A DNA stretch of 64,000 nucleotides from an uncultured Mucilaginibacter sp. (GTDB taxonomy: Bacteria; Bacteroidota; Bacteroidia; Sphingobacteriales; Sphingobacteriaceae), in NCBI RefSeq assembly GCF_946479965.1, contig NZ_CAMLHX010000010.1:33564-97563 (forward strand), read 5' to 3'. This document shows, piece after piece, positions 1 through 64,000 of the stretch. A program made the position numbers and the translations under genes. Numbering within the stretch: the stretch's first letter is position 1; the number at the start of each line of letters is the position of its first letter. Under the pieces are notes generated by a model. It saw only the letters and a list, made by a program, of their open reading frames with translations. It did not search any database and was not told the origin of the DNA.

Positions 1-1120
1 GAAGTTTGCGCATTGGCAAACACCACGCCGCTAAATAATTTATTTTGTGAGATAGGGAAGCGGTATTCAGCTTCGGTATAAGCGAATGACTGCCCCTTAA
101 AACGGCCTATGGTATATCCGCGACCTAAACGGTTGGTTTGGTCGCTACCGGTGCCCGGCAGTTCAAGGTAAGGCAGATCGCCGTTTAGCAGAAAGCTGCC
201 CCAAAACCAGAACGCCATTACATGTTCGCGGTTAATTTTTGAAAGGCCCCAGTACTTTCTGAATTCTGTGCGCAATTGTGTTGCCCGCCTGTTGCTGCCC
301 ATCCAGGTTTCGTTAGTGCGCAAAACTACATCGGCGAACACTCCTTCGTAGGGGCGGTTAATATGGTCGCGCGAGTTATATTCTATATTCAACAACAGCC
401 CGTTATTTTTGTAACCCATTGAAGGGAAACCATGATTCATGCTGTATCTCACATTATGCGCATTCATGTTTCGCCCTAATTTTCGTTCGTTATCAATATC
501 CTGGTATATATTAAAAATAACACCTGCGCCCAGCAGCAGGTGGGGTGCCACTCTGCGATATACTCTTTCGGATATTTTGATGTACGAGTAATTTATAGTC
601 ATTACTTCGCTGTTGCTTGATAGTGGTAAACCATCAAACGAAAAACCCTGTTCGCCGCGGGCCCGGCTTCCTGTTCCTACACCATAATCCAACGCCACGG
701 TTTTACCAAACTGTACATTGCCCTGGATATTATACAGGTCATCATTAGTGAAAATGTTGTTTTTTACTTCAAACTGTAAAAGGCCTTTGGTTGATATGTA
801 GGCATTGGCATTTAAAACAGACATGGTGGTGATCTTTGGATCGCCAAAAATTAAACCTGCCGTAGAAGTTACACCCGCCGAAAGCCCGACACTTGGGTTA
901 AAGCCGGCAGAAGGGAGCGTAGAAATGGTTGAAGGTTTTGTAGTATTTGTATAAGATGCGGCCTTTTTTTTACTGAACCATTTGCTCAGTACTTGTTTCG
1001 CATCTGTTTGCTTTTGTAAAACCTCAGGCGGATCCTGCCGCTCCTGAGCAAAAATTGTCCCTGTGCATAACAGCACCACGCCCGCTGTCCAGGCGAGTTT
1101 CCACACGAATTTAATCAATT
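1..1120 (-). CDS. BamA/TamA-like outer-membrane barrel protein, C-terminal part cut by window edge
   Basis: This leftward reading frame runs off the left edge, so its C-terminal end is missing. It begins with a signal peptide (hydrophobic stretch followed by IFAQE), then a long beta-strand-rich region. Near the truncated end it has RLGRGYTIGRFKGQ, which matches the conserved RGF/RGY loop motif of the Omp85 (surface antigen D15) barrel family. POTRA domains are not evident; a short Lys-rich linker leads straight to the barrel, as in the patatin-linked or BamA/TamA-like Bacteroidota proteins. No ATG start exists; TTG at 1120 or GTG at 1108 are the in-frame candidates, with an in-frame stop just upstream. 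Role in outer-membrane protein or lipid handling is inferred from family only. Confidence 0.7.
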
Positions 1121-1335
1121 TACTTAGGGTTTATTGAATTGCAATATAGTCATTGAAGTGTAAAATAAAACAAATAAGTAATTTTTTTTTTGCAGGAAAA
1201 TAATAATTTAGTCGGTCGTTTTAATTTAAAGTATAATTATTGCTGCGAACAGATAATTTCGGTGCGTTTTAAACTATAGGATTGTAACGAGGTCGAATTA
1301 AGAACGTCAAACACTAAAAAGGGAGGAATAATACT

Positions 1336-1422
1336 ATGGGAATGCTAAAAGTTTGCTGGAATTATTGTTTTGCCGATACGCATAAACTACTCAACGAGGT
1401 TTGTTCGGCTGAAATTTTTTGA
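1336..1422 (+). CDS. Candidate 28-residue ORF or part of a small RNA
   Basis: A 28-codon frame starts with ATG at 1336 and is preceded by GGGAGGA at 1321-1327, an unusually good Shine-Dalgarno-like sequence for a Bacteroidota genome. It ends in TGA beside a T-rich tract. The peptide contains three cysteines and has no recognisable motif. It lies on the strand opposite to both neighbours and about 25 bp before a hairpin that could terminate it. It may be a chance frame or an unannotated small RNA; I do not recognise it. Confidence 0.2.
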   Translation: MGMLKVCWNYCFADTHKLLNEVCSAEIF

Positions 1423-1445
1423 TTTTTTTGATCAGATATCAAACC

Positions 1446-1474
1446 AAAAGAGCCCCGCATAGCGGGGCTCTTTT
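1446..1474 (-). terminator. Rho-independent terminator after pyk
   Basis: A perfect 13-bp stem (AAAAGAGCCCCGC and its complement) encloses the 3-nt loop ATA. Both flanks read as T-runs on the respective strands, so it can stop transcription from either side. It sits 26 bp beyond the pyk stop codon. Confidence 0.9.
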
Positions 1475-1500
1475 ATGTTCTATAATGAAATAAGACTTTA

Positions 1501-2934
1501 TTATTCTATAACAGATACCTTCACGGTATTGGTACGTCCCTGGCGGGCTATAGGCGCTGATACCGTGTTGATGATAACATCTCCGGCAGCTATTAAATTT
1601 TCAGCTATCAGCATGTTATTACAATCCGTAATAGTTTGATCAGTGCTTTCCACTTTATCGTAGTAAAACGTACGTACTCCCCAAACTAAACTAAGGGCAG
1701 TTAATAAATGCTTGTTGGCCGTAAAGGTATATGTAGGTGCTTCAGGTCTGTAGCTTGATATTTCAAACGCGGTATAGCCGGATGAAGTCATGGCTATGAT
1801 TCCCTGTGCATCAGTTTGCTCTGCCAGGTAAACCGCAGATCCGCAGATGGCATCGGCCAAATAGGTTGATTTAGCATTATCAATATCGGCTTTACCGGTA
1901 TTGAACGGATAACCCACCTCTTCTACATTCCTGATAATTTTTGACATCGTCTCTATAACGATCAACGGAAACTCACCTACTGACGTTTCTCCGCTAAGCA
2001 TCACAGCATCCGCACCATCTAATACAGAGTTAGCTACGTCGTTAACCTCTGCACGGGTAGGGCGCGGTGTAGTTATCATTGATTCCAGCATCTGTGTAGC
2101 AACAATAACCGGTTTTGAAGCGGCGCGGCATTTACGCGCTATCATTTTTTGCAGTAATGGCACTTCTTCCAATGGCATTTCAACACCAAGGTCGCCACGT
2201 GCTACCATTATACCATCAGTAACCGCTATAATAGCATCTATATTATCAATGGCTTCAGGCTTTTCTATTTTGGCAATTACCTTGGCGGCTTTACCGCTGC
2301 GGCTTATTATTTGCTTTAATTCAACAATATCTTCAGCATTTCTTACAAACGACAGGCCTATCCAGTCAACATCGCACTCTAAAACAAAATTCAGGTGTTC
2401 CAGGTCATCCTCAGTTAAGCTTGGGATAGATACTTTAGTATTTGGAAGATTAACACCCTTACGAGACGTTAAAATACCGCCATGCACAACTTCGCAAACT
2501 ACGGTATCTATTTTATTGGTCTCTAATACACGCATTTGTATTTTTCCGTCGTCAAGCAAAATTATCTCATTAGCCTGTACATCCTGCGGAAACGTATCAT
2601 AAGTAATATATATCTGGTTGTCGTCGCCTATACACTCGTGGGTAGTTATATTAATATGCGTACCATTAATCAGGTTTATACCGCCATCCTTAACCAAACC
2701 AATACGAATTTTAGGCCCCTGCAGGTCAGCAAGTATGGCCACGTTGGTTTTATGCTGTTCGTTAATTTCGCGTATTGTTTCAATAACTTTTTTATGGTCA
2801 GAAATTTTTCCGTGCGAAAAGTTAAGACGGCATACGTTTACGCCGGCTCTTATCATTGACAGCAGTACATCTTTATTTGACGATGCCGGCCCCATGGTGG
2901 CAACAATTTTGGTGCGGTTATTAGCTAATTTCAT
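1501..2934 (-). CDS. pyk: Pyruvate kinase
   Basis: The enzyme transfers phosphate from phosphoenolpyruvate to ADP, the last step of glycolysis, in the cytoplasm. From Met at 2934 the protein is 477 residues, the normal bacterial length, and starts with the typical NRTKIVATMGPASS. Visible motifs in order are CRLNFSHG (35-42), ADLQGPKIR (69-77), the active-site IAKIEKPEA (about 220) with the catalytic Lys, VARGDLGVEMP (about 244) with metal ligands, and ATQMLESM (about 279). A longer frame starting at 2970 adds 12 residues not seen in the family, so I prefer 2934. It follows the IPExxxVDY gene by about 60 bp on the same strand, an arrangement suggesting co-transcription, and is closed by the hairpin at 1446-1474. 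Confidence 0.97.
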   Translation of the reverse strand: MKLANNRTKIVATMGPASSNKDVLLSMIRAGVNVCRLNFSHGKISDHKKVIETIREINEQHKTNVAILADLQGPKIRIGLVKDGGINLINGTHINITTHECIGDDNQIYITYDTFPQDVQANEIILLDDGKIQMRVLETNKIDTVVCEVVHGGILTSRKGVNLPNTKVSIPSLTEDDLEHLNFVLECDVDWIGLSFVRNAEDIVELKQIISRSGKAAKVIAKIEKPEAIDNIDAIIAVTDGIMVARGDLGVEMPLEEVPLLQKMIARKCRAASKPVIVATQMLESMITTPRPTRAEVNDVANSVLDGADAVMLSGETSVGEFPLIVIETMSKIIRNVEEVGYPFNTGKADIDNAKSTYLADAICGSAVYLAEQTDAQGIIAMTSSGYTAFEISSYRPEAPTYTFTANKHLLTALSLVWGVRTFYYDKVESTDQTITDCNNMLIAENLIAAGDVIINTVSAPIARQGRTNTVKVSVIE

Positions 2935-2997
2935 GTTTATCTGTATCCAAGTATTTTTATAACTATACACGGTTATAATACGTGTGTAAAATTTCCG

Positions 2998-3420
2998 CTA
3001 AAATAGAAGATTTTCGCGTGATTTTATTTTTTTTGGGTCGATCTTTACTGCAGCAACAATTTCGGGGATGCGATTTACCGATGAAATAAGGTTTTCGAGG
3101 TCGGTTTCATCAATATAATTTTTTATTAGCAGAAAATAGTCGGCTTTACGCATTTCCGGAACAAGATATCCTTCGGTACTTTTGTTGGCGATAAAATAAA
3201 AGTCGGTTTCGCTGGCTTCCCAGTTGCAGCTGAACAGCGAAAAATAACCGCGTTTATTGTTGCCGTTTAAATTATCAACCGTAAGATCATCTACGCGAAC
3301 AAAATTGAAATTTAAGTGTTTATTGATAAGATAGCAGGCGCGATAGTCTTTTAATGAGGCAGTTACGGCTATCAAAATAAAATCGAGATCTATCTCAAAC
3401 TTTAAAATTTTCCTGTTCAA
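2998..3420 (-). CDS. IPExxxVDY family protein
   Basis: This 140-residue protein belongs to a small Bacteroidota family named after its C-terminal motif; here the motif reads IPEIVAAVKID near residue 118. Its function is unknown. The N terminus (KILKFEIDLDFILIAV, then LKDYRACYLINK) matches how family members begin, so the start codon is very probably TTG at 3420; no ATG is available nearby. An upstream TATCTTTA sequence resembles the phylum's -7 box. It lies directly upstream of pyk, a linkage that I recall as common in the phylum, which hints at a link to central metabolism but does not prove it. Confidence 0.8.
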   Translation of the reverse strand: MNRKILKFEIDLDFILIAVTASLKDYRACYLINKHLNFNFVRVDDLTVDNLNGNNKRGYFSLFSCNWEASETDFYFIANKSTEGYLVPEMRKADYFLLIKNYIDETDLENLISSVNRIPEIVAAVKIDPKKIKSRENLLF

Positions 3421-3505
3421 TTATAACTATATTTATCCCGCTAAAGATACAAAAACAGCATTGTGGAATTAAATTTTGTTGGTCAAAAACTAAAAAGGTT
3501 TTAGA

Positions 3506-3536
3506 TTTGATATTTGATAGATTTTATTTTTCTTTG
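3506..3536 (+). promoter_or_regulatory. Putative promoter of acpP-fabF-rnc
   Basis: TTTG at 3506-3509 and TTTCTTTG at 3529-3536, separated by 19 bp, approximate the Bacteroidota -33/-7 consensus (TTTG and TAnnTTTG), with one mismatch in the -7 box. It stands 36 bp before the acpP start codon. Confidence 0.5.
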
Positions 3537-3571
3537 CACAGAATTTTATTTAATCATTAAACTATAAAACT

Positions 3572-3808
3572 ATGTCTGATATCGCTTCAAGAGTAAAGGC
3601 TATTATCGTTGAAAAATTGGGTGTTGACGAAAGTGAAGTAACACCTGAGGCTAGCTTCACCAATGATCTTGGTGCCGACTCTTTAGACACCGTGGAACTT
3701 ATCATGGAGTTTGAAAAAGAATTTAATGTGGCTATACCTGATGATCAGGCAGAAACTATTGGTACTGTAGGTCAAGCCATAGCTTACCTTGAGAAAAACG
3801 TTAAATAA
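3572..3808 (+). CDS. acpP: Acyl carrier protein
   Basis: This 78-residue acidic protein carries growing acyl chains during fatty acid synthesis. The phosphopantetheine site is the Ser in [10 protein letters not shown] (Ser37), and helix II continues as IMEFEKEF, all standard. It is the first gene of a rightward run with fabF (20 bp downstream) and rnc, an order widespread in bacteria. The start ATG at 3572 gives the usual MSDIASRVK beginning. Confidence 0.98.
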
Positions 3809-3828
3809 GCTCTCCTTATTTTATTTAA

Positions 3829-5082
3829 ATGGGGTTTAAAAGAGTAGTTGTAACCGGGCTTGGGGCACTCACTCCAATTGGCAACAGCGTTTCTGAATAT
3901 TGGAACGCTCTTATCAATGGAGTGAGTGGCGCTGCTTTGATCAAGAGTTTTGATACTGAAAAGTTCAAAACAAAATTTGCATGCGAAGTTAAAAACTTTG
4001 ATGCCGACGGCTTTTTAGGCCGCAAGGATGCCCGTAAGCTCGATCCGTTTGTTCAATACGCGCTTTATTCTACAGAGGAAGCAGTTAAAGACGCCGGGTT
4101 AGATTTTTCAAAGCTTGATACCAATCGCATAGGTGTGATATGGGGATCAGGCATAGGAGGTTTAAAAACCTTTTTAGATGAAGTTGTTGCCTTTGCAAAA
4201 GGCGACGGAACACCAAGGTTCAATCCCTTCTTTATTCCTAAAATGATAGCAGATATTGCCCCCGGCCATATCTCCATCAAATACGGATTACGCGGGCCAA
4301 ACTTTACTACTGTTTCGGCTTGTGCATCGTCAAACAATTCGCTGATAGATTCTTTCAATTACATTCGCCTGGGGCGCGCCAATATGTTTATCACCGGCGG
4401 TTCTGAGGCTATTATAAATGAAGCGGGTATTGGTGGTTTTAACGCCATGCATGCCTTATCAGTACGTAATGATGATCCGGCTACGGCTTCACGTCCGTTT
4501 GACCTGGACCGCGACGGCTTTGTTGCCGGCGAAGGTGCGGGTACAATAATTTTAGAAGAACTGGAACACGCTAAGGCGCGTGGTGCTAAAATTTATGCTG
4601 AAATGATAGGCGGTGGCATGAGTGCCGATGCGTATCACATGACGGCTCCGCATCCCGATGGTTTGGGCGCTGCGCTGGTTATGAAAGCTGCATTAAGCGA
4701 TGCCGGGCTTCAGGCATCAGACATTGATTATGTTAATGTACACGGAACGTCAACTCCCATAGGCGATCCGCAGGAAGTAAAAGCTATACAGGATGTTTTT
4801 GGCGATGATATTTACCGTATAAATATCAGCTCAACCAAATCAATGACCGGGCACCTTTTGGGCGCTGCGGGTGCGGTTGAGGCAATAGCATCTATATTGG
4901 CTTTAAATAATGGCATTATACCGCCAACTATCAACCACTTTACAGACGATCCATCATTTGATCCTAAAATTAACTTTACTTTTAACACTGCTCAAAAGCG
5001 CGATGTTAAAATAGTACAAAGCAACGGCTTTGGTTTTGGCGGTCATAATGCTTCTGTGATTTTTAAAAAGTATGAAGGTTAA
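3829..5082 (+). CDS. fabF: Beta-ketoacyl-ACP synthase II
   Basis: The enzyme condenses malonyl-ACP with acyl-ACP to lengthen fatty acids. The 417-residue protein has the thiolase fold with the nucleophile Cys165 in TVSACASS, the first catalytic His305 in NVHGTSTPIGD, Lys337 in SSTKSMTGH and the second His342. The N terminus KRVVVTGLGALTPIG is typical of FabF rather than FabH. It is placed between acpP and rnc with short gaps, consistent with one transcript. Confidence 0.98.
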   Translation: MGFKRVVVTGLGALTPIGNSVSEYWNALINGVSGAALIKSFDTEKFKTKFACEVKNFDADGFLGRKDARKLDPFVQYALYSTEEAVKDAGLDFSKLDTNRIGVIWGSGIGGLKTFLDEVVAFAKGDGTPRFNPFFIPKMIADIAPGHISIKYGLRGPNFTTVSACASSNNSLIDSFNYIRLGRANMFITGGSEAIINEAGIGGFNAMHALSVRNDDPATASRPFDLDRDGFVAGEGAGTIILEELEHAKARGAKIYAEMIGGGMSADAYHMTAPHPDGLGAALVMKAALSDAGLQASDIDYVNVHGTSTPIGDPQEVKAIQDVFGDDIYRINISSTKSMTGHLLGAAGAVEAIASILALNNGIIPPTINHFTDDPSFDPKINFTFNTAQKRDVKIVQSNGFGFGGHNASVIFKKYEG

Positions 5083-5093
5083 TAGTAACGTTA

Positions 5094-5819
5094 ATGCCGG
5101 TAAGCCGATTATATAAGCTTTATTTATCTCCTCACAGAAAATACGTTAAAGTTTTAAAGAATTTGCTCGGTTTTGTGCCGGGCAATTTGTTGTTATATCG
5201 TTTAGCTTTCAGGCATAAGTCGGTAGCCCAAAACGTAAAAAAAGGCGTAAAAAACAGTAATGAGCGCCTTGAATTTTTAGGCGATGCCGTTTTAGGCAGC
5301 GTGGTGGCCGAGGTGCTTTTTAAACTTTACCCTTATGAGGACGAAGGCTTTTTAACGGAGCTGCGTTCTAAAATAGTTAACCGCCAAAATTTGAATCAGC
5401 TGGCCCGTAAATTGGGTTTTGAGCAGCTTATTGAGTATGATGCCCGTATGCTTGGTCCATCGCGCCAGGGCTCATTGTTAGGCGATGCCTTTGAGGCGCT
5501 TGTAGGTGCTGTTTACCTGGATAAAGGATACAATTTTACGCGCGATTTTTTGGTGAACCAGATCATCAAAACGCATATTGATATCCATATGCTGGAGCAA
5601 ACCGAAACCAATTTTAAAAGTAAGCTAATAGAGTGGTGCCAAAGGCATGGTAAAGATATTTCTTTTGATGTTGTAGAGAATGACCTTGGAGAAAGTTTAA
5701 AGTTATTTACCGTGCAAGCCAGTATAGAGGGCCAAATGCTGGGCCTGGGTAAAGAGTTCAGTAAAAAGAATGCTGAGAAACTGGCTGCCGAAAAAGCTTG
5801 TGAAGCTTTGGGGATTTAA
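5094..5819 (+). CDS. rnc: Ribonuclease III
   Basis: This dsRNA endonuclease processes rRNA precursors and other structured RNAs. The 241-residue protein has the signature NERLEFLGDAVLG with metal-binding Glu60 and Asp64, the second acidic pair Asp131 and Glu134 in GDAFEALVGAVYLD, and a C-terminal dsRNA-binding domain from about residue 170. The N terminus is extended by about 20 basic residues. The gene starts 11 bp after fabF. Its last four bases overlap the end of the convergent gene at 5816. Confidence 0.97.
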   Translation: MPVSRLYKLYLSPHRKYVKVLKNLLGFVPGNLLLYRLAFRHKSVAQNVKKGVKNSNERLEFLGDAVLGSVVAEVLFKLYPYEDEGFLTELRSKIVNRQNLNQLARKLGFEQLIEYDARMLGPSRQGSLLGDAFEALVGAVYLDKGYNFTRDFLVNQIIKTHIDIHMLEQTETNFKSKLIEWCQRHGKDISFDVVENDLGESLKLFTVQASIEGQMLGLGKEFSKKNAEKLAAEKACEALGI

Positions 5820-6556
5820 TATAATTTTTGCGGCTTCAAATTTTCCTTATTCTTCACGAAGAAAGCGTAAGAGGTCTGTACGTATTTAATAATATCGTAA
5901 TCGGCCCAAACCCTTATCTGATCATACGACGGTGTAAAAGCCATCATAAAAGCTGTGATATCCTCGTCGGGGATATCTACAATTTTCTTAATTACACCTC
6001 TATTATATCGCTTTTCAATTTCTACCTGCTCCAGCTCGCGTTTAGAAAACGCTTCAAAGCGCCTTGCCCGGTTAGCTGTTTTACCAAAGAGATTAGATAG
6101 GCCGGATAATGGAGAGAAGATGGTAGCCGCAACACTCGGATGTAACGTACCAAAGGGGGTGGCTTTTCTATAATTATTTAATGTAGAATTCAGTTCCTGC
6201 CTTGTGCTCTTGTCAGATATATTTACCTCGTCTAACGTTACCATTGGTTGTAGATATACCGAAAGCAGATCGTCGTTGTTTACTACAACGGTTTGTGTGG
6301 TGTACCTGTTTTTGCTGAACAGTAATGTATCGCCTGCGCCTGCCTGGATCCTGAAAACGCCCAGGTCATCGCTTTTAACAATCGTTCTGCGGTTTATATT
6401 GCTAATTACCACCTGTGACACACGATTTTGCGAAGCTTTTTCAAACGTAACTCCTGTTACTATAAATAGCTTTTGAGCTTTTGCGTCCTTATAAACAAAT
6501 GCAGAAAGCAAAAGTACAAAAGTGCATATCCGGTATAAAAATGGCTTTGTCAACAC
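5816..6556 (-). CDS. Secreted protein with carboxypeptidase-like regulatory domain
   Basis: I place the start at GTG 6556, giving about 246 residues that begin with a clean signal peptide (MLTKPFLYRIC, hydrophobic core, then DAKAQ). A perfect TAATTTTG box at 6560-6567 ends 3 bp before this codon, so the longer frame starting at 6634 would begin upstream of its own promoter. After the signal comes a CarboxypepD_reg-like beta sandwich (VTGVTFEKASQNRVSQVVI through LDEVNI), as seen in many Bacteroidota surface proteins, then an unrecognised helical C-terminal part. Function unknown; probably periplasmic or outer-membrane associated. Convergent with rnc, with a 4-bp overlap of the two stop regions. 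Confidence 0.7.
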   Translation of the reverse strand: MLTKPFLYRICTFVLLLSAFVYKDAKAQKLFIVTGVTFEKASQNRVSQVVISNINRRTIVKSDDLGVFRIQAGAGDTLLFSKNRYTTQTVVVNNDDLLSVYLQPMVTLDEVNISDKSTRQELNSTLNNYRKATPFGTLHPSVAATIFSPLSGLSNLFGKTANRARRFEAFSKRELEQVEIEKRYNRGVIKKIVDIPDEDITAFMMAFTPSYDQIRVWADYDIIKYVQTSYAFFVKNKENLKPQKLY

Positions 6557-6559
6557 ACG

Positions 6560-6567
6560 CAAAATTA
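6560..6567 (-). promoter_or_regulatory. -7 box for the leftward gene at 5816-6556
   Basis: On the minus strand the sequence is TAATTTTG, a perfect match to TAnnTTTG, ending 3 bp before the proposed GTG start. The transcript would be leaderless. Confidence 0.5.
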
Positions 6568-6666
6568 GCAAACTATTGAAATATCTAACGTTAAAAATTG
6601 TTAAACCTTGTTTAACGTATGGGTTTTTTGCCATAGCGGTTGTATAGAATATTACCGACCGGCAGA

Positions 6667-6694
6667 TTGTAGTTTACTAAAAAGATTATCTTTG
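6667..6694 (+). promoter_or_regulatory. Promoter of the yicC operon
   Basis: TTG at 6667-6669 and TATCTTTG at 6687-6694, spaced by 17 bp, match the Bacteroidota -33/-7 promoter. The -7 box ends only 3 bp before the yicC ATG, so transcription should start at or next to the start codon. Confidence 0.65.
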
Positions 6695-6697
6695 CGC

Positions 6698-7573
6698 ATG
6701 ATAAAATCAATGACAGGGTACGGCATTGCCAGTTTTGATACGGGTAATACAAAATACACCGTCGAAATTAAATCCCTCAATAGCAAGTTTCTTGAACTTA
6801 GTCTGCGCCTGCCGAAAATGTTTTCTGAAAAAGAATTTCAGTTGCGTAACGACTGCAGCAGGCAAATTGAGCGCGGAAAGGTAAACCTTTCTATAAATAC
6901 TGAACAGGCAAATTCTAAAGTTAAAGCTGCCGGTATTGATGCTACTTTACTCAAACATTACTTAACGCAGTTACAGCAGGTTAGCACAGAACTAGGTCAA
7001 CCGGCTGATAATCTTTTACAGTTGGCGCTGGGCCTGCCGGAAGTAGTTAAGTATGATGAAGAAACGGTATCAGACGAGGAGTGGAGAATAGTTGAGGATA
7101 CCTTTAAGCAGGCCATGGCCGCTTTTCAGCAGTTCAGAAAAGATGAAGGCGATACGCTTGAAAAGGATATTAAATACCGTATAGGCATTATTGTAGAAAA
7201 CCTAAGACTGGTAGAAATTGAGGAACCTAAACGTGTACCGGTTATACGCGAGCGATTAAACCAGTTTTTAAGTGAAGCTGTTAACCGCGAGGCCATAGAT
7301 CAGAACCGTTTTGAGCAGGAGCTTATTTATTATATTGATAAGCTTGATATTACCGAAGAAAAGATCCGCCTTAAAACGCATTGCGATTACTTTTTAGAAA
7401 CCCTGCAAAATGCCGATGCGAATGGTAAAAAGCTGGGCTTTATATCGCAGGAAATTGGTAGGGAAATAAATACCCTGGGCTCTAAAGCTAACGATGCCAA
7501 CATGCAAAAATTGGTGGTGGGCATGAAAGAAGAGCTGGAGAAAATAAAGGAACAATTACTTAATGTATTATAG
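6698..7573 (+). CDS. YicC/YloC family endoribonuclease
   Basis: The 291-residue protein starts with IKSMTGYGIAS, the hallmark N terminus of YicC-like proteins, and ends with the conserved C-terminal region (FISQEIGREINTLGSKAND). E. coli YicC has been described as an RNA endonuclease affecting small-RNA turnover; function here is transferred by family. I choose the ATG at 6698 because the family begins there and because the promoter box lies immediately upstream; a longer frame from 6608 would include the promoter. It heads a rightward operon with gmk, nadD and a CrtO-like gene. Confidence 0.9.
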   Translation: MIKSMTGYGIASFDTGNTKYTVEIKSLNSKFLELSLRLPKMFSEKEFQLRNDCSRQIERGKVNLSINTEQANSKVKAAGIDATLLKHYLTQLQQVSTELGQPADNLLQLALGLPEVVKYDEETVSDEEWRIVEDTFKQAMAAFQQFRKDEGDTLEKDIKYRIGIIVENLRLVEIEEPKRVPVIRERLNQFLSEAVNREAIDQNRFEQELIYYIDKLDITEEKIRLKTHCDYFLETLQNADANGKKLGFISQEIGREINTLGSKANDANMQKLVVGMKEELEKIKEQLLNVL

Positions 7574-7581
7574 GAGTTCAT

Positions 7582-7708
7582 AGTTGATGGTTCATAGTTC
7601 ATAGCAGTTTATAGATGATGGTTAATAGTGTATAGAAATTATACAATTAGCCAATAACCATGAACTACCGCCTATCAACCATGAACCATGAACTATGAAC
7701 CATCAACT
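7582..7708. repeat. Simple-sequence inverted repeat upstream of gmk
   Basis: Two perfect 21-bp arms (7582-7602 and 7688-7708) are exact reverse complements of each other. Both are built from short themes such as GTTCATAG and CATGAAC, and similar themes fill the 85-bp space between them. The right arm stops 7 bp before the preferred gmk ATG. The RNA could fold into a long hairpin over the gmk leader. Confidence 0.8.
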
Positions 7709-7715
7709 GAAAACC

Positions 7716-8288
7716 ATGACCCCAAACGGTAAACTCGTTATATTCTCGGCCCCTTCAGGTGCAGGTAAAACAACTATAGTACACCACTTACTTAAAAAAA
7801 TACCTAACCTGGAGTTTTCTATATCGGCTACTACCCGTGAGCGCCGAGGCGATGAGGTTGATAAAAAGGATTACTATTTTATAAGTAAAGAAGAGTTTTT
7901 ACACCGCATTGCTAAAAAGCAGTTTGTTGAATTTGAAGAAGTTTATAGCGGCACTTTTTATGGAACGCTTCGGGAAGAAATTGAGCGGATCTGGGAATCG
8001 GGCAAAACTGTGATCTTTGATATTGATGTTGAGGGAGGCCTTCACTTAAAGAAAAAATACGAAGAGCAGGCTTTAGCAATATTCGTACAGCCACCATCTC
8101 TGGAGGTTTTAAAGCAGCGTTTAGCCGGTCGGGGCACTGATAGCCCGGAAAAATTGCAGGAAAGGTTTGTTAAAGCTGAAAAAGAGCTGAATTATGCCCC
8201 TCAATTTGATATTATACTAAAAAATTACGACCTTAATACAGCCTGCGAGGAGGCGGAGAAATTGGTTGCCAATTTTATTAATTCCTAG
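7716..8288 (+). CDS. gmk: Guanylate kinase
   Basis: The enzyme phosphorylates GMP to GDP. From ATG 7716 the protein is 190 residues, with the P-loop FSAPSGAGKTT at residues 10-20, the GMP-binding region (SATTRERRGDEVDKKDYYF) and FDIDVEGGLHLKKK. An ATG at 7695 in the same frame would add seven residues encoded by the inverted repeat, so 7716 is preferred. Gene order yicC-gmk-nadD is conserved in Bacteroidota as I know it. Confidence 0.96.
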   Translation: MTPNGKLVIFSAPSGAGKTTIVHHLLKKIPNLEFSISATTRERRGDEVDKKDYYFISKEEFLHRIAKKQFVEFEEVYSGTFYGTLREEIERIWESGKTVIFDIDVEGGLHLKKKYEEQALAIFVQPPSLEVLKQRLAGRGTDSPEKLQERFVKAEKELNYAPQFDIILKNYDLNTACEEAEKLVANFINS

Positions 8289-8316
8289 GCACTACTCACT
8301 CAAAACTGCCAACTAA

Positions 8317-8892
8317 ATGAAAATAGGCTTGCTATTTGGTTCATTTAATCCCATTCACATCGGCCATTTAATTATAGCCAACTACTTGGCTAACCATACA
8401 ACTTTAGATAAAGTTTGGCTGGTGGTATCGCCCCAAAATCCATTAAAAAAATACGGCGACCTGATAAATACTTACGACAGGTTGGAGATGGCACGCCTGG
8501 CTACAGATAATGCGCAGAATATTGAGGTGAGTGATGTGGAGCTTAAACTGCCGCAACCATCTTATACTATTGATACGCTTACCCACCTTAAAGAGAAATA
8601 TCCACAGCATGAGTTTGCCCTTATAATGGGATCAGATAACCTGATATCGCTGCCTAAATGGAAAAACTACAAGCTCATATTGCGAGATCATCAGATCTAT
8701 GTATACCCCCGCCCGGGTTATGAAAATGCTGAACTTGCTTCGCATCCATCAGTTACCATCACTATGACGCCACAAATGGAACTGTCTGCTACTTTTATCC
8801 GCAAATCAATAGCCGAGAAAAAGAACGTGCAGTTTTTTGTGCCCGATGCTGTGCTTAAGTTTATAGAGAGCAAAAGTTTGTATAGAATTTAA
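8317..8892 (+). CDS. nadD: Nicotinate-nucleotide adenylyltransferase
   Basis: NadD adenylates nicotinate mononucleotide in NAD synthesis. The 191-residue protein shows the nucleotidyltransferase motif GSFNPIHIGHL (residues 8-18, with the HxGH signature) and the C-terminal SATFIRKSI that corresponds to the ISSTxIR motif. It follows gmk by 28 bp, and the membrane-protein gene after it starts 21 bp downstream, so the three are probably one transcript. Confidence 0.95.
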   Translation: MKIGLLFGSFNPIHIGHLIIANYLANHTTLDKVWLVVSPQNPLKKYGDLINTYDRLEMARLATDNAQNIEVSDVELKLPQPSYTIDTLTHLKEKYPQHEFALIMGSDNLISLPKWKNYKLILRDHQIYVYPRPGYENAELASHPSVTITMTPQMELSATFIRKSIAEKKNVQFFVPDAVLKFIESKSLYRI

Positions 8893-8913
8893 TCTTTTAT
8901 CCGTTAAAATAAT

Positions 8914-9456
8914 ATGATCGGTAAATACCTGAAGGCGGGTTTAACGTTGATAATTGTACTATCAACAGTTACATATATTGCTATTCGGAAAGGACCTCAT
9001 TCTTTTGTTTTTGCCTGGACTTTAAACTTTATGCTAATGTTGGGTGTTTTCTTTTTTACCAACATGTTTAAACTGTCATTAGCATCAAAGTATTATGATG
9101 CAAAGCAATGGGAGGCTAAGGGAGCGATATACAAATGGTTTGGCGTTAATCTGTTCAGGAAAATTTTGGTATGGATTGGCTGGGAGAAAGTTATTAGAGC
9201 GTCCAATCCCGTTAAAAACAATTTGGACGCAATAAAACATTTAGAATATGGCACCCGTCAGTCAGAATTTGGGCATTTGGTTATTTTCTTTATCGTGTTA
9301 GCAACAAATCTCTTTGTAGCAATTTATTACGGCATTGCTAAATCACTGCCGCTTTTATTCCTTAATATAGTGCTAAATGCTTACCCGGTTGTACTTCAGC
9401 GCTATAACCGTCCACGCCTGCAACGCGCTATGCAAATACGAGAAACTATAAGGTAA
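8914..9456 (+). CDS. CrtO-like (glycosyl-diaponeurosporenoate acyltransferase family) membrane protein
   Basis: The 180-residue protein has hydrophobic segments at about 8-25, 33-50, 123-140 and 145-160. Its conserved features, KQWEAKGAIYKWFGVN in the first half, an RQSEFGH element, and the ending YPVVLQRYNRPRL, are those of the CrtO acyltransferase family known from staphyloxanthin synthesis. No carotenoid gene cluster lies here, so the substrate is unknown; members outside staphylococci are uncharacterised. It is the last gene of the yicC operon. The assignment rests on motif resemblance read by eye. Confidence 0.6.
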   Translation: MIGKYLKAGLTLIIVLSTVTYIAIRKGPHSFVFAWTLNFMLMLGVFFFTNMFKLSLASKYYDAKQWEAKGAIYKWFGVNLFRKILVWIGWEKVIRASNPVKNNLDAIKHLEYGTRQSEFGHLVIFFIVLATNLFVAIYYGIAKSLPLLFLNIVLNAYPVVLQRYNRPRLQRAMQIRETIR

Positions 9457-9478
9457 CTCGTATAATCACCATCTTTAT

Positions 9479-11101
9479 TTAGTAACCCCTTGGTCTCGCT
9501 ATATCCTCATACAAATGGCGGAATGAGCTCCGTAACGCAATAAACACCATGGTGGTTTTATCGTTAAACTTGGAATTAGTTTCGTTGCGATAGGTTAAAC
9601 CAGCCTCTACACGCAGGTTATATTTGGGGTTAACTACATAAGCAACCCTGCCGTTTAAGTAAACCATATTAGTGGTTAAACCCTGGCCAATATAATTTCC
9701 ATATGCCTTAGCAGGATATATGTAACTTTTAAAAATGTCTTTACCGTAATTAGCTGCGTCTACATCCAGGCCATAGCGGGCATAATTAAGCTGTCCGCTA
9801 AAATCAAAGCGCTTGTAGCTATAATTAAGCATCCCTACGGTTTCTCTAAAGTTAGCGCCGAAAGGATGCGCCAACGGCTCGGCCTGCTGGCTGTAGTTGG
9901 TAATGGAGTTTTGCTCAGAATAAGTATATGGCCGTGCAGAATTATATTCCACTAAATAATTTAGATTTTTAACCTTGAACAGGTCGGCGCCGCGCACGCC
10001 AATTTGAAAAGCATATTTGTTGCGTGAACTGCCATTGCCCGAGAAGAGGTCTTTAGACACAAATTCATCCAACACGAATTGACCGTAGGCTGCTATGCCA
10101 TCTGCTATTTTGTATTTACCGGTAAAGCCTATCATAGCGTTATCAGGCGAGCCGATAGAGGCTTCGGTCGGCCTTAAAAACGCAATGGGATTCAGGTAAT
10201 TAAAATCAAACCCTCTAAAATTCCCGTCACCATCACGTTCGGCCCATATAACTGATTCAAAGAAGCCCAACGAAAGCCTGTTTGTTACACTCCAGTCCAA
10301 ATAATGGAAGGCGCCCCATTTTTTACGGTAGCCATTTACGTATGATACCTGGGGCGATGCAGGATCCGTCATATAAGACCACATGGTCATGTATTTGATG
10401 TTACCCAGGTTTGCTGTAAGTTTAAGAAAAGGGTAGGGAGAGGCGTTGTCTGACAGTAGCAGCGAACGATAACCATCACCAATAAAATTCCTGTCGTTCC
10501 CCAGCGTAACATTTAAAAATTTTACCGGTGTGTACGATATCAATGCTAAAACGTTAGACCAATCTTTTTCGTCGTGCTCAGCAAAGGTGCGGTCAAAGGC
10601 CTGGCCGGGCACTACGCCAACCTGGTCAATATACTTTCGGTAATAGTCAGGAAACACGGCCTGGTTCTCAAACCCGGCAGAGTAGAAGTAAAAGTTTTTA
10701 CCTACGGTACCACCTATTTGAAAACCGCGGGTATTGCGCCACACAGTTTTTTTACCGGTTATGTCACGGCCCCCGGTAATATCAGTCAGATAATCAGCAA
10801 AGAAAGTGTATTCTTTATCGTTAACCTCTATTAAGTGCTCATTAAAAAGTTTGCGATGTATCCAGCCGTGCTGTACAGTACTGTCTTTACCATAATTCAT
10901 CAGCTGCTGATAGCGGCGCTGCAGCACCGTATCATCCATAAAAAACGGCTTTAACGAAGTGTGAAAACGCGTTTTGGTTGAATAGGCGTCGGCATTGAAT
11001 TTTTGGTAGAACTGGTAAGAATAAGGCTGATATTGCGCCTGGCCCTTTGATATTGTTATCGCTGTTATAAGTATAATTATGCTTAGGTAGATTCTTTTCA
11101 T
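9479..11101 (-). CDS. RemB/Wzi-like outer-membrane protein
   Basis: The 540-residue protein starts with a signal peptide (MKRIYLSIIILITAITISKGQAQ) that is followed by aromatic, beta-rich sequence typical of a barrel. The stretch around GNDRNFIGDGYRSLLLSD and the FLRPTEA element resemble the capsule assembly Wzi family and Flavobacterium RemB, a mobile surface protein linked to gliding. The neighbouring GDP-mannose dehydratase gene supports a role with surface polysaccharide. No gliding machinery genes are in the window, so motility is not implied. Confidence 0.65.
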   Translation of the reverse strand: MKRIYLSIIILITAITISKGQAQYQPYSYQFYQKFNADAYSTKTRFHTSLKPFFMDDTVLQRRYQQLMNYGKDSTVQHGWIHRKLFNEHLIEVNDKEYTFFADYLTDITGGRDITGKKTVWRNTRGFQIGGTVGKNFYFYSAGFENQAVFPDYYRKYIDQVGVVPGQAFDRTFAEHDEKDWSNVLALISYTPVKFLNVTLGNDRNFIGDGYRSLLLSDNASPYPFLKLTANLGNIKYMTMWSYMTDPASPQVSYVNGYRKKWGAFHYLDWSVTNRLSLGFFESVIWAERDGDGNFRGFDFNYLNPIAFLRPTEASIGSPDNAMIGFTGKYKIADGIAAYGQFVLDEFVSKDLFSGNGSSRNKYAFQIGVRGADLFKVKNLNYLVEYNSARPYTYSEQNSITNYSQQAEPLAHPFGANFRETVGMLNYSYKRFDFSGQLNYARYGLDVDAANYGKDIFKSYIYPAKAYGNYIGQGLTTNMVYLNGRVAYVVNPKYNLRVEAGLTYRNETNSKFNDKTTMVFIALRSSFRHLYEDIARPRGY

Positions 11102-11127
11102 GTAGGCAGATGATTTTTATTTATGTA

Positions 11128-12264
11128 TCACTCAAAGTAATTTAAAGTTTTAAAGCCCCCTTTTTGAAGATAGTCGTCCTTTTTTACCAGATTCAGGTCT
11201 GATAACACCATCTCTTGAACCAAAGCCGGCAGATCATATTTTGGTGTCCAGCCCAATTTTTGCTTAGCTTTTGAAGCATCGCCTATCAAAAGATCAACTT
11301 CTGTGGGCCTGAAATATTTAGGATCAACCTTAACAATGGTTTGACCTTGCGGTAGCGCTGCCAGGTTAAGGCCAAGTTCTTCCGCCCGTTGCCTGTCAAC
11401 GTCAATTATAACACCCCGTTCGTATTCGTCCCTTCCGCTAAATTCCACTTCAATGCCCAGTTCTCCAAAAGCCATTTTAATAAAATCTCTTACGGTGGTG
11501 GTTACGCCCGTGGCAATAACAAAATCTTCGGCTTTATCTTGTTGCAACATCAGCCACATGGCTTCTACATAGTCTTTGGCATGTCCCCAATCGCGCTGCG
11601 CAGACAGATTGCCCACGTAAAGGCAATTTTGAAGCCCAAGAGCGATCTTTGCTGCTGCGCGTGTAATTTTACGTGTTACAAAGGTTTCGCCGCGTACGGG
11701 GCTCTCATGGTTAAACAGGATGCCATTGCAGGCATACATACCATAAGCTTCGCGATAGTTCACTATTATCCAGTAACCATACATTTTGGCTACAGCATAA
11801 GGCGAGCGCGGATAAAAAGGTGTTGTCTCGCTTTGTGGCACGGCTTGTACCAAACCATACAACTCTGATGTTGACGCCTGGTAAATACGGGTTTTTTGGG
11901 TCATGCCTAGTATGCGCACAGCTTCCAGTATTCTGAGGGTGCCAACGCCATCGGCGTTAGCAGTGTACTCGGGTGTGTCAAAACTTACTTTAACATGGCT
12001 TTGCGCAGCCAGGTTATAAATTTCGTCGGGTTGTGTTTCCTGAATGATACGGATAAGATTGGTGGAATCGGTTAGATCGCCGTAATGCAATTTAAACTGT
12101 AAACCGCCTTCGTGCTGATCATGATAAAGGTGGTCAATACGGTCGGTATTGAAGGATGAAGCCCTTCTTTTTACTCCGTGGACAAAATAGCCCTTTTTTA
12201 AAAGAAATTCAGCCAGGTACGCACCATCCTGACCGGTGATACCCGTTATTAAAGCTATTTTCAT
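11128..12264 (-). CDS. gmd: GDP-mannose 4,6-dehydratase
   Basis: The enzyme converts GDP-mannose to GDP-4-keto-6-deoxymannose, the precursor of GDP-fucose and related sugars. The 378-residue SDR protein has the NAD-binding [14 protein letters not shown], the family motif [10 protein letters not shown], and the catalytic YxxxK in [13 protein letters not shown] partner GDP-fucose synthase (fcl) is not in this window. It lies 26 bp upstream of the RemB-like gene on the same strand. Confidence 0.96.
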
Positions 12265-12400
12265 TGTTGTGAAGTAATTATTACAATATTATTCAATTTA
12301 ATTGTAAAACCGGTTAGATAGCGGTTCTAAATTAGCTGATAATATAGCTACAGGTGCAACAAACAAAAGCTATTTGAGTTTTTTAAGAAAAGCTTAAGGC

Positions 12401-12979
12401 TTAAATTTCTGAGGTATTGATGTAGTCAACAGCTTCTTCCAATTCAGTGTACCAATCGGCGCCATACTTCCTTATCAGCGGGGCTTTTAAAAACTCGTGT
12501 ACGTGTACCTTAAGTTCATTGCCAAAGCTACAGGCGGGGCTGCAAATGCTCCAACGATCATAATTCAATACATCAAACTCAGGGTATTTAGTTATACGGA
12601 TAGGGTATAGGTGACAAGAGATGGGTTTTTTCCAATTGATAACTCCCTCTTCATAAGCCTTTTCAATGGCACACTTGGTTATACCGGCTTCCCATATTAC
12701 GTAAGCACATTCTTTATTGGTATCAACACATGGTGTGGTGTAGTCGCCTTCAAAATCAGTAACATGAGTACCTTCGCGCTCAATGGTAGCTATGCCTTTG
12801 GTAGTCATGTACGGCTTAACTTTAGGGTATATTTCTTTCAGGATATCTAATTCGGCGGCTTCCAGCGGCGCGCCGGAGTCGCCCTCAAGGCAGCAGGCGC
12901 CTTTGCATTTGTTCAAATTACAAACAAAATTCTCTTTTACTACATCTTCGTGCACCAGCACACTGCCTACTTCAATCAT
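12401..12979 (-). CDS. DUF3109 family protein
   Basis: The 192-residue protein carries a cysteine-rich N-terminal motif FVCNLNKCKGACCLEGDSG and further cysteines in PCVDTNKECAY, ITKCAIE and PISCHLYPI, the pattern of DUF3109. The cysteine spacing suggests bound metal or an iron-sulfur centre, but no function is established. It starts 8 bp after the DUF3108 gene, so the two are likely co-transcribed. Confidence 0.85.
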   Translation of the reverse strand: MIEVGSVLVHEDVVKENFVCNLNKCKGACCLEGDSGAPLEAAELDILKEIYPKVKPYMTTKGIATIEREGTHVTDFEGDYTTPCVDTNKECAYVIWEAGITKCAIEKAYEEGVINWKKPISCHLYPIRITKYPEFDVLNYDRWSICSPACSFGNELKVHVHEFLKAPLIRKYGADWYTELEEAVDYINTSEI

Positions 12980-12987
12980 TTATATCT

Positions 12988-13767
12988 TTACTTTTTAACA
13001 GGATTTAAGGCGTATTTAAGTCCGCTTGCTCCTGTCAGATCCATCGTTACGCTGCCTACTATCAAGCCAACGTGTGCTTTAACCGGTATACGGTTGCCGT
13101 CGTCTGTTATCCACAAATATAGCTTACTATCTTTCTTAAATATGCGCCCCGGTATAATTGTGGGGTTAAACTTAAGGCACTTAAAGGTGCCCATTGAGCA
13201 TTTTACCTGTTCCTTGCCTATATAAGTAATAGATAAAGTGTGTATGCCATCCTCTAGAAAATAAGGCATATCCAGTTTATCGCCGGGTTTAAGCTGTGAT
13301 ATATCCAGGTTGCGGGCGAAATAGTAGGCCGATACAAAATCAAATATCTTTCCTTTAAACGGAAATGTGCCTTTATCGGCAGTTACTTTTCCTTCCTGAT
13401 GATTAAAGGTTACGTTATCTGTATGTCTGTAACCCCCTTCGCGCCTGTTTTCGGTGTAATAGTAGGGCAACAGTGTGTTTTTGTCTATATAGCTATCGTA
13501 CTGGTTGCGCACCTTGTAAAAAACATCAAAAGTACCTGCTGTCTTTCCGTTGGCGGTTATATGATAGCTTGGATGCCCGCTTATTTTCTGTCCCCCGTCT
13601 TCAACCTTCAACGTCGCTTCGGCACCGGTAAATATGCCATACTTTAATTTATAGCTAAGTTCTTCCCCGGGTTTAAAAACGGGGTCGCCGGTGGTTTTAA
13701 GTTCCTGCGCGGTTACAAGATTAAAGCAACTTATAAAAAGTATAATGGTAATAATATATTTATTCAT
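12988..13767 (-). CDS. DUF3108 domain secreted protein
   Basis: From Met at 13767 the protein is 259 residues with a clear signal peptide (NKYIITIILFISCFNLVTAQE). The mature part matches DUF3108 proteins: it opens with FKPGEELSYKLKYG and has the later YYTENRREGGYRH and KAHVGLIVGSV. These are periplasmic proteins of unknown function, probably beta-sandwich. A longer frame from 13794 adds nine residues without support. Followed at once by DUF3109. Confidence 0.8.
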   Translation of the reverse strand: MNKYIITIILFISCFNLVTAQELKTTGDPVFKPGEELSYKLKYGIFTGAEATLKVEDGGQKISGHPSYHITANGKTAGTFDVFYKVRNQYDSYIDKNTLLPYYYTENRREGGYRHTDNVTFNHQEGKVTADKGTFPFKGKIFDFVSAYYFARNLDISQLKPGDKLDMPYFLEDGIHTLSITYIGKEQVKCSMGTFKCLKFNPTIIPGRIFKKDSKLYLWITDDGNRIPVKAHVGLIVGSVTMDLTGASGLKYALNPVKK

Positions 13768-13867
13768 TATCAGGTTATTACAAAAGCAAACCAATTAATT
13801 TTGGTATATTATTAAGACCATAAATACTTATAATAGTTTAATTTTTTATCAGGAGGTATTAGCCCGA

Positions 13868-14383
13868 TCAATCTTTTCGCTTATAAATGGGTACGGTTGA
13901 GCACGGCTCGCCAAACATAAGGCTTTTAACAACGGGACTAAGTTTTTTGCCTAACTCAACATAGGCTGCAACAGGTATATCAATATCTCCGCAGCCTTTT
14001 ATTACCAGGCGCTGGTCGCGGTACTGCTCCGGGTTAAGTTTAGCTATGGCTTTAACAAATAGTACAGTTTCCAGAACATCCGCATCACCAAATACAACTT
14101 CGTTAGCATAGGGTGCCATACGGTTGGCCAATAACAAATATGCCCAGGCGGGTACTATCGCATCGGCAGTACAGGTTACTGCTACATTTTTATTCTGGTA
14201 TTGTGTCCAGTCATGCCCCTTAACAAACTCTCTGAAATCCTTCTCGCGCAAAATAAGGCCCTGAAACAAGTTATCTTTTATATCATATACCACGCGCTCA
14301 CCCGGCGTATAAAAGTCGGCAGGATCCAATGTAACCAGTCCGCTTTGCGCCACCTTATTCATTATATTTTCCTGTATATCCAT
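13868..14383 (-). CDS. DUF2480 family protein
   Basis: The 171-residue soluble protein matches the Bacteroidota DUF2480 family, seen in the opening ending LVTLDPADFYTPGERVVYD, the central VTCTADAIVPAWAYLLL and the ending GEPCSTVPIYKRK. No function is known. It lies downstream of the ppiD-like gene on the same strand but is separated from it by a strong terminator at 14401-14433, so it must be read from its own promoter. Confidence 0.8.
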   Translation of the reverse strand: MDIQENIMNKVAQSGLVTLDPADFYTPGERVVYDIKDNLFQGLILREKDFREFVKGHDWTQYQNKNVAVTCTADAIVPAWAYLLLANRMAPYANEVVFGDADVLETVLFVKAIAKLNPEQYRDQRLVIKGCGDIDIPVAAYVELGKKLSPVVKSLMFGEPCSTVPIYKRKD

Positions 14384-14400
14384 ATCTGTAAAATAAAAAA

Positions 14401-14433
14401 ATCCGGGATTACGATATTATCGCGATCCCGGAT
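14401..14433 (-). terminator. Terminator of the ppiD-like gene
   Basis: The outer 9-bp stem ATCCGGGAT/ATCCCGGAT and an inner CGAT/ATCG stem are separated by a small internal loop. On the minus strand the hairpin is followed by a run of seven T residues (14394-14400), a standard intrinsic terminator lying 22 bp after the stop codon. Confidence 0.9.
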
Positions 14434-14455
14434 GCAAAATTACTTTAATTTATAA

Positions 14456-16549
14456 CTATAACAGCCTTGCCCTGTAATCTTTTACATTGCCCTTATTTTT
14501 CAATGCCTCAAGTGCTTGTCCTTGCGAGCGCTGAACCAATGCTTGTGCTAGCTGTTGTTTTTGTGTTACGGTATTAGCCAAAGCGGCCGGATTAACAAAA
14601 CTATTAACTACAAAAATATAAACACCCTGCTGGCCGGTAACCGGTTTAGATAATTTATTGACCTGAGAACCAAATATGGTTCCTATCAATTTATATTCGG
14701 CACCACCGGCCGGAATCATTGGGTTGGCAAATACAATATTTTGAACCGGAGTAACCGTTGCGCCTGCTTTTTGTGCAGCCTGCTCAATTGTTGATGCCCC
14801 ACTTAATGCTGCCGCGAATTTATCGGTAAGCATTTTCGCTTTAACCTCAATTCTCACCATTGGTTCAATTTGTTTCTTAACCAGATCAAGTGCTAAAATA
14901 CCCTTTGGTTTAATTGCAGTTAAACGAGCAACTACATATTGATCGCCTGATGTATAAACCTGGTCATAAACAGCGTTCTTATCAGCATTAAATGCCCATC
15001 TTACCAATTCGCGTGCAGATTCAAGGCCTGGTAGCGATGCGGCAACTCCGGTAACGTCATCAGCAGTTTTTACCTCAAGGCCTGCTTTTTTAGCTTCGGC
15101 TGTAAAGTCTCCGTCATTGGTAGAGATCAAAAAGTTCTGTGCTTTTGTGTATGCTGCAGATTGTGTTTCGCTGCTGGCGGTTAACGGCTTATCAACAACG
15201 GCAACCTTAACAACACGCGATGATCCTTTTTGAGCAACTATGTATATAAGGTGTACACCATACTGAGAGGTAATTATTTTATAATCGCCGGTTTTTGCGT
15301 TAAAAGCGGCCTCTTCAAAATCAGGTACCATTGCGCCACGGGCAAAAGTACCCAGATCACCACCTTTGGCTGCTGATTGCTGATCGAGCGAATAGGTTTT
15401 TGCCATATCAGCAAATGATTTTCCACCCTGTATAAGGTTTTTTAGCGAGTCTGCTTTTTTCAAACCGTCAACAGGGCTTAACAGAATGTGCTTGGCTGTA
15501 ACCGAATCGGGGCCAACTCTTGAGTCAACCAGTTTAGCCAATGCATAATATCCGTTTTGCAGGTAAGGGCCGTACACAAAACCGGGTGCAGCGTTAAACA
15601 TTACAGAATCTAAGCCACTGCCCAATTCGCCTTTATGTTTGTAAGCAAAAGGTTGTTTGTTTTCTGAATTTATCTGCACAAATAACGAGTCGTTAGTTGA
15701 AGCTGCAAACTCGGCTTTTAATTTTTCAACCTGAGTTTTTACTACAGCCGAATCTGCTTTTGACGGCGCACCGTTAAAGCTTACATACTCCAGCGTACGT
15801 GTTTCCTGCGGATTTTTGAATTCGTTTTTATGCTCTTCATAATAGCTGCTGTAGTCAGCGTCAGTTATAGTAACCTTGCTATCCTCAATAGTTTGATAGT
15901 TTAAAACGGCATATTTAAAATTAGCCAGTTTGTTCTTAGCCTCATAATCGTCTTTTGCTTCAAGCGAATTAACATATAATCCGTTGGTCAGGGCAGACAT
16001 ATATTTTTCAGCCAGTTTGTTTTGGATCAGTTCTTCTACAAACTTGTTCCATCGTTGTTTGTCCGGATCTGTATCAGGTGTTACGCGCAATTTGTTTATT
16101 GTTGCGCTAAGGTTAGCCCTGTCAAACTGGCCGGTTTGCGGGTTTGTAAAAGCCCGTACTATTTCGGCGCTTGGGTTATTTCCGCTGATCATCGCTTGTG
16201 ATTCGTCGCCCGTAACCAGTAAACCAATTTTTTCGGCTTCGTGCTCTATCATGGCTTTACTTAACATCTGGTTCCAGGTGTTTTCTTGTACGTAAGCCGT
16301 TATTTGCGGAGACAGACTGTTTTGACCTGATTGCTGTTTAAACTGGTTGCTGTTTTGCTCAACCGTTTCTGTAAATTCAACATATGGTATCTTTGTACCA
16401 AATATTTCGCCTATAGTGCTATTATCGTCTTTAAAAAAAGAACCGCCCGATTGCACAACCTCAGTTATAACGAAAGCCACAAGCGATACGCCTATTACAC
16501 CTGCTACAATTTTACCCATCCGCTCGCGCAGATAACCCATTATACCCAT
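14456..16549 (-). CDS. PpiD-like peptidyl-prolyl isomerase / periplasmic foldase
   Basis: The 697-residue protein has one N-terminal membrane anchor (about residues 12-30, IVAGVIGVSLVAFVITEVV), a SurA_N-like domain with coiled helices to about 230, and a PpiC rotamase domain around 340-460 (TAKHILLSPVDG, then AKGGDLGTFARGAMVPDFEEAAF). It should fold outer-membrane proteins from the periplasmic face of the inner membrane. A second Met three codons in (16540) is an alternative start. It is the last gene of the lptC run, in keeping with an envelope-assembly role. Confidence 0.9.
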   Translation of the reverse strand: MGIMGYLRERMGKIVAGVIGVSLVAFVITEVVQSGGSFFKDDNSTIGEIFGTKIPYVEFTETVEQNSNQFKQQSGQNSLSPQITAYVQENTWNQMLSKAMIEHEAEKIGLLVTGDESQAMISGNNPSAEIVRAFTNPQTGQFDRANLSATINKLRVTPDTDPDKQRWNKFVEELIQNKLAEKYMSALTNGLYVNSLEAKDDYEAKNKLANFKYAVLNYQTIEDSKVTITDADYSSYYEEHKNEFKNPQETRTLEYVSFNGAPSKADSAVVKTQVEKLKAEFAASTNDSLFVQINSENKQPFAYKHKGELGSGLDSVMFNAAPGFVYGPYLQNGYYALAKLVDSRVGPDSVTAKHILLSPVDGLKKADSLKNLIQGGKSFADMAKTYSLDQQSAAKGGDLGTFARGAMVPDFEEAAFNAKTGDYKIITSQYGVHLIYIVAQKGSSRVVKVAVVDKPLTASSETQSAAYTKAQNFLISTNDGDFTAEAKKAGLEVKTADDVTGVAASLPGLESARELVRWAFNADKNAVYDQVYTSGDQYVVARLTAIKPKGILALDLVKKQIEPMVRIEVKAKMLTDKFAAALSGASTIEQAAQKAGATVTPVQNIVFANPMIPAGGAEYKLIGTIFGSQVNKLSKPVTGQQGVYIFVVNSFVNPAALANTVTQKQQLAQALVQRSQGQALEALKNKGNVKDYRARLL

Positions 16550-16651
16550 ATTGATCTATAATATTTTAATGAAACTTTTTTCTTTAAAAGAGGGCGCAAG
16601 ATACAACTTTTGGTAAAATTATATAATACAATTTTTTAACTCAAAATAAGG

Positions 16652-17233
16652 CTATTGCATTTGATTTTCAGGGACCTCAAATTCGCCTGTTGCACCCTTA
16701 ACTTCCGGATGTTCCAGCTTATCATCGCTGGTAAAACCTACTCCGTAAGTTACATCGCCATTAGGCCTGTGCATCTCAACCCGCTGGTTAGAGTAGATGA
16801 TCTTTTTAGGTTGATCCCATATCATTTCTTCAGATTTGAAGGTAGTGCCATCTGAACTAGTTACAATAACATTTTTATAAAACTTAGTGATGTTTTCGTT
16901 CTCCAGCTGAACAGCCGAGTCGGCTACTATATTTCCTTCTTCTTTGCCAAATTTATCAAATGATATTACCTTAACGCCATCGGGCATAACATCATAAGGC
17001 TTATCTGTGGAGTATTTAATAAGTAAAGGCGTTAGCATCCGGCCTTTTACTACAGCAGAGTCGCTGTAAATAACGTCAACACTTCGGGTAGTATCAACCG
17101 CCGCGCCCGATGTCATGTTAGCAATTTTCTTAATGTTTTCCAGATCGTTTTCGCATGCGGTAAGCCCAAACACACCAATGGCCAAAACAGCTAAAAGCAG
17201 GCGCGATGCATGTTTTGGAGTATGTGGCAACAT
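16652..17233 (-). CDS. lptC: LPS export lipoprotein LptC
   Basis: The 193-residue protein starts with a lipoprotein signal ending GLTAC (Cys27), which would anchor it to a membrane. The rest is a repeated beta-strand pattern (an early GRMLTPLLIKY, then a series of short strands ending VTYGVGFTSDD) as in the LptC/OstA fold that bridges LPS from the LptBFG transporter to LptA. Gene order OMP-lptC-ppiD and a 2-bp gap to the preceding gene support co-expression. Lipoprotein anchoring differs from the E. coli membrane-helix form but fits other Bacteroidota. Confidence 0.85.
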   Translation of the reverse strand: MLPHTPKHASRLLLAVLAIGVFGLTACENDLENIKKIANMTSGAAVDTTRSVDVIYSDSAVVKGRMLTPLLIKYSTDKPYDVMPDGVKVISFDKFGKEEGNIVADSAVQLENENITKFYKNVIVTSSDGTTFKSEEMIWDQPKKIIYSNQRVEMHRPNGDVTYGVGFTSDDKLEHPEVKGATGEFEVPENQMQ

Positions 17234-17235
17234 GT

Positions 17236-18579
17236 TTAATCAAATTTATACCGCTGGAACCACCTGTCGTTAAGCGTAAAGCCCAGGCGTATTTTGAAAT
17301 AGTTTTCGCGCACCAGGCCGTTTGTCAATGTTCCCCTGCGCCCTAATTCGGCTGCAATGTTTATTTTATAAAAACTTGTGCCGTTAACAGCGCGTAAAGG
17401 TAAACCGAAGCCAAAAGTAGCCGCGTAAGATTTGATATTGGTTTGGCCCGTACCGGTTGCATTGTTAACGTTAAAGTACGTTTGGTCTAAAATTAAACCT
17501 GCACGATAATCTACCGTTGCCCAATAACTGTTTATTGAGTTTAAGTTAGGGGTTATTTGTCCGCCCACGTTAAGTGTACGGCTGTTAGCCATACCGGCGT
17601 TTGCACCGTCAATTGTTAATGCCGACCAGTTACCTATGGAATAATCAACACCCACTAAAAATTTCTCATCGCGTTGGTAAGAAACACCAAAATGATGAAC
17701 ATTAGGCAGCTGTATTTTAGTTTTAGCGTTTTGGATATTGATTACCGAATCGGTGGGTAAACCTTCGGCACCGGAAGCGTCAGTTTTGTAATGGCTAACA
17801 ATGTGACTTTTTTGAGAATTGAGGCTTGACTGTGCTGAGGCTGAATAGCCAAAAATAACGTGCCTTGTTAGCGATAGATCAAGCTGATACTGTGCGCCGT
17901 AATCATAGTTAACACCTCCTACAGCATAACTTTTCTCATCGCGCGAGTTGAGCGCGCCGTAAAGATCAGGAAACTCTGTTGAGCTAAATTGTTTCATGTT
18001 GCCGAAAATGTACGAGACGTTGGCTCCCAGTTTCAATGTTCTGAAAAGCGAAAAACCGTAACCTAAAAACGCTTTTGAAAGGCCGCCTTCGCCTTTGTAG
18101 CTTAATAACGTGCGATTAGTGTCGGCAGGTGCCGATGAGCCAAAACCGTGCTCAAGTGTTTTAGTATAATTATAACCAATTTCGCTGTAAGGCATTAAAC
18201 CAAACGCTAAGGCCGAATTACGTGTTACCGGTATGCCAAAAGTAATATGGCTCAACCTGAAACTGGCGTCGCGCTGTGAAGTTTGCCCGGTTTGGTTCAG
18301 CGTAAAAACACTGCCATATAAGCCTACATCAATTGTTGTTAGCCCGATGGATGAATACGATGACGGATTAATGGGGTTTACAGTGCTATAGCGATTAATA
18401 GGACCAAGGGCCGTACCAATACCGCCCATTGCCATATTTTGCGGCAATAACGATGGATTAAGGTCACCAAGACCGTAACGCGAATAAGGTGAACTGGTAG
18501 TTGGGCTGTTCTGAGATCTTGCATCAAGTACTACACCGGCAAGTAAAAACAGCAGTAAAAACTTTATATATTTAATCAT
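17236..18579 (-). CDS. Outer-membrane beta-barrel protein (FadL-like)
   Basis: The protein has 447 residues from Met at 18579, with a signal peptide (IKYIKFLLLFLLAGVVLDARSQ) and a mature start SSPYSRYGLGDL, a sequence widely seen in uncharacterised Bacteroidota barrel proteins. The body alternates polar and aromatic residues and ends in a typical barrel terminus (NDRWFQRYKFD). Its start overlaps the end of coaX and it stops 2 bp before lptC. It could be a FadL/OmpP1-like transporter; the substrate is unknown. Confidence 0.7.
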   Translation of the reverse strand: MIKYIKFLLLFLLAGVVLDARSQNSPTTSSPYSRYGLGDLNPSLLPQNMAMGGIGTALGPINRYSTVNPINPSSYSSIGLTTIDVGLYGSVFTLNQTGQTSQRDASFRLSHITFGIPVTRNSALAFGLMPYSEIGYNYTKTLEHGFGSSAPADTNRTLLSYKGEGGLSKAFLGYGFSLFRTLKLGANVSYIFGNMKQFSSTEFPDLYGALNSRDEKSYAVGGVNYDYGAQYQLDLSLTRHVIFGYSASAQSSLNSQKSHIVSHYKTDASGAEGLPTDSVINIQNAKTKIQLPNVHHFGVSYQRDEKFLVGVDYSIGNWSALTIDGANAGMANSRTLNVGGQITPNLNSINSYWATVDYRAGLILDQTYFNVNNATGTGQTNIKSYAATFGFGLPLRAVNGTSFYKINIAAELGRRGTLTNGLVRENYFKIRLGFTLNDRWFQRYKFD

Positions 18580-19312
18580 TATGCTCAATGGCTGCGTTTA
18601 ATCCTTTTAAAACCAGGTGCGGCTCTTTTTTTATATAGGGGGCAAAGATGCTATTTTTAAGCAGCGTATCAAAAAAAACATTATCGCCCCCGGTTAGTAT
18701 AATATTTATGTCCTGCCTGTTATCACTGTAATTCTCAATAAATCCCATCAGTTCGTACTTTATTCCGTTTTGTATACCTGATGTAATTGCGGTAATAGTA
18801 TCATCGCCATATACCCCGTCAAAATTCGCGTCTGGTTCAAGCAATGGCAATGCCGCTGTGTAATGGTTCAGCGCATTATAACGCATATTTAAGCCCGGCG
18901 ATATACTGCCGCCGAAATAATTTCCGCCGGCGTCAATCCAGTCATAAGTTATGCAGGTACCCCCATCAACAACCAGGTTATTTTTAGCAGGAAATAAGTT
19001 ATGCGCCCCCACTACGGCGGCCAGTCTGTCGGCACCCAATGTTTGCGGAGTTTTATAACGGTTATTTATGCTTTTTACCATGCCGGCATTAAAGTATAAC
19101 AAAGTTGCTTTAGCTTTTAACTCAGCCTCCCATGCGCGGCTGTCTTTTTTTACCGATGAGATAATGGCTTTACTGATGTTGTGTTTTTGCAGAATGGTTT
19201 CGATGGTTGTCGTGTCAATATCTTCGTAACGCGCCACATCAACCATTTCATTATGATTAAATACGGCCAATTTTGTATGCGTATTACCTATATCGATAAC
19301 CAAATTGGCCAT
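18572..19312 (-). CDS. coaX: Type III pantothenate kinase
   Basis: CoaX phosphorylates pantothenate, the first step of coenzyme A synthesis. The 246-residue protein has the ASKHA phosphate-binding motif VIDIGNTHTKLAVF at the N terminus, GADRLAAVVGA, the second motif NNLVVDGGTCITYD, and GGSISPGLNMRY. Its ATG shares one base with the purQ stop codon, implying translational coupling. The following barrel gene starts within its end. Confidence 0.96.
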   Translation of the reverse strand: MANLVIDIGNTHTKLAVFNHNEMVDVARYEDIDTTTIETILQKHNISKAIISSVKKDSRAWEAELKAKATLLYFNAGMVKSINNRYKTPQTLGADRLAAVVGAHNLFPAKNNLVVDGGTCITYDWIDAGGNYFGGSISPGLNMRYNALNHYTAALPLLEPDANFDGVYGDDTITAITSGIQNGIKYELMGFIENYSDNRQDINIILTGGDNVFFDTLLKNSIFAPYIKKEPHLVLKGLNAAIEHND

Positions 19313-20004
19313 CAGGCTCGCGCTATTGAAACAATAGATTCAAATATGGCCAAACCATCTTCGTTAGCTAACAGGCTATCTGCAGCGCGTTCAGGGTGAG
19401 GCATAAAGCCAAATACATTTCTTTCAGCATTGCACACCCCGGCAATGTTTTCAATAGAACCGTTAGGGTTAGCATCAGTGGTTATGTTACCCGCCTCATC
19501 ACAATACCTAAACAATATCTGGTCGTTATCATTTAATTGCTTAAGCAACACGGCATCCGCAAAGTAATTGCCTTCGCCATGCGCGATAGGTATTTTAAGC
19601 GCTCTTTGCTGATCTATTTGCGCAGTAACTAGTGAATTAGCTGTCTGCGGTTTCATATAAATATTGCGGCAAATAAACTTACGGTGTTCATTATGCAGCA
19701 ATGCGCCCGGCAATAAACCGGCTTCTGTTAGTATCTGAAAGCCGTTGCAAATGCCCAAAACCTTGCCGCCTTTAGCCGCAAACTGTATAACCTCTTGCAT
19801 AATTGGCGAGAAACGGGCAATGGCGCCTGAGCGCAGATAATCGCCGAAAGAGAACCCTCCGGGTAAAATTATAAAATCGGCCCCTTGCAGGTTGTGATCT
19901 TTGTGCCACAGGCGAACAACCTGCTGACCCATTATATTTTCTAATACATGGATGATATCTTCATCGCAATTGGAACCGGGGAAAATTACTACGCCAAACT
20001 TCAT
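19312..20004 (-). CDS. purQ: Phosphoribosylformylglycinamidine synthase, glutaminase subunit
   Basis: PurQ supplies ammonia for the FGAM synthase step of purine synthesis. The 230-residue class I amidotransferase has the nucleophile Cys in GKVLGICNGFQIL (about residue 86) and the catalytic His/Glu in FMPHPERAAD. It heads the purQ-coaX-OMP-lptC-ppiD run and has its own promoter box (20009-20016) only 4 bp before the ATG. A separate PurL subunit must be encoded elsewhere. Confidence 0.96.
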   Translation of the reverse strand: MKFGVVIFPGSNCDEDIIHVLENIMGQQVVRLWHKDHNLQGADFIILPGGFSFGDYLRSGAIARFSPIMQEVIQFAAKGGKVLGICNGFQILTEAGLLPGALLHNEHRKFICRNIYMKPQTANSLVTAQIDQQRALKIPIAHGEGNYFADAVLLKQLNDNDQILFRYCDEAGNITTDANPNGSIENIAGVCNAERNVFGFMPHPERAADSLLANEDGLAIFESIVSIARA

Positions 20005-20008
20005 GCTA

Positions 20009-20016
20009 CAAAACTA
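20009..20016 (-). promoter_or_regulatory. -7 box of purQ
   Basis: The minus-strand sequence is TAGTTTTG, a perfect TAnnTTTG match, with 4 bp between it and the purQ ATG. It predicts a leaderless or nearly leaderless transcript. Confidence 0.55.
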
Positions 20017-20049
20017 ATATAACCGCTCAAATTTGAACGCATATAAAAG

Positions 20050-21036
20050 TTAAAAAGTGTTAAACTGAAAATAAATGATACCGCCAACCAGCAAAAAGAA
20101 CAGCCCCTCGTAAAACCACCTGCTTGTGGCGTACAAAAAGTAGTAGGAGAAAAACACTGCCAGGGGTACTGCACACAGTAAAAAGTGCTCCAAATGGAAC
20201 TCTTTTTTAGTGTAAAACGACAGCCCTGCTATAACCGTAAGCACCATTAAAAGCTGAAATGATTTGCGCGTTTGCACATAGCTTCTGAAAAATATCTGGC
20301 TTACCTTTAAAAAACAAAGCAGCAATATTATAGCAACCGGTATTAGTACCAGGTAATTGTAGGAGCTGATTTGAATATGTGCGGGAAATTTTGTTGTCAG
20401 CGGCAGCCATATTTTTGCAAAATCGGGCAATCTGTCAGTCAGATAATAGATCACCGCTAAAAAGAAAAATATGGTGGCGAAGCCCATAATAGCAGCAACC
20501 CATTCGCGCCAGTTAAATGGCCTGAAAACCATCAGCCCTACCCATATTACCAGGAACATGAAAATAAATGGCAGATAAATAAGCGTGCCCAGGGCTACCA
20601 CCATACCCATGTCGTAGGCTACAGACTTGGCATCGGGCGTTTTATAGGTGCCAAACAGCCGATAAAGCATGCCTATTACCAAAAAATTGCAAATAAGCGG
20701 TGTGCTCAATGTTAAAAATGGTGCAAAAAGGGCTGTCAGCACAACATACATTAGCGCGGGTAAAAAGCTGGGCCGCCCCATTAAATTAAAACTATTTACC
20801 AAACGGTTAAACCACAACGCCTGCAGAAAAATGAGAACGCTTGCCAAAAAAACATTCATTAACGGCGATGGCGTGAGTTTGTAATCAGCCGGGAATAGCA
20901 GGCGAGCAAATGGCTCAACAAATTCAAATTGTATCTGTTGCGGGGCGTTTAATACATAGCCAATGCGCAATACAACCAGCAAAATAACCAGCCATATAGC
21001 ATTAAGCGGGTTATATGTTCTGAACAGGTTGATCAT
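20050..21036 (-). CDS. DUF6427 family integral membrane protein
   Basis: The 328-residue protein is almost entirely hydrophobic with about nine to ten membrane segments, beginning NLFRTYNPLNAIWLVILL and including the phylum-typical FRPFNWREWVAAIMG near residue 165. It matches the Bacteroidota-specific DUF6427 family and has no known function; placement next to envelope genes hints at an inner-membrane role. A near-consensus TAATATTG box ends 4 bp before its ATG. Confidence 0.7.
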   Translation of the reverse strand: MINLFRTYNPLNAIWLVILLVVLRIGYVLNAPQQIQFEFVEPFARLLFPADYKLTPSPLMNVFLASVLIFLQALWFNRLVNSFNLMGRPSFLPALMYVVLTALFAPFLTLSTPLICNFLVIGMLYRLFGTYKTPDAKSVAYDMGMVVALGTLIYLPFIFMFLVIWVGLMVFRPFNWREWVAAIMGFATIFFFLAVIYYLTDRLPDFAKIWLPLTTKFPAHIQISSYNYLVLIPVAIILLLCFLKVSQIFFRSYVQTRKSFQLLMVLTVIAGLSFYTKKEFHLEHFLLCAVPLAVFFSYYFLYATSRWFYEGLFFLLVGGIIYFQFNTF

Positions 21037-21082
21037 GCGGCAATATTAACGTTTTTGGGTGATTTTTAATCGGAGATTAGTA

Positions 21083-22072
21083 TTATCGCCGTGCGTAGCG
21101 CTTCACCATATCATCTACTATCTGGGCGGTCTCATCCGGGAAGTTGACGAACACACGTTCATCCTCGTGCACCCATTTGGCCACATGCTCTGCAAATTTA
21201 TGGCCAATAGCGGGCACAAAAGGCACACCCATCCGCGATGCTGCCAACGCATTGCACTGTTGCTCATATTGGCCCTGCATGGGTATCATCATTACCTTTT
21301 TTTGGAGGAAGAGCGCTTCGGCAGGCCCTTCAAACCCGCCCCCTGTAAGTAAGCCCTCGCAGCTTGCCAAACTGCTGTTAAATGCCTCGTTGCTTACCGG
21401 GAATATGTTGATGTTATCCAATTTATAGGGCGTTTTTTGCCGTTTTGAAAAAATGTGCCACTCGGTGTTTTTTACCTTGCTAAGGTGCTGCGCCAGTTTC
21501 TTGTCATCATAAGCCGGCAGGTAAACGGTATAGTGCCCTGCGTTGCTGGTAACCATACTGCGGATGCCGCTGCGGATGACAGGAGTATGTATAAAATCAT
21601 CATACCGCTCAAAATGAAAACCGATGTGATGCGTAGTAGGCGAGTAGTTTTTAAACAGCCACTCCCCATAGTGCCATTTGCGCGGGCGCGGTGTTTTTCT
21701 AGAAACAAAAGAACATTGATGACTTAATGATACTGATGGGATACCCTGCATTTTACAGGCCCAGGCGCTTACCGGTTCAAAATCATTAACTATCAGATCG
21801 TATTGGTCAAGCGGCAATCCCCGCATGTCTTTCCACAATTGGGGCAGGTCCATAATTTTAAAGGTGGCCCACTTGTCTACACCGCCGTTAGTGCCAAAAA
21901 CAAAGCTAAACCCATGAAAGCGGTATTTGAGCGGTTGCGACAGGGTAACTTCGGCTTCAGTACCGCTTACCAGCAGGTCAAGTTCGCCATATTGCTGCAG
22001 CAACGGTACAATCTCGCGGGCGCGACTGATGTGTCCGTTACCTGTTCCCTGAATGGCAAATAATATCTTCAT
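21083..22072 (-). CDS. MurG-like glycosyltransferase family protein
   Basis: The 329-residue protein has a GT-B fold outline: an N-terminal glycine-rich loop AIQGTGNGHISRAREI and a C-terminal donor-site stretch CEGLLTGGGFEGPAEALF followed by a conserved Gln/Glu-rich region (QGQYEQQCNA), as in GT1/GT28 enzymes. The sugar and acceptor cannot be told. A perfect TATCTTTG box lies 16 bp before the ATG. It is not tightly linked to other genes. Confidence 0.75.
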   Translation of the reverse strand: MKILFAIQGTGNGHISRAREIVPLLQQYGELDLLVSGTEAEVTLSQPLKYRFHGFSFVFGTNGGVDKWATFKIMDLPQLWKDMRGLPLDQYDLIVNDFEPVSAWACKMQGIPSVSLSHQCSFVSRKTPRPRKWHYGEWLFKNYSPTTHHIGFHFERYDDFIHTPVIRSGIRSMVTSNAGHYTVYLPAYDDKKLAQHLSKVKNTEWHIFSKRQKTPYKLDNINIFPVSNEAFNSSLASCEGLLTGGGFEGPAEALFLQKKVMMIPMQGQYEQQCNALAASRMGVPFVPAIGHKFAEHVAKWVHEDERVFVNFPDETAQIVDDMVKRYARR

Positions 22073-22131
22073 TAGGCTGTTATCCCCACAAAGATATTAT
22101 TTGCTACAGTTTATACTAAACTCTGTTAAAA

Positions 22132-22761
22132 TTAAAATGAATAACCCAATGATAAAGCGAAACCGCTGTTTTTAGCCCTGTTTTGAGCAGAGTTATCATT
22201 AGCTGCTTTATCAAAATCAAAAACATAGTTGCCAATAAGGCTTACATTGCTGTTAAAATTATAACCTAGCCCAACGTGGCCCCCTATAGCGTTTTTTCTT
22301 AAACCATCGGTACTGGTAGTGTTTGATGTTGCTGCGCCATTTACATAGGTATCTGACGATTGCGACAACAAAAATGCCACCTGTGGGCCCGCAAACAGGG
22401 TAACATCCGGCGAAGGTTTAAAACCTACTAGCAGCGGTACATCCAAATAATTAAGTCGGGTCTTTAATTCGCCGGTTGTTGAACCTATAGTCCCTTTTAC
22501 GTTACCGCCTTTTTGGGTATATAATACCTGTGGCATAAATGATAGTTGACTTGCCAGCGGCAGATCGGCCATTAAACCGCCCTGGAAACCGAAACGGTAA
22601 TCGTAGTCATAAGTAGCGCCCCCTGTTTCCAGTTGGCCCAACGTCATGTAATTAGCGCCGGCCTTAATACCTATACGTGGCCTCGTTGATTGTGCCGTGG
22701 CCGTGTTTAGGCCTGCTGTTAGCGTTAATCCTAATGCTGATAGTATGATTAGCTTTTTCAT
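22132..22761 (-). CDS. Small porin-like outer-membrane beta-barrel protein (paralog 1)
   Basis: From Met at 22761 the protein is 209 residues with signal peptide KKLIILSALGLTLTAGLNTATAQ. The mature part matches the outer-membrane-protein beta-barrel domain (IGIKAGANYMTLGQ, LYTQKGGNV, GFALSLGYSF with terminal Phe). The longer frame from 22800 adds 13 residues before the signal and is rejected. It is clearly paralogous to the gene at 22987 (shared YMTLG, GFQGG, VLYTQKGGN and NSGFAL motifs), so the pair arose by tandem duplication. Confidence 0.8.
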   Translation of the reverse strand: MKKLIILSALGLTLTAGLNTATAQSTRPRIGIKAGANYMTLGQLETGGATYDYDYRFGFQGGLMADLPLASQLSFMPQVLYTQKGGNVKGTIGSTTGELKTRLNYLDVPLLVGFKPSPDVTLFAGPQVAFLLSQSSDTYVNGAATSNTTSTDGLRKNAIGGHVGLGYNFNSNVSLIGNYVFDFDKAANDNSAQNRAKNSGFALSLGYSF

Positions 22762-22918
22762 TTTTTTATGATTTGTGTAATAAAATATTGGACAGGCCAA
22801 GCCAATATCTATGCCAAAGCCATAATTAGTAATGCTTAAAAAGGACGGAAGTATGCCGTTAGACTATGATAGTGAGGTACTTATTGGGAAGTATTTATGC
22901 CTTGTCGCATACATCAGA

Positions 22919-22976
22919 AACGGGCCAACTTCGTCTGTTTTACTATCCAAACGAAGCGGCCCGTTAGGGTTTTTTT
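22919..22976 (+). terminator. Intrinsic terminator oriented on the plus strand
   Basis: Arms AACGGGCC (22919-22926) and GGCCCGTT (22958-22965) form the base, and CTTCGT/ACGAAG extends the stem. The hairpin is followed on the plus strand by a seven-T run (22970-22976); on the minus strand only TTTCT follows. It lies between two leftward porin genes, so its orientation is unexpected. Confidence 0.7.
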
Positions 22977-22986
22977 GTAATGATTA

Positions 22987-23613
22987 TTAGAATTTAACGC
23001 CTAATGTAAGAGCGAAACCGCTGTTTCTTTCACCGGTGTCAGCATTGCTTTTTGCGGCGTGGCCAAAATCAAATGCATAATGGAGGTTTACACCCACTTT
23101 GTCTGTTATGGTATAACCGGCGCCAAGGTTGCCGCCAACAGCAACTTTTTTCAAATCGTCGGTTTTTGTATCGGTATTAGTACCCAATCCTGTAACAGTT
23201 ACAACTGTTTTTTGCGACATCAAAAATGAAGCCTGTGGACCTACGTAAAACGAAAGTTTAGGATTGGCTTTAAAACCAAATAAAACCGGAAGATCAATGT
23301 AATTAACCTGCGTTTTGGCATCAAAGGTAACACCGCTTATGGTTGCTGCAGCATTGCCACCCTTTTGGGTATACAATAACTGGGGTGCGAAAGAGACACT
23401 TTCTGATATAGGCGTCTCAATAAAAATACCACCTTGAAAACCCGGGCGGAAATCGTAATTAATAGATATGCCGTTGCTTGATGCCGCGCCCAAAGTCATA
23501 TAGGTAAGGCCGGCTTTAACGCCAATGCTGGTTTTTGATTGTGCGTTGGTTTTAGTTGTGAAGCCCAAAACAGCTGCAAATGCCACTGCGCAAGAGAGGA
23601 TAAGGTTTTTCAT
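22987..23613 (-). CDS. Small porin-like outer-membrane beta-barrel protein (paralog 2)
   Basis: The 208-residue protein has a signal peptide ending TNAQS and the same barrel layout as its neighbour (IGVKAGLTYMTLGA, FRPGFQGGIF, LLYTQKGGN, NSGFALTLGVKF). These OmpA/PorT-like small barrels are common and of general or unknown function. A TATCTTCG element about 40 bp upstream of the ATG is a one-mismatch -7 box. Confidence 0.8.
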   Translation of the reverse strand: MKNLILSCAVAFAAVLGFTTKTNAQSKTSIGVKAGLTYMTLGAASSNGISINYDFRPGFQGGIFIETPISESVSFAPQLLYTQKGGNAAATISGVTFDAKTQVNYIDLPVLFGFKANPKLSFYVGPQASFLMSQKTVVTVTGLGTNTDTKTDDLKKVAVGGNLGAGYTITDKVGVNLHYAFDFGHAAKSNADTGERNSGFALTLGVKF

Positions 23614-23735
23614 TGTAATAAAATTAAGGGTTTAAAAATTGGAACGAAGATAGCGTTTTCTTTACCTAAGTACGTAGTTTAGGTGTGTAGGAGCGCTAAA
23701 CGGGTGGTTTACAAGGAATAAAGTTTGCATTACAA

Positions 23736-24587
23736 TTAACTTTCTTGCCTAAATCTTTCCAATAAACCGCGAACGTCCATTTTTGCGTCCAGGTCCTCGG
23801 CGTCTGACAGGTCGGCTGCATCACTGTCTTCTTCAAAATCAAGGGGGGAATATTTAAAGATTTCCCATTCGCCTTTATTGTATTCCAGCGCAGTAAGGTT
23901 CTCTACCCAATCGCCCGAGTTAAGGTAAAGCACCTTGCCCGGATTATCTGTAGCTACTATCTCGCGCATTTCGGCCTGGTGGATGTGGCCGCATATTACG
24001 TATTGATATTCTTTGCTTACGGCAAGGTCGGCAGCTGTTTGTTCAAACTGGTTAATGAATTTTACAGCGTCTTTAAACCGGGCCTTTATTTTTTTAGAGA
24101 AGCTCATCTTTTCGCGCCCCATGGCGGTAAGCAGCCAGTTGGTAAAGCTGTTAAGCAGTATCAGTGTATCATAACCAACAGCGCCTAATTTGGCCAGCCA
24201 TTTAGAGTGTTGCATGGTAACATCAAACACATCGCCATGAAAGATCCATGCTTTTTTACCATCGATATTAAGGACAAGCTTATTTAATAGTTGGAACGAG
24301 CCCAGGTTCATATCTGCAAACTTGCGCAGCATTTCGTCGTGATTACCGGTTAGATAATACACCGGAACACCATCAGTAACAAACTTTAATATCCTGCGCA
24401 CCACTTTCATGTGTGCCTCGGGCCAGTACGATTTGCTGAACTGCCAGATATCAATAATATCGCCGTTAAGAATAAGTATTTTGGGTTTTATGCTTTTTAG
24501 ATATTTAAGCAGTTCTTTGGCGTGACAGCCATACGTGCCTAAATGCACATCAGATATAATTACGATATCAACTTCGCGCTTTGCCAT
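23736..24587 (-). CDS. LpxH-like UDP-2,3-diacylglucosamine diphosphatase family phosphoesterase
   Basis: This 283-residue calcineurin-like metallophosphoesterase has the full metal-binding set IISDVHLG, LNGDIIDIW, LTGNHDEM and CGHIHQAE. The layout fits the LpxH-related family that removes UMP from UDP-2,3-diacylglucosamine in lipid A synthesis; other members have different substrates, so the substrate call is by family. The C terminus has an acidic tail (EEDSDAADLSDAEDLDAK). No lpx genes are adjacent. Confidence 0.8.
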   Translation of the reverse strand: MAKREVDIVIISDVHLGTYGCHAKELLKYLKSIKPKILILNGDIIDIWQFSKSYWPEAHMKVVRRILKFVTDGVPVYYLTGNHDEMLRKFADMNLGSFQLLNKLVLNIDGKKAWIFHGDVFDVTMQHSKWLAKLGAVGYDTLILLNSFTNWLLTAMGREKMSFSKKIKARFKDAVKFINQFEQTAADLAVSKEYQYVICGHIHQAEMREIVATDNPGKVLYLNSGDWVENLTALEYNKGEWEIFKYSPLDFEEDSDAADLSDAEDLDAKMDVRGLLERFRQES

Positions 24588-24921
24588 TAATTAAAGGGGG
24601 ATAAAAGGCACTCCCGGTAATATTTACCGGCGCAATAAAGGGAAGTATAGCAGAGCAACTTTTATTCGTCGTCTTCGTCTTCATTAACTTTAAGTTCATA
24701 CGGACTTAAATAGAACACGCCAACTAATACAAGCAGCCCTATAACAACCATATACGATGTATACTCAAACATGATAAAAGGTTTTTACAAAGGTCTGTAA
24801 ATCAATTTAATTTAACGTTAAGACTCTGTTAAATGTAAAAGGTTTCATCTGTTGAAAAATATATTTTTTATGAACATGTTAACAGGGGGGAAAACATGTC
24901 TACCTTGCAATGATAGGATGA
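24588..24921. other. Intergenic region, 334 bp, with one small ORF
   Basis: Between the LpxH-like gene and the HAD nucleotidase gene, both leftward. It contains the 36-codon frame at 24662-24772 listed separately. The remainder is AT-rich, and I see no hairpin or RNA gene in it. Confidence 0.6.
24662..24772 (-). CDS. Small single-span membrane protein, 36 residues
   Basis: An ATG at 24772 opens a 36-residue frame: a short polar start (MFEYTSY), a hydrophobic segment MVVIGLLVLVGVFYL (about residues 8-22), and a strongly acidic tail ending NEDEDDE. The organised polar-hydrophobic-acidic layout is typical of real small membrane proteins rather than chance. It resembles in size and layout small cytochrome-oxidase accessory or phage-shock-type peptides, but I cannot name a family. 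Confidence 0.45.
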   Translation of the reverse strand: MFEYTSYMVVIGLLVLVGVFYLSPYELKVNEDEDDE

Positions 24922-25641
24922 TTACAACAACACCGTCAACTCCCTTAAATGGTTGATCTGAACCGGCACATCCTCCGGCTTTTCTGCATTAAAAGGATTA
25001 AAATAAATGGCATCCATCCCAAAGTTAAGCGCTCCGTAAACATCAGCTTCTAAGCTATCACCTATCATAATGCTTTCGTGTTTTTGAGCACCTGCTATAT
25101 CCAAAGCATGCTGAAAAATGGCTCTATCGGGTTTGTTTACGCCGACTAATTCTGACACTACTATATGCTGAAAGTACTTACCAATACCTGTATTGCCTAT
25201 TTTAATATCCTGCGACTCTTTAAAACCATTAGAGATGAGGTGCAAAGTATACTTGCCTTGCAAATAGCTCAGCGTTTCGTGCGCGTGCGGGAAAAGGTTG
25301 GTTTTGGTAGGGCATAGCTGCACGTAGGCATCTTCAAATCCCATCGGTATAACGTCAGGATGAACACCCAGATCTAAAAATGTTTGATTGAACCGTGCCT
25401 GGCGGAGTTGTTCTTTGGTAATGGTACCTAAATGATATTCCCTCCACAGGCGGTGGTTGTTCGCCGTGTAGGTTTCAATGAATATATCGGCAGAGTTTAG
25501 GCCGATATCAGCCAGTTTGTGCAGTAAGTATAGCTCGTGCAGGGTTTCTTCGGCGTTCTTGTCAAAATCCCAAATGGTATGGTCAAGATCAAAGTAGATG
25601 TGTTTGTATTGCTTACCCGTGGATGGTTTCGTGCTTGCCAT
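24922..25641 (-). CDS. YjjG-family HAD pyrimidine nucleotidase
   Basis: This 239-residue HAD hydrolase has motif I YFDLDHTIWDF (nucleophile and acid/base Asp), motif II in HLISNGFKESQ, a Lys in GVNKPD and motif IV IGDSLEADVYGA, all as in YjjG, a nucleotidase acting on non-canonical pyrimidine nucleotides. Its start overlaps the end of miaE by 29 bp and there is no internal Met near the N terminus, so translation is probably coupled to miaE. Confidence 0.85.
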   Translation of the reverse strand: MASTKPSTGKQYKHIYFDLDHTIWDFDKNAEETLHELYLLHKLADIGLNSADIFIETYTANNHRLWREYHLGTITKEQLRQARFNQTFLDLGVHPDVIPMGFEDAYVQLCPTKTNLFPHAHETLSYLQGKYTLHLISNGFKESQDIKIGNTGIGKYFQHIVVSELVGVNKPDRAIFQHALDIAGAQKHESIMIGDSLEADVYGALNFGMDAIYFNPFNAEKPEDVPVQINHLRELTVLL

Positions 25642-26212
25642 AATTCTGTATCACTTTAGCCTCGTAAGCTAAAAATTCCTTCCAGCGCGTATCAACATCA
25701 ATACTGCCTGCGTATTTTTTGGCCAGGTTAATAAACATGGTGTAGTGCGTGGCTTCGCTTATCATCAACTCATGATAAAACTCGGATAGTTGCTCATCAT
25801 TAATATTCTCTGACAGCACTTTAAAACGCTCGCAGCTGCGCGCCTCTATCATGGCCGAAAACAGCAGTCTATCAATTAACTGCGCTTCGCGGCCGCCGCC
25901 TATTATTATAAATTTGCGTAGCTCGTTAACATAGTCGTCTTTGCGTTCCTTTCCCAAGATAAATCCACGCTCCAATATTATCTGGTGCACCCGTTTAAAG
26001 TGATCCATCTCCTCGCGCACCAGGTCGGCCATTTGCTGCACCAGGTCGCTTAGGTTAGGGTTTTGTACAATAAGCGTTATGGCGTTGCTGGCGGCTTTTT
26101 GCTCGCAAAAAGCGTGGTCGGTAAGTAGTTCTTCAATGTTGCTCTCCACTACATTTTTCACCCAAACAGGATCGGTAGGTAACTGCAATTTAAGAATGGT
26201 TTTCTCGCTCAC
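25613..26212 (-). CDS. miaE: tRNA-(ms2io6A) hydroxylase MiaE
   Basis: MiaE is a di-iron enzyme that hydroxylates the isopentenyl group of ms2i6A37 in tRNA. The 199-residue helical protein has the iron ligands in EQKAAS, REEMDHFKRV, IEARSCERF and ISEATHYTMF, matching the two EExxH-like repeats of the family. The start codon is GTG at 26212. A perfect TATCTTTG box (26217-26224) ends 4 bp before it, so the message is probably leaderless. Confidence 0.93.
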   Translation of the reverse strand: MSEKTILKLQLPTDPVWVKNVVESNIEELLTDHAFCEQKAASNAITLIVQNPNLSDLVQQMADLVREEMDHFKRVHQIILERGFILGKERKDDYVNELRKFIIIGGGREAQLIDRLLFSAMIEARSCERFKVLSENINDEQLSEFYHELMISEATHYTMFINLAKKYAGSIDVDTRWKEFLAYEAKVIQNYGKHETIHG

Positions 26213-26216
26213 GGGG

Positions 26217-26224
26217 CAAAGATA
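26217..26224 (-). promoter_or_regulatory. -7 box of miaE
   Basis: TATCTTTG on the minus strand, followed by CCCC and the GTG start. The short gap predicts a leaderless message. Confidence 0.55.
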
Positions 26225-26262
26225 ATAAATAGCGGTGGCATCATTATAGCGTTATCATTATC

Positions 26263-26291
26263 ATAGCGATGGGTATAAAACCCATCGCTAT
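26263..26291. repeat. REP palindrome A, upstream of the RAYT gene
   Basis: Perfect 12-bp arms ATAGCGATGGGT (26263-26274) and ACCCATCGCTAT (26280-26291) enclose a 5-nt AT loop. The same core occurs next to and beyond the transposase gene. Confidence 0.9.
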
Positions 26292-26336
26292 AGCGGTAAC
26301 CGCGTTTTAACCCATTATTATAACGGCATTTTCTTT

Positions 26337-26367
26337 AATAGCGATGGGTTTTATACCCATCGTTATT
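26337..26367. repeat. REP palindrome B, upstream of the RAYT gene
   Basis: Arms AATAGCGATGGGT (26337-26349) and ACCCATCGTTATT (26355-26367) pair fully if one G-U is allowed, with loop TTTAT. It ends 43 bp before the transposase ATG. Confidence 0.9.
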
Positions 26368-26410
26368 GAGAATGAATAATTTTCAATATTTTAGATGTAA
26401 ATCTAAACCA

Positions 26411-26830
26411 ATGCCGCAAAGTTATTCTTCAATATGGGTGCACCTTATCTGGTCCACAAAAAACCGAGAGCCAATTCTTACACCCACATTAAAAAGCGAA
26501 GTTTACAGAGTGATCAACGAAATAGCAGCAGACCATGAAATATACCTCGACTGCATTAATGGTGTAGAAGACCACGTTCATCTTTTAGTGCGATTAAGAA
26601 CAGATCAATCAGTTGCCGATATAGTTAAAACGATAAAAGGCAGTTCGTGGGAATATTTTAAAAATGATCCGGAGAAATATATTACCTGGCAAGATGGTTT
26701 TGCGGCGTTCAGTGTCAGCCCGAATGAATTAAAAAGGGTGCGAGGTTATATCTATAACCAAGAGAAACACCATCGCGATAAATCTTTTACGGATGAAGTA
26801 AAAGAGATAAAAAAGGCTCAAAAACAATAA
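26411..26830 (+). CDS. REP-associated tyrosine transposase (RAYT, IS200-like)
   Basis: From ATG 26411 this is a 139-residue Y1 transposase of the IS200/IS605 superfamily. It shows the N terminus SIWVHLIWSTKNREPIL typical of COG1943, the HUH metal motif HVH (residues 55-57) and a catalytic-Tyr helix with YIYNQEKHH (Tyr113, Gln117). No TnpB or IS ends are present; instead it is flanked on both sides by REP palindromes, the hallmark of domesticated RAYTs that nick and move single-stranded REP hairpins. All key residues are present, so it may be active. A frame from 26366 is longer but atypical. Convergent with dxs. Confidence 0.9.
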   Translation: MPQSYSSIWVHLIWSTKNREPILTPTLKSEVYRVINEIAADHEIYLDCINGVEDHVHLLVRLRTDQSVADIVKTIKGSSWEYFKNDPEKYITWQDGFAAFSVSPNELKRVRGYIYNQEKHHRDKSFTDEVKEIKKAQKQ

Positions 26831-26831
26831 A

Positions 26832-26886
26832 CCCTCATACAAAAATAGCGATGGGTTTAAAACCCATCGCTATTTTTGTATGAGGG
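26832..26886. repeat. REP palindrome C, 55-bp perfect palindrome between RAYT and dxs
   Basis: Two 27-bp arms (26832-26858 and 26860-26886) are perfect reverse complements around a single central A. The REP core (AGCGATGGGTTT) is extended outward by AAAA/TTTT and CCCTCATAC/GTATGAGGG. It begins 1 bp after the RAYT stop codon and ends 7 bp before the dxs end. With T-runs on both strands it would also act as a two-way terminator. Confidence 0.95.
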
Positions 26887-26893
26887 GCGATAA

Positions 26894-28822
26894 TTAACTA
26901 GCTATCGTATGCGCTTTGCGCTGTGCGGCAATGCTTTTAACCTTTATGGCAATATTCGCGGCATCAAAACCACATTCTGCCCAGAGTTCGGGCTGCTCGC
27001 CGTGTTCTACAAAATGGTCGGGGATACCCAGGCGGATAACTTGCGCCTGGTAGTTGTTATCAGCCATAAATTCAAGCACGGCTGTTCCCATACCGCCTTC
27101 CATACAGCCATCTTCAACAGTTATAACCTTGCTGAATTTTTTAAATACCTCGTGGAGTAACGCTTCGTCAATCGGTTTAACAAAACGCATATCGTAATGG
27201 GCCGGGTAATAACCCTCGCCATTAAGTTCGGCAACGGCGTTTACGGCTTCGTTACCTATGTGCCCTATGGTTAATATGGCTACATCTTCACCATCGCATA
27301 TTTTACGCCCCTTGCCAACCGGAACGGCCTTAAACGGACGCTGCCAGTCAACCATAACACCCGTACCACGCGGGTAGCGTATCACAAACGGACCCATGTT
27401 TTCCTGCTGCGCGGTATACATCAGGTTACGCAGTTCTTCCTCGTTCATTGGTGAAGAAACCGTCATATTAGGGATGCAACGCATAAACGCCAGATCGTAA
27501 GCGCCGTGGTGTGTTGCACCATCCGCACCGGCAATACCTGCCCTATCCAAACAAAACACAACATTCAGGTTTTGGATGGCAACGTCATGTATCACCTGGT
27601 CGTAAGCCCGCTGCATAAAGCTAGAGTAGATATTACAAAACGGTACCAGCCCTTGTGTTGCTAAACCCGCCGAAAAAGTAACGGCGTGCTGCTCGGCTAT
27701 GCCTACGTCAAAAGCACGATCAGGCATGGCCTTCATCATCAGGTTTAATGAGCAACCCGAAGGCATAGCAGGCGTTATACCCATTATTTTGGCATTCTGC
27801 TCGGCTAATTCAATTATGCTGTGGCCAAACACGTCCTGATATTTTGGAGGTTGAGGCTTGTCGCTTTTGGTCTTTTTTATTTCGCCGGTTATTTTATCAA
27901 ACAAACCGGGGGCGTGCCATTTGGTCTGATCTTTTTCGGCCAATGCATAGCCTTTGCCTTTAACCGTAATGCAGTGCAGCAGTTTTGGGCCGGGAATATC
28001 GCGCAGATCGCGCAGTACTTTAGCTAAATTTTTAACATCATGCCCGTCAACCGGACCAAAATATCTGAATTTTAAGGCCTCGAAAAAGTTGCTTCGTTTA
28101 AGCAGGGTGCCTTTAATGCTCTTCTCAATTTTAAGCGCCATGTTATAGGCATCAGGACCTATAGACGAGATCTTAGCCAAAACGCTGGCAATATCATCCC
28201 TGAAACGATTGTAGGGCCTGGAAGTGGTTATGCTCGTCAGGTATTCTTTTAACGCGCCAACGTTCGGGTCTATAGACATGTTGTTGTCGTTCAGAATAAC
28301 CAACACGTTGGAGTTGGCTATGCCCGCATGATTCAAAGCCTCAAAAGCCAAGCCTGCGGTCATGGCGCCGTCGCCAATTACGGCAACGTGTTGCCTGTCG
28401 TTCTCGCCTTTGTATTTTGATGCGACAGCCATACCCAATGCTGCCGATATTGAAGTAGAAGAGTGGCCCACGCCAAAAGTATCGTATTCGCTTTCTGAGC
28501 GTTTAGGGAAGCCGCTTAAGCCGCCATAAACCCGGTTGGTATGAAAGTCGTTGCGGCGGCCGGTCAATACCTTGTGCCCGTAAGCCTGGTGACCAACGTC
28601 CCACACTAACTGATCGTAAGGCGTATTGAGGATATAATGCAGCGCTACAGTTAATTCAACCACGCCTAAACTGGCGGCAAAGTGCCCGCCGTTTACCGAT
28701 ACCACATCAATAATGTACTGGCGCAGCTCCTGGCAAACCTGCTCAAGTTGTTCTTCTTTAAGTAGTTTCAGATCAGAAGGCGAGTTAATGCCTTCAAGTA
28801 GTTCACCAGCGGGTACCTGCAT
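26894..28822 (-). CDS. dxs: 1-deoxy-D-xylulose-5-phosphate synthase
   Basis: Dxs condenses pyruvate and glyceraldehyde 3-phosphate with thiamine diphosphate, the first step of the MEP isoprenoid pathway and a branch to thiamine and pyridoxal. The 642-residue protein has WDVGHQAYGHKVLTGR, the ThDP-binding VIGDGAMTAGLAFEALNHAG ending NNMS, GIAEQHAVTFSAGLA with the catalytic Glu, and AGADGATHHGAYD. Length and motifs are normal. Its end faces the RAYT gene, with the 55-bp palindrome between. Confidence 0.98.
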   Translation of the reverse strand: MQVPAGELLEGINSPSDLKLLKEEQLEQVCQELRQYIIDVVSVNGGHFAASLGVVELTVALHYILNTPYDQLVWDVGHQAYGHKVLTGRRNDFHTNRVYGGLSGFPKRSESEYDTFGVGHSSTSISAALGMAVASKYKGENDRQHVAVIGDGAMTAGLAFEALNHAGIANSNVLVILNDNNMSIDPNVGALKEYLTSITTSRPYNRFRDDIASVLAKISSIGPDAYNMALKIEKSIKGTLLKRSNFFEALKFRYFGPVDGHDVKNLAKVLRDLRDIPGPKLLHCITVKGKGYALAEKDQTKWHAPGLFDKITGEIKKTKSDKPQPPKYQDVFGHSIIELAEQNAKIMGITPAMPSGCSLNLMMKAMPDRAFDVGIAEQHAVTFSAGLATQGLVPFCNIYSSFMQRAYDQVIHDVAIQNLNVVFCLDRAGIAGADGATHHGAYDLAFMRCIPNMTVSSPMNEEELRNLMYTAQQENMGPFVIRYPRGTGVMVDWQRPFKAVPVGKGRKICDGEDVAILTIGHIGNEAVNAVAELNGEGYYPAHYDMRFVKPIDEALLHEVFKKFSKVITVEDGCMEGGMGTAVLEFMADNNYQAQVIRLGIPDHFVEHGEQPELWAECGFDAANIAIKVKSIAAQRKAHTIAS

Positions 28823-28996
28823 TTGTTATATTACCGATATTAACTTACAAATTAAGCTAATTATATGATAACTTTTAAAGAAAAAATTAGTTTGTTGCAG
28901 GTGCAATTAATTATAACGACATAGATAGGCGATTTGTTATACGGGGGCAATATCTTTTTCTGATTTACCACCTGAGGCAATAATGGTCGAAATCCC

Positions 28997-29004
28997 TATA
29001 TTTG
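28997..29004 (+). promoter_or_regulatory. -7 box of scpA
   Basis: TATATTTG is a perfect TAnnTTTG match ending 9 bp before the scpA ATG, implying a very short leader. I could not find a convincing -33 element. Confidence 0.45.
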
Positions 29005-29013
29005 GATTAAGCC

Positions 29014-29766
29014 ATGACCGAAGAAAGCTTTGAAATAAAACTGCCGCAGTTTGAGGGTCCGTTTGACCTGCTGCTGTTCTTTATTGAACGGGATGAGCTG
29101 GATATACACGAGATTTCCATCACCCGCATAGCCAACGATTTCCTGGATTACATCCACCACATGACCAGCCTTAACATTGAGCTGGCCAGCGAGTTTATTT
29201 TTGTTGCCGCTACGCTTATGCGCATAAAGGCTAAAATGCTGCTGCCGCGATACGATACCGAAGATGGCGAAAGCGAACTAGATCAAAAAGATGAACTGAT
29301 ACGCCGGCTGATAGAATACAAGAAATTTAAAGAGATTTGCGAAGAGATAAGGCCGATGGAGGAAGAGCGCTTTAAACAGGAGCGCCGGGGTAACATTAAG
29401 TACGATATAGAGCAAACCGAGGCCGTAAAACTGCCGGGCGAAGAATTGGCCGACATAAGCTTATATAAACTGATGATGGTTTACTCCCGCCTGATGCGCA
29501 ATTACCAAAACCGCGCGCAGGAGGTTACGCATACCGTAGTGCAGTACCCATACACCATAGAGGCGCAGAAGAAAGCCATAGATGATCTGTTGCGCATAAA
29601 CAGCCGGCTCGATTTTAAAACCATAGCCGGCAACTCAGAAAACAAAGTGCATTTTGTATACAACTTTTTAGCCGTGCTGGAGATGCTGCAGCAGGAGCTG
29701 CTCGAAATTCAGATCGGGCTGGGATATAACAACTTTTGGGTATCGCCGAAGGAGGCTGCTCAATAA
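29014..29766 (+). CDS. scpA: Segregation and condensation protein A
   Basis: ScpA is the kleisin of the SMC-ScpAB condensin complex that organises the chromosome. The 250-residue protein has the diagnostic N terminus FEIKLPQFEGPFDLLLFFIERDELDIHEISI, here quoted only in part: FEGPFDLLLFFIE at about residues 13-25. It continues with the helical kleisin region and a C-terminal winged-helix (VHFVYNFLAVLEMLQQ, then EIQIGLGYNNFWV). ScpB is not in the window. Divergent from dxs and convergent with the DUF1569 gene, with a degenerate REP between. Confidence 0.95.
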   Translation: MTEESFEIKLPQFEGPFDLLLFFIERDELDIHEISITRIANDFLDYIHHMTSLNIELASEFIFVAATLMRIKAKMLLPRYDTEDGESELDQKDELIRRLIEYKKFKEICEEIRPMEEERFKQERRGNIKYDIEQTEAVKLPGEELADISLYKLMMVYSRLMRNYQNRAQEVTHTVVQYPYTIEAQKKAIDDLLRINSRLDFKTIAGNSENKVHFVYNFLAVLEMLQQELLEIQIGLGYNNFWVSPKEAAQ

Positions 29767-29773
29767 ACAAATT

Positions 29774-29800
29774 GCGACGCGTTTTAAACCCATCGCTATT
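29774..29800. repeat. Degenerate REP palindrome D
   Basis: The right arm AACCCATCGCTATT (29787-29800) is intact; the left arm GCGACGCGTT (29774-29783) differs from the REP core GCGATGGGTT at two positions. It lies between the convergent ends of scpA and the DUF1569 gene. Confidence 0.6.
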
Positions 29801-29803
29801 GTT

Positions 29804-30259
29804 TTACACGCCAAACTGTTCCAAATGATGGTTAAGGTGCTTATAAAACATCACGTTCCATTCATCAGCGGTCAGGCGCCCGAAGGACAGGGATTCGCGG
29901 CCCTCAAAATGATCTTTACCCAATTGGAGGGTATGATCCAGATAATCTAACAAACGTTTTTTCTCCGTCTCAAAATCTCTTCCGTCGCCTATTATAAACG
30001 CTTTGGCGGTAGGTGTATTCCTTTTGTACGGTTTTGGCCCGACCACCACATTTTTTACTACCGTTTTTAAAATTAACCGCAGTAAGAAACCTGGCCTTGG
30101 ATATTTATCAGTATAAGCCATTTCATAGCTAACATTGGTATGCGCCAACATCTGCGACACGTTCATTTTGCCCCACAGGGCAGCTGTTTGCGGCGTTAAT
30201 TTATTGATGCGATCCTTAAGTTCGGTAACATCGGCGGCATTGAAAACGCTTTTAATCAT
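29804..30259 (-). CDS. DUF1569 family (DinB-like) protein
   Basis: The 151-residue helical protein matches DUF1569, part of the DinB/YfiT four-helix superfamily, seen in WGKMNVSQMLAHTNVSYE and the C-terminal YKHLNHHLEQFG. The His residues of these two motifs are the likely metal ligands. The reaction is unknown; relatives are often thiol transferases or stress proteins. A perfect TATATTTG box lies 16 bp upstream of the ATG. Confidence 0.8.
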   Translation of the reverse strand: MIKSVFNAADVTELKDRINKLTPQTAALWGKMNVSQMLAHTNVSYEMAYTDKYPRPGFLLRLILKTVVKNVVVGPKPYKRNTPTAKAFIIGDGRDFETEKKRLLDYLDHTLQLGKDHFEGRESLSFGRLTADEWNVMFYKHLNHHLEQFGV

Positions 30260-30301
30260 GATGAGCGGGTTTGTTCAAATATAGGGTTTAGAATGAATTA
30301 C

Positions 30302-32056
30302 TTATCCCTTCCAAACAGGCAGGTGGAAATAAAATTTAGCGCCCTCGCCCGGCTTACTTTTAACACCGATGCTGCCGCCCTGGGCTATAATAAACTCCTT
30401 TGATATGGCCAGGCCAAGACCACTGCCGGTTTTATTTTGCCCATCCGCAGGTATCTGGAAGTAGCGGTCGAACAGGCGTTCCTGGTATTGCTCTTCAATG
30501 CCTTTACCCTTATCTGTAACAGAAAATTCAAGCGCACCATTTTTTGCAAAAGCCTGTACCGTTACTGCTGAACCCGAAGGCGCGTATCTTACAGCATTCA
30601 GCAAAAAATTAATAAGCACCCAGGCTGTTTTTTCAACATCGGCGTACGCGGCAGGCAGTTCTTCCTCAACTATTTGGTCTATGGTAACATGCTTGCGTTC
30701 GGCATCTTGCCTAACCGCGTTAATGGCATAATTAACTATGGTGTGTGCATCCGCCTGAACAAAGTTTAGCCGCAGGTTACCGGTCTCTACTTGAGCCATA
30801 TCCAATAGTTCAAAAGTGATTTTTAGCAGGCGTTCGGCATCGTCAGTCATATTTTTTGCCAATTGCTGCTGCTCTGTATTTAATTCGCCCACTCTTTGGT
30901 CGGCAAGCAGCTTAAGGCTCATTTTTATGGAGGAGATAGGCGTTTTTAACTCATGCGACAGCGTTGCTATAAAATTAGTTTTAGCTGTATCCTGCTCCTT
31001 AAATTCGGTGATATTCCGTAACACATAAACCTTCCCTGCAGGCATTTGCGTTTTGTTAATAACCTGTGTATGGTCGTCATGGTTAACCGGCACAAATATC
31101 TCGCGGGTCTCAATCTGAAAATGAAGCTCCTTGGAGTTCCTGGTTATTTTGATGAGCCTGTTCGCTTCATCACTACCAAACACCATAGTAAGGAGTTCAT
31201 TTTTGGCAGCTATTTCAGCAGCCGGCCGGCCGGTTATGTTTTTACCTTCAACATTAAAAAGCTTTTTAGCAGCCGTATTAATAAAGAGCAATTCACCGCT
31301 ATCGCTTATGCCGATTATCGCGTCGCGCATTTGCTCAACAATTGTCTCAATCCGTAAATTTTGGGATTGTATTTTGGATAGGTTATTGGTTTCCCACTCA
31401 TTTAGCCGGGCAGCCATCTCGTTAAAAGCATTTGCTACTTCGGCAAATTCATCATGGGTTTTAAACTCAATACGCTGTTTGTAATTTTTGCGGCCAACTT
31501 CGCGTATACCCCTTAACAACACATTCAGCGGGTCGGCAATATAGCCGGGAAAGTTGAAAAAGAAACTGACCAATACCAGAAGCGTGAAAGAAGCAACCAA
31601 TCCCAGAAAAAACAAAGCCTGGCTTTCCGTTTCCCGGGCGGTGTTACTTTTACGCACTATGGCGTTCATGTTTAGTAGTTCAATAGCTTGCAGGTGATTT
31701 CGCAACTTGCTGACTAGTAACTGACTTTGCTGCGGAATTGGCTCGGCCTGTAAAGAATCAAAGGTTGCGCGCAACTGCCTTACTGCTTTGTCTTCACCTT
31801 CTTCAGTTATATTTTTTTCTTCATCTTTAAGCAGGCTGTTGAATAAGGCCTCATTTTTTTTATTAAGCGGAAGTTGATTTTCGTCAATAACCGCCCGCAT
31901 TCCACGCACATAATCCAACGATTTGTAGTTGTCTTTTAATATGACCTCAGCACTGTTTGATATTCTGTTGATGCAGTATAACGCTGCAACTCCAAATGAC
32001 ATCACTACAATAAACAAAAACCCAAATCCCAGCCGGAGCTTATTTTTAACTTTCAT
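30302..32056 (-). CDS. Membrane sensor histidine kinase with HAMP and PAS domains
   Basis: The 584-residue protein has a membrane segment at about 10-30, a periplasmic helical sensor region to about 145, a second membrane segment (about 148-168), HAMP (about 170-225), PAS (about 230-350), and a kinase core with H box TLSHELKTP (His368), N box LLNAVRYAP (about 487), G1 DKGKGI and G2 GSGLGLAI. It follows kup by 48 bp on the same strand and is presumably the partner of the sigma-54 response regulator encoded just upstream of kup, though the two genes are split by kup. The ligand is unknown. Confidence 0.9.
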   Translation of the reverse strand: MKVKNKLRLGFGFLFIVVMSFGVAALYCINRISNSAEVILKDNYKSLDYVRGMRAVIDENQLPLNKKNEALFNSLLKDEEKNITEEGEDKAVRQLRATFDSLQAEPIPQQSQLLVSKLRNHLQAIELLNMNAIVRKSNTARETESQALFFLGLVASFTLLVLVSFFFNFPGYIADPLNVLLRGIREVGRKNYKQRIEFKTHDEFAEVANAFNEMAARLNEWETNNLSKIQSQNLRIETIVEQMRDAIIGISDSGELLFINTAAKKLFNVEGKNITGRPAAEIAAKNELLTMVFGSDEANRLIKITRNSKELHFQIETREIFVPVNHDDHTQVINKTQMPAGKVYVLRNITEFKEQDTAKTNFIATLSHELKTPISSIKMSLKLLADQRVGELNTEQQQLAKNMTDDAERLLKITFELLDMAQVETGNLRLNFVQADAHTIVNYAINAVRQDAERKHVTIDQIVEEELPAAYADVEKTAWVLINFLLNAVRYAPSGSAVTVQAFAKNGALEFSVTDKGKGIEEQYQERLFDRYFQIPADGQNKTGSGLGLAISKEFIIAQGGSIGVKSKPGEGAKFYFHLPVWKG

Positions 32057-32104
32057 AACGAATAGTAAATATCGTGGTAAAAATTTATTAAACAGATGCC
32101 TGAT

Positions 32105-34072
32105 CTAGACCGGCACCTGTTTTAAGGTAACATTGGTAGCCGGGGCAACCACAAGGGGTATTTTTTCTATATGTGTTTCGCTGGTATCCAATCCAAATGC
32201 CTTAGCATCCGTTTGTGCCAGTTTTTTTATGGCGAAGTAGCTGTTCAATATAAACCCATCCTTCACGCTGAATTCGTTGGCGTACGACAGGAATTTCTCC
32301 AGTATCACAAACTGAAAATCGGCGGCCAGGTTAAAATGTTTAAGCGATGGATAACGACTGGTTATGTTAAGCCCCTCGTTGGCTACCATATCCTGCACAA
32401 CCTTGCGGAAAAGCACATTAATGCGCGGCTGAATACGGAAGCCCAACCTGAACTCCACCCTGATCACCCGGTCTTGCTCCAGTTCTTCAACAGTATATTC
32501 CATGGTGTAAGGTTCGTCGGTGCGTTCTATGTGTACAAACCAGTAAACGTTGGCTCTTTTAGGCTTGCGACTGAAAATAGAGTAAATGATCTTCTGTTCT
32601 ATCTGCTTGCTGTTGTTGGCTTTTGTCAGGTAAATAAGATGTGTTGCATATTGCGGTACTGACGTATCGGCGCTCAAAGCATGCAAAATGGGTATTTGCT
32701 CTTTAAGGTCCACAAAAGTAAGAAAGCGGTTATTGATCTTGCGGGCACGGAACCAGATGTACATGGTGAAGAACAGCCCAACCTCAAACAGTACAAAAAA
32801 TAATCTGTGTAATATTTTAACGGCATTGGCTATAAAGAATGAGAACTCCACTGTTAAAAACACGCAGGCTATGGTTGTAACCAGCCACACCGGCCAGTGC
32901 TTTACATAGCGCATAAAGTAGTACATTAACATGGTGGTCATTATCATTGCGATGGTGATGGAGAAACCATAGGCGGCCGTCATTGAGCCAGACGTTTTGA
33001 AATATAAAGTTACCGCCACACAGCCAACGCAAAGTATCCAGTTGATGCTGGGTATATAAATTTGCCCGCGGATGTTGGATGGATACTTGATGGTTATGCG
33101 CGGCCAGAAATTCATGCTAACGGCTTCGCTGATCAGAGTAAATGAGCCGCTTATCAGCGCCTGACTGGCAATAATGGTGGCCAGCGTTGCAATAATAACC
33201 GCCGGTATTATAAAGCCCTGCGGCACTATGGCGAAGAATGGATTGACGCCATTTAGCCCTGCGGGATTAACATTCATTAACACCCACGCTCCCTGACCAA
33301 AGTAATTAATTAAAAGCGCTGTTTTTACGAAGATCCAGCTTACCTGGATGTTTTTTCTGCCGCAATGCCCCAGGTCGGAGTAAAGCGCTTCGGCACCTGT
33401 GGTACATAAAAATACTGCGCCAAGTAGCCAAAAACCTTCGGGATGCAGTACTAAAAGATCATATGCATAAACAGGGTTCAGCGCTTTAAAGATCTGCGGA
33501 TATTCAAAAAGCTGAACAGCGCCCAGCATAGCCAACATCCCAAACCAAACCAGCATTATCGGTCCGAATGATGATCCAACTACCTTGGTGCCAAACTGCT
33601 GAAAGAAGAAAAGCAGCACCAGGATGGCAATTACGATGATGAGAATAACATCGTTACCCGGGACAATAAAACGGGACAAGGCAGGCACCTGGGCCAAGCC
33701 TTCAATAGCTGATGTTACCGAAATTGGAGGGGTAATTATGCCATCAGCTAACAGCATCGCGGCGCCAATAATTGCAGGTGTTGCCAGCCGTTTTCCGTAG
33801 CGTTTTACCAAGGCGTACAGCGAGAAGATTCCCCCTTCGCCGCGGTTATCGGCTTGTAGGGTTATCAGGATATATTTAAATGTGGTTTGTAAAGTAAGCG
33901 TCCAAAACACACATGATAGCGCCCCCAAAACCATAAACGGACCGGCGCTTTTGCCTTCGGTTAAAATGGTTTGAATGGTATAAAGGGGAGATGTGCCTAT
34001 GTCGCCAAAAATAATACCGAGTGTAACCAACATGCCCCCTGCCGAAACTTTCTGAATAGATGATGAATTCAT
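32105..34072 (-). CDS. kup: KUP-family potassium uptake transporter
   Basis: Kup takes up K+ together with protons across the inner membrane. From Met at 34072 it is 655 residues, with the signature GIIFGDIGTSPLYTI at the first membrane helix (about 17-31), about 12 membrane helices to residue 435, and a cytoplasmic C-terminal domain of about 200 residues. A frame from 34123 adds 17 residues, but a sigma-54 promoter (34100-34114) lies within that extension, so 34072 is the real start. It is transcribed into the histidine kinase gene 48 bp downstream. The sigma-54 activator gene precedes it. Confidence 0.95.
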   Translation of the reverse strand: MNSSSIQKVSAGGMLVTLGIIFGDIGTSPLYTIQTILTEGKSAGPFMVLGALSCVFWTLTLQTTFKYILITLQADNRGEGGIFSLYALVKRYGKRLATPAIIGAAMLLADGIITPPISVTSAIEGLAQVPALSRFIVPGNDVILIIVIAILVLLFFFQQFGTKVVGSSFGPIMLVWFGMLAMLGAVQLFEYPQIFKALNPVYAYDLLVLHPEGFWLLGAVFLCTTGAEALYSDLGHCGRKNIQVSWIFVKTALLINYFGQGAWVLMNVNPAGLNGVNPFFAIVPQGFIIPAVIIATLATIIASQALISGSFTLISEAVSMNFWPRITIKYPSNIRGQIYIPSINWILCVGCVAVTLYFKTSGSMTAAYGFSITIAMIMTTMLMYYFMRYVKHWPVWLVTTIACVFLTVEFSFFIANAVKILHRLFFVLFEVGLFFTMYIWFRARKINNRFLTFVDLKEQIPILHALSADTSVPQYATHLIYLTKANNSKQIEQKIIYSIFSRKPKRANVYWFVHIERTDEPYTMEYTVEELEQDRVIRVEFRLGFRIQPRINVLFRKVVQDMVANEGLNITSRYPSLKHFNLAADFQFVILEKFLSYANEFSVKDGFILNSYFAIKKLAQTDAKAFGLDTSETHIEKIPLVVAPATNVTLKQVPV

Positions 34073-34099
34073 GTATTTGTATTTTTTGATACAGGCTTG

Positions 34100-34114
34100 G
34101 CAAGCCTTGTTCCA
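34100..34114 (-). promoter_or_regulatory. Sigma-54 promoter of kup
   Basis: On the minus strand the sequence is TGGAACAAGGCTTGC. It has GG and GC separated by exactly 10 bases and the flanking TGG..TTGC of the -24/-12 consensus (TGGCAC-N5-TTGC), with one mismatch in the first block. The -12 element lies about 28 bp upstream of the kup start codon. The adjacent gene encodes a sigma-54 activator. Confidence 0.75.
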
Positions 34115-34183
34115 AAAAGACAAAAAGTGACTTTATGCAGTCGAAACGCGGTTTTGGTGTTTAAGAACACTGCGTGACCCTAC

Positions 34184-34217
34184 CATTTTGGAAGGGTGCT
34201 GTTTCATTTTGGAAGGG
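34184..34217. promoter_or_regulatory. Direct repeat, probable upstream activator sites for kup
   Basis: CATTTTGGAAGGG occurs at 34184-34196 and again exactly at 34205-34217, a period of 21 bp or two helical turns. The pair lies roughly 70-115 bp upstream of the kup sigma-54 promoter, the usual distance for enhancer sites of NtrC-type regulators. Confidence 0.65.
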
Positions 34218-34302
34218 CAGGAAAATTAAAAAGAAGCGGCGGGCAATGTGATTCCCCTCTCAAGAGGGGAGTCGCTCGGGCCATATTCATTAGAAAGCCT
34301 AA

Positions 34303-35655
34303 CTACCCCAGCCTATACTCATCCAACTTACGGTACAGTGTAGTAACGCCTATCCCCAGCAAGCGTGCCGTCTCCGTTTTGTTGCCGCCGGTATAAACGA
34401 GTATTTTTTTGATGTGTTGCTTTTCAACCCCGGCTAAATCGATAGGGTTATCATCGGCAGTTCCAATTGTAAAGTTGGACGGTAAAAGCGCCGGTGATAA
34501 CGTATCCGAATCAGCCAGTATAACAACGCGCTCCATTACGTTTTTAAGTTCGCGTATATTGCCTTTCCATGGGTTGCCTGTTATCAATTTAATAAAATCA
34601 CCATCCATTTTAACGGCTGATTTACCCATTTTTAAAGAGAACTCTTTTAGGTAATACTCCGCCAAAAGCAAAACGTCAGCCTTCCTGTCGCGCAGTGGCG
34701 GCAGTGGTATGTTAAAAACAGAAAGCCGGTAAAAAAGGTCCATTCTGAAGTTCCCCGCATCGGCATCTTTTTGCAGGTCGCGGTTGGTGGCTGCTATTAT
34801 GCGGATATTAACTTTTGTGGTTTGTGTATCGCCTAACTTTATGAAGCTTTTGTTCTCAATAAGTCGCAGTAGGCGGGCTTGCATCTCCGGCTTAATCTCT
34901 CCAACCTCATCTAAAAATAACGTGCCGTTATGCGCTTCTTCTACCAATCCTTTTTTATCCTTTAAAGCCCCTGTAAAGGCACCTGCTTTGTAACCAAAGA
35001 GTTCGCTTTCCAACAGATCACCGCTAAAGCTGCTGCAGTTTATGGCGACAAATGGCTTAGCCGCACGGTCGCTGCCCTGGTGAATTGCCGACGCGAAAAC
35101 CTCTTTCCCTGTCCCTGTTTCGCCTGTTAACAAAACGGTAGTATCAGTAGCGGCCACTTTTCTGGCAAGCGTTATTGCATCAACAATTGCGGGCGATGTG
35201 CCTATTATATTATCAAAACTAATATTGGCTTTTTCTTTCTTTTTTAACAACGCCGCATTGTACTGAACGGTCGCTTTCTCAAAAGCCTGGTTAACCAGCG
35301 GGATTATTTTATCGTTATCATCGCCCTTGGTAATATAGTTGAACGCACCATTCTGAATGGACTGTACCCCATCGGCAATGGTGCCGTAAGCGGTAAGGTT
35401 GATCACCTCAACAAAAGGTTTTATTTGCTTAATGGCCTTTACCAGCTCCACGCCGTTGGCGTCGGGTAATTTTACGTCGCTTATAACCAATACAACATCT
35501 TCATGATGTAAAATACTCAGGCCCTCTTTTGCCGTATAAGCCTGCAGCACATTAAAACCCTCCAGACTTAAAATACGCGACAACAGATCATTGAGCTTTT
35601 TCTCGTCATCAATAATTAAAACAGATGTTAGCGCAGGCGACTTTTTTGTTTCCAC
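34303..35655 (-). CDS. NtrC-family sigma-54-dependent response regulator
   Basis: The 450-residue protein has a receiver domain (Asp60 in VISDVKLPD as phosphorylation site, Lys110), an AAA+ domain with Walker A GETGTGKE (178-185), the sigma-54 contact loop GAFTGA (225-230) and DEVGEI, and a C-terminal Fis-type helix-turn-helix (TETARLLGIGVTTLYRKLDEY). It should activate sigma-54 promoters after phosphorylation. The start codon is GTG at 35655, with a near-consensus TAATTTTA box ending 4 bp upstream. The most obvious target is kup, whose sigma-54 promoter lies 190 bp beyond this gene's end. Confidence 0.95.
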   Translation of the reverse strand: METKKSPALTSVLIIDDEKKLNDLLSRILSLEGFNVLQAYTAKEGLSILHHEDVVLVISDVKLPDANGVELVKAIKQIKPFVEVINLTAYGTIADGVQSIQNGAFNYITKGDDNDKIIPLVNQAFEKATVQYNAALLKKKEKANISFDNIIGTSPAIVDAITLARKVAATDTTVLLTGETGTGKEVFASAIHQGSDRAAKPFVAINCSSFSGDLLESELFGYKAGAFTGALKDKKGLVEEAHNGTLFLDEVGEIKPEMQARLLRLIENKSFIKLGDTQTTKVNIRIIAATNRDLQKDADAGNFRMDLFYRLSVFNIPLPPLRDRKADVLLLAEYYLKEFSLKMGKSAVKMDGDFIKLITGNPWKGNIRELKNVMERVVILADSDTLSPALLPSNFTIGTADDNPIDLAGVEKQHIKKILVYTGGNKTETARLLGIGVTTLYRKLDEYRLG

Positions 35656-35766
35656 GATATAAAATTAGGATGATTTATGATGAATGACACCTTATGCGCA
35701 TTTATTTCGTCATGTGTTATAATATTCTTAAGTCAACTAGGTTATAAAAGACGCTAAATCATCACA

Positions 35767-36642
35767 ATGAAAAGAGCCCGCATTAAATTTTTGATCTTAT
35801 ATTTTTTAACTTTTGCCCCTTGTTATTTAAAAGCGCAGATTAAACTACAGAGCCATGTAATTGATGCCGTCACAAAGACGGCTATCCCCTTTGCTACTAT
35901 CGGTGTTAAAAACAGAATTATTGGTACTGTGGCTGATTCAACCGGAAGGTTCCAGTTATCTATATCCACCGATAGTATTGGGCCCAATAACCCTGTTATA
36001 GTAAGTTGTATCGGGTATACTTCTTTAGAAATAAACGCGCGGGACCTTAAAGACATACAGCAATCAATTGCTTTATCGCCATCTACCACTTTGTTAAGCC
36101 AGGTGGCGGTAAAACCGGCAAAGGTTAAGGTGAAAACGTTTGGCAGAACCGGCAGCTCGGCGTTTATGAGTACGAAAATGATATCTGAGCATAACCATAC
36201 CAGCGACGAGTTAGGCAACGAAATAGGAACGGTAATTAACATAGATAAAAATTGCAGGCTCACCGCGTTTAACATGCATGTTATATTTAACCATTTTGAT
36301 AACGTTAAGTTCCGACTAAATATTTACAGCGTAAAAGACGGCTTACCCGACACGCTGATTATAAAGGATAATATATTATTAGATGTTGGTCACGTCCGTC
36401 AGAAATGGATCAATGTCGATCTTACAAAATATCAGATCTACCTGGAGGGATACGAAAAGGTGGCGGCGGCTATTCAGTGGTTAAAAAGTACAGCCGGGAA
36501 TGATCCTCAAAAATCTTTCAATGTAGCAGCCGTTCCGGCTATTGGCCATTACATCTTATTCAGGGATAAAAGCCAATCAACCTGGTTAAAAGTAGGTGGC
36601 AATTTAAGTATGAATTTTATGGCTGAGGTTTATAAAGACTAA
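35767..36642 (+). CDS. Secreted carboxypeptidase-like regulatory domain protein
   Basis: The 291-residue protein begins with a signal peptide ending CYLKAQIK and then a CarboxypepD_reg-like domain (SHVIDAVTKTAIPFATIGVK ending VSCIGYTSLEI) of about 90 residues. The C-terminal half has beta-rich sequence with aromatic residues and no recognised family. Such domains often mark cell-surface proteins of Bacteroidota. Function unknown. It is divergent from the response regulator gene. Confidence 0.7.
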   Translation: MKRARIKFLILYFLTFAPCYLKAQIKLQSHVIDAVTKTAIPFATIGVKNRIIGTVADSTGRFQLSISTDSIGPNNPVIVSCIGYTSLEINARDLKDIQQSIALSPSTTLLSQVAVKPAKVKVKTFGRTGSSAFMSTKMISEHNHTSDELGNEIGTVINIDKNCRLTAFNMHVIFNHFDNVKFRLNIYSVKDGLPDTLIIKDNILLDVGHVRQKWINVDLTKYQIYLEGYEKVAAAIQWLKSTAGNDPQKSFNVAAVPAIGHYILFRDKSQSTWLKVGGNLSMNFMAEVYKD

Positions 36643-36644
36643 CG

Positions 36645-38099
36645 CTATCGCGCTTTTATCCCAAAAACATCTTTCAAAGCTTTTTTTGCGGCATGATAGC
36701 CGCACATGCCATGCACACCACCACCCGGAGGGGTAGATGACGAACAGATATATAGTCCTTTTGCCGATGTTTTGTACGGCGACCAACGCAGGGCGGGGCG
36801 AGTAAATAGCTGTTTTATATCCTGAATGCCGCCGTTAATATCTCCGCCAATGTAGTTGGGGTTATATTCCTGCATCTGCGCGGTATTCAAGGTATGGCGC
36901 TCAATAATAATGTCTTTAAAGCCCGGGGCAAAGCGCTCCACCTGGTTCTCGATGGCAGCTGTCATATCTTTAACTGAACCATTTGGCACATGGCAATACG
37001 CCCAGCCGGTATGCATACCCTTCGGTGCGCGGCTATGGTCAAACAAGCTTTGCTGGGCAAATAATACAAATGGTTTTTGTGGGGTCTTACCTTCGCTTAC
37101 CGCCAATTCTGCATCAGCTATTTCGGCAAATGTACCGCCCAAATGTACAGTACCCGCGCCGTGGCAAAAGTCATTAACAAAAGGTGCCGGTCCGTCAAGC
37201 GCCCAATCTATTTTATAAACACCCATGCCATAGCGGTAGCGGTTTAGCTGCCATTTGTAAATAGCCGAGAACTTATGCCCTGCAATTTGCAGCATTTGTT
37301 TTGGTGTTACATCAAATAGTACAGCGTGCGATGACGGCAATTGCGATAATGAAGTGATATACATATTCGTCTCCATAACGCCACCTAAAGAGATAAAATA
37401 AGAGCCCAACGCCGCTGCTATTGATGCCGAACCGCCTTTTGCCACCGGCCAGCCTTTCAAGTGGGCACCGGTTATAAGCGCCAACGCGATAGCCGCTGTT
37501 GACCGGTTGCTTAGCGGCTGCATACTGTGCGCCGCCATACCGCCAAACAAGGCCTTTGCCCGTTCGGTAGCGAATAAGGCGGACATTTTTTCTGCACTTT
37601 GCAGTCCTTTTAAGCCAAATTCCGCCATTTCCAACGGATGTTTAGGAAAATGGAACGGGCCCAATACGTCATTCTCAATTAGCGGCCAGCTTTTAACAAC
37701 CGGCGATATAAGCTTCTTGTAAGCCTCTTCGTCGCCGGGCAAATATTTGGCTGTAGTTTGTATAGACGAATGCAAAACGCCGGCGCTGCCATCGTCAAGC
37801 GGATGCGCGCAGGCTACGGATGGATGAATGTACTCTAACCCATGGTCTGCCAACGGCAGGTTCCTGAAAAAAGGAGAATTGATGGCTAGGGGATGAATAG
37901 CCGAGCAAACATCGTGCTTAAAGCCGGGCAGGGTAAGCTCCTTGGTAGCCAGTCCGCCGCCGATATTGGCCTTGCCTTCAACGATCAAAACCGAAAGACC
38001 GTTCAGCTGCATTAATATAGCCGCTGCCAGGCCATTCGGACCGGCGCCAACTACAACGGCGTCGTAATCGCGTTTGGGTAAAGATTCAAAATCAGGCAT
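36645..38099 (-). CDS. CrtI/PYROXD2-like FAD-dependent oxidoreductase
   Basis: The 484-residue protein has an N-terminal dinucleotide-binding motif VVVGAGPNGLAAAILMQ followed by GGGLATKE, and a C-terminal flavin motif SSSTPPGGGVHGMCGYHAAK, as in phytoene dehydrogenase-related proteins (COG1233). Relatives include carotenoid desaturases and the poorly known PYROXD2 group; the sequence DAVVVGAGPNGL and GKANIGGG start suggest the latter. No carotenoid genes are adjacent, so the substrate is open. It ends 2 bp after the convergent neighbouring gene. Confidence 0.8.
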   Translation of the reverse strand: MPDFESLPKRDYDAVVVGAGPNGLAAAILMQLNGLSVLIVEGKANIGGGLATKELTLPGFKHDVCSAIHPLAINSPFFRNLPLADHGLEYIHPSVACAHPLDDGSAGVLHSSIQTTAKYLPGDEEAYKKLISPVVKSWPLIENDVLGPFHFPKHPLEMAEFGLKGLQSAEKMSALFATERAKALFGGMAAHSMQPLSNRSTAAIALALITGAHLKGWPVAKGGSASIAAALGSYFISLGGVMETNMYITSLSQLPSSHAVLFDVTPKQMLQIAGHKFSAIYKWQLNRYRYGMGVYKIDWALDGPAPFVNDFCHGAGTVHLGGTFAEIADAELAVSEGKTPQKPFVLFAQQSLFDHSRAPKGMHTGWAYCHVPNGSVKDMTAAIENQVERFAPGFKDIIIERHTLNTAQMQEYNPNYIGGDINGGIQDIKQLFTRPALRWSPYKTSAKGLYICSSSTPPGGGVHGMCGYHAAKKALKDVFGIKAR

Positions 38100-38207
38100 A
38101 AAGGGTTCAGCTCAGCATAAAAAATAAACAGTTAATGCTAAACAATTATAAGCTGAAATGTTCGAAAGAAAAAGTGGCGAGGGTTGTTGCTGCCGCTCGT
38201 CTATTGA

Positions 38208-38349
38208 CTCACCCGACTTCGCTGCGCTGGTCGACCTCTCTCCGGCTACGCCGCAAAGAGGTTGGGTTTGGTTTTTCTTAAGCGATAGGATCCCCTCTTT
38301 CCGCCGCAGGCGAAGAGAGGGAAGGGCGAGCGAAGCAAGACCGGGTGAG
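38208..38349. repeat. Imperfect inverted repeat element of about 140 bp
   Basis: Left arm 38208-38261 and right arm 38294-38349 both begin or end with CTCACCC/GGGTGAG and with AAAGAGG/CCTCTTT, and between these share long complementary blocks (for example around CTTCGCTGCGC and GCGAGCGAAGC). The loop between is about 32 bp. It fills most of the gap between the oxidoreductase and the PLP enzyme gene and ends 4 bp before the latter's stop codon. Confidence 0.65.
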
Positions 38350-38353
38350 TAAA

Positions 38354-39586
38354 CTACCCCAGTGCCGCAGCAAAATCTGCTATCAGATCATCCTTATCCT
38401 CAATACCTATCGAAAGTCGGATCATGTTATCTGATATGCCCATCTCGGCGCGTTTCTCTGCGCCCAACTCGTTAAATATGGTGTGTGCTACAGGGATAGA
38501 CAAAGTACGCGTATCGCCCAAATTGCTTGACTTTACTACCAGTTGCAACTTGTTTAAAAACGCGAAGCAATCCATGTTCTCCGCCAGTTCAATGCTCATT
38601 AAAGTGCCGTAACCAGAAAAGAGTTTTTTTGCCAACCCGTGCTGCGGGTGATTTTCCAATCCGGGGTAAAATACTTTTTTAACATTAGGATGCACTTCAA
38701 AGTACGATGCCAGCGCCATCGCATTATCGGTTGACCTGTCCATGCGCAACGCCAATGTTTCGGCACCAATTGATATATAGTGAGCTGCTTCGGGTGCCAT
38801 TGTGCCACCTGCGTCGCGCAGTCCTTTTTTTCTTATCTGGGTGATGCCCCATTTTTTAACGTCGCCTTTTTTGTATACGTCGTAAATGTTGGGGTAAGTG
38901 CCCCAATCAAACAGGCCCGTATCAGTAACACAACCACCCAAAGCATTGCCATGACCGCCTATGTTTTTGGTTAGGGAGTTAGCCACAAGTCCGGCTTTAA
39001 CATTTACCGGATTAAATAAGTAAGGGGTGGTCATGGTATTATCTACCATATATAAAATGCCTTTTTGTTCGCACAGGTTGCCAATAGCTTCCAGGTCGGC
39101 TATTTGTGTAGCCGGGTTGGCAATGGTTTCAACAAACACCATGCGGGTGTTGGGTTTTAAAGCATTTTCAACATTGGCTACTGCGGTGGCATCAACAAAA
39201 GTAATGTCCAAGCCCAGATCCATGTACGATTGAAACACGCTGCGGGTATTGCCAAAAAGGTAAGAACTGGCCACAATATGGTCGCCCTGTTTTATCAAAG
39301 CCAATACTGTGGAAGCTATGCCTGCCATGCCTGTTGCAAAGCCAACAGACGCAAAACCATTCTCCATTTGCGTTACCTTGTGCTCCAACGCGCTAACAGT
39401 AGGACTGCCCTGGCGCGAGTACGCATAGCCGCTCGTTTTATTCTGAAAAACATCTACCAGGTCCTGCACATCATCATAACCAAACGTTACCGAAGTATGG
39501 ATGGGTTTATGCAAAGCGCCATGCTCCGGTTTTTGTAAACGGTCTGAGTGCAGCAGGGTAGTAGTAAAGCCTTTTTTTGTTGTCAT
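38354..39586 (-). CDS. Cystathionine gamma-synthase family PLP enzyme
   Basis: This 410-residue Cys/Met-metabolism PLP enzyme has YSRQGSPTVSALE, the PLP-ring region ASSYLFGNTRSVFQ, VDNTMTTPYLFNP, and the Schiff-base Lys in VANSLTKNIGGHGNALGG. The sequence group includes O-acetyl/O-succinylhomoserine sulfhydrylase, methionine gamma-lyase and cystathionine gamma-synthase; specificity cannot be told by eye. It starts with a signal-free cytoplasmic N terminus and stands alone. Confidence 0.85.
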   Translation of the reverse strand: MTTKKGFTTTLLHSDRLQKPEHGALHKPIHTSVTFGYDDVQDLVDVFQNKTSGYAYSRQGSPTVSALEHKVTQMENGFASVGFATGMAGIASTVLALIKQGDHIVASSYLFGNTRSVFQSYMDLGLDITFVDATAVANVENALKPNTRMVFVETIANPATQIADLEAIGNLCEQKGILYMVDNTMTTPYLFNPVNVKAGLVANSLTKNIGGHGNALGGCVTDTGLFDWGTYPNIYDVYKKGDVKKWGITQIRKKGLRDAGGTMAPEAAHYISIGAETLALRMDRSTDNAMALASYFEVHPNVKKVFYPGLENHPQHGLAKKLFSGYGTLMSIELAENMDCFAFLNKLQLVVKSSNLGDTRTLSIPVAHTIFNELGAEKRAEMGISDNMIRLSIGIEDKDDLIADFAAALG

Positions 39587-39703
39587 TATCTTATTCGGTT
39601 ATCACAAAATCAACGGCACGAACTTAGTGGTTTTTGCGCTAATTTTTTAATGATTTGAGAGGATATGACATTAGTAAAATGGTTGATCAGTATATTTATC
39701 ATT

Positions 39704-39732
39704 ATAGCGATGGGTTTCAAACCCATCGCTAT
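39704..39732. repeat. REP palindrome E, complete copy remote from the RAYT gene
   Basis: Perfect 14-bp arms ATAGCGATGGGTTT (39704-39717) and AAACCCATCGCTAT (39719-39732) surround a single C. It stands alone in the intergenic gap, 13 kb from the transposase gene. Confidence 0.9.
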
Positions 39733-39810
39733 GGAGAAAGCCATTGCGCACGACGTGAGTAAACTGATTTTAAATAATCGGTAACTGCAGTGGCCAGATG
39801 TTGAACAATT

Positions 39811-40329
39811 CTATTTTTTCGTCATTTCAACAGAGCTAAAGAAAACTTCATTGTTTTGAGTAATAATGTTAAGGGGAACCAGACAGGCAAGTGTGTACAT
39901 TTTACTGCCAATTAATATCATTCGCATCAATAAAGTGCTTTTTGTAGTATTTTCAGTTGCTGTTAAGTTATAGGAAGTATAAGAATTCCACTTGCCAACT
40001 GTTATTGGCCCAAAAGTGTAGTTTGTTTTTGAGGAGGCTATGCCCATCCGCAACTGGTCTGCAAATGCCTGGGTGTCTTTTACCGGCGCCAGGGTTGCCG
40101 AATCTAGTTTAGCCAGAAGTTTATAATCTACTAAAGTAGTGCTGTATTTAATGCTATCATTTGCTTTAACCAGATAACTATCAACGCCATTCTTAGTCAC
40201 CGTTTCAGGGTTGGTGGGAAATTTTACCGATAATTTTTCATCAAGTTTTTTTGTTATCCAATTGGTTTGGGATTTAGCTGCTGCCGATAGCATCAGCAGG
40301 CATAACATAAGGTGATAGGTTTTTTTCAC
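39811..40329 (-). CDS. Secreted protein of unknown function, 172 residues
   Basis: The protein has a signal peptide (MKKTYHLMLCLLMLSAAAKSQ) and a mature part with alternating strands and helices, for example KLDEKLSVKFPTNPETV near its start and a hydrophobic LLMRMILIGSKMYTLACLVP near the end. The start codon is GTG at 40329. I do not recognise a family; periplasmic location is inferred from the signal. Flanked by REP E on one side and the GTGTTGCA cluster on the other. Confidence 0.6.
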   Translation of the reverse strand: MKKTYHLMLCLLMLSAAAKSQTNWITKKLDEKLSVKFPTNPETVTKNGVDSYLVKANDSIKYSTTLVDYKLLAKLDSATLAPVKDTQAFADQLRMGIASSKTNYTFGPITVGKWNSYTSYNLTATENTTKSTLLMRMILIGSKMYTLACLVPLNIITQNNEVFFSSVEMTKK

Positions 40330-40795
40330 GCTGTTTTATTTTACAGTAAGAATAAATTATTAATTCAACAAATGCAAAATAAGATCACGATCAGCCATCG
40401 TTTGTTTCCGGTCTGGTTATAAGTTTAAAAGTCAAAATCGGAGGCATACAGATGGCGGCTTTTAGTATGTAAAAGCTGTTGCAAAACTGCTTTAAATAAG
40501 GCTGAATTGCTGTATATGCCAACTTGTTGATTAATAATAATTTATGTAAACTCCACAGCTAATTTTCCTGACGAATAAGTCTGTTGCAAAGTGTTGCAGG
40601 TAGGTTATATAACATCTTATAAATTAAGAGATTATGAAAAATTACTGTTGCAAGTGTTGCATATATTTTCTGCAACACCTCGTTTTTCTGGTTTTACGAT
40701 GTGTAGCCTGAAAGATAGCGTTAAACACATCATTTCCATTTTTTATTTATTTTCGCTTCATGTCTGTTTATACTATCCCGCTCAAATACCGGAAG
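40330..40795. other. Intergenic region, about 466 bp, with GTTGCA repeat cluster
   Basis: The gap between the secreted protein gene and the small membrane protein gene holds five GTTGCA motifs plus one inverted copy between 40476 and 40678, listed separately. I see no RNA gene here. A few short frames exist but none is coherent. Confidence 0.6.
40476..40678. promoter_or_regulatory. GTTGCA repeat cluster with operator-like inverted repeat
   Basis: CTGTTGCAA occurs at 40476, 40581 and 40645; GTGTTGCA at 40591 and 40654. The last copy faces TGCAACAC at 40671-40678, so GTGTTGCA and its exact complement form an 8-bp inverted repeat with a 9-bp spacer. The cluster lies about 120-320 bp upstream of the gene at 40796. 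A regulator binding site is the simplest reading. Confidence 0.5.
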
Positions 40796-41164
40796 ATGGA
40801 AAATCTTCACATTGTTTTTTGGATCTTTAAGGACATTGGCTGGTGCCTTATCTGGAAACCATTAGGCATTATGATGATCTTCCCCACGCTGATCATCTCC
40901 ATTGTAATAGCTTGGCGTACCCGCCACATGATGGCTGAGCTTACCCACAACCTGGCTATAACCCTGTGGATATTGGCTAATTCCTACTGGATGTCCACGG
41001 AGTTTTTGGGTATTGACACTTTGACTGTTTATAGTGGTGTAACTTATAAACAAATGGCGCTTATTCCGTTTTTGTTGGGCGTGGCGTGTTTGGCGTATTA
41101 CTATCTGTATTGGCAGCCGCGTAATCCGGAGGTTGACATTGTGGAGCGTGAAGTTGCTGATTGA
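40796..41164 (+). CDS. Small integral membrane protein, 122 residues
   Basis: From ATG 40796 the protein has about three to four hydrophobic segments (ICLIWKPLGIMMIFPTLIISIVIAW region, quoted in part: GIMMIFPTLIISIVIAW; LAITLWILANSYWMSTEFLG; LIPFLLGVACLAYYYLYW). It is rich in Trp and His/Lys at the loops. A frame from 40760 is longer. No family is recognised. The GTTGCA cluster upstream suggests regulation, and its stop is 44 bp from the convergent ligase gene. Confidence 0.6.
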   Translation: MENLHIVFWIFKDIGWCLIWKPLGIMMIFPTLIISIVIAWRTRHMMAELTHNLAITLWILANSYWMSTEFLGIDTLTVYSGVTYKQMALIPFLLGVACLAYYYLYWQPRNPEVDIVEREVAD

Positions 41165-41171
41165 AGAATTT

Positions 41172-41206
41172 ATAAATCCGAAATTGAAAATTCGACATTC
41201 GAAATC
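41172..41206. repeat. Short simple-sequence repeat of the ATTTCGGA type
   Basis: The minus strand reads GGATTTCGAATGTCGAATTT and continues in the same style. The same theme (GGATTTCGGATTTCGGATGT) occurs at 52688. It sits between two convergent genes. Confidence 0.5.
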
Positions 41207-41208
41207 CT

Positions 41209-42828
41209 TCAATCTCCCAACAGCGCCTTCAAGTTCTCCAACGTATCCGCCTCTTCCTTAGGTTTGTCATGCCGCCACCGCAGTATTCGCGGAAAGCGCA
41301 AGGCAATGCCGGACTTGTGCCTGTTAGAGCGGTTAATGCCCTCAAAACCTATCTCAAAAACCAGCTCCGGCTTAACCGTACGCACCGGCCCGAATTTTTC
41401 GAGCGTATTGCGCTTTACAAAGTAATCAACCTTGTTGATCTCCGCATCCGTCAAGCCCGAATAGGCTTTGGCAAAGGGCACCAGCTTGTCGCCATCCCAT
41501 ACGGCAAATGTGTAGTCGGTATACAGGTCGGCCCGACGCCCATGACCCTTTTGTGCATAAACCATCACGGCATCTACTGATAGCGGATCTATCTTCCATT
41601 TCCACCAATCGCCACGCCGGCGGCCCACCTGGTAGGTAGCGCTTTTACGCTTAAGCATAATACCCTCGGCTATCATAGCGCGAGATTGTTCCCGTATTTC
41701 CGCCAGTTCATCCCAGGTGTTGAAGTTGATGAGTGCCGATATCCTGAATACTTCCGCGTGGAGGGTAGCAGCCTGTAGACCTTCCAGCAAGGTCCGTCGC
41801 TCTGATTGTGTTTTGTACCTTATGTCCTCGCCTTTATACTCCAAACAATCATAAGCTATCACCGCCACCGGACTTTCCTCCAGTATCTTCTTACTTATAT
41901 TCTTCCTGCCGATACGGGTTTGCAGCACATTGAAGGGCAAGGGCGCCCCATCTCTGAAACTGAGGATCTCGCCATCTATTACCGTCCCGTCAGGCAGCGC
42001 GTTCAAGAAAGGATGAAGCTCAGGGAACTTCTCGGTTGCTAGGTCCTCGCCTCTGCTCCAGATGAAGATCTGGCCATCTCGTTTTATTAGCTGCGCCCGT
42101 ATGCCATCCCACTTCCATTCGGCCTGCCATTCATCGGCATTGCCTAAAGTTACTTTTAGCTCGTCGGCTGATTTCTGCTTGTCGGATGTTTCCTGTATAG
42201 GGTAAGCCAGAAAAAAAGGGTATGGGCGGGATACATCGTCGGATGCATCGCCCTTTTGGGTCAGTTGCTCGTACGAATAGGTCTCCGGCATCCAGTTACC
42301 CATAATACGGTGGGTAAGCGTGGAGGCATCCAAACCGGTAATGTCTGCCAGCGCCTTTATCACTAAACTTTGCGACACCCCAACTCTGAAGCTCCCCGTG
42401 AGGAGCTTATTAAATACAAAACGTTCCTGCGTGTCCAGCACAGCCCATGCATCGGTCAACCAGAGTTTGCGTTCTTCTTCGGTTTTGTTGCCAAGTGTGT
42501 TTAGCTCCGTCATCCAGTCGGTAAGGGTTTTATCGCTGCTGCTTTGGGTGTTTTGGGGTAACAGCAAAGCCATGGTTTCGGCCAGGTCGCCTACTATGTG
42601 GTAGCTCTCTTCAAACAGCCAAACCGGGATGCCGGTAACAACATTGGCCCATGTTCGGATCTGGGTAGCATTGATCACCCTTTTAGGCTTGCGCCCGGTA
42701 AACAGCGCCAGCATATGCATTTTATCAGAATCGGGCACGCAGTTCAAATAGTCCTTTAAAACCTTTACTTTCTCGTTGGTTTTGTTGGTCTCATCTAACG
42801 ATAAGAAGAGCTGAGCGAAGGCTTTCAT
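41209..42828 (-). CDS. ATP-dependent DNA ligase
   Basis: This 539-residue ligase has an N-terminal DNA-binding helical domain, then the nucleotidyltransferase core with motif I EWKWDGIRAQLIKR (AMP-binding Lys), motif IV IDGEILSF, motif V LKRKSATYQVGRRRGDWWKWK, and an OB-fold C terminus with VFEIGFEGINRSNRHKSG. It overlaps the exonuclease gene by 4 bp (ATGA), a pairing seen in the bacterial ligase/exonuclease/Lhr-helicase/phosphoesterase DNA repair cluster. The helicase and phosphoesterase are not in this window. Confidence 0.95.
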   Translation of the reverse strand: MKAFAQLFLSLDETNKTNEKVKVLKDYLNCVPDSDKMHMLALFTGRKPKRVINATQIRTWANVVTGIPVWLFEESYHIVGDLAETMALLLPQNTQSSSDKTLTDWMTELNTLGNKTEEERKLWLTDAWAVLDTQERFVFNKLLTGSFRVGVSQSLVIKALADITGLDASTLTHRIMGNWMPETYSYEQLTQKGDASDDVSRPYPFFLAYPIQETSDKQKSADELKVTLGNADEWQAEWKWDGIRAQLIKRDGQIFIWSRGEDLATEKFPELHPFLNALPDGTVIDGEILSFRDGAPLPFNVLQTRIGRKNISKKILEESPVAVIAYDCLEYKGEDIRYKTQSERRTLLEGLQAATLHAEVFRISALINFNTWDELAEIREQSRAMIAEGIMLKRKSATYQVGRRRGDWWKWKIDPLSVDAVMVYAQKGHGRRADLYTDYTFAVWDGDKLVPFAKAYSGLTDAEINKVDYFVKRNTLEKFGPVRTVKPELVFEIGFEGINRSNRHKSGIALRFPRILRWRHDKPKEEADTLENLKALLGD

Positions 42829-43877
42829 ATAGTCCCTCCAATCTCTTCAGCCACTTCTTCTCCTTCTGCAGGAGGAGCCGTTGTGGCCTCATCATCCCCA
42901 AACAATGTATGCACCTCGTGTGCATCAAAGCCTATCTCGCTTAAATAACGGGCAAACGGCGCGGTATAACCATGAGTAAGATAAACCTTTTCGCAGCCGG
43001 TAGCATCAATGGCGCTGATAAGACCATTCCAGTCGGCGTGATCTGACAGCACAAAACCGCGGTCGGCCGCCCGGCGGCGCTTGGCTCCGCGTAAAGCCAT
43101 CCACCCGGAACAGTAGCCAAAGCTGTACGGCTGAAATTTGCGCATCCAAGGCGTACCCACTGATGACGGCGGTGCCAGTATTAATCCTTTGCGTACTTCT
43201 TCTTTAGCAGTTTCAGGCGTTATGCGGTGTGTTTCATTTAGTGTGATGCCGTTGCGGCGAAATGCTTCATTGGTGTTTTCGATAACCCCATGAGTGTAAA
43301 CCTTGCCGATGGATAGATCAAGGTTTTGCAGAATGCGTTGCGCTTTACCAAGCGAATAACCTACCAGCACAGTGGCAATATTGTTTTCAGCATTACCGCG
43401 CCACCACTTGTTTACATCATCAAACAACTGTTGCTGGGGCTTCCATTGAAACACCGGCATGCCAAAGGTGCATTCAGAGATAAAGTGATGGCATTTTACC
43501 GGCTCAAAAGGCGCACATACACCATCGTCTTCGGTTTTGTAATCGCCGGATATCACCCAAACCTCTCCCTTATATTCAACCCGCACCTGCGCTGAGCCAA
43601 TTACATGACCCGCCGGATATAAGGATATTTCTACACCGTTCTTCAGTATCCTCTCACCATATTCTATGGTTTGCAAATCAATTTCACCGAGCCTGTAAAG
43701 CAATACCTCTTTTGATAAATGGTGGGCGAGGTACCGTTTATTTCCCCATCGGGCATGATCGCTGTGGGCATGGGTTATAACCGCGTCATCAACAGGTTTC
43801 CAGGGATCAATGTAAAACTTGCCCTGCGCACAGTAAATGCCATTGTCGGTAAACTCTATCAGCGGTTTGCTTGTCAT
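42825..43877 (-). CDS. Ligase-associated DNA exonuclease (metallo-beta-lactamase fold)
   Basis: From Met at 43877 the protein is 350 residues. It has the MBL/beta-CASP metal motif THAHSDHARWG, YPAGHVIGSAQV, ISGDYKTEDDG and a late LSDHADWNGL and YLTHGY, as in the ligase-associated exonuclease family. The enzyme probably trims DNA ends before sealing by the overlapping ligase gene. A longer frame from 43919 adds 14 residues that overlap the terminator hairpin and is rejected. Confidence 0.9.
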   Translation of the reverse strand: MTSKPLIEFTDNGIYCAQGKFYIDPWKPVDDAVITHAHSDHARWGNKRYLAHHLSKEVLLYRLGEIDLQTIEYGERILKNGVEISLYPAGHVIGSAQVRVEYKGEVWVISGDYKTEDDGVCAPFEPVKCHHFISECTFGMPVFQWKPQQQLFDDVNKWWRGNAENNIATVLVGYSLGKAQRILQNLDLSIGKVYTHGVIENTNEAFRRNGITLNETHRITPETAKEEVRKGLILAPPSSVGTPWMRKFQPYSFGYCSGWMALRGAKRRRAADRGFVLSDHADWNGLISAIDATGCEKVYLTHGYTAPFARYLSEIGFDAHEVHTLFGDDEATTAPPAEGEEVAEEIGGTI

Positions 43878-43917
43878 ATAGTAATAACCCTTTTTACTGC
43901 TAATTGGTTTTAAACGC

Positions 43918-43949
43918 AAAAGCCCTCCCGTGTTAGCGGAAGGGCTTTT
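43918..43949 (-). terminator. Terminator of the tail-specific protease gene
   Basis: AAAAGCCCT (43918-43926) pairs with AGGGCTTTT (43941-43949) around a short inner pairing and loop. It follows the protease stop codon by 19 bp on the minus strand and ends in a T-run on both strands. Confidence 0.85.
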
Positions 43950-43968
43950 ATATCAACAGTATTTGCTT

Positions 43969-46110
43969 TTAGAAGGCCGCTGCTTTAACGCGTGTTACTT
44001 TATCGGCAATACCAATGTAGTCAACCAATACCTGGCCTGCTTCAAACTTTATGGCATCCAAGTCTTCTTTTTTAGGTTTGGCTTCGCCTATTTTAAGGAT
44101 AGGGCGACCCATTGCGATGCGTAAAGCATTATCTCTTTCAAAAGTCTTTTTTTCGTCTTTCTCGCGTTCGGCTTTTAATTTATCCAGGTTCAATATAATG
44201 GTCCTGTTTGCTTCATTCTTTTTGTATTCAGCAATATCCTCTTGCAGGTTTTTAAAGATAACACTGTTTTTCATGCGTCCTTCATGCATTTGTGTTAGCT
44301 GCGGCATAACCGAAGCGAAATCGCCAACTTTAGCATAGTCACTTTTTGCAATTACATCAAAAGGCAAAGCCGAAGGATCTGTGTCCTCGCCATATTTGTC
44401 AAGAGGAATGGCAGACGGGAATTTAATATCAGGAATTACGCCTTTATGCTGCGTTGACCCACCACTTATGCGGTAAAATTTGGCTATGGTAAGGTTAAGT
44501 TGTCCGTAATCTACGCCGGTAGCATTAGCTTCTTTGCCAATACCTATTCTTGTCGCGGCCGTAGCAATTCTGTTACTCAGTGAGGATGCTACAACCTTAT
44601 CCAGATCTATCTGGGTTTGAACGGTGCCTTTGCCATAAGTTTGGGTACCCAAAACTATCCCGCGCCCATAATCTTGTATAGCGCCTGCGAAGATCTCGGA
44701 AGCTGAAGCGCTGAAACGGTCAACTAAAACCGCTAGCGGACCTGCATATGCAATTTCAGGATCTTCATCCTTGTCTACTTCAACTTCGTTTTTAGTGTCG
44801 CGGACCTGTACTACCGGTCCTGATTTTATAAACAAGCCGGTAAGTGAAATAGCTTCGGTTAATGAACCACCCCCGTTTGAGCGCAGATCAATAACAATAC
44901 CATCCACGTTTTCACGCTTAAGCGAATCTAATATTATTTTAACATCATGTGTAGTGCTCTGATAATTTGGATTACCGGCGCGCGCGGCATCAAAATCAAC
45001 ATAAAACGCCGGAACGTTTATAATGCCGATCTTAAGGGTTTTCCCATTTTGCTGATAGCTACGGATCTCTTTTTTAGCAAGCTGATCTTTTAAAACTATC
45101 TTCTCGCGAATGATCTCAACGGTTTTGGTCGGATCAGAAACGGCCTTTCCTTGTGGTAGCAATTTTAATCTCACAACTGTGCCTTTGTTGCCACGTATAA
45201 GCTTAATTGCGTTATCTATTCTCCAGCCAATAATATCCTGAAATTCCCCATCCTTACCTTGTGCTACAGCTACTATACGGTCGCCTACATTAACCAGGTG
45301 GCTTTTATCGGCAGGGCCGCCTGCTACCAGGCTATTTATACTGATGAATTCATTTTTGGTTTCTAACGTTGCGCCGATACCTTCCAATGAGCGAGACATT
45401 TCCATTTTAAACTGAGCTTTGTTAAACTGATTAAAATAGTTGGTGTGCGGGTCAATGGCTTCGGTAAAGGCGTCCATAAACATCTGGAACACATCGTCGC
45501 TTTGTAATTTGCTGTTTTGCGACAGGTACGTTTCGTAACGCTTTTTTAAAGTTTCTTTGTTTTTTACTACGTCCGCACTAGCCAACTTTAAGTTGATCAA
45601 GTCATATTTAACACGTTGTGTCCAATACGTATCTATTTCGGCCTGTGATGCCCATGGCAGTTTTTCCCTGTCGTAAACAAAAGCGTCATCTTTAGTAAAA
45701 TCGAAATCTTTATTTAATTGTGCTAATGAATAGTTTTGACGCTCTGCATACCTTTTTTGAAATACATTAAAAATATAAAACGCATTATTTAGGTTGCCTA
45801 CTTTAATATCATTATCAAACTGGGTTTTGTATTTATCAAAGTCTGCAATATCTGATTTAAGAAGATAAACATGGTTTTCGTCCATGCTTTTCAAAAAGCG
45901 ATCGTATATAATTGCCGACAAAGAATCATTCAACGGTACTTTTTTATAGTTATAACCGGATATAAGCGAAGCCACCGCCTTAACAGCGGTACTCTGCTGT
46001 TCGTTTGGTTCCAGGTTTAGCGAGCCATCAACCTTAACCGGTTTTGAAGGTGCCGCGTTACAGGCAAGCGCCGCGCCGAGGACCAAAACGAAATAAAATC
46101 TTTTAAACAT
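43969..46110 (-). CDS. Carboxy-terminal processing (tail-specific) protease, lipoprotein
   Basis: From Met at 46110 the protein is 713 residues. It starts with a lipoprotein-like signal ending in GAALAC (Cys17), followed by a helical N-terminal domain, a PDZ domain around 235-330 (SLEGIGATLETKNE, then VNVGDRIVAVAQG), and the S41 protease core with catalytic Ser469 in DRFSASASEIFAG and Lys494 in TYGKGTVQTQ. It is the Prc/Tsp-type protease that degrades proteins at the outer-membrane/periplasm interface. A C-terminal DUF3340-like extension continues. A longer frame from 46152 has no family support. Confidence 0.95.
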   Translation of the reverse strand: MFKRFYFVLVLGAALACNAAPSKPVKVDGSLNLEPNEQQSTAVKAVASLISGYNYKKVPLNDSLSAIIYDRFLKSMDENHVYLLKSDIADFDKYKTQFDNDIKVGNLNNAFYIFNVFQKRYAERQNYSLAQLNKDFDFTKDDAFVYDREKLPWASQAEIDTYWTQRVKYDLINLKLASADVVKNKETLKKRYETYLSQNSKLQSDDVFQMFMDAFTEAIDPHTNYFNQFNKAQFKMEMSRSLEGIGATLETKNEFISINSLVAGGPADKSHLVNVGDRIVAVAQGKDGEFQDIIGWRIDNAIKLIRGNKGTVVRLKLLPQGKAVSDPTKTVEIIREKIVLKDQLAKKEIRSYQQNGKTLKIGIINVPAFYVDFDAARAGNPNYQSTTHDVKIILDSLKRENVDGIVIDLRSNGGGSLTEAISLTGLFIKSGPVVQVRDTKNEVEVDKDEDPEIAYAGPLAVLVDRFSASASEIFAGAIQDYGRGIVLGTQTYGKGTVQTQIDLDKVVASSLSNRIATAATRIGIGKEANATGVDYGQLNLTIAKFYRISGGSTQHKGVIPDIKFPSAIPLDKYGEDTDPSALPFDVIAKSDYAKVGDFASVMPQLTQMHEGRMKNSVIFKNLQEDIAEYKKNEANRTIILNLDKLKAEREKDEKKTFERDNALRIAMGRPILKIGEAKPKKEDLDAIKFEAGQVLVDYIGIADKVTRVKAAAF

Positions 46111-46152
46111 ATTCTTTACTGTCTTAAAATCAGGAACTAAATCAAACATCAA

Positions 46153-46352
46153 TACAATACTTGTGCCTAATACCAGGCTAATTAAATATAAACAAAAAAA
46201 GACAGTCTAAATTGTCTGCCTCTTATTGAGAATAACAATATTACAATAATGTTTTGCTATTTTAATATAACAACAGGTTTTTTACTTTATTGTTATATAG
46301 AGACTAATTTTGGACAGAGATGTTACATCAAAACATCTAAATTGCACGGGCA
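46153..46352. other. Intergenic region with a weak hairpin
   Basis: The 200-bp gap before ftcD holds AGACA/TGTCT inverted arms near 46199-46220 and a perfect TAATTTTG box at 46305-46312, 40 bp upstream of the ftcD ATG. I see no other element. Confidence 0.4.
46305..46312 (+). promoter_or_regulatory. -7 box of ftcD
   Basis: TAATTTTG matches TAnnTTTG perfectly and lies 40 bp upstream of the ftcD start codon. No clear -33 element was found. Confidence 0.4.
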
Positions 46353-47387
46353 ATGAAACCGATAATTGAGTGTGTACCTAACTTTAGCGAGGGCGTTAAT
46401 GCTGACGTAATAGCGCAAATAGCTGCGGCGATAACGCAAACCACAGGCGTTAAATTGCTAAATGTTGATGCCGGCCGTGATGCTAACCGCACTGTAATAA
46501 CTTTTGCCGGAGAGCCCGAAGTTGTTGTTGAATCCGCCTTTAATTGTATAAAAAAAGCAGCAGAACTGATTGACATGCGCACGCAAAAAGGCGAGCATCC
46601 GCGTATGGGCGCAACGGATGTTTGCCCACTTGTGCCCGTAAGTAATATAACACTGGCTGAGGTTGATGTTTACGCAAGGCAATTAGCCGCAAGGGTGGGG
46701 GCTGAATTGAAAATACCTGTTTATTTGTATGAGTATTCGCAGCCAGATAAGCGCAGAAGTAATCTTTCAGTCATCAGATCAGGCGAGTATGAGGGTTTTT
46801 TTGATAAGATAGTAAAACCCGGATGGCAGCCTGATTTTGGCCCGGCAGAGATGAATGCGAAAGCGGGAGCTACCGTTATAGGTGCACGCAATTTTTTAAT
46901 TGCTTATAATGTTAACCTTAACGCTACATCTGTAGATTTAGCCAACGAAATTGCTGCTGATGTGCGCGAATCGGGCCGGTTAGTAGTTAATAACGACGAA
47001 AAAAAGCGTATCCCCGGCTTATTGAAGGGCGTGAAAGCGATAGGCTGGTACATGGAAGAGTACAAATGCGCGCAGGTGTCAACCAATATTACAAATTTCA
47101 CGCTTAGCCCCATACATCGAGTTTTTGAAACCATTGCTGAACGGGCAAAAGCCCGCGGTGTTGAAGCAACCGGCAGCGAATTGATAGGCCTGATACCACT
47201 AAGTGCCATAACAGAAGCGGGGCTATACTTTGCCAGTAAACAAGGGGTAAAGGCTTTATCGGAAAATGAATTATTGAATTTTGCTGTTAAAGGCATGGGT
47301 TTGGATGTAGTAAAACCATTTTATCCTAAAAAACGTATATTGGACTATCTGCTTAAATTTGAAAATGAAGGTGCAAAGGATAAGTAA
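46353..47387 (+). CDS. ftcD: Glutamate formimidoyltransferase
   Basis: The enzyme transfers a formimino group from formiminoglutamate to tetrahydrofolate, late in histidine degradation. The 344-residue protein begins KPIIECVPNFSEGVNADVI, has MRTQKGEHPRMGATDVCP and later NAKAGATVIGARNFLIAYNVNL, matching the N-terminal transferase domain of FTCD; the cyclodeaminase is absent and may be separate. No hut genes adjoin it in this window. Confidence 0.93.
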   Translation: MKPIIECVPNFSEGVNADVIAQIAAAITQTTGVKLLNVDAGRDANRTVITFAGEPEVVVESAFNCIKKAAELIDMRTQKGEHPRMGATDVCPLVPVSNITLAEVDVYARQLAARVGAELKIPVYLYEYSQPDKRRSNLSVIRSGEYEGFFDKIVKPGWQPDFGPAEMNAKAGATVIGARNFLIAYNVNLNATSVDLANEIAADVRESGRLVVNNDEKKRIPGLLKGVKAIGWYMEEYKCAQVSTNITNFTLSPIHRVFETIAERAKARGVEATGSELIGLIPLSAITEAGLYFASKQGVKALSENELLNFAVKGMGLDVVKPFYPKKRILDYLLKFENEGAKDK

Positions 47388-47499
47388 CAATTTTGTTACC
47401 ATCTTAACTATCGCTTTAGTTTAAAAATAATCTTATTATTTAATTTTTATATTTAAACTATATCTGCTTTTTAACTCTAAGTAATATGTGTACACCTAA

Positions 47500-47507
47500 T
47501 ACTTTTG
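47500..47507 (+). promoter_or_regulatory. -7 box of the gene at 47523
   Basis: TACTTTTG matches TAnnTTTG and ends 15 bp before the preferred ATG at 47523. Its position shows that the longer frame beginning at 47505 cannot be the true start. Confidence 0.55.
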
Positions 47508-47522
47508 CGGCTTAAACCAAAA

Positions 47523-48158
47523 ATGAATATCATTCTGTTAAAAATTACACGTTTTATATTAGCGATACTAGTGGTATGCTTTGCATCCGGCGTAGTTGCG
47601 CAAGGCACCCGCCTGGATAACAGCCAGCAATTTAAGGCCTTTGATAAAGCTTTGAATAAATCAGGCATTACTTTTACATTCCCCGAAGGGTTTAAAGAAA
47701 TAAAGGCCGTTAATAATCGTGAGTTTAAATTTAATTATGCCCTGGAGCTTCCGGGTAAGGATTTTGAAATATGGCTGCGCGTAAACTCTCTAAAAGACAA
47801 TAAAGCACTATTAAGCGATAATTATAAACGTATGAACGTTGATTCTGCGTATTCATTTATCATACAACAGCAGGCTTTGGCTTTTTCTAACGACAATGAC
47901 TGGCTTACACGCCCTATTCCTAATTTTATCCTTAACCGCTACAACGCAGACGTTGGCAAAACCTATTTGGTTAACCTGAAGGACTCCCCAATAACAAAAC
48001 ATTATAAATACGCTCTACTGATAGTTTTGGCGAAATTCAATACAGGCAGTGTATTTGCTGTTTCTCTTACTAATGATAAGGGCCCGGAGTTTTTTAAGAA
48101 CATGTTTCAGGCAAGTAATTGCCTTAAATTCAAATCGCCGGAGAAAACAGAAAAATAA
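47523..48158 (+). CDS. Secreted protein of unknown function, 211 residues
   Basis: The protein has a signal peptide (NIILLKITRFILAILVVC onward to VVAQ) and a mature region with FTFPEGFKEIKAVNNREF and a C-terminal pair of hydrophobic strands (YKYALLIVLAKF). I recognise no family; the style resembles many periplasmic or outer-membrane associated hypothetical proteins of the phylum. It stands between ftcD and parE, all rightward but with separate promoter boxes. Confidence 0.65.
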   Translation: MNIILLKITRFILAILVVCFASGVVAQGTRLDNSQQFKAFDKALNKSGITFTFPEGFKEIKAVNNREFKFNYALELPGKDFEIWLRVNSLKDNKALLSDNYKRMNVDSAYSFIIQQQALAFSNDNDWLTRPIPNFILNRYNADVGKTYLVNLKDSPITKHYKYALLIVLAKFNTGSVFAVSLTNDKGPEFFKNMFQASNCLKFKSPEKTEK

Positions 48159-48205
48159 TGTTAATAAGTTAGTTTATTTAACGCCCTTATTCATCCTCTA
48201 AATTT

Positions 48206-48213
48206 TATTTTTG
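48206..48213 (+). promoter_or_regulatory. -7 box of parE
   Basis: TATTTTTG matches TAnnTTTG and lies 39 bp upstream of the ATG at 48253, showing that a longer frame from 48211 would start inside the promoter. Confidence 0.5.
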
Positions 48214-48252
48214 CTGTATGCGTCTTTTGGCGCTTATATATCATTTCTGTAT

Positions 48253-50145
48253 ATGGCTGAGGTTAATTATAGTGAAGACAGTATACGGTCGCTTGACTGG
48301 AAAGAACACATCCGCCTGCGCCCGGGCATGTACATTGGTAAACTGGGCGACGGTTCTGCTTATGATGACGGTATTTATGTTCTGTTAAAAGAAATAATTG
48401 ACAACTCAATAGATGAGTTTGTGATGGGTGCCGGTAAAACCATTGAGGTAACCATTAGCGACCATAAGGTTTCTGTGCGCGATTACGGTCGTGGTATACC
48501 GTTGGGTAAGGTGATAGACTGCGTGTCTAAGATCAATACCGGTGGTAAGTACGATAGTAAAGCATTCCAAAAGTCGGTAGGTTTAAACGGTGTGGGTACT
48601 AAGGCGGTTAACGCATTGTCGACATCATTTGTGGTACAATCCTACCGCGACGGACGCACTAAAATTGCCGAGTTTGAAAAAGGGGAGTTGGTACGTGATG
48701 AGGCAGAAAAAGAAACCTCGCAACGGAATGGTACCGCCATTAACTTTTTCCCGGACGATTCCATCTTTAGGCATTACCGCTTTATCCCAGAGTTTATTGA
48801 GAACATGATATGGAACTATGTTTATCTGAACTCGGGCCTTACCATTAACTTCAACGGACAAAAATATTTTTCGGAACGCGGCCTTTATGACCTGCTGACC
48901 AAAAAGACAGATAACTCTGAGACCTTGCGTTATCCTATTATCCACCTTAAAGGTGAAGATATTGAGATAGCCATGACGCATGGGCAGCAATATGGGGAAG
49001 AATATTACTCATTTGTTAACGGTCAGCACACTACCCAGGGCGGCACGCACCAGGCGGCCTTTCGTGAGGCGGTGGTTAAAACCATCCGCGAGTTTTACGA
49101 CAAAGATTATGATGCTGCCGATATACGCGCGTCAATAGTTTCGGCAATAGCCATTAAGGTTCAGGAGCCTGTTTTCGAATCGCAAACCAAAACCAAATTG
49201 GGCTCGCAAAATGTAGGTCCCGAAGGACCGTCTGTGCGAAGCTTTATAGGCGATTTTGTAAAAAAGGAACTTGATAATTACCTGCACAGAGATACAAAGA
49301 CAGCCGAAGCTTTAAAGGCCCGGATCTTACAATCTGAACGCGAGCGTAAGGATATTGCCGGTATTAAGAAATTAGCTAACGAGCGTGCTAAAAAAGCATC
49401 GTTACACAACCGCAAACTGCGCGATTGCAAAGTGCATTTTGACGATACGCACGAACGTAAGCAGGATACAACGCTGTTTATAACCGAAGGTGACTCAGCA
49501 TCTGGTTCTATCACCAAATCGCGCGATGTAATGACGCAGGCGGTATTCAGTTTAAAAGGTAAGCCGCTTAACTGCTTTGGCCTTACTAAAAAGGTTGTGT
49601 ACGAGAACGAGGAGTTTAACCTGTTGCAACATGCGCTTAACATTGAGGACGGGATTGATGCCCTGCGCTACAACAACATAGTAATTGCTACCGATGCCGA
49701 TGTTGATGGTATGCACATCCGTTTGCTATTGATGACCTTCTTTTTGCAGTTCTTTCCTGATCTGGTAAAGGCCGGCCACGTATCTATTCTGCAAACGCCA
49801 CTATTCAGGGTGCGCAACAAAAAAGAAACCATTTATTGCTACAGCGATGAAGAGCGCCGTAATGCCATTGCTAAATTGGGCGTTAAACCAGAGATAACCC
49901 GATTTAAAGGATTGGGCGAGATATCGCCCGAAGAGTTTGGCTTATTTATAGGTAAGGATATGCGTCTTGACCCGGTGATATTGCGGGATGCCAATATAAA
50001 AGGCTTGCTTGAATATTTTATGGGTAAAAATACACCGGCGCGTCAGCAACATATCATCGGTAATTTACGTGTAGAAAAGGATGATGAAACGGTTAACCCG
50101 ATAATAGTTGCTAAAGAGGACGATGAGTTGCCTATAGCGGTGTAA
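48253..50145 (+). CDS. parE: DNA topoisomerase IV subunit B
   Basis: ParE is the ATPase subunit of topoisomerase IV, which separates linked daughter chromosomes. From ATG 48253 it is 630 residues. The GHKL ATPase has [22 protein letters not shown] (ATP/Mg Asn), DYGRGIPLG and [14 protein letters not shown]; the TOPRIM domain has [12 protein letters not shown] and [12 protein letters not shown]. It lacks the long gyrase B insert. No parC is adjacent in this window, although a parE-parC pairing is frequent elsewhere. Confidence 0.95.
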
Positions 50146-50147
50146 CA

Positions 50148-50256
50148 CGTCATCACGAGCGCACTGATCTACTGCGGACGTTAAGGGTTGATAAGCATGG
50201 TGGTCGGGATAGCGGCTCAGCTTAAAGAGATGGCTACGCTATCGCTCGCCATGACG
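50148..50256. repeat. Dispersed-type inverted repeat between parE and hemH
   Basis: CGTCATCACGAGCG (50148-50161) faces CGCTCGCCATGACG (50243-50256); the arms agree at 12 of 14 positions. The element has the look of the widespread CGTCATTGCGAG-type intergenic repeat. It fills the gap between convergent genes. Confidence 0.55.
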
Positions 50257-50264
50257 GTGGATTG

Positions 50265-51281
50265 CTACCTTCTCGCCATCCGTTCCAACGCATCTATAAA
50301 CGTTGGCGAATCATTAAGGCTTTCCACCAATTGCACATGCTCGCCACCTAAGGCTTTAAACTCATCGCCATACTCCACAGTAACTTCGTAAACGGTTTCA
50401 AGGCAATCGGCAACAAAGGCAGGGCAGAATACTAACAAGCGTTTTTTGCCTTCTTTAGCTAACTGCGCAATTACCTGGCTGGTGTAGGGCTGCACCCAGG
50501 GATCATTACCCAGGCGCGATTGGAAGCAGACGGTGTACTTTTCTTTTGGAAGATTTAATTGTTCGGCAATCAAACGTGCTGTATCATAACTCTGTGCAGA
50601 GTAGCAAAGTTTATTGGTGTCATTCAAAGTTTCGCAGCAACCATCGACTTTTAAACAATAACTGCCGGTATGGTCGCATTTTATAAGCTGGCGCTGTGGC
50701 AGGCCGTGAAAGCTGAATAAAATATGATCGTAAGTTTCAGGCTGATATTTTACCGCATTTTGTGCGAAAGTAGCAATCATCAGATTATCATCATGAAAAG
50801 AATTGATGAACGCTATATTAGGTATGGTTTGCCAGGTGCTCACCAGCTTCATAACCTTATCATGTACAGAACCTGTGCTTGCTGAGGCATATTGCGGAAA
50901 CATGGGGATAACTTTAATATCGCTAACCAGGTTTTGCTTCAATCTTTCTAATGCCGATTCTATTGAAGGGCTTTGATAACGCATGGCCAGCTCAACCTGG
51001 TACTCATCGCCCAGGCGTTCCTGTAAAGCCTTATGCTGTAAAACACTGTAATGCAGTAATGGCGATCCGGTTTCTTTGCTCCAGATCTCTTTATATAGCT
51101 TGGCAGATTTTGGCGCTCTAAACGGCACTATAATGCCCTGAACCAAAACAGTGCGTAAAACAGGGTTAACGTCAATCACCCTGGGGTCCATTAAAAACTC
51201 GTTAAGGTATTTACGTACGTCTGCAGTTTCAGGACTATCCGGTGTGCCAAGGTTTACTAATAAAATGCCTTTTTTTGCCAT
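50265..51281 (-). CDS. hemH: Ferrochelatase
   Basis: Ferrochelatase inserts Fe2+ into protoporphyrin IX, the last heme step. From Met at 51281 the protein has 338 residues, with GILLVNLGTPDSP at the start, FSFHGLPQRQ with the metal-binding His, and FCPAFVADCLETVYEV. Several cysteines (SYCLKVDGCCE) suggest a 2Fe-2S or metal site seen in some bacterial forms. A perfect TATTTTTG box ends 6 bp before the ATG, so the longer frame from 51299 is rejected and the message is nearly leaderless. Confidence 0.95.
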   Translation of the reverse strand: MAKKGILLVNLGTPDSPETADVRKYLNEFLMDPRVIDVNPVLRTVLVQGIIVPFRAPKSAKLYKEIWSKETGSPLLHYSVLQHKALQERLGDEYQVELAMRYQSPSIESALERLKQNLVSDIKVIPMFPQYASASTGSVHDKVMKLVSTWQTIPNIAFINSFHDDNLMIATFAQNAVKYQPETYDHILFSFHGLPQRQLIKCDHTGSYCLKVDGCCETLNDTNKLCYSAQSYDTARLIAEQLNLPKEKYTVCFQSRLGNDPWVQPYTSQVIAQLAKEGKKRLLVFCPAFVADCLETVYEVTVEYGDEFKALGGEHVQLVESLNDSPTFIDALERMARR

Positions 51282-51287
51282 AAGGCG

Positions 51288-51295
51288 CAAAAATA
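51288..51295 (-). promoter_or_regulatory. -7 box of hemH
   Basis: TATTTTTG on the minus strand, 6 bp upstream of the hemH ATG at 51281. Confidence 0.55.
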
Positions 51296-51438
51296 GCAAA
51301 AAAAGAACCTAACCGCTTAAAGCTTGTTTTTATTACAAAGCGATTAAAATACCTTTTAATGAACTTGTGTTTTGTTAAAGTTGGTGTAACAATAACCGCA
51401 ACGGGTAGTCTTACAATTAGTTTTTCTATATTTATCCC

Positions 51439-52677
51439 ATGCCGGTAAAAACCAGTTTTCGCGAAAATGTTTCTATTGCCCTGCAGTCTATCGCAGGTAA
51501 CCGTTTACGTACATCGCTTACATCATTAATTATAGCCATAGGTATAATGGCCCTTGTGGGCATATTAACAGCGGTTGAGGGGATTAAGCAATACACAACA
51601 GATGCATTCTCAAGCTTAGGCGCCAACTCATTTACTATTCAGAACAGAGGTTCGGGAATACGTTTTGGAGGTGGGCGTAGAAAAACTTATCCCTCCATAC
51701 GTTACGACCAGGCAGCACGTTTCAGAGAAAAATTCAAATTGCCGGTAACAGTAGCCATCAACCTGAACGTTTCGGGAACAGCTGTTGCCAAATATGCAAG
51801 CAATAAAACCAACCCCAATGTTAACATAACAGGATCAAACGAAAATTACATCCAAACCAATGGCTATAAGCTGGCGCTGGGTAGAAATTTTTCGGACACC
51901 GAGCTACAGCATGGGGCTAACGTGGTTATGATAGGAGAAGAGGTAAGGGATAAGCTCTTTAAAAAGGAAGATCCAATTAATAAATCTATTTATGTTGGTA
52001 GTCATAAGTACAGAGTAATAGGAACGTTTGCGCCAAAAGGATCGGCAATGGGTGGCGGTGCCGACCGCATATGCCTTATTCCAATTTTAAAAGCCAAGCA
52101 AATTGCTACCAGCGCTAATCCGTCATTCTCTATTGCTGTAATGGTTAAAGGCCCCGAGGCGCTGGATGCTACTACCGGCGAGGCCACTTCCATGTTTAGA
52201 AATATACGCAGACTTGGTGTAGCAGCGCCAGACAATTTTGAGATAGTGCGGAGCGATTCTATTCAGCAGCAATTATCCGGACAAATTACAGGTATGACCA
52301 TAGCCGGTTTTGGCATTGGCATTATTACACTCCTTGGTGCAGCTATCGGCCTAATGAATATTATGCTGGTATCGGTTACTGAGCGGACACGCGAAATTGG
52401 TGTACGTAAAGCCATAGGTGCCACACCCGCTGTTATACGTAAGCAGTTTTTAATAGAGGCTGTTGTAATATGTATTATAGGCGGCATTGGCGGCATGATA
52501 CTGGGTATGGCCATTGGCAACCTTATAGCTGTGGGTATTAGCGGCAAGTTTGTTATTCCGTGGTTATGGCTGTTATCTGCTTTCGCGATATGTACTTTTA
52601 TTGGTCTTGCTTCAGGATTTTACCCGGCTAAGAAAGCTTCCAATTTAGATCCGGTAGAAGCTTTAAGATACGAGTAG
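51439..52677 (+). CDS. MacB/FtsX-type ABC transporter permease
   Basis: The 412-residue protein has one N-terminal membrane helix (about 28-48), a periplasmic MacB_PCD-like domain (about 50-280), and three C-terminal helices in the FtsX pattern, with TIAGFGIGIITLLGAAIGLMNIML, quoted in part as IGIITLLGAAIGLMN, and SVTERTREIGVRKAIGAT. Such permeases export peptides, lipoproteins or drugs with an ATPase partner; no ATPase gene is adjacent. A TATATTTA box ends 4 bp before the ATG. Confidence 0.9.
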   Translation: MPVKTSFRENVSIALQSIAGNRLRTSLTSLIIAIGIMALVGILTAVEGIKQYTTDAFSSLGANSFTIQNRGSGIRFGGGRRKTYPSIRYDQAARFREKFKLPVTVAINLNVSGTAVAKYASNKTNPNVNITGSNENYIQTNGYKLALGRNFSDTELQHGANVVMIGEEVRDKLFKKEDPINKSIYVGSHKYRVIGTFAPKGSAMGGGADRICLIPILKAKQIATSANPSFSIAVMVKGPEALDATTGEATSMFRNIRRLGVAAPDNFEIVRSDSIQQQLSGQITGMTIAGFGIGIITLLGAAIGLMNIMLVSVTERTREIGVRKAIGATPAVIRKQFLIEAVVICIIGGIGGMILGMAIGNLIAVGISGKFVIPWLWLLSAFAICTFIGLASGFYPAKKASNLDPVEALRYE

Positions 52678-52681
52678 GTAT

Positions 52682-52725
52682 GATTTCGGATTTCGGATGT
52701 TCAATTTCGAATTTAAGGAAATCCG
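52682..52725. repeat. Short simple-sequence repeat of the ATTTCGGA type
   Basis: GATTTCGGATTTCGGATGT starts at 52682 and continues as TCAATTTCGAATTT, with a partial complement AAATCCG at 52719-52725. It shares its theme with 41172-41206 and lies between convergent genes. Confidence 0.5.
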
Positions 52726-52758
52726 TGGTTCTTCGCCATTATTAAGAACGACAAAGGA

Positions 52759-53505
52759 CTACAACAATTGTATATTTTTTAGCGGGTAATCATTAAAAAG
52801 CAACTTCTCAATATAAGTTGTGGCTAGCGTGTCTCGCAATGCGTCGGCATGCCGTGGGTGGTGCATATCACTTGATATAAAATCTATAAGCTTAAGGTCC
52901 ACCATTTCTTCGGCACGTTTTTTTGTGTCGCGGCCATAATAACCTGTTAAGGATATGGTGTTTAACTGTAAATTGCATCCCCAGCTCCGCATCATAGCCA
53001 TATTGTCATTAGTTAAATAAGGGTATCTTTCCGGATGAGCTAAAATAGGTTTGTAGCCTGTTTGAAGCATTTTTTGCATAGCCTCAAACCAGTTTTGCGG
53101 CTGACTAATGAAAGGGAATTCATACAATACATATTTGTCCCCAAATGACACCAATTTGCCCTCGTCAATGCGGGTTTCAAAGGTCTCGTCAAAATAGTGC
53201 TCAGCACCGGCCTCCACCTGTATATCTATACCCTGCTTTGACAATTCGTCCCTCAATAGCGTAAGCGCGTTATTTATTGTCTCGGGGGTATTGCGGTAAT
53301 AATCTATCATGATGTGAGGTGTCGCAATAATTTTTTTGATACCTAACTCCATCATCCGTTTAACTAAAAAAACAGATTCCTCTACATTTTGGGCTCCATC
53401 ATCAATGCCCGGTAAAACATGCGAATGCATATCTACGCCGATAGATTCGTAGTTAAACGTTATGTTTTTTTTTGATTTGTCCTTCTTTTTAAAAAAATTA
53501 AACAT
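52759..53505 (-). CDS. CpsB/CapC-type tyrosine phosphatase (PHP domain)
   Basis: The 248-residue protein has the PHP metal-binding motifs IGVDMHSHVLPGIDDGA and later IATPHIM, AGAEHYF, ILAHPERYPY and SSDMHHP. It belongs to the manganese-dependent tyrosine phosphatases that act on capsule-synthesis kinases. It is the last gene of the nucleotide-sugar operon and its first base overlaps the rfbB stop codon, linking it to polysaccharide production. No tyrosine kinase (Wzc-like) is in the window. Confidence 0.9.
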   Translation of the reverse strand: MFNFFKKKDKSKKNITFNYESIGVDMHSHVLPGIDDGAQNVEESVFLVKRMMELGIKKIIATPHIMIDYYRNTPETINNALTLLRDELSKQGIDIQVEAGAEHYFDETFETRIDEGKLVSFGDKYVLYEFPFISQPQNWFEAMQKMLQTGYKPILAHPERYPYLTNDNMAMMRSWGCNLQLNTISLTGYYGRDTKKRAEEMVDLKLIDFISSDMHHPRHADALRDTLATTYIEKLLFNDYPLKNIQLL

Positions 53506-54557
53506 TATCTGTCGTTATATTGATCGGTATAATATTGCTGATAATGTCCTGAGGTAACATCATTCAGCCATTCTTCATTATCAAGATACCATTCAACGGT
53601 TTTTTCCAATCCCTCTTCAAATGTTATTCCGGGTACCCAGCCTAAATCATTTTTTAATTTTGTTGCATCAATGGCGTATCTAAGGTCGTGCCCAGCTCTA
53701 TCCGTCACAAATGTTATAAGCTTTGCAGATGCACCGGGCTCGCGGCCCAGTTTTTTATCCATTATAGCGCAAAGCAATTTTATAAGGTCAATGTTTTTCC
53801 ATTCGTTATGGCCGCCTATGTTATAGGTTGAACCGGCTTTTGCCTTATGGAAGATCACGTCAATGGCCCTGGCATGGTCCTCAACCCACAGCCAGTCGCG
53901 TATGTTTTCTCCTTTGCCATATACCGGAACGGATCTACCGTTCTTAATATTGTTAATGGCAAGCGGAATCAATTTTTCAGGGAAATGATATGATCCGTAA
54001 TTGTTGGAGCAATTGGATATAACAGTATCCATACCGTAAGTATCATGGTATGCCCGCACAAAATGATCAGAACCTGCCTTTGACGCAGAATAAGGCGAAT
54101 GCGGATCATAAGCGGTTTCTTCGGTAAACATGCCTTCTTTGCCCAGGCTGCCATACACCTCATCAGTTGAAACATGATAAAAACGTGTTTTATCATAATT
54201 CCCTTTCCAGGCCTCGCGTGCTGCCGTAAGCAAATTAACAGTACCAACAACGTTGGTCATCACAAATTCAGCCGGATTGGCTATTGAGCGGTCAACGTGC
54301 GATTCGGCTGCCAGGTGTATAACTGCATCCGGCTTTTCATTTGCAAAAAGCTCGCTTATAAACGCAATATCAACTATATCTCCTTTTACAAATTTGTAAT
54401 TAGGTTCATTCTCAATATCCGTTAAGTTGGCCAGGTTACCCGCATAGGTTAATTTATCCAGATTGATAATATTATACTGCGGATAGTTTTTTACAAACCT
54501 GCGTACTACGTGCGAACCAATAAAGCCGGCACCGCCGGTAATGATTATGTTTTTCAT
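53505..54557 (-). CDS. rfbB: dTDP-glucose 4,6-dehydratase
   Basis: The enzyme makes dTDP-4-keto-6-deoxyglucose, a precursor of rhamnose and other deoxysugars. From Met at 54557 it is 350 residues, with NIIITGGAGFIGSHVVR, HLAAESHVDRSI, FYHVSTDEVYGSL and catalytic Tyr/Lys in SPYSASKAGSDHF. The frame extends to 54587, but that would overlap the galE end by 20 bp; 54557 gives a 10-bp gap. Other rml genes are not seen here. Confidence 0.96.
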   Translation of the reverse strand: MKNIIITGGAGFIGSHVVRRFVKNYPQYNIINLDKLTYAGNLANLTDIENEPNYKFVKGDIVDIAFISELFANEKPDAVIHLAAESHVDRSIANPAEFVMTNVVGTVNLLTAAREAWKGNYDKTRFYHVSTDEVYGSLGKEGMFTEETAYDPHSPYSASKAGSDHFVRAYHDTYGMDTVISNCSNNYGSYHFPEKLIPLAINNIKNGRSVPVYGKGENIRDWLWVEDHARAIDVIFHKAKAGSTYNIGGHNEWKNIDLIKLLCAIMDKKLGREPGASAKLITFVTDRAGHDLRYAIDATKLKNDLGWVPGITFEEGLEKTVEWYLDNEEWLNDVTSGHYQQYYTDQYNDR

Positions 54558-54567
54558 TAAGTATAAA

Positions 54568-55590
54568 CTATAACGGGTTTTCTGCAATATATTTTTCCCA
54601 GTTCCAGGCCGATTGCATCATTACATCCAAACCCAAACCGGTTTGCCATTGCAGCCCGTTTTTTGACTTAGTAACGTCTCCCCACACCTGCTCCACGTCG
54701 CCACTTCGGCGTGGGCCAATTTCGTAATTCAGTTTCACCCCGGTTGATTCTTCAAAAGCCTTTATTACTTCCAGTACAGTACTGCCTTTCCCTGTGCCCA
54801 AATTATATACGTCATAACCGGTATAGCTTTCTTTTTCCATTAGTTTAAGTGCTGCCACGTGCGCTTTCGCAAGATCAACAACATGGATATAATCGCGAAC
54901 GCAACTACCGTCAGGCGTATTATAATCATTGCCGAAAACGGTGATTTTTTCGCGTTTGCCAATTGCGGTTTGTGTAATAAACGGCACCAGATTTTGCGGA
55001 ACGCCAATGGGCAGTTCGCCAATTAAAGCACTCTGGTGCGCGCCTACCGGGTTAAAATATCTAAGAGATATTACTTTGTAGCTGCCGCCGGAAGCAATCA
55101 TATCTTTAAGGATCTCTTCGGCAATCTGCTTCGTATTTCCGTATGGCGACTCCGCGACTTTAACAGGCGCATCTTCCGTTACCGGAAGCTTGTCTGGCTG
55201 GCCGTAAACGGTGCAGCTTGATGAGAACACAAAATTTAACGGACGGCCCCAATAGGCATTAAGTATATTAATAAGCGAATAAAAATTGTTGCGGTAATAT
55301 TTAAGCGGAAGTTTCACCGACTCGCCCACGGCTTTGAATGCAGCAAAGTGTATAATTCCTGTTATATCAGCTTGGTCTGCCGCAAAATTTTTAACTGCCG
55401 CTTCATCGCACAGATCGAGTTGATAAAATGGCGGTTTATAACCAATTATTTTTGCCAGCTGATCAAGCATTTTTGGATGCGAGTTAGACAGGTCGTCAAT
55501 TATAATGGGCTCATAGCCGGCATTTACAAGTTCAACAACAGTGTGCGAACCAATAAACCCTAATCCGCCGGTTACCAGTATTTTACTCAT
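54568..55590 (-). CDS. galE: UDP-glucose 4-epimerase
   Basis: GalE interconverts UDP-glucose and UDP-galactose. The 340-residue SDR protein has KILVTGGLGFIGSHTVVEL, IIHFAAFKAVGESV, VFSSSCTVYGQP and the YxxxK in SPYGNTKQIAEE. It follows the UDP-xylose synthase by 1 bp and feeds the same sugar pool. Confidence 0.96.
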   Translation of the reverse strand: MSKILVTGGLGFIGSHTVVELVNAGYEPIIIDDLSNSHPKMLDQLAKIIGYKPPFYQLDLCDEAAVKNFAADQADITGIIHFAAFKAVGESVKLPLKYYRNNFYSLINILNAYWGRPLNFVFSSSCTVYGQPDKLPVTEDAPVKVAESPYGNTKQIAEEILKDMIASGGSYKVISLRYFNPVGAHQSALIGELPIGVPQNLVPFITQTAIGKREKITVFGNDYNTPDGSCVRDYIHVVDLAKAHVAALKLMEKESYTGYDVYNLGTGKGSTVLEVIKAFEESTGVKLNYEIGPRRSGDVEQVWGDVTKSKNGLQWQTGLGLDVMMQSAWNWEKYIAENPL

Positions 55591-55591
55591 A

Positions 55592-56581
55592 CTATTTACT
55601 ATAATGCTTAAAATCTTTGTGTTCTACTTTTTCTATTACCTCCTGCGGCAACGATTTAAAATATTCATAGGTTATTTTTAAACCTTCGCTGCGCGATACT
55701 TTAGGCTCCCAGTTTAACAATGCTTTTGCTTTAGTTATATCAGGGCGGCGTTGTTTAGGATCATCGGTAGGTAGCGGCAAACTGACCATTTGTTGATCTG
55801 TACCCGTAAGTTTTATTATCTCTTCGCCAAACTGACGTATAGTTATCTCGTCCGGGTTACCAATATTTACAGGTTGCGCGTAGTCGCTGTGCAGCAAACG
55901 GTAAATGCCCTCTATCAAATCATCCACGTAGCAGAAAGAACGGGTCTGCGATCCGTCGCCAAACATAGTCAATGGTTCGCCACGTAATGCCTGACCAATG
56001 AAGGCCGGCAATACACGTCCGTCATTTAACCGCATACGCGGGCCGTAAGTATTGAAAATACGTACTATACGTGTTTCAACTCCATGGAAAGTGTGGTAAG
56101 CCATGGTTATGGCTTCCTGAAAGCGTTTGGCTTCATCGTATACGCCACGTGGCCCAACCGGATTAACATTGCCCCAATATTCTTCGGGTTGAGGGTTAAC
56201 GTTCGGATCGCCATAAACTTCGGATGTTGATGCTATCAGCATGCGTGCGTTTTTTGCTAATGCCAAACCTAACAGGTTATGTGTACCCAATGAGCCCACT
56301 TTAAGCGTTTGTATCGGGATTTTTAAATAATCAATGGGGCTTGCCGGTGACGCAAAGTGCAGAATATAGTGCAATTCACCCGGCACATGCACAAAGTTGG
56401 AAACATCATGATGATAAAATTCAAAGTTTTCCAGTTTGAACAGGTGCTCAATGTTACGCAGGTCCCCGGTTATCAAATTATCCATGCCAATAACATGGTA
56501 ATCTTCTTTGATAAATCTATCGCAAAGATGCGAGCCTAAAAAGCCGGCGGCTCCTGTAATTAAAATACGTTTTCTTGCCAT
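55592..56581 (-). CDS. UDP-glucuronate decarboxylase (UDP-xylose synthase)
   Basis: The 329-residue extended-SDR protein converts UDP-glucuronate to UDP-xylose. It has [45 protein letters not shown] and the catalytic Tyr/Lys in [12 protein letters not shown], which are the Uxs signatures. The start at 56581 (MARKR) is preferred over 56587. It heads the leftward operon Uxs-galE-rfbB-CpsB, typical of surface polysaccharide precursors. Confidence 0.92.
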
Positions 56582-56751
56582 TACCAATAGTGTAGTATTT
56601 GTTTAGTAAACTAAAGCAATGCGGTAGTATGCATGCTGCTAAGATACAATTTTAGGCTTAAAGGCCTATGTCAATTATATGTTAATGCGTTACTTTTACG
56701 CATTTCCGAGAAAAGTGTTGTGCAGCCCTGTCAAATAGTTAATGTAAACCA

Positions 56752-56765
56752 AGCGATGGGTTTAT
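56752..56765. repeat. Half REP element F
   Basis: AGCGATGGGTTTAT matches the left REP arm but no right arm follows. It lies between the nucleotide-sugar operon and waaA. It may be a remnant or chance. Confidence 0.3.
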
Positions 56766-56834
56766 TTGGATTTCTTTTACGGCAATAGCATTAAATTTTG
56801 TCGGGTATTCAAGTAAGATAGTAATTTAGCGTTT

Positions 56835-58061
56835 ATGTTGCTTGTCTATAATATAGCCGTCCGTATTTATTATGTCCTTATTTACATTGCATCTTTTTTT
56901 AATAAAAAGGCAGCGTTATGGATAAGCGGACGCCACAATCAGGACATTAGGCAGCATAATAAAAGTTTATGGTTCCATTTTGCATCGCTGGGTGAGTTTG
57001 AGCAAGGCAGGCCTGTACTTGAACTGCTTAAACAGCAATATCCCGGCAGGGAAATAATTATTACTTTTTTTTCACCATCAGGCTACGAAGTGCGTAAGAA
57101 CACACCACTCGCTGATGCGGTTTATTATTTGCCTTTAGATACAACTGCTAATGCAAGAGATTTTATTTCTAAAATAGATCCGGTTGTAGCTGTGTTTACC
57201 AAGTATGAGTATTGGTATCATTTTTTTGAAGAGTTGAACCATTGCAAGGTGCCGCTACACATCGTATCGGGCATATTCAGGCCTGAACAGGTTTTCTTTA
57301 AATGGTACGGTGGCTTGAACCGTAAAATGCTGGCCTTTGTTAGCCATTTTTTTGTCCAGGATGAACGCTCTGTAAAATTACTACACGATATAGATATCAC
57401 CAACGCCACCATTAGCGGAGATACGCGCTTTGATAGGGTTTGGGCCAATGCGCAGCAGCCGAAAAGTATTTCGCTTATTGAAGAATTTAAAAACGGGAAA
57501 AAGCTTTTTATTGCAGGCAGTACCTGGCCGGCTGATGAGGCTTTGTTGGTTGATGTAGTAAAGCAATATCCCGATTGGAAATTTATTTTTGCCCCGCATG
57601 ACATTGGCGAAGATAAAATAACAGGACTATTGAAGATACTACCGCCAAATGAAACCGTCAGATATTCCCAGCTTACATCTCAAGTCTCACATCTCACATC
57701 TCAAGTCTTAATAATCGACAACATCGGCATATTATCCGCCCTGTATCAATATGCTGATATTGCCTACATAGGCGGCGGGTTTGGCGTGGGGATACATAAT
57801 ACTTTGGAGGCCGCAGCTTTTGGTTTGCCGGTAATATTCGGGCCGAACTACCAACGTTTTAAAGAAGCTTGCGATCTGATAGCCGAAGGTGCGGGTTTCA
57901 GTATTGCCAATGAAAATGAACTTCAAAGCATTGCCAAAAGCCTAATGACTGATACCGCTGGTTTAACAGCAGCAGGCCAAAGAGCCCGGGTCTACGTACA
58001 GCAAAATATCGGCGCTACTCAAAAAATAGTATCTCACATAACTGCACAGGCATCTCTGTAA
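56835..58061 (+). CDS. waaA: 3-deoxy-D-manno-octulosonic acid (Kdo) transferase
   Basis: WaaA adds Kdo to lipid IVA in LPS synthesis at the inner membrane. The 408-residue protein starts with a membrane anchor, has WFHFASLGEFEQGRPV, the GT30 donor region FIAGSTWPADEALLV, and IAYIGGGFGVGIHNTLEAAAFG plus FGPNYQRFKEA. An in-frame repeat inserts the peptide LTSQVSHLTSQV (about residues 280-292) between the two Rossmann domains; see the 21-bp tandem repeat entry. A TAATTTAG box, one mismatch from consensus, ends 5 bp before the ATG. Confidence 0.93.
   Translation: MLLVYNIAVRIYYVLIYIASFFNKKAALWISGRHNQDIRQHNKSLWFHFASLGEFEQGRPVLELLKQQYPGREIIITFFSPSGYEVRKNTPLADAVYYLPLDTTANARDFISKIDPVVAVFTKYEYWYHFFEELNHCKVPLHIVSGIFRPEQVFFKWYGGLNRKMLAFVSHFFVQDERSVKLLHDIDITNATISGDTRFDRVWANAQQPKSISLIEEFKNGKKLFIAGSTWPADEALLVDVVKQYPDWKFIFAPHDIGEDKITGLLKILPPNETVRYSQLTSQVSHLTSQVLIIDNIGILSALYQYADIAYIGGGFGVGIHNTLEAAAFGLPVIFGPNYQRFKEACDLIAEGAGFSIANENELQSIAKSLMTDTAGLTAAGQRARVYVQQNIGATQKIVSHITAQASL
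57675..57708. repeat. In-frame 21-bp tandem repeat inside waaA
   Basis: ACATCTCAAGTCT occurs at 57675-57687 and again at 57696-57708, a 21-bp period, so the reading frame is kept and the peptide TSQVSHL is followed by TSQVL. The DNA style (CTCAAGTCTCACATCTC) is that of the simple-sequence repeats found in gaps elsewhere in Bacteroidota genomes. Confidence 0.8.
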
Positions 58062-58094
58062 ACGAGGTTGCTATATCGAAAACTAAGTAAAGGG

Positions 58095-58164
58095 GGTGGC
58101 TCAGAGCCGGGGTGAGCCACCCTGAGCCCTGTGAGCCACCGTGAGCCCCTGTGAGCCACCCTGC
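58095..58164. repeat. Tandem repeat with hairpin after waaA
   Basis: Three copies of a 19-20-bp unit GTGAGCCACCNTGAGCCCCT start at 58112, 58131 and 58151 (the last partial). An inverted GGTGGCTCA at 58095-58103 pairs with the first copy and could act as a terminator for waaA. Confidence 0.8.
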
Positions 58165-58269
58165 ACAAATAATTACTGCGCTAATGTTGAGTGCTGTTAT
58201 TGTTAACACCACATGGTTTTTATAATATAAAGTTAAAGTTCAGTTTACACCTGTTTTACTTTCCTAAAA

Positions 58270-58277
58270 TACTTTTG
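58270..58277 (+). promoter_or_regulatory. -7 box of the PhoX-like gene
   Basis: TACTTTTG matches TAnnTTTG, 21 bp upstream of the start codon at 58299. Confidence 0.45.
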
Positions 58278-58298
58278 ACGTAAATAAAAATTCACTCT

Positions 58299-59777
58299 AT
58301 GAAAGAAAATTTACGCGCAAAATTAAATCTTGCGTTAACTATGGCAGCAATTGCATCGGTTACATTTGTTGCCTGCAAGAAGAACAATAACGACGTGCCT
58401 GTAGATCCGCCGGCAACTGAACTTTCCAACTATTCAGTTAACCCATCATTGGTTAAAACCTTATCAGGCTTTGAAAATGTAAAGATCACCACCCTTTTAA
58501 GCAGCGACGACAAGCTGGCTGCTTCTCCTGATTTTATTTACGGTGCACAACCTGATGGTGCGGGAATGATGAAGGACCCTAACGGTGATGGCTACATCAT
58601 GATCAATAACCATGAGATACTTTTTTCTGTGTCAAGAGTTTATCTCGACAAAAACTTAAAACCCGTAAAAGGCGAATACATAGTTGACTCAGAAGGTGGT
58701 AAAATGCGCTTGTGCTCGGCAACACTTGTTGATTTGGCTACGTATGGCTTTGGTCCGGTATTTCTTACTGCGGGCGAAACTGATGGCGAGTCGATGATAC
58801 ATGCAATTGATCCGCTGGGACCTGTCTACAATAAAAAAGCTAACAGAACACTTTCTGCATTGGGAAAATGTAGCGCAGAGAACGCGGTGCCGCTTCCTAA
58901 AGACGCTTATGCAGGTAAAACAGCCATTTTAATTGGCGAGGATGAAAGCAGTCGCCAAGGCTTAGGGCAGGTAAATTTGTACCTGGGTGCAACAGGCGAT
59001 CTGAACGGAGGCGACTTATACATGCTGCGCCGTAAGGACCTTAATATTGTAGAAACGGATATGGCTGTAGGTTCAACTTACGACGTTGAATTTGTAAAAT
59101 ATGATAATGTAAAAACAAGCACAGGCGCGCAGCTTGCTACACAAACAGTTACAAAAAGTGCTATTCAGTTTGCCCGCGTTGAAGATCTTGACCATGGTAA
59201 AGGTGGTGGTGCTGCCAGCAGAACCGTTTATTTCAGCGCGACAGGTGTAAGCCCAGATAAAGTGAATCCGGCCCCGGGTTTAACCATGTGGGGTAGGGTT
59301 TACAAACTCGAAATGGATGCAACAGATCCTTTAAAAGGAAAATTAACTCCGCTTATTGATGGTAATGTTGATCCGGGAAACAGCATTGTTAACCCTGACA
59401 ATATCTGCGTAACCAAAAACTTTGTTTACATACAAGAAGATGGCGACTCTTTTTATACCAATAACAAGCACGATGGCAGAATATGGCAATATAACTTAAC
59501 TACAAAAGCTATTAAGCCCGTGTTAGAAATGAATCACCGCCGTACTGATGCAACGTTTAACGCCAAGTATAATCCCGCTAATGATACCCGCTTAAGCAGC
59601 TGGGAATATGGCGCTATGTATGATATTTCTGATCTGGCAGGCAGACCGGGCACTTTTGTAGTGAACATACACCCGCACACCTGGACAGATAATAAATTTC
59701 TGAATGCTGACGGTGGCGGTTTAACTACCAATAAAGAAGGCGGCCAAACAGTGATACTTACCGGTTTAGAAAAATAA
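58299..59777 (+). CDS. PhoX-like (DUF839) lipoprotein phosphatase
   Basis: The 492-residue protein has a lipoprotein signal ending FVAC (Cys26) followed by an acidic Asn-rich linker. The body matches DUF839/PhoX, with PDFIYGAQPDGAGM, MINNHEIL, and later MTPGL-type elements such as APGLTMWGRVYKLE and DNICVTKNFVYIQEDG. PhoX enzymes are beta-propeller alkaline phosphatases using Ca and Fe; not all relatives are proven enzymes. It is followed by a strong terminator and then the peroxidase gene on the same strand. Confidence 0.75.
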   Translation: MKENLRAKLNLALTMAAIASVTFVACKKNNNDVPVDPPATELSNYSVNPSLVKTLSGFENVKITTLLSSDDKLAASPDFIYGAQPDGAGMMKDPNGDGYIMINNHEILFSVSRVYLDKNLKPVKGEYIVDSEGGKMRLCSATLVDLATYGFGPVFLTAGETDGESMIHAIDPLGPVYNKKANRTLSALGKCSAENAVPLPKDAYAGKTAILIGEDESSRQGLGQVNLYLGATGDLNGGDLYMLRRKDLNIVETDMAVGSTYDVEFVKYDNVKTSTGAQLATQTVTKSAIQFARVEDLDHGKGGGAASRTVYFSATGVSPDKVNPAPGLTMWGRVYKLEMDATDPLKGKLTPLIDGNVDPGNSIVNPDNICVTKNFVYIQEDGDSFYTNNKHDGRIWQYNLTTKAIKPVLEMNHRRTDATFNAKYNPANDTRLSSWEYGAMYDISDLAGRPGTFVVNIHPHTWTDNKFLNADGGGLTTNKEGGQTVILTGLEK

Positions 59778-59803
59778 TAATAACAATCACACTAATTTTT
59801 AGC

Positions 59804-59838
59804 AGGCCCCCTGTAATTGGGGGGCCTCTATTTTTTTT
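59804..59838 (+). terminator. Terminator after the PhoX-like gene
   Basis: AGGCCCCC (59804-59811) pairs with GGGGGCCT (59820-59827) and is followed by a nine-T tract within TATTTTTTTT. It ends 7-16 bp before the next start codon, so the peroxidase gene needs its own promoter or read-through. Confidence 0.9.
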
Positions 59839-59844
59839 ATAACG

Positions 59845-61623
59845 ATGTTCAAAAAATTCATTCCTTTTATATTATTCGCCTTTATAATTCTGCTTTCCTA
59901 TTGCTCATTGTTTAAAAAGGATGTTAAAGACAGCGTTAAAGAGCATTTGCTACTTGATATTGATACTTTAGATCAACGCGCCGCCCAATTGCTTGCAAGT
60001 ACCGATAAAAACGAAGCTGATATGCACCGCGCGTTTTTAAATACAAGGAAAGCCTACAAAAAATTGGAATGGTTTAGTGAATACTATGCACCTACCACAT
60101 CAAAAGAACTGAATGGCGCACCCTTGCCTGAAATAGAGGTAGAAGAGACAAAGGTTTTTGACCCTTCGGGATTGCAGGTTATTGAAGAGCACCTTTATCC
60201 GTATGATGAGGCTGCTCATAATGATTTGCTGAGAGAGATCGCCTCGTTCAGGTCGAGCCTGAAAAAGTTGCGAATGATATTGAACGATACCGAGTTTACA
60301 GAAGCTCATATTATGGATGCCTGTAAATTGGAAGTCTTCAGGATAACTGGACTGGGTATATCTGGATTTGACACACCATTATGCAAAACGGGTATAAATG
60401 AAGCGGGCGTGTCTTTAGCTGCTATTGCCGATGTTTTAAAACTGTTTGGGGAGAATGAGGCATTGAAAAATCAGCTTAACCAGGCTATAACATATACTAC
60501 TAATCATCCCGATTTTGACAATTTTAACCGGGCGGAATTTATAACCAAATACGCCAACCCGGTTAGCTGGGGAATACTAGCATGGCAAAATAAGCTGGGC
60601 ATAAAACCATTGGATACGGAGCTTGCCTTGCACAATAGCACAGCAACACTTTTTGATAAAAACGCTTTCAATATCAAGCATTTTGTTAACAGTGCAGAGG
60701 CTATGCCCGATGCAAAAAAGGTAGCGCTGGGCAAAGCGCTGTTTTTTGACCCGGTGATATCAGGCGCTACACGCACATGTGCCAATTGTCACAATCCTAA
60801 ACTGGCATTTACAGATGGTTTAGCTAAAAGTACCGCCTTAACAGCAGGTAAATTTGTTAAAAGGAACTCGCCAACGCTTTTATATGCCGGTTTGCAAAAC
60901 GCGCAATTTTATGATATGCGGGCAAAAACGTTGGAGGGCCAGGCTACAGATGTAATAGCTAACAAAGATGAGATGCACGCATCTGTTGAAGACGCGGCGC
61001 ATAGGTTAGAAAGCAATTCCACTTATTTTAATAAGTTTAAGGCGGCTTTCTCAACAATGGAAAGCACCATAAAGCCCCGGTATGTGATGATAGCGCTGGC
61101 AAGTTATATACGGTCGCTTGCTCCGTTTAACTCGCGTTTTGATACATATATGCGTGGCGACAGCAAGCAATTAAACAAGGAGGAAATAACAGGCTTTAAC
61201 CTGTTTATGGGTAAAGCAAAATGCGGGACCTGCCATTTTACACCCCTGTTTAACGGAACGGCCCCACCGGTGTTTGACAATACCGAAGCTGAAGTATTAG
61301 GCGTGCCTGCTGATCCCAAAGCTAAACATGTCGTAATTGATCCCGACGAAGGGCGGTCATTTCACAACAAAATAAAAGAAATACAATACGCTTTTAAAAC
61401 ACCAACCTTAAGAAACATTGCTTTAACAGCGCCTTATATGCACAACGGCGCTTATAAAACTTTAGAGGAGGTGATTGATTTTTATGACAATGGCGGCGGT
61501 GCGGGTATTGGCATAAAACTGGAAAATCAAACCCTGCCTACTGATAAACTCAATTTAAAACCTGAGGAAAAGAAAGCGGTAATTGCTTTTTTAAAGTCGT
61601 TAACGGATGATACCGCGAATTAA
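59845..61623 (+). CDS. Imelysin-like / di-heme cytochrome c peroxidase fusion
   Basis: The 592-residue protein has an N-terminal anchor or lipoprotein-type signal (LLSYC, Cys20). Residues about 40-260 are helical and contain GLQVIEEHLYPY (109-120), resembling the imelysin GxHxxE motif with His replaced by Gln. Residues about 285-590 form a MauG/CCP di-heme domain with haem motifs CANCH (312-316) and CGTCH (460-464), and a late conserved PTLRNIALTAPYMHNG. It would reduce peroxide in the periplasm. Its stop codon lies in a degenerate REP palindrome. Confidence 0.85.
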   Translation: MFKKFIPFILFAFIILLSYCSLFKKDVKDSVKEHLLLDIDTLDQRAAQLLASTDKNEADMHRAFLNTRKAYKKLEWFSEYYAPTTSKELNGAPLPEIEVEETKVFDPSGLQVIEEHLYPYDEAAHNDLLREIASFRSSLKKLRMILNDTEFTEAHIMDACKLEVFRITGLGISGFDTPLCKTGINEAGVSLAAIADVLKLFGENEALKNQLNQAITYTTNHPDFDNFNRAEFITKYANPVSWGILAWQNKLGIKPLDTELALHNSTATLFDKNAFNIKHFVNSAEAMPDAKKVALGKALFFDPVISGATRTCANCHNPKLAFTDGLAKSTALTAGKFVKRNSPTLLYAGLQNAQFYDMRAKTLEGQATDVIANKDEMHASVEDAAHRLESNSTYFNKFKAAFSTMESTIKPRYVMIALASYIRSLAPFNSRFDTYMRGDSKQLNKEEITGFNLFMGKAKCGTCHFTPLFNGTAPPVFDNTEAEVLGVPADPKAKHVVIDPDEGRSFHNKIKEIQYAFKTPTLRNIALTAPYMHNGAYKTLEEVIDFYDNGGGAGIGIKLENQTLPTDKLNLKPEEKKAVIAFLKSLTDDTAN

Positions 61624-61646
61624 CGATGGGGCGAAATCCATCGCTA
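61621..61646. repeat. Degenerate REP palindrome G overlapping a stop codon
   Basis: TAACGATGG (61621-61629) and CCATCGCTA (61638-61646) are the REP arms with one mismatch. The TAA of the left arm is the stop codon of the peroxidase gene. Confidence 0.6.
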
Positions 61647-62120
61647 TTTTGTTTTAAGCAGGTTAGAGAAAAGTAAGTATAGGGCTGCCTATGACTAATA
61701 ACAAACGTCTGAATTGGTGTTTCACCTAACGGTAAAATAGTTCATTTTTGTAGTATGCTGATTGTCAATAAGTTAAATTGTTTTTACAGCTAAAAAAACT
61801 GACTTAAAAGTAGTTTCACTGTGTTTCATATCAAATAGCTAACAATTTGAAAATAAGTTGGATAGCAACAAAAAGCGTTTCATGCGTTTCACCTGTATCA
61901 TATATTTTGTGAAACGGAACCCCTTGATAGCTATTAGACTTAGCGGCGTGTAGTACCCTTCCTGCTAATCAATACTTAACGCTTTAGTTGCCTAAATTTA
62001 CGGCTCTTCACAACCTATCCCGCCTAAACTTGTATATTTACCATATACGTCGAAGTGGCAGGTTTGTAACAACGGTATACCTTTTGCTATCTAATCTTAA
62101 AATACATACAATCTAAAAAC
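61624..62120. other. Intergenic region, 497 bp, with GTTTCA repeats
   Basis: Besides the REP at its left edge, the region has GTTTCA at 61719, 61813, 61823, 61877 and 61886. An 8-bp inverted pair CGTTTCAC (61885-61892) / GTGAAACG (61909-61916) has 16 bp between. I see no gene and no clear -7 box for lemA. Confidence 0.5.
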
Positions 62121-62699
62121 ATGAAAAAGTTATTCGCAGCAATATTAGTAATAGTAGGTGCAATGTCGTTAAGCTCATGTAGCTACAACAGCATGGTGCA
62201 GTTAGACGAGAATGTAAAAGGCAAATGGGGTGCAGTACAAACCCAATACCAACGCCGTGCGGACTTGATACCTAACCTGGTAGCAACCGTTAAAGGTGCT
62301 GCCGATTTTGAAAAAAGTACTTTAACAGCAGTAATAGAGGCCCGCGCCAAAGCTACTTCGGTACAGGTTGATCCTACAAAACTGACTCCGGAATCAATAC
62401 AAAAATTTCAGGCAGCTCAGGGACAATTAAGCTCTGCTTTAGGCAGGTTATTGGCCGTGGCCGAGGCTTACCCACAATTAAAAGCTAATGAAAGCTTTAT
62501 GGGCTTACAGGCGCAATTAGAAGGTACAGAAAACCGTATTACTGTTGCCCGTAAAGATTTTAACGATGCCGTGCAAGAGTACAATACCAAAATACGCAAA
62601 TTCCCGGCTAATATAACCGCTAAGATGTTTGGCTTTACCGAGAAGGGTTACTTCCAGGCAGAAGCAGGAGCCGACAAAGCGCCTACTGTTAAGTTCTAA
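62121..62699 (+). CDS. lemA: LemA family lipoprotein
   Basis: The 192-residue protein has a lipoprotein signal ending SLSSC (Cys20) and then the LemA four-helix body, with NVKGKWGAVQTQYQRRADLIPNL quoted in part as WGAVQTQYQRRADLIP, and NRITVARKDFNDAVQEYN. LemA proteins are surface-associated and often encoded with TPM-domain proteins, as here. Function in bacteria is poorly known; envelope maintenance is inferred. Confidence 0.95.
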   Translation: MKKLFAAILVIVGAMSLSSCSYNSMVQLDENVKGKWGAVQTQYQRRADLIPNLVATVKGAADFEKSTLTAVIEARAKATSVQVDPTKLTPESIQKFQAAQGQLSSALGRLLAVAEAYPQLKANESFMGLQAQLEGTENRITVARKDFNDAVQEYNTKIRKFPANITAKMFGFTEKGYFQAEAGADKAPTVKF

Positions 62700-62707
62700 T
62701 TTTATTG

Positions 62708-62786
62708 AGTGAATGAGTGAGTTGTGAATTAGTGAATGTTAAGACGCGTTCATAATCACTAATTCACTCATTCAATAATTCATTAA
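62708..62786. repeat. Simple-sequence inverted repeat before the TPM gene
   Basis: Themes GAATGAGTGAGT and GTGAATTAGTGA on the left are mirrored by TCACTAATTCACTCATTC on the right. The element resembles in style the hairpin before gmk and ends about 10 bp before the ATG of the next gene. Confidence 0.6.
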
Positions 62787-62795
62787 TTGAATCAA

Positions 62796-63230
62796 ATGGA
62801 CCTATTCAACGACGACGAGCAGCAGCAAATACGCGATGCCATAGCCAAAGCGGAAAAGAACACTTCGGGCGAGATCCGCATCTGTGTTGAAAAAACCTGC
62901 AAGGATGATGTGCTTGACCGGGCCGCCAAATATTTCTATCAGTTGGATATGGATAAAACCAAGCTGCGCAATGGCGTGCTGATCTACCTGGCCACTGTAG
63001 ACCGTAAGTTTGCCATAATTGGCGATGCCGGTATAAATAAAATGGTGCCGGTTGATTTTTGGGATACCACCAAAAACGAAATGCTGGAGCAGTTTAAGCA
63101 AGGCAATTTAATTGATGGCATAGTAATAGGTATTACCCGTGCCGGCGAAAAGCTGGCCACATTTTTTCCTTGCGCAACGGATGATGTAAATGAGGTATCG
63201 GACGATGTGGCATTTATGGACGGCGACTAA
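62796..63230 (+). CDS. TPM-domain protein without signal peptide
   Basis: From ATG 62796 the protein is 144 residues and is a TPM (DUF477) domain: TSGEIRICVEKTCKDDVL, YFYQLDMDKTKLRNGVLIYL, IIGDAGINKMVP. It has no membrane segment, so it is likely cytoplasmic or bound to a partner. It lies between lemA and a second, membrane-anchored TPM gene, an arrangement I recall as common in Bacteroidota. A TTG codon at 62787 is an alternative start. Confidence 0.88.
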   Translation: MDLFNDDEQQQIRDAIAKAEKNTSGEIRICVEKTCKDDVLDRAAKYFYQLDMDKTKLRNGVLIYLATVDRKFAIIGDAGINKMVPVDFWDTTKNEMLEQFKQGNLIDGIVIGITRAGEKLATFFPCATDDVNEVSDDVAFMDGD

Positions 63231-63240
63231 AATTAAGCTA

Positions 63241-64000
63241 ATGTTTAAAAAACTTCTGATATTTTCCGGTCTGCTTTTGGTGGGCCTCTTCTCTTTCGCG
63301 CAGGATTTTCCTGAAAAATCAAATACACTGGTAACGGACTATACCAATACGTTGTCGGCCGATGAAAAACAGCGCCTGGAGAATAAACTGGTTGCTTTCG
63401 ATGATTCTACATCCATCCAGATAGCAGTGGTTGTAATGCGCTCAATCGGCGATTATGATGTGAACGAGTATGCTACTGAGTTAGGGCGCAAATGGGGAGT
63501 AGGGCACCAGGGCAAGAATAACGGCATTGTAGTGCTTGTGGCTAAAGACGACCGCAAACTATCTATACAAACGGGCTACGGCCTTGAAGGTGCCCTGCCT
63601 GATATTATTACCCAACAGATCCGCGTAAAAGAAATGAACCCCCGTTTTAAGGAGGGTGATTTTTACGGCGGACTGGATGCGGGCACCGAAGCTATTATTA
63701 AATACACCAAAGGCGAATATAAAGCTGACGCCAGGCCGGCCAGACGCAAGGGTAATGGCGGCGGCAGTCCCATTGGCTTTGTTGTGATAATAGTGATAGT
63801 AATACTGGTAATGATATTTCGCAAAGGTGGCGGCGGTGGCGGTGGCCAGGTAATTGGTCGTCGCGGCAGTGCAAGCCCTTTGTGGTGGATGTTAGCCGGC
63901 TCAATGATGAACAGCGGTAACCGCGGCGGCGGCTTTGGAGGTTTCTCCGGTGGTGGCGGTGGTTCAGGCGGCGGCGGCTTTGGTGGTTTTGGTGGCGGCA
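63241..64000 (+). CDS. Membrane-anchored TPM-domain protein, 3' end cut by window
   Basis: The protein opens with a signal peptide (FKKLLIFSGLLLVGLFSFAQ), a TPM domain (LVTDYTNTLSADEK, then IQIAVVVMRSIGDYDVNEYATE, quoted in part as VVVMRSIGDYDVNEY, and LSIQTGYGLEGALPD), and a membrane helix (SPIGFVVIIVIVILVMIF). The tail is a Gly-rich tract of the GGGFGGFSGGGGG kind that continues past the window end. Only 253 codons are seen. It starts 10 bp after the previous TPM gene, completing lemA-TPM-TPM. Confidence 0.9.
   Translation, partial: MFKKLLIFSGLLLVGLFSFAQDFPEKSNTLVTDYTNTLSADEKQRLENKLVAFDDSTSIQIAVVVMRSIGDYDVNEYATELGRKWGVGHQGKNNGIVVLVAKDDRKLSIQTGYGLEGALPDIITQQIRVKEMNPRFKEGDFYGGLDAGTEAIIKYTKGEYKADARPARRKGNGGGSPIGFVVIIVIVILVMIFRKGGGGGGGQVIGRRGSASPLWWMLAGSMMNSGNRGGGFGGFSGGGGGSGGGGFGGFGGG

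Follow-up and report, generated by a model that had tools for sequence, protein, structure and literature searches.

REP-like palindromes as probable partners of an IS200-like subclass 1.2 transposase in Mucilaginibacter

Introduction

The canonical partnerships between a HUH single-tyrosine transposase and a dispersed palindrome are the REPtrons, in which an enzyme of class 2 (TnpA-REP or RAYT) is associated with REPs that bear a GT[AG]G foot. The TnpA-Y1 survey of Quentin et al. 2018 (PMC6006769), which defined these classes, records REPs for some divisions of class 2 and for class 3. Its description of class 1 is different. Elements of subclass 1.1 bear subterminal hairpins, and their transposases are marked by the signatures W[TS] and Y[IV]ENQ. 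The transposases of subclass 1.2 have the motifs DHVH (DH[IV]H), WQ and Y---Q--HH, occur in low copy number and belong to Bacteroidota or Cyanobacteria. Terminal structures of the IS200 type are as a rule missing in this subclass, and its entry for REP in the survey is 'no'.

Here, we analyse a transposase gene and its palindromes in the window, a stretch of 64,000 nucleotides from an uncultured Mucilaginibacter sp. The locus resembles the REPtrons in that a low-copy HUH/Tyr enzyme is flanked by palindromes, and in that these are dispersed between genes and each gene lineage has its own, as is described for REPtrons in PMC6006769. Unlike in REPtrons, the enzyme has the IS200-like signature of subclass 1.2 and falls below the cut-off of the RAYT model. 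A second comparison is with the insertion sequences IS608 and ISDra2. Here, the predicted fold and the kind of catalytic residues are the same and recognition of hairpins would be expected, but the gene is present in single copy, its palindromes are dispersed and solitary, and the signature motifs differ. Among the titles and abstract openings of the open-licence literature, we found no report that links REPs to subclass 1.2 or to Mucilaginibacter. We propose that transposase and palindromes are a cognate pair and that the enzyme mobilises, or once mobilised, its palindromes, a combined reading to which we assign a probability of roughly 0.72.

Results and discussion

An intact transposase of subclass 1.2

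The transposase open reading frame is intact from the ATG at 26411 to the stop at 26830 (Table 1). In an alignment of 44 sequences, comprising the window protein and 43 of 120 listed homologues, H55, H57, Y113 and Q117 are invariant. This bears out the original prediction of a whole HUH tyrosine transposase with HVH at residues 55-57 and a catalytic Tyr113. An alternative TTG start upstream, at 26366, appears improbable because M1 and P2 of the frame that begins at the ATG are nearly invariant in the alignment. The protein scores 89.4 bits against Pfam Y1_Tnp (PF01797). Its predicted fold (pLDDT 83.3) has the ISDra2 and IS608 transposases as its nearest solved structures, with an E-value of 3.6e-10 for ISDra2 TnpA in the structure comparison and of 1.0e-6 for the REP-bound TnpA of E. 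coli (4er8).

Table 1. Coordinates of the transposase gene, its catalytic codons and the palindromes in the window
Feature	Position	Strand	Description
TnpA-Y1 transposase gene, subclass 1.2 (clade I), HUH single-tyrosine	26411..26830	+	139 aa, stop included
HUH motif codons, H55-V56-H57	26573..26581	+	both histidines invariant in the 44-sequence alignment
Predicted catalytic Tyr113 codon	26747..26749	+	motif YIYNQEKHH; invariant in 44 aligned sequences
Palindrome A, upstream	26263..26291	.	12-nt perfect arms, 5-nt loop, core AGCGATGGGT/ACCCATCGCT
Palindrome B, upstream	26337..26367	.	13-nt arms, one mismatch
Palindrome C, downstream	26832..26886	.	27-nt perfect arms, 1-nt centre
Palindrome D	39704..39732	.	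solitary copy, 12.8 kb away

The gene had been predicted to encode a RAYT, a label that is not supported in its strict sense. With the NCBIfam model for REP-associated tyrosine transposases (NF047646), whose cut-off is 80 bits, the window protein scores 26.5, and the catalytic tyrosine stands in Y---Q--HH (YIYNQEKHH) rather than in the Y---NP of canonical class 2. Among genes of the same genus, this model gives 101.3 bits for a class 2 gene, 29.9 bits for a gene of the clade II introduced below and 35.3 bits for one of clade III. YxxxNP is found at the position of the catalytic tyrosine in seven of eight class-2-type genes examined from the genus, the eighth being truncated. The NCBIfam IS200 model is passed (70.9 bits, cut-off 55), and the subclass 1.2 motifs DHVH (residues 54-57) and WQ (93-94) are both present. 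In line with the subclass, the gene is of low copy number, with one gene of its lineage (clade I) in each of 15 genomes, and comes from Bacteroidota. A conserved C-terminal domain is a further trait of subclass 1.2; the window protein has 139 residues with a short C-terminal tail, and the median given for the subclass in the survey is 148 aa (PMC6006769). Judged by its sequence motifs, the window protein belongs to TnpA-Y1 subclass 1.2, a part of the IS200-like class 1, rather than to the canonical RAYTs of class 2.

The clade I gene is under strong purifying selection. Of 66 pairs compared, 13 gave a finite dS, and the median dN/dS of these is 0.067; the disrupted genes L007, L010 and L011 had been excluded. 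It is present once in each of its 15 carriers. A single copy per genome combined with strong constraint suggests a resident, domesticated enzyme and not a multiplying insertion sequence.

This bears on the possibility that the gene belongs to an ordinary IS200/IS605 element, of which the palindromes would be the terminal hairpins and the solitary copies the remnants of ends. Such an origin would agree with the passed IS200 cut-off, with ISDra2 and IS608 TnpA as the closest solved structures and with the subterminal hairpins described for subclass 1.1 elements in PMC6006769. We nevertheless regard it as very unlikely, given that the protein has WQ and YIYNQ in place of the subclass 1.1 signatures, that the near-identical multiple copies typical of IS200/IS605 are replaced by one strongly constrained gene per genome, and that the solitary palindromes are usually more numerous than the gene. 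Moreover, the same near-perfect palindrome is present on both sides of the gene, and none of the neighbouring open frames resembles tnpB, as judged by eye.

The disrupted genes make up 3 of the 15 and lie in other genomes. Two of them (L007 and L010) contain internal stops, and the third (L011) has no in-frame start and a stop just ahead of the conserved part. All three host genomes retain palindromes.

Palindromes at the locus and in the genus

Palindromes A and B to the left of the gene and C to its right were found where the original prediction had placed them, with a common core. The count of three was too low, as a fourth copy, D, had been overlooked; it sits in a stretch that cannot be aligned with the relative G012. 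The arms of palindrome C comprise the 14-nt family core and a 13-nt outer arm, which is specific to this copy and perfectly paired. As single-stranded DNA, all four palindromes fold much better than shuffled sequence, with z-scores of -6.85 (A), -6.78 (B), -13.17 (C) and -7.01 (D). When at most one mismatch is allowed, the window contains 13 instances of the half-site AGCGATGGGT, where 2.94 would be expected; none of 100 shuffles reached 13. Half-sites AGCGATGGGT without a partner arm were also seen, at 29788-29797 and 56752-56761.

Gene and palindromes were probably added at this place in the chromosome, since the genes that border the module are 685 bp apart in the window and only 68 bp apart in G012, which, among the 30 loci compared, is nearest to the window by its neighbouring gene (81.6% nucleotide identity). 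Among other genomes, G003, G005, G132 and G138 have the clade I gene at one common place, and G108 and G116 share a second. The gene names dxs and MiaE-like are presumptive and were assigned by us from sequence. The window aligns with G012 in inverted orientation from 4 to 24885 and directly from 24923 to 60179, and a rearrangement therefore ends near 24900. The stretches 22074-23899, 30290-34310 and 35621-38355 have no alignment to G012.

The core of the family, ATAGCGATGGGTTT-n-AAACCCATCGCTAT (core I), or a variant with a few changed bases, is present on both sides of the gene at all 14 close loci, whose proteins are 75-84% identical to that of the window; 13 of these are titled Mucilaginibacter and one 'Bacteroidetes bacterium'. 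Whole-genome counts were made in the genomes of relatives. Six genomes contain 7-36 instances each of the exact 25-nt core I and none of its reversed pattern. In the genus set, it was detected in 54 of 149 genomes, and the reversed pattern in none of the 149. A looser core I pattern extends the family to 84 of the 149; its reversed control matched once in six genomes. In a draw of 399 genomes from the family, the 35 with core I all belong to the genus set, and core I is absent from the 294 sampled family genomes outside it. The palindromes thus have the traits of a REP family, namely a length of 20-40 bp, a conserved core and a distribution that is not common to distant taxa.

Gene lineages and their own palindromes

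Genes related to that of the window were assigned to clades I, II and III. In the tree, for which internal stops in two clade I rows were replaced by X, clades I and II each form one side of a branch (support 100/99). They are perhaps sisters (94/78), next to two Larkinella genes (99/96), but the branches that join clades I and II are long and, as the tree program warned, their union may be spurious. Clade II proteins are 38-47% identical to the window protein. Clade III is not a single branch; 22 of its 23 members have Y---Q--HH and one is truncated.

The palindromes follow the gene lineages. Core I lies within 400 bp of the gene at 16 of 16 clade I loci, and on both sides at 13 of them because the scan overlooks palindromes with a mismatch; core II is found at none of the 16. 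Conversely, 15 of 16 clade II loci have core II, which consists of TCATTG-CCGT hairpins, and none has core I. Neither palindrome occurs at the 23 clade III loci or at those of seven distant relatives.

The same pattern is seen in whole genomes, in statistics that ignore shared ancestry. The clade I gene is present in 15 of the 149 genomes of the genus set. All 15 carriers contain exact core I, versus 39 of 134 non-carriers (Fisher p 5.9e-8), and the copy number is 2-36 with a median of 9 in carriers versus a median of 0 in non-carriers (p 3.4e-11). At least four core II matches are present in 37 of 37 clade II genomes versus 43 of 112 others. Low core II counts may be due to chance, since the reversed pattern of this shorter core gives 0-3 matches per genome. 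The clade II genomes were assigned by E-value and identity, the tree having placed only those represented in the 16 loci, and G121, with matches of 37-38% and no core II copies, was excluded; its inclusion would change the count to 37 of 38. The cross pairs, in which each palindrome is set against the gene of the other clade, give p-values of 0.60 and 0.18. Together with the absence of core I from the sampled family genomes outside the genus set, these numbers strongly support the predicted partnership between transposase and palindrome, and the prediction that the palindrome would recur elsewhere in the genome was borne out in every carrier among the relatives.

An observation that could speak against this partnership would be palindromes in relatives that lack the gene. 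This is partly the case, as 39 of the 134 non-carriers have exact core I, with up to 14 copies. Gene loss would explain the copies in genomes without the clade I gene. The absence of the gene from genomes with known REPs is put down to deletion (PMC3733652), and the copies in non-carriers therefore weaken the link but do not refute it.

Among these non-carriers are G017, with 13 exact copies, and G041, with 12; the single Y1 match in each of the two is of class 2. This would be expected if another host transposase, such as a class 2 RAYT, mobilised the palindromes and the clade I gene were merely a frequent neighbour. However, core I was found at none of the eight class-2-type loci examined, which were taken from 35 weaker PF01797 rows in 11 genomes; six of these genes are accompanied by other palindromes, four of them on both sides, and two by none. 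In addition, the genome-wide copy number of core I tracks the clade I gene. We consider a different mover very unlikely and retain the pairing of core I with the clade I enzyme. A third non-carrier, G043, has 13 exact core I copies and no match to the window protein.

Several further palindromes were noted beside related genes. The four class 2 (YxxxNP) genes with palindromes of their own on both sides are L270, L277, L278 and L269, and these palindromes are distinct. One such type (TTACGAAGTTTT..AAAACTTCGTAA) is also present upstream of the clade III gene in L238, where its paired outer arms are different. The clade II hairpins (L037-L051 and L271) combine the TCATTG foot with CCGTTGGCT or CCGTCCCAT stems, often form inverted pairs and reach 98 pattern matches per genome (G052). 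The Larkinella genes L015 and L016 (40-43% identity) have a palindrome of their own, CCCACGGTT..AACCGTGGG, with 16 and 11 copies per genome. It lies downstream of the gene in both and, as read by eye, often carries an ATCAG-like one-sided foot. L017, a Y---Q--HH relative from an Acidobacteria MAG, is followed by four GTAG-type hairpins in both orientations within ~650 bp downstream.

Feet and outer arms

Canonical REPs have a one-sided foot (PMC6006769). In the clade I palindromes, by contrast, nothing outside the stem corresponds to the GT[AG]G foot that stands 5' in class 2, and expectation-maximisation found no other one-sided 5' guide (likelihood -2958 versus a null mean of -2951). Instead, ATAG or GTAG is present at both palindrome ends at 81 of 109 clade I sites; the 104-109 sites counted as 'distinct' include orthologous sites of different species and are not fully independent. 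The clade II palindrome does carry a one-sided foot, TCATTG-CCGT. With ATAG or GTAG at both ends, the clade I palindromes resemble the double-foot REPs of subclass 2.4, in which a foot at either end is matched by its complement, and in departing from the one-sided GTAG rule they resemble the structures described as atypical in subclass 2.6 and in class 3 (PMC6006769). They differ from all three in the class of the transposase and in outer arms that extend with paired sequence specific to each copy.

At 24 of 81 full-core sites, at least four further bases are paired beyond the core, whereas random re-pairing of left and right flanks (1000 shuffles) yields a mean of 1.81 and a maximum of 7 such sites. 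When more loci were counted later, the excess was seen at sites around the gene (13 of 30) as well as at other sites (13 of 55). In many copies, the outer-arm sequence is specific to the copy while its pairing stays perfect. In an orthologous pair of G017 and G107, both outer arms have changed alike, from GTAC to ATAT.

Three origins of the outer arms may be considered: copying during the insertion reaction, insertion into existing hairpins, and later correction by template switching together with selection. At L129, G033 has the outer arms but no palindrome, as would be expected if insertion took place into a hairpin that was already there. At L138, extended arms are found in one species only. 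Because these two cases point in different directions, we leave the choice between the three open.

Comparison of sites between relatives

Mobilisation of the palindromes is our inference. A clean empty site with exact junctions, which would show insertion at the level of single bases, was not found when 9 of 13 G005 sites and 20 of 21 G017 sites were compared with relatives; the intergenic DNA has diverged too far for any junction to be fixed. The flanks of the G005 sites were searched in five relatives and aligned with G138 and G033, with G132 added for two sites. Five of the nine sites (L119, L125, L129, L136 and L138) have the palindrome in one or more relatives, some copies being split by an insert, and the other four (L121, L127, L135 and L137) have it in no aligned relative. 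Between G017 and its sister species G107, 5 of 20 sites are common to both, 7 are without a palindrome in G107 and 1 has a decayed look. One of the remaining sites is a chance protein-coding match within coding sequence, and six are not comparable.

Palindromes between genes and a possible role in transcription

Of 58 palindrome loci scored for their context, 53 are intergenic, and the remainder comprises two loci without a match near the centre, one duplicate and two inside open frames. Six loci had been omitted from this count: L120 and L128, which lie within open frames of 261 and 519 codons, L123 at a contig edge, and L131, L133 and L134, which surround the transposase gene. The nearest gene end is a 3' end for 40 of the 53 intergenic copies, and flanking 3' ends (n = 62) lie at a median distance of 26 bp versus 77.5 bp for 5' ends (n = 44), figures that stand without a random-position control. 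A further role of the palindromes as transcription-end or mRNA hairpins is probable and would help them to outlast the loss of the gene.

If this were their only role, the palindromes would be bidirectional terminators or mRNA hairpins maintained by the host, and the gene a chance passenger among them or a target of their regulation that does not move them. Apart from the bias toward 3' ends, the copies in genomes without the gene and the matching changes in both outer arms between G017 and G107 agree with such maintenance. So does a different hairpin that was read by eye at two (L126 and L149) of the seven sites that are palindrome-less in G107. However, host maintenance alone leaves unexplained why a palindrome stands beside the gene at every clade I locus, why clade II has a different palindrome and clade III neither, why an exact 25-nt core is common to many sites and why it is absent from the sampled family genomes outside the genus set. 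We therefore judge a purely host-maintained family unlikely, and prefer a cognate pair whose palindromes probably have a second use.

A model for the mobilisation of the palindromes

That the palindromes and the subclass 1.2 transposase are partners, in the manner of REPs and their enzymes, is highly probable in our view. That the clade I enzyme mobilises the palindromes, or has done so in the past, is somewhat favoured. In our model, the palindrome would fold into a hairpin when the DNA is single-stranded, for instance in the lagging-strand template. A TnpA dimer would recognise the hairpin and cut beside it with Tyr113, and the excised strand would be joined elsewhere, where it would seed a new copy. 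Recognition of the folded strand, cleavage by the tyrosine and strand transfer are carried over from the IS200/IS605 and TnpA-REP literature (PMC8266576).

In a bolder and rather unlikely extension, REP-mobilising enzymes would have a second origin within the IS200-like class 1 and would already have diverged into lineages whose palindrome specificity has switched, namely clades I and II and perhaps Larkinella. Insertion by clade I would then be hairpin-primed: the joined hairpin would snap back and, ahead of the second joining step, copy the target strand beside it, which would yield perfectly paired, copy-specific outer arms.

On sequence comparison, the REP partnership is extended to an enzyme subclass reported to lack REPs: unlike subclass 1.2 as listed in PMC6006769, clades I and II have cognate palindromes. 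Two subclass 1.2 lineages with palindromes that are not interchangeable, together with a third that has neither, provide natural controls for the questions of how such enzymes recognise hairpins and how a transposase comes to maintain a family of repeats. As the clade I palindromes are without a one-sided guide of the kind used by known REPs, they are directly informative about the choice of the cut site. Should the outer arms arise from the insertion reaction, they would record a reaction intermediate.

A small mobile element within the palindromes

The palindrome is itself the target of another small mobile element. An insert of about 215-235 bp with the terminal inverted repeats CCTTGAGTGTTCG...CGAACACTCAAGG splits family palindromes near their centre at L186 (G138:C316) and L193 (G033:C1 near 6186000), and a degenerate case is found at L182 (G138:C17).
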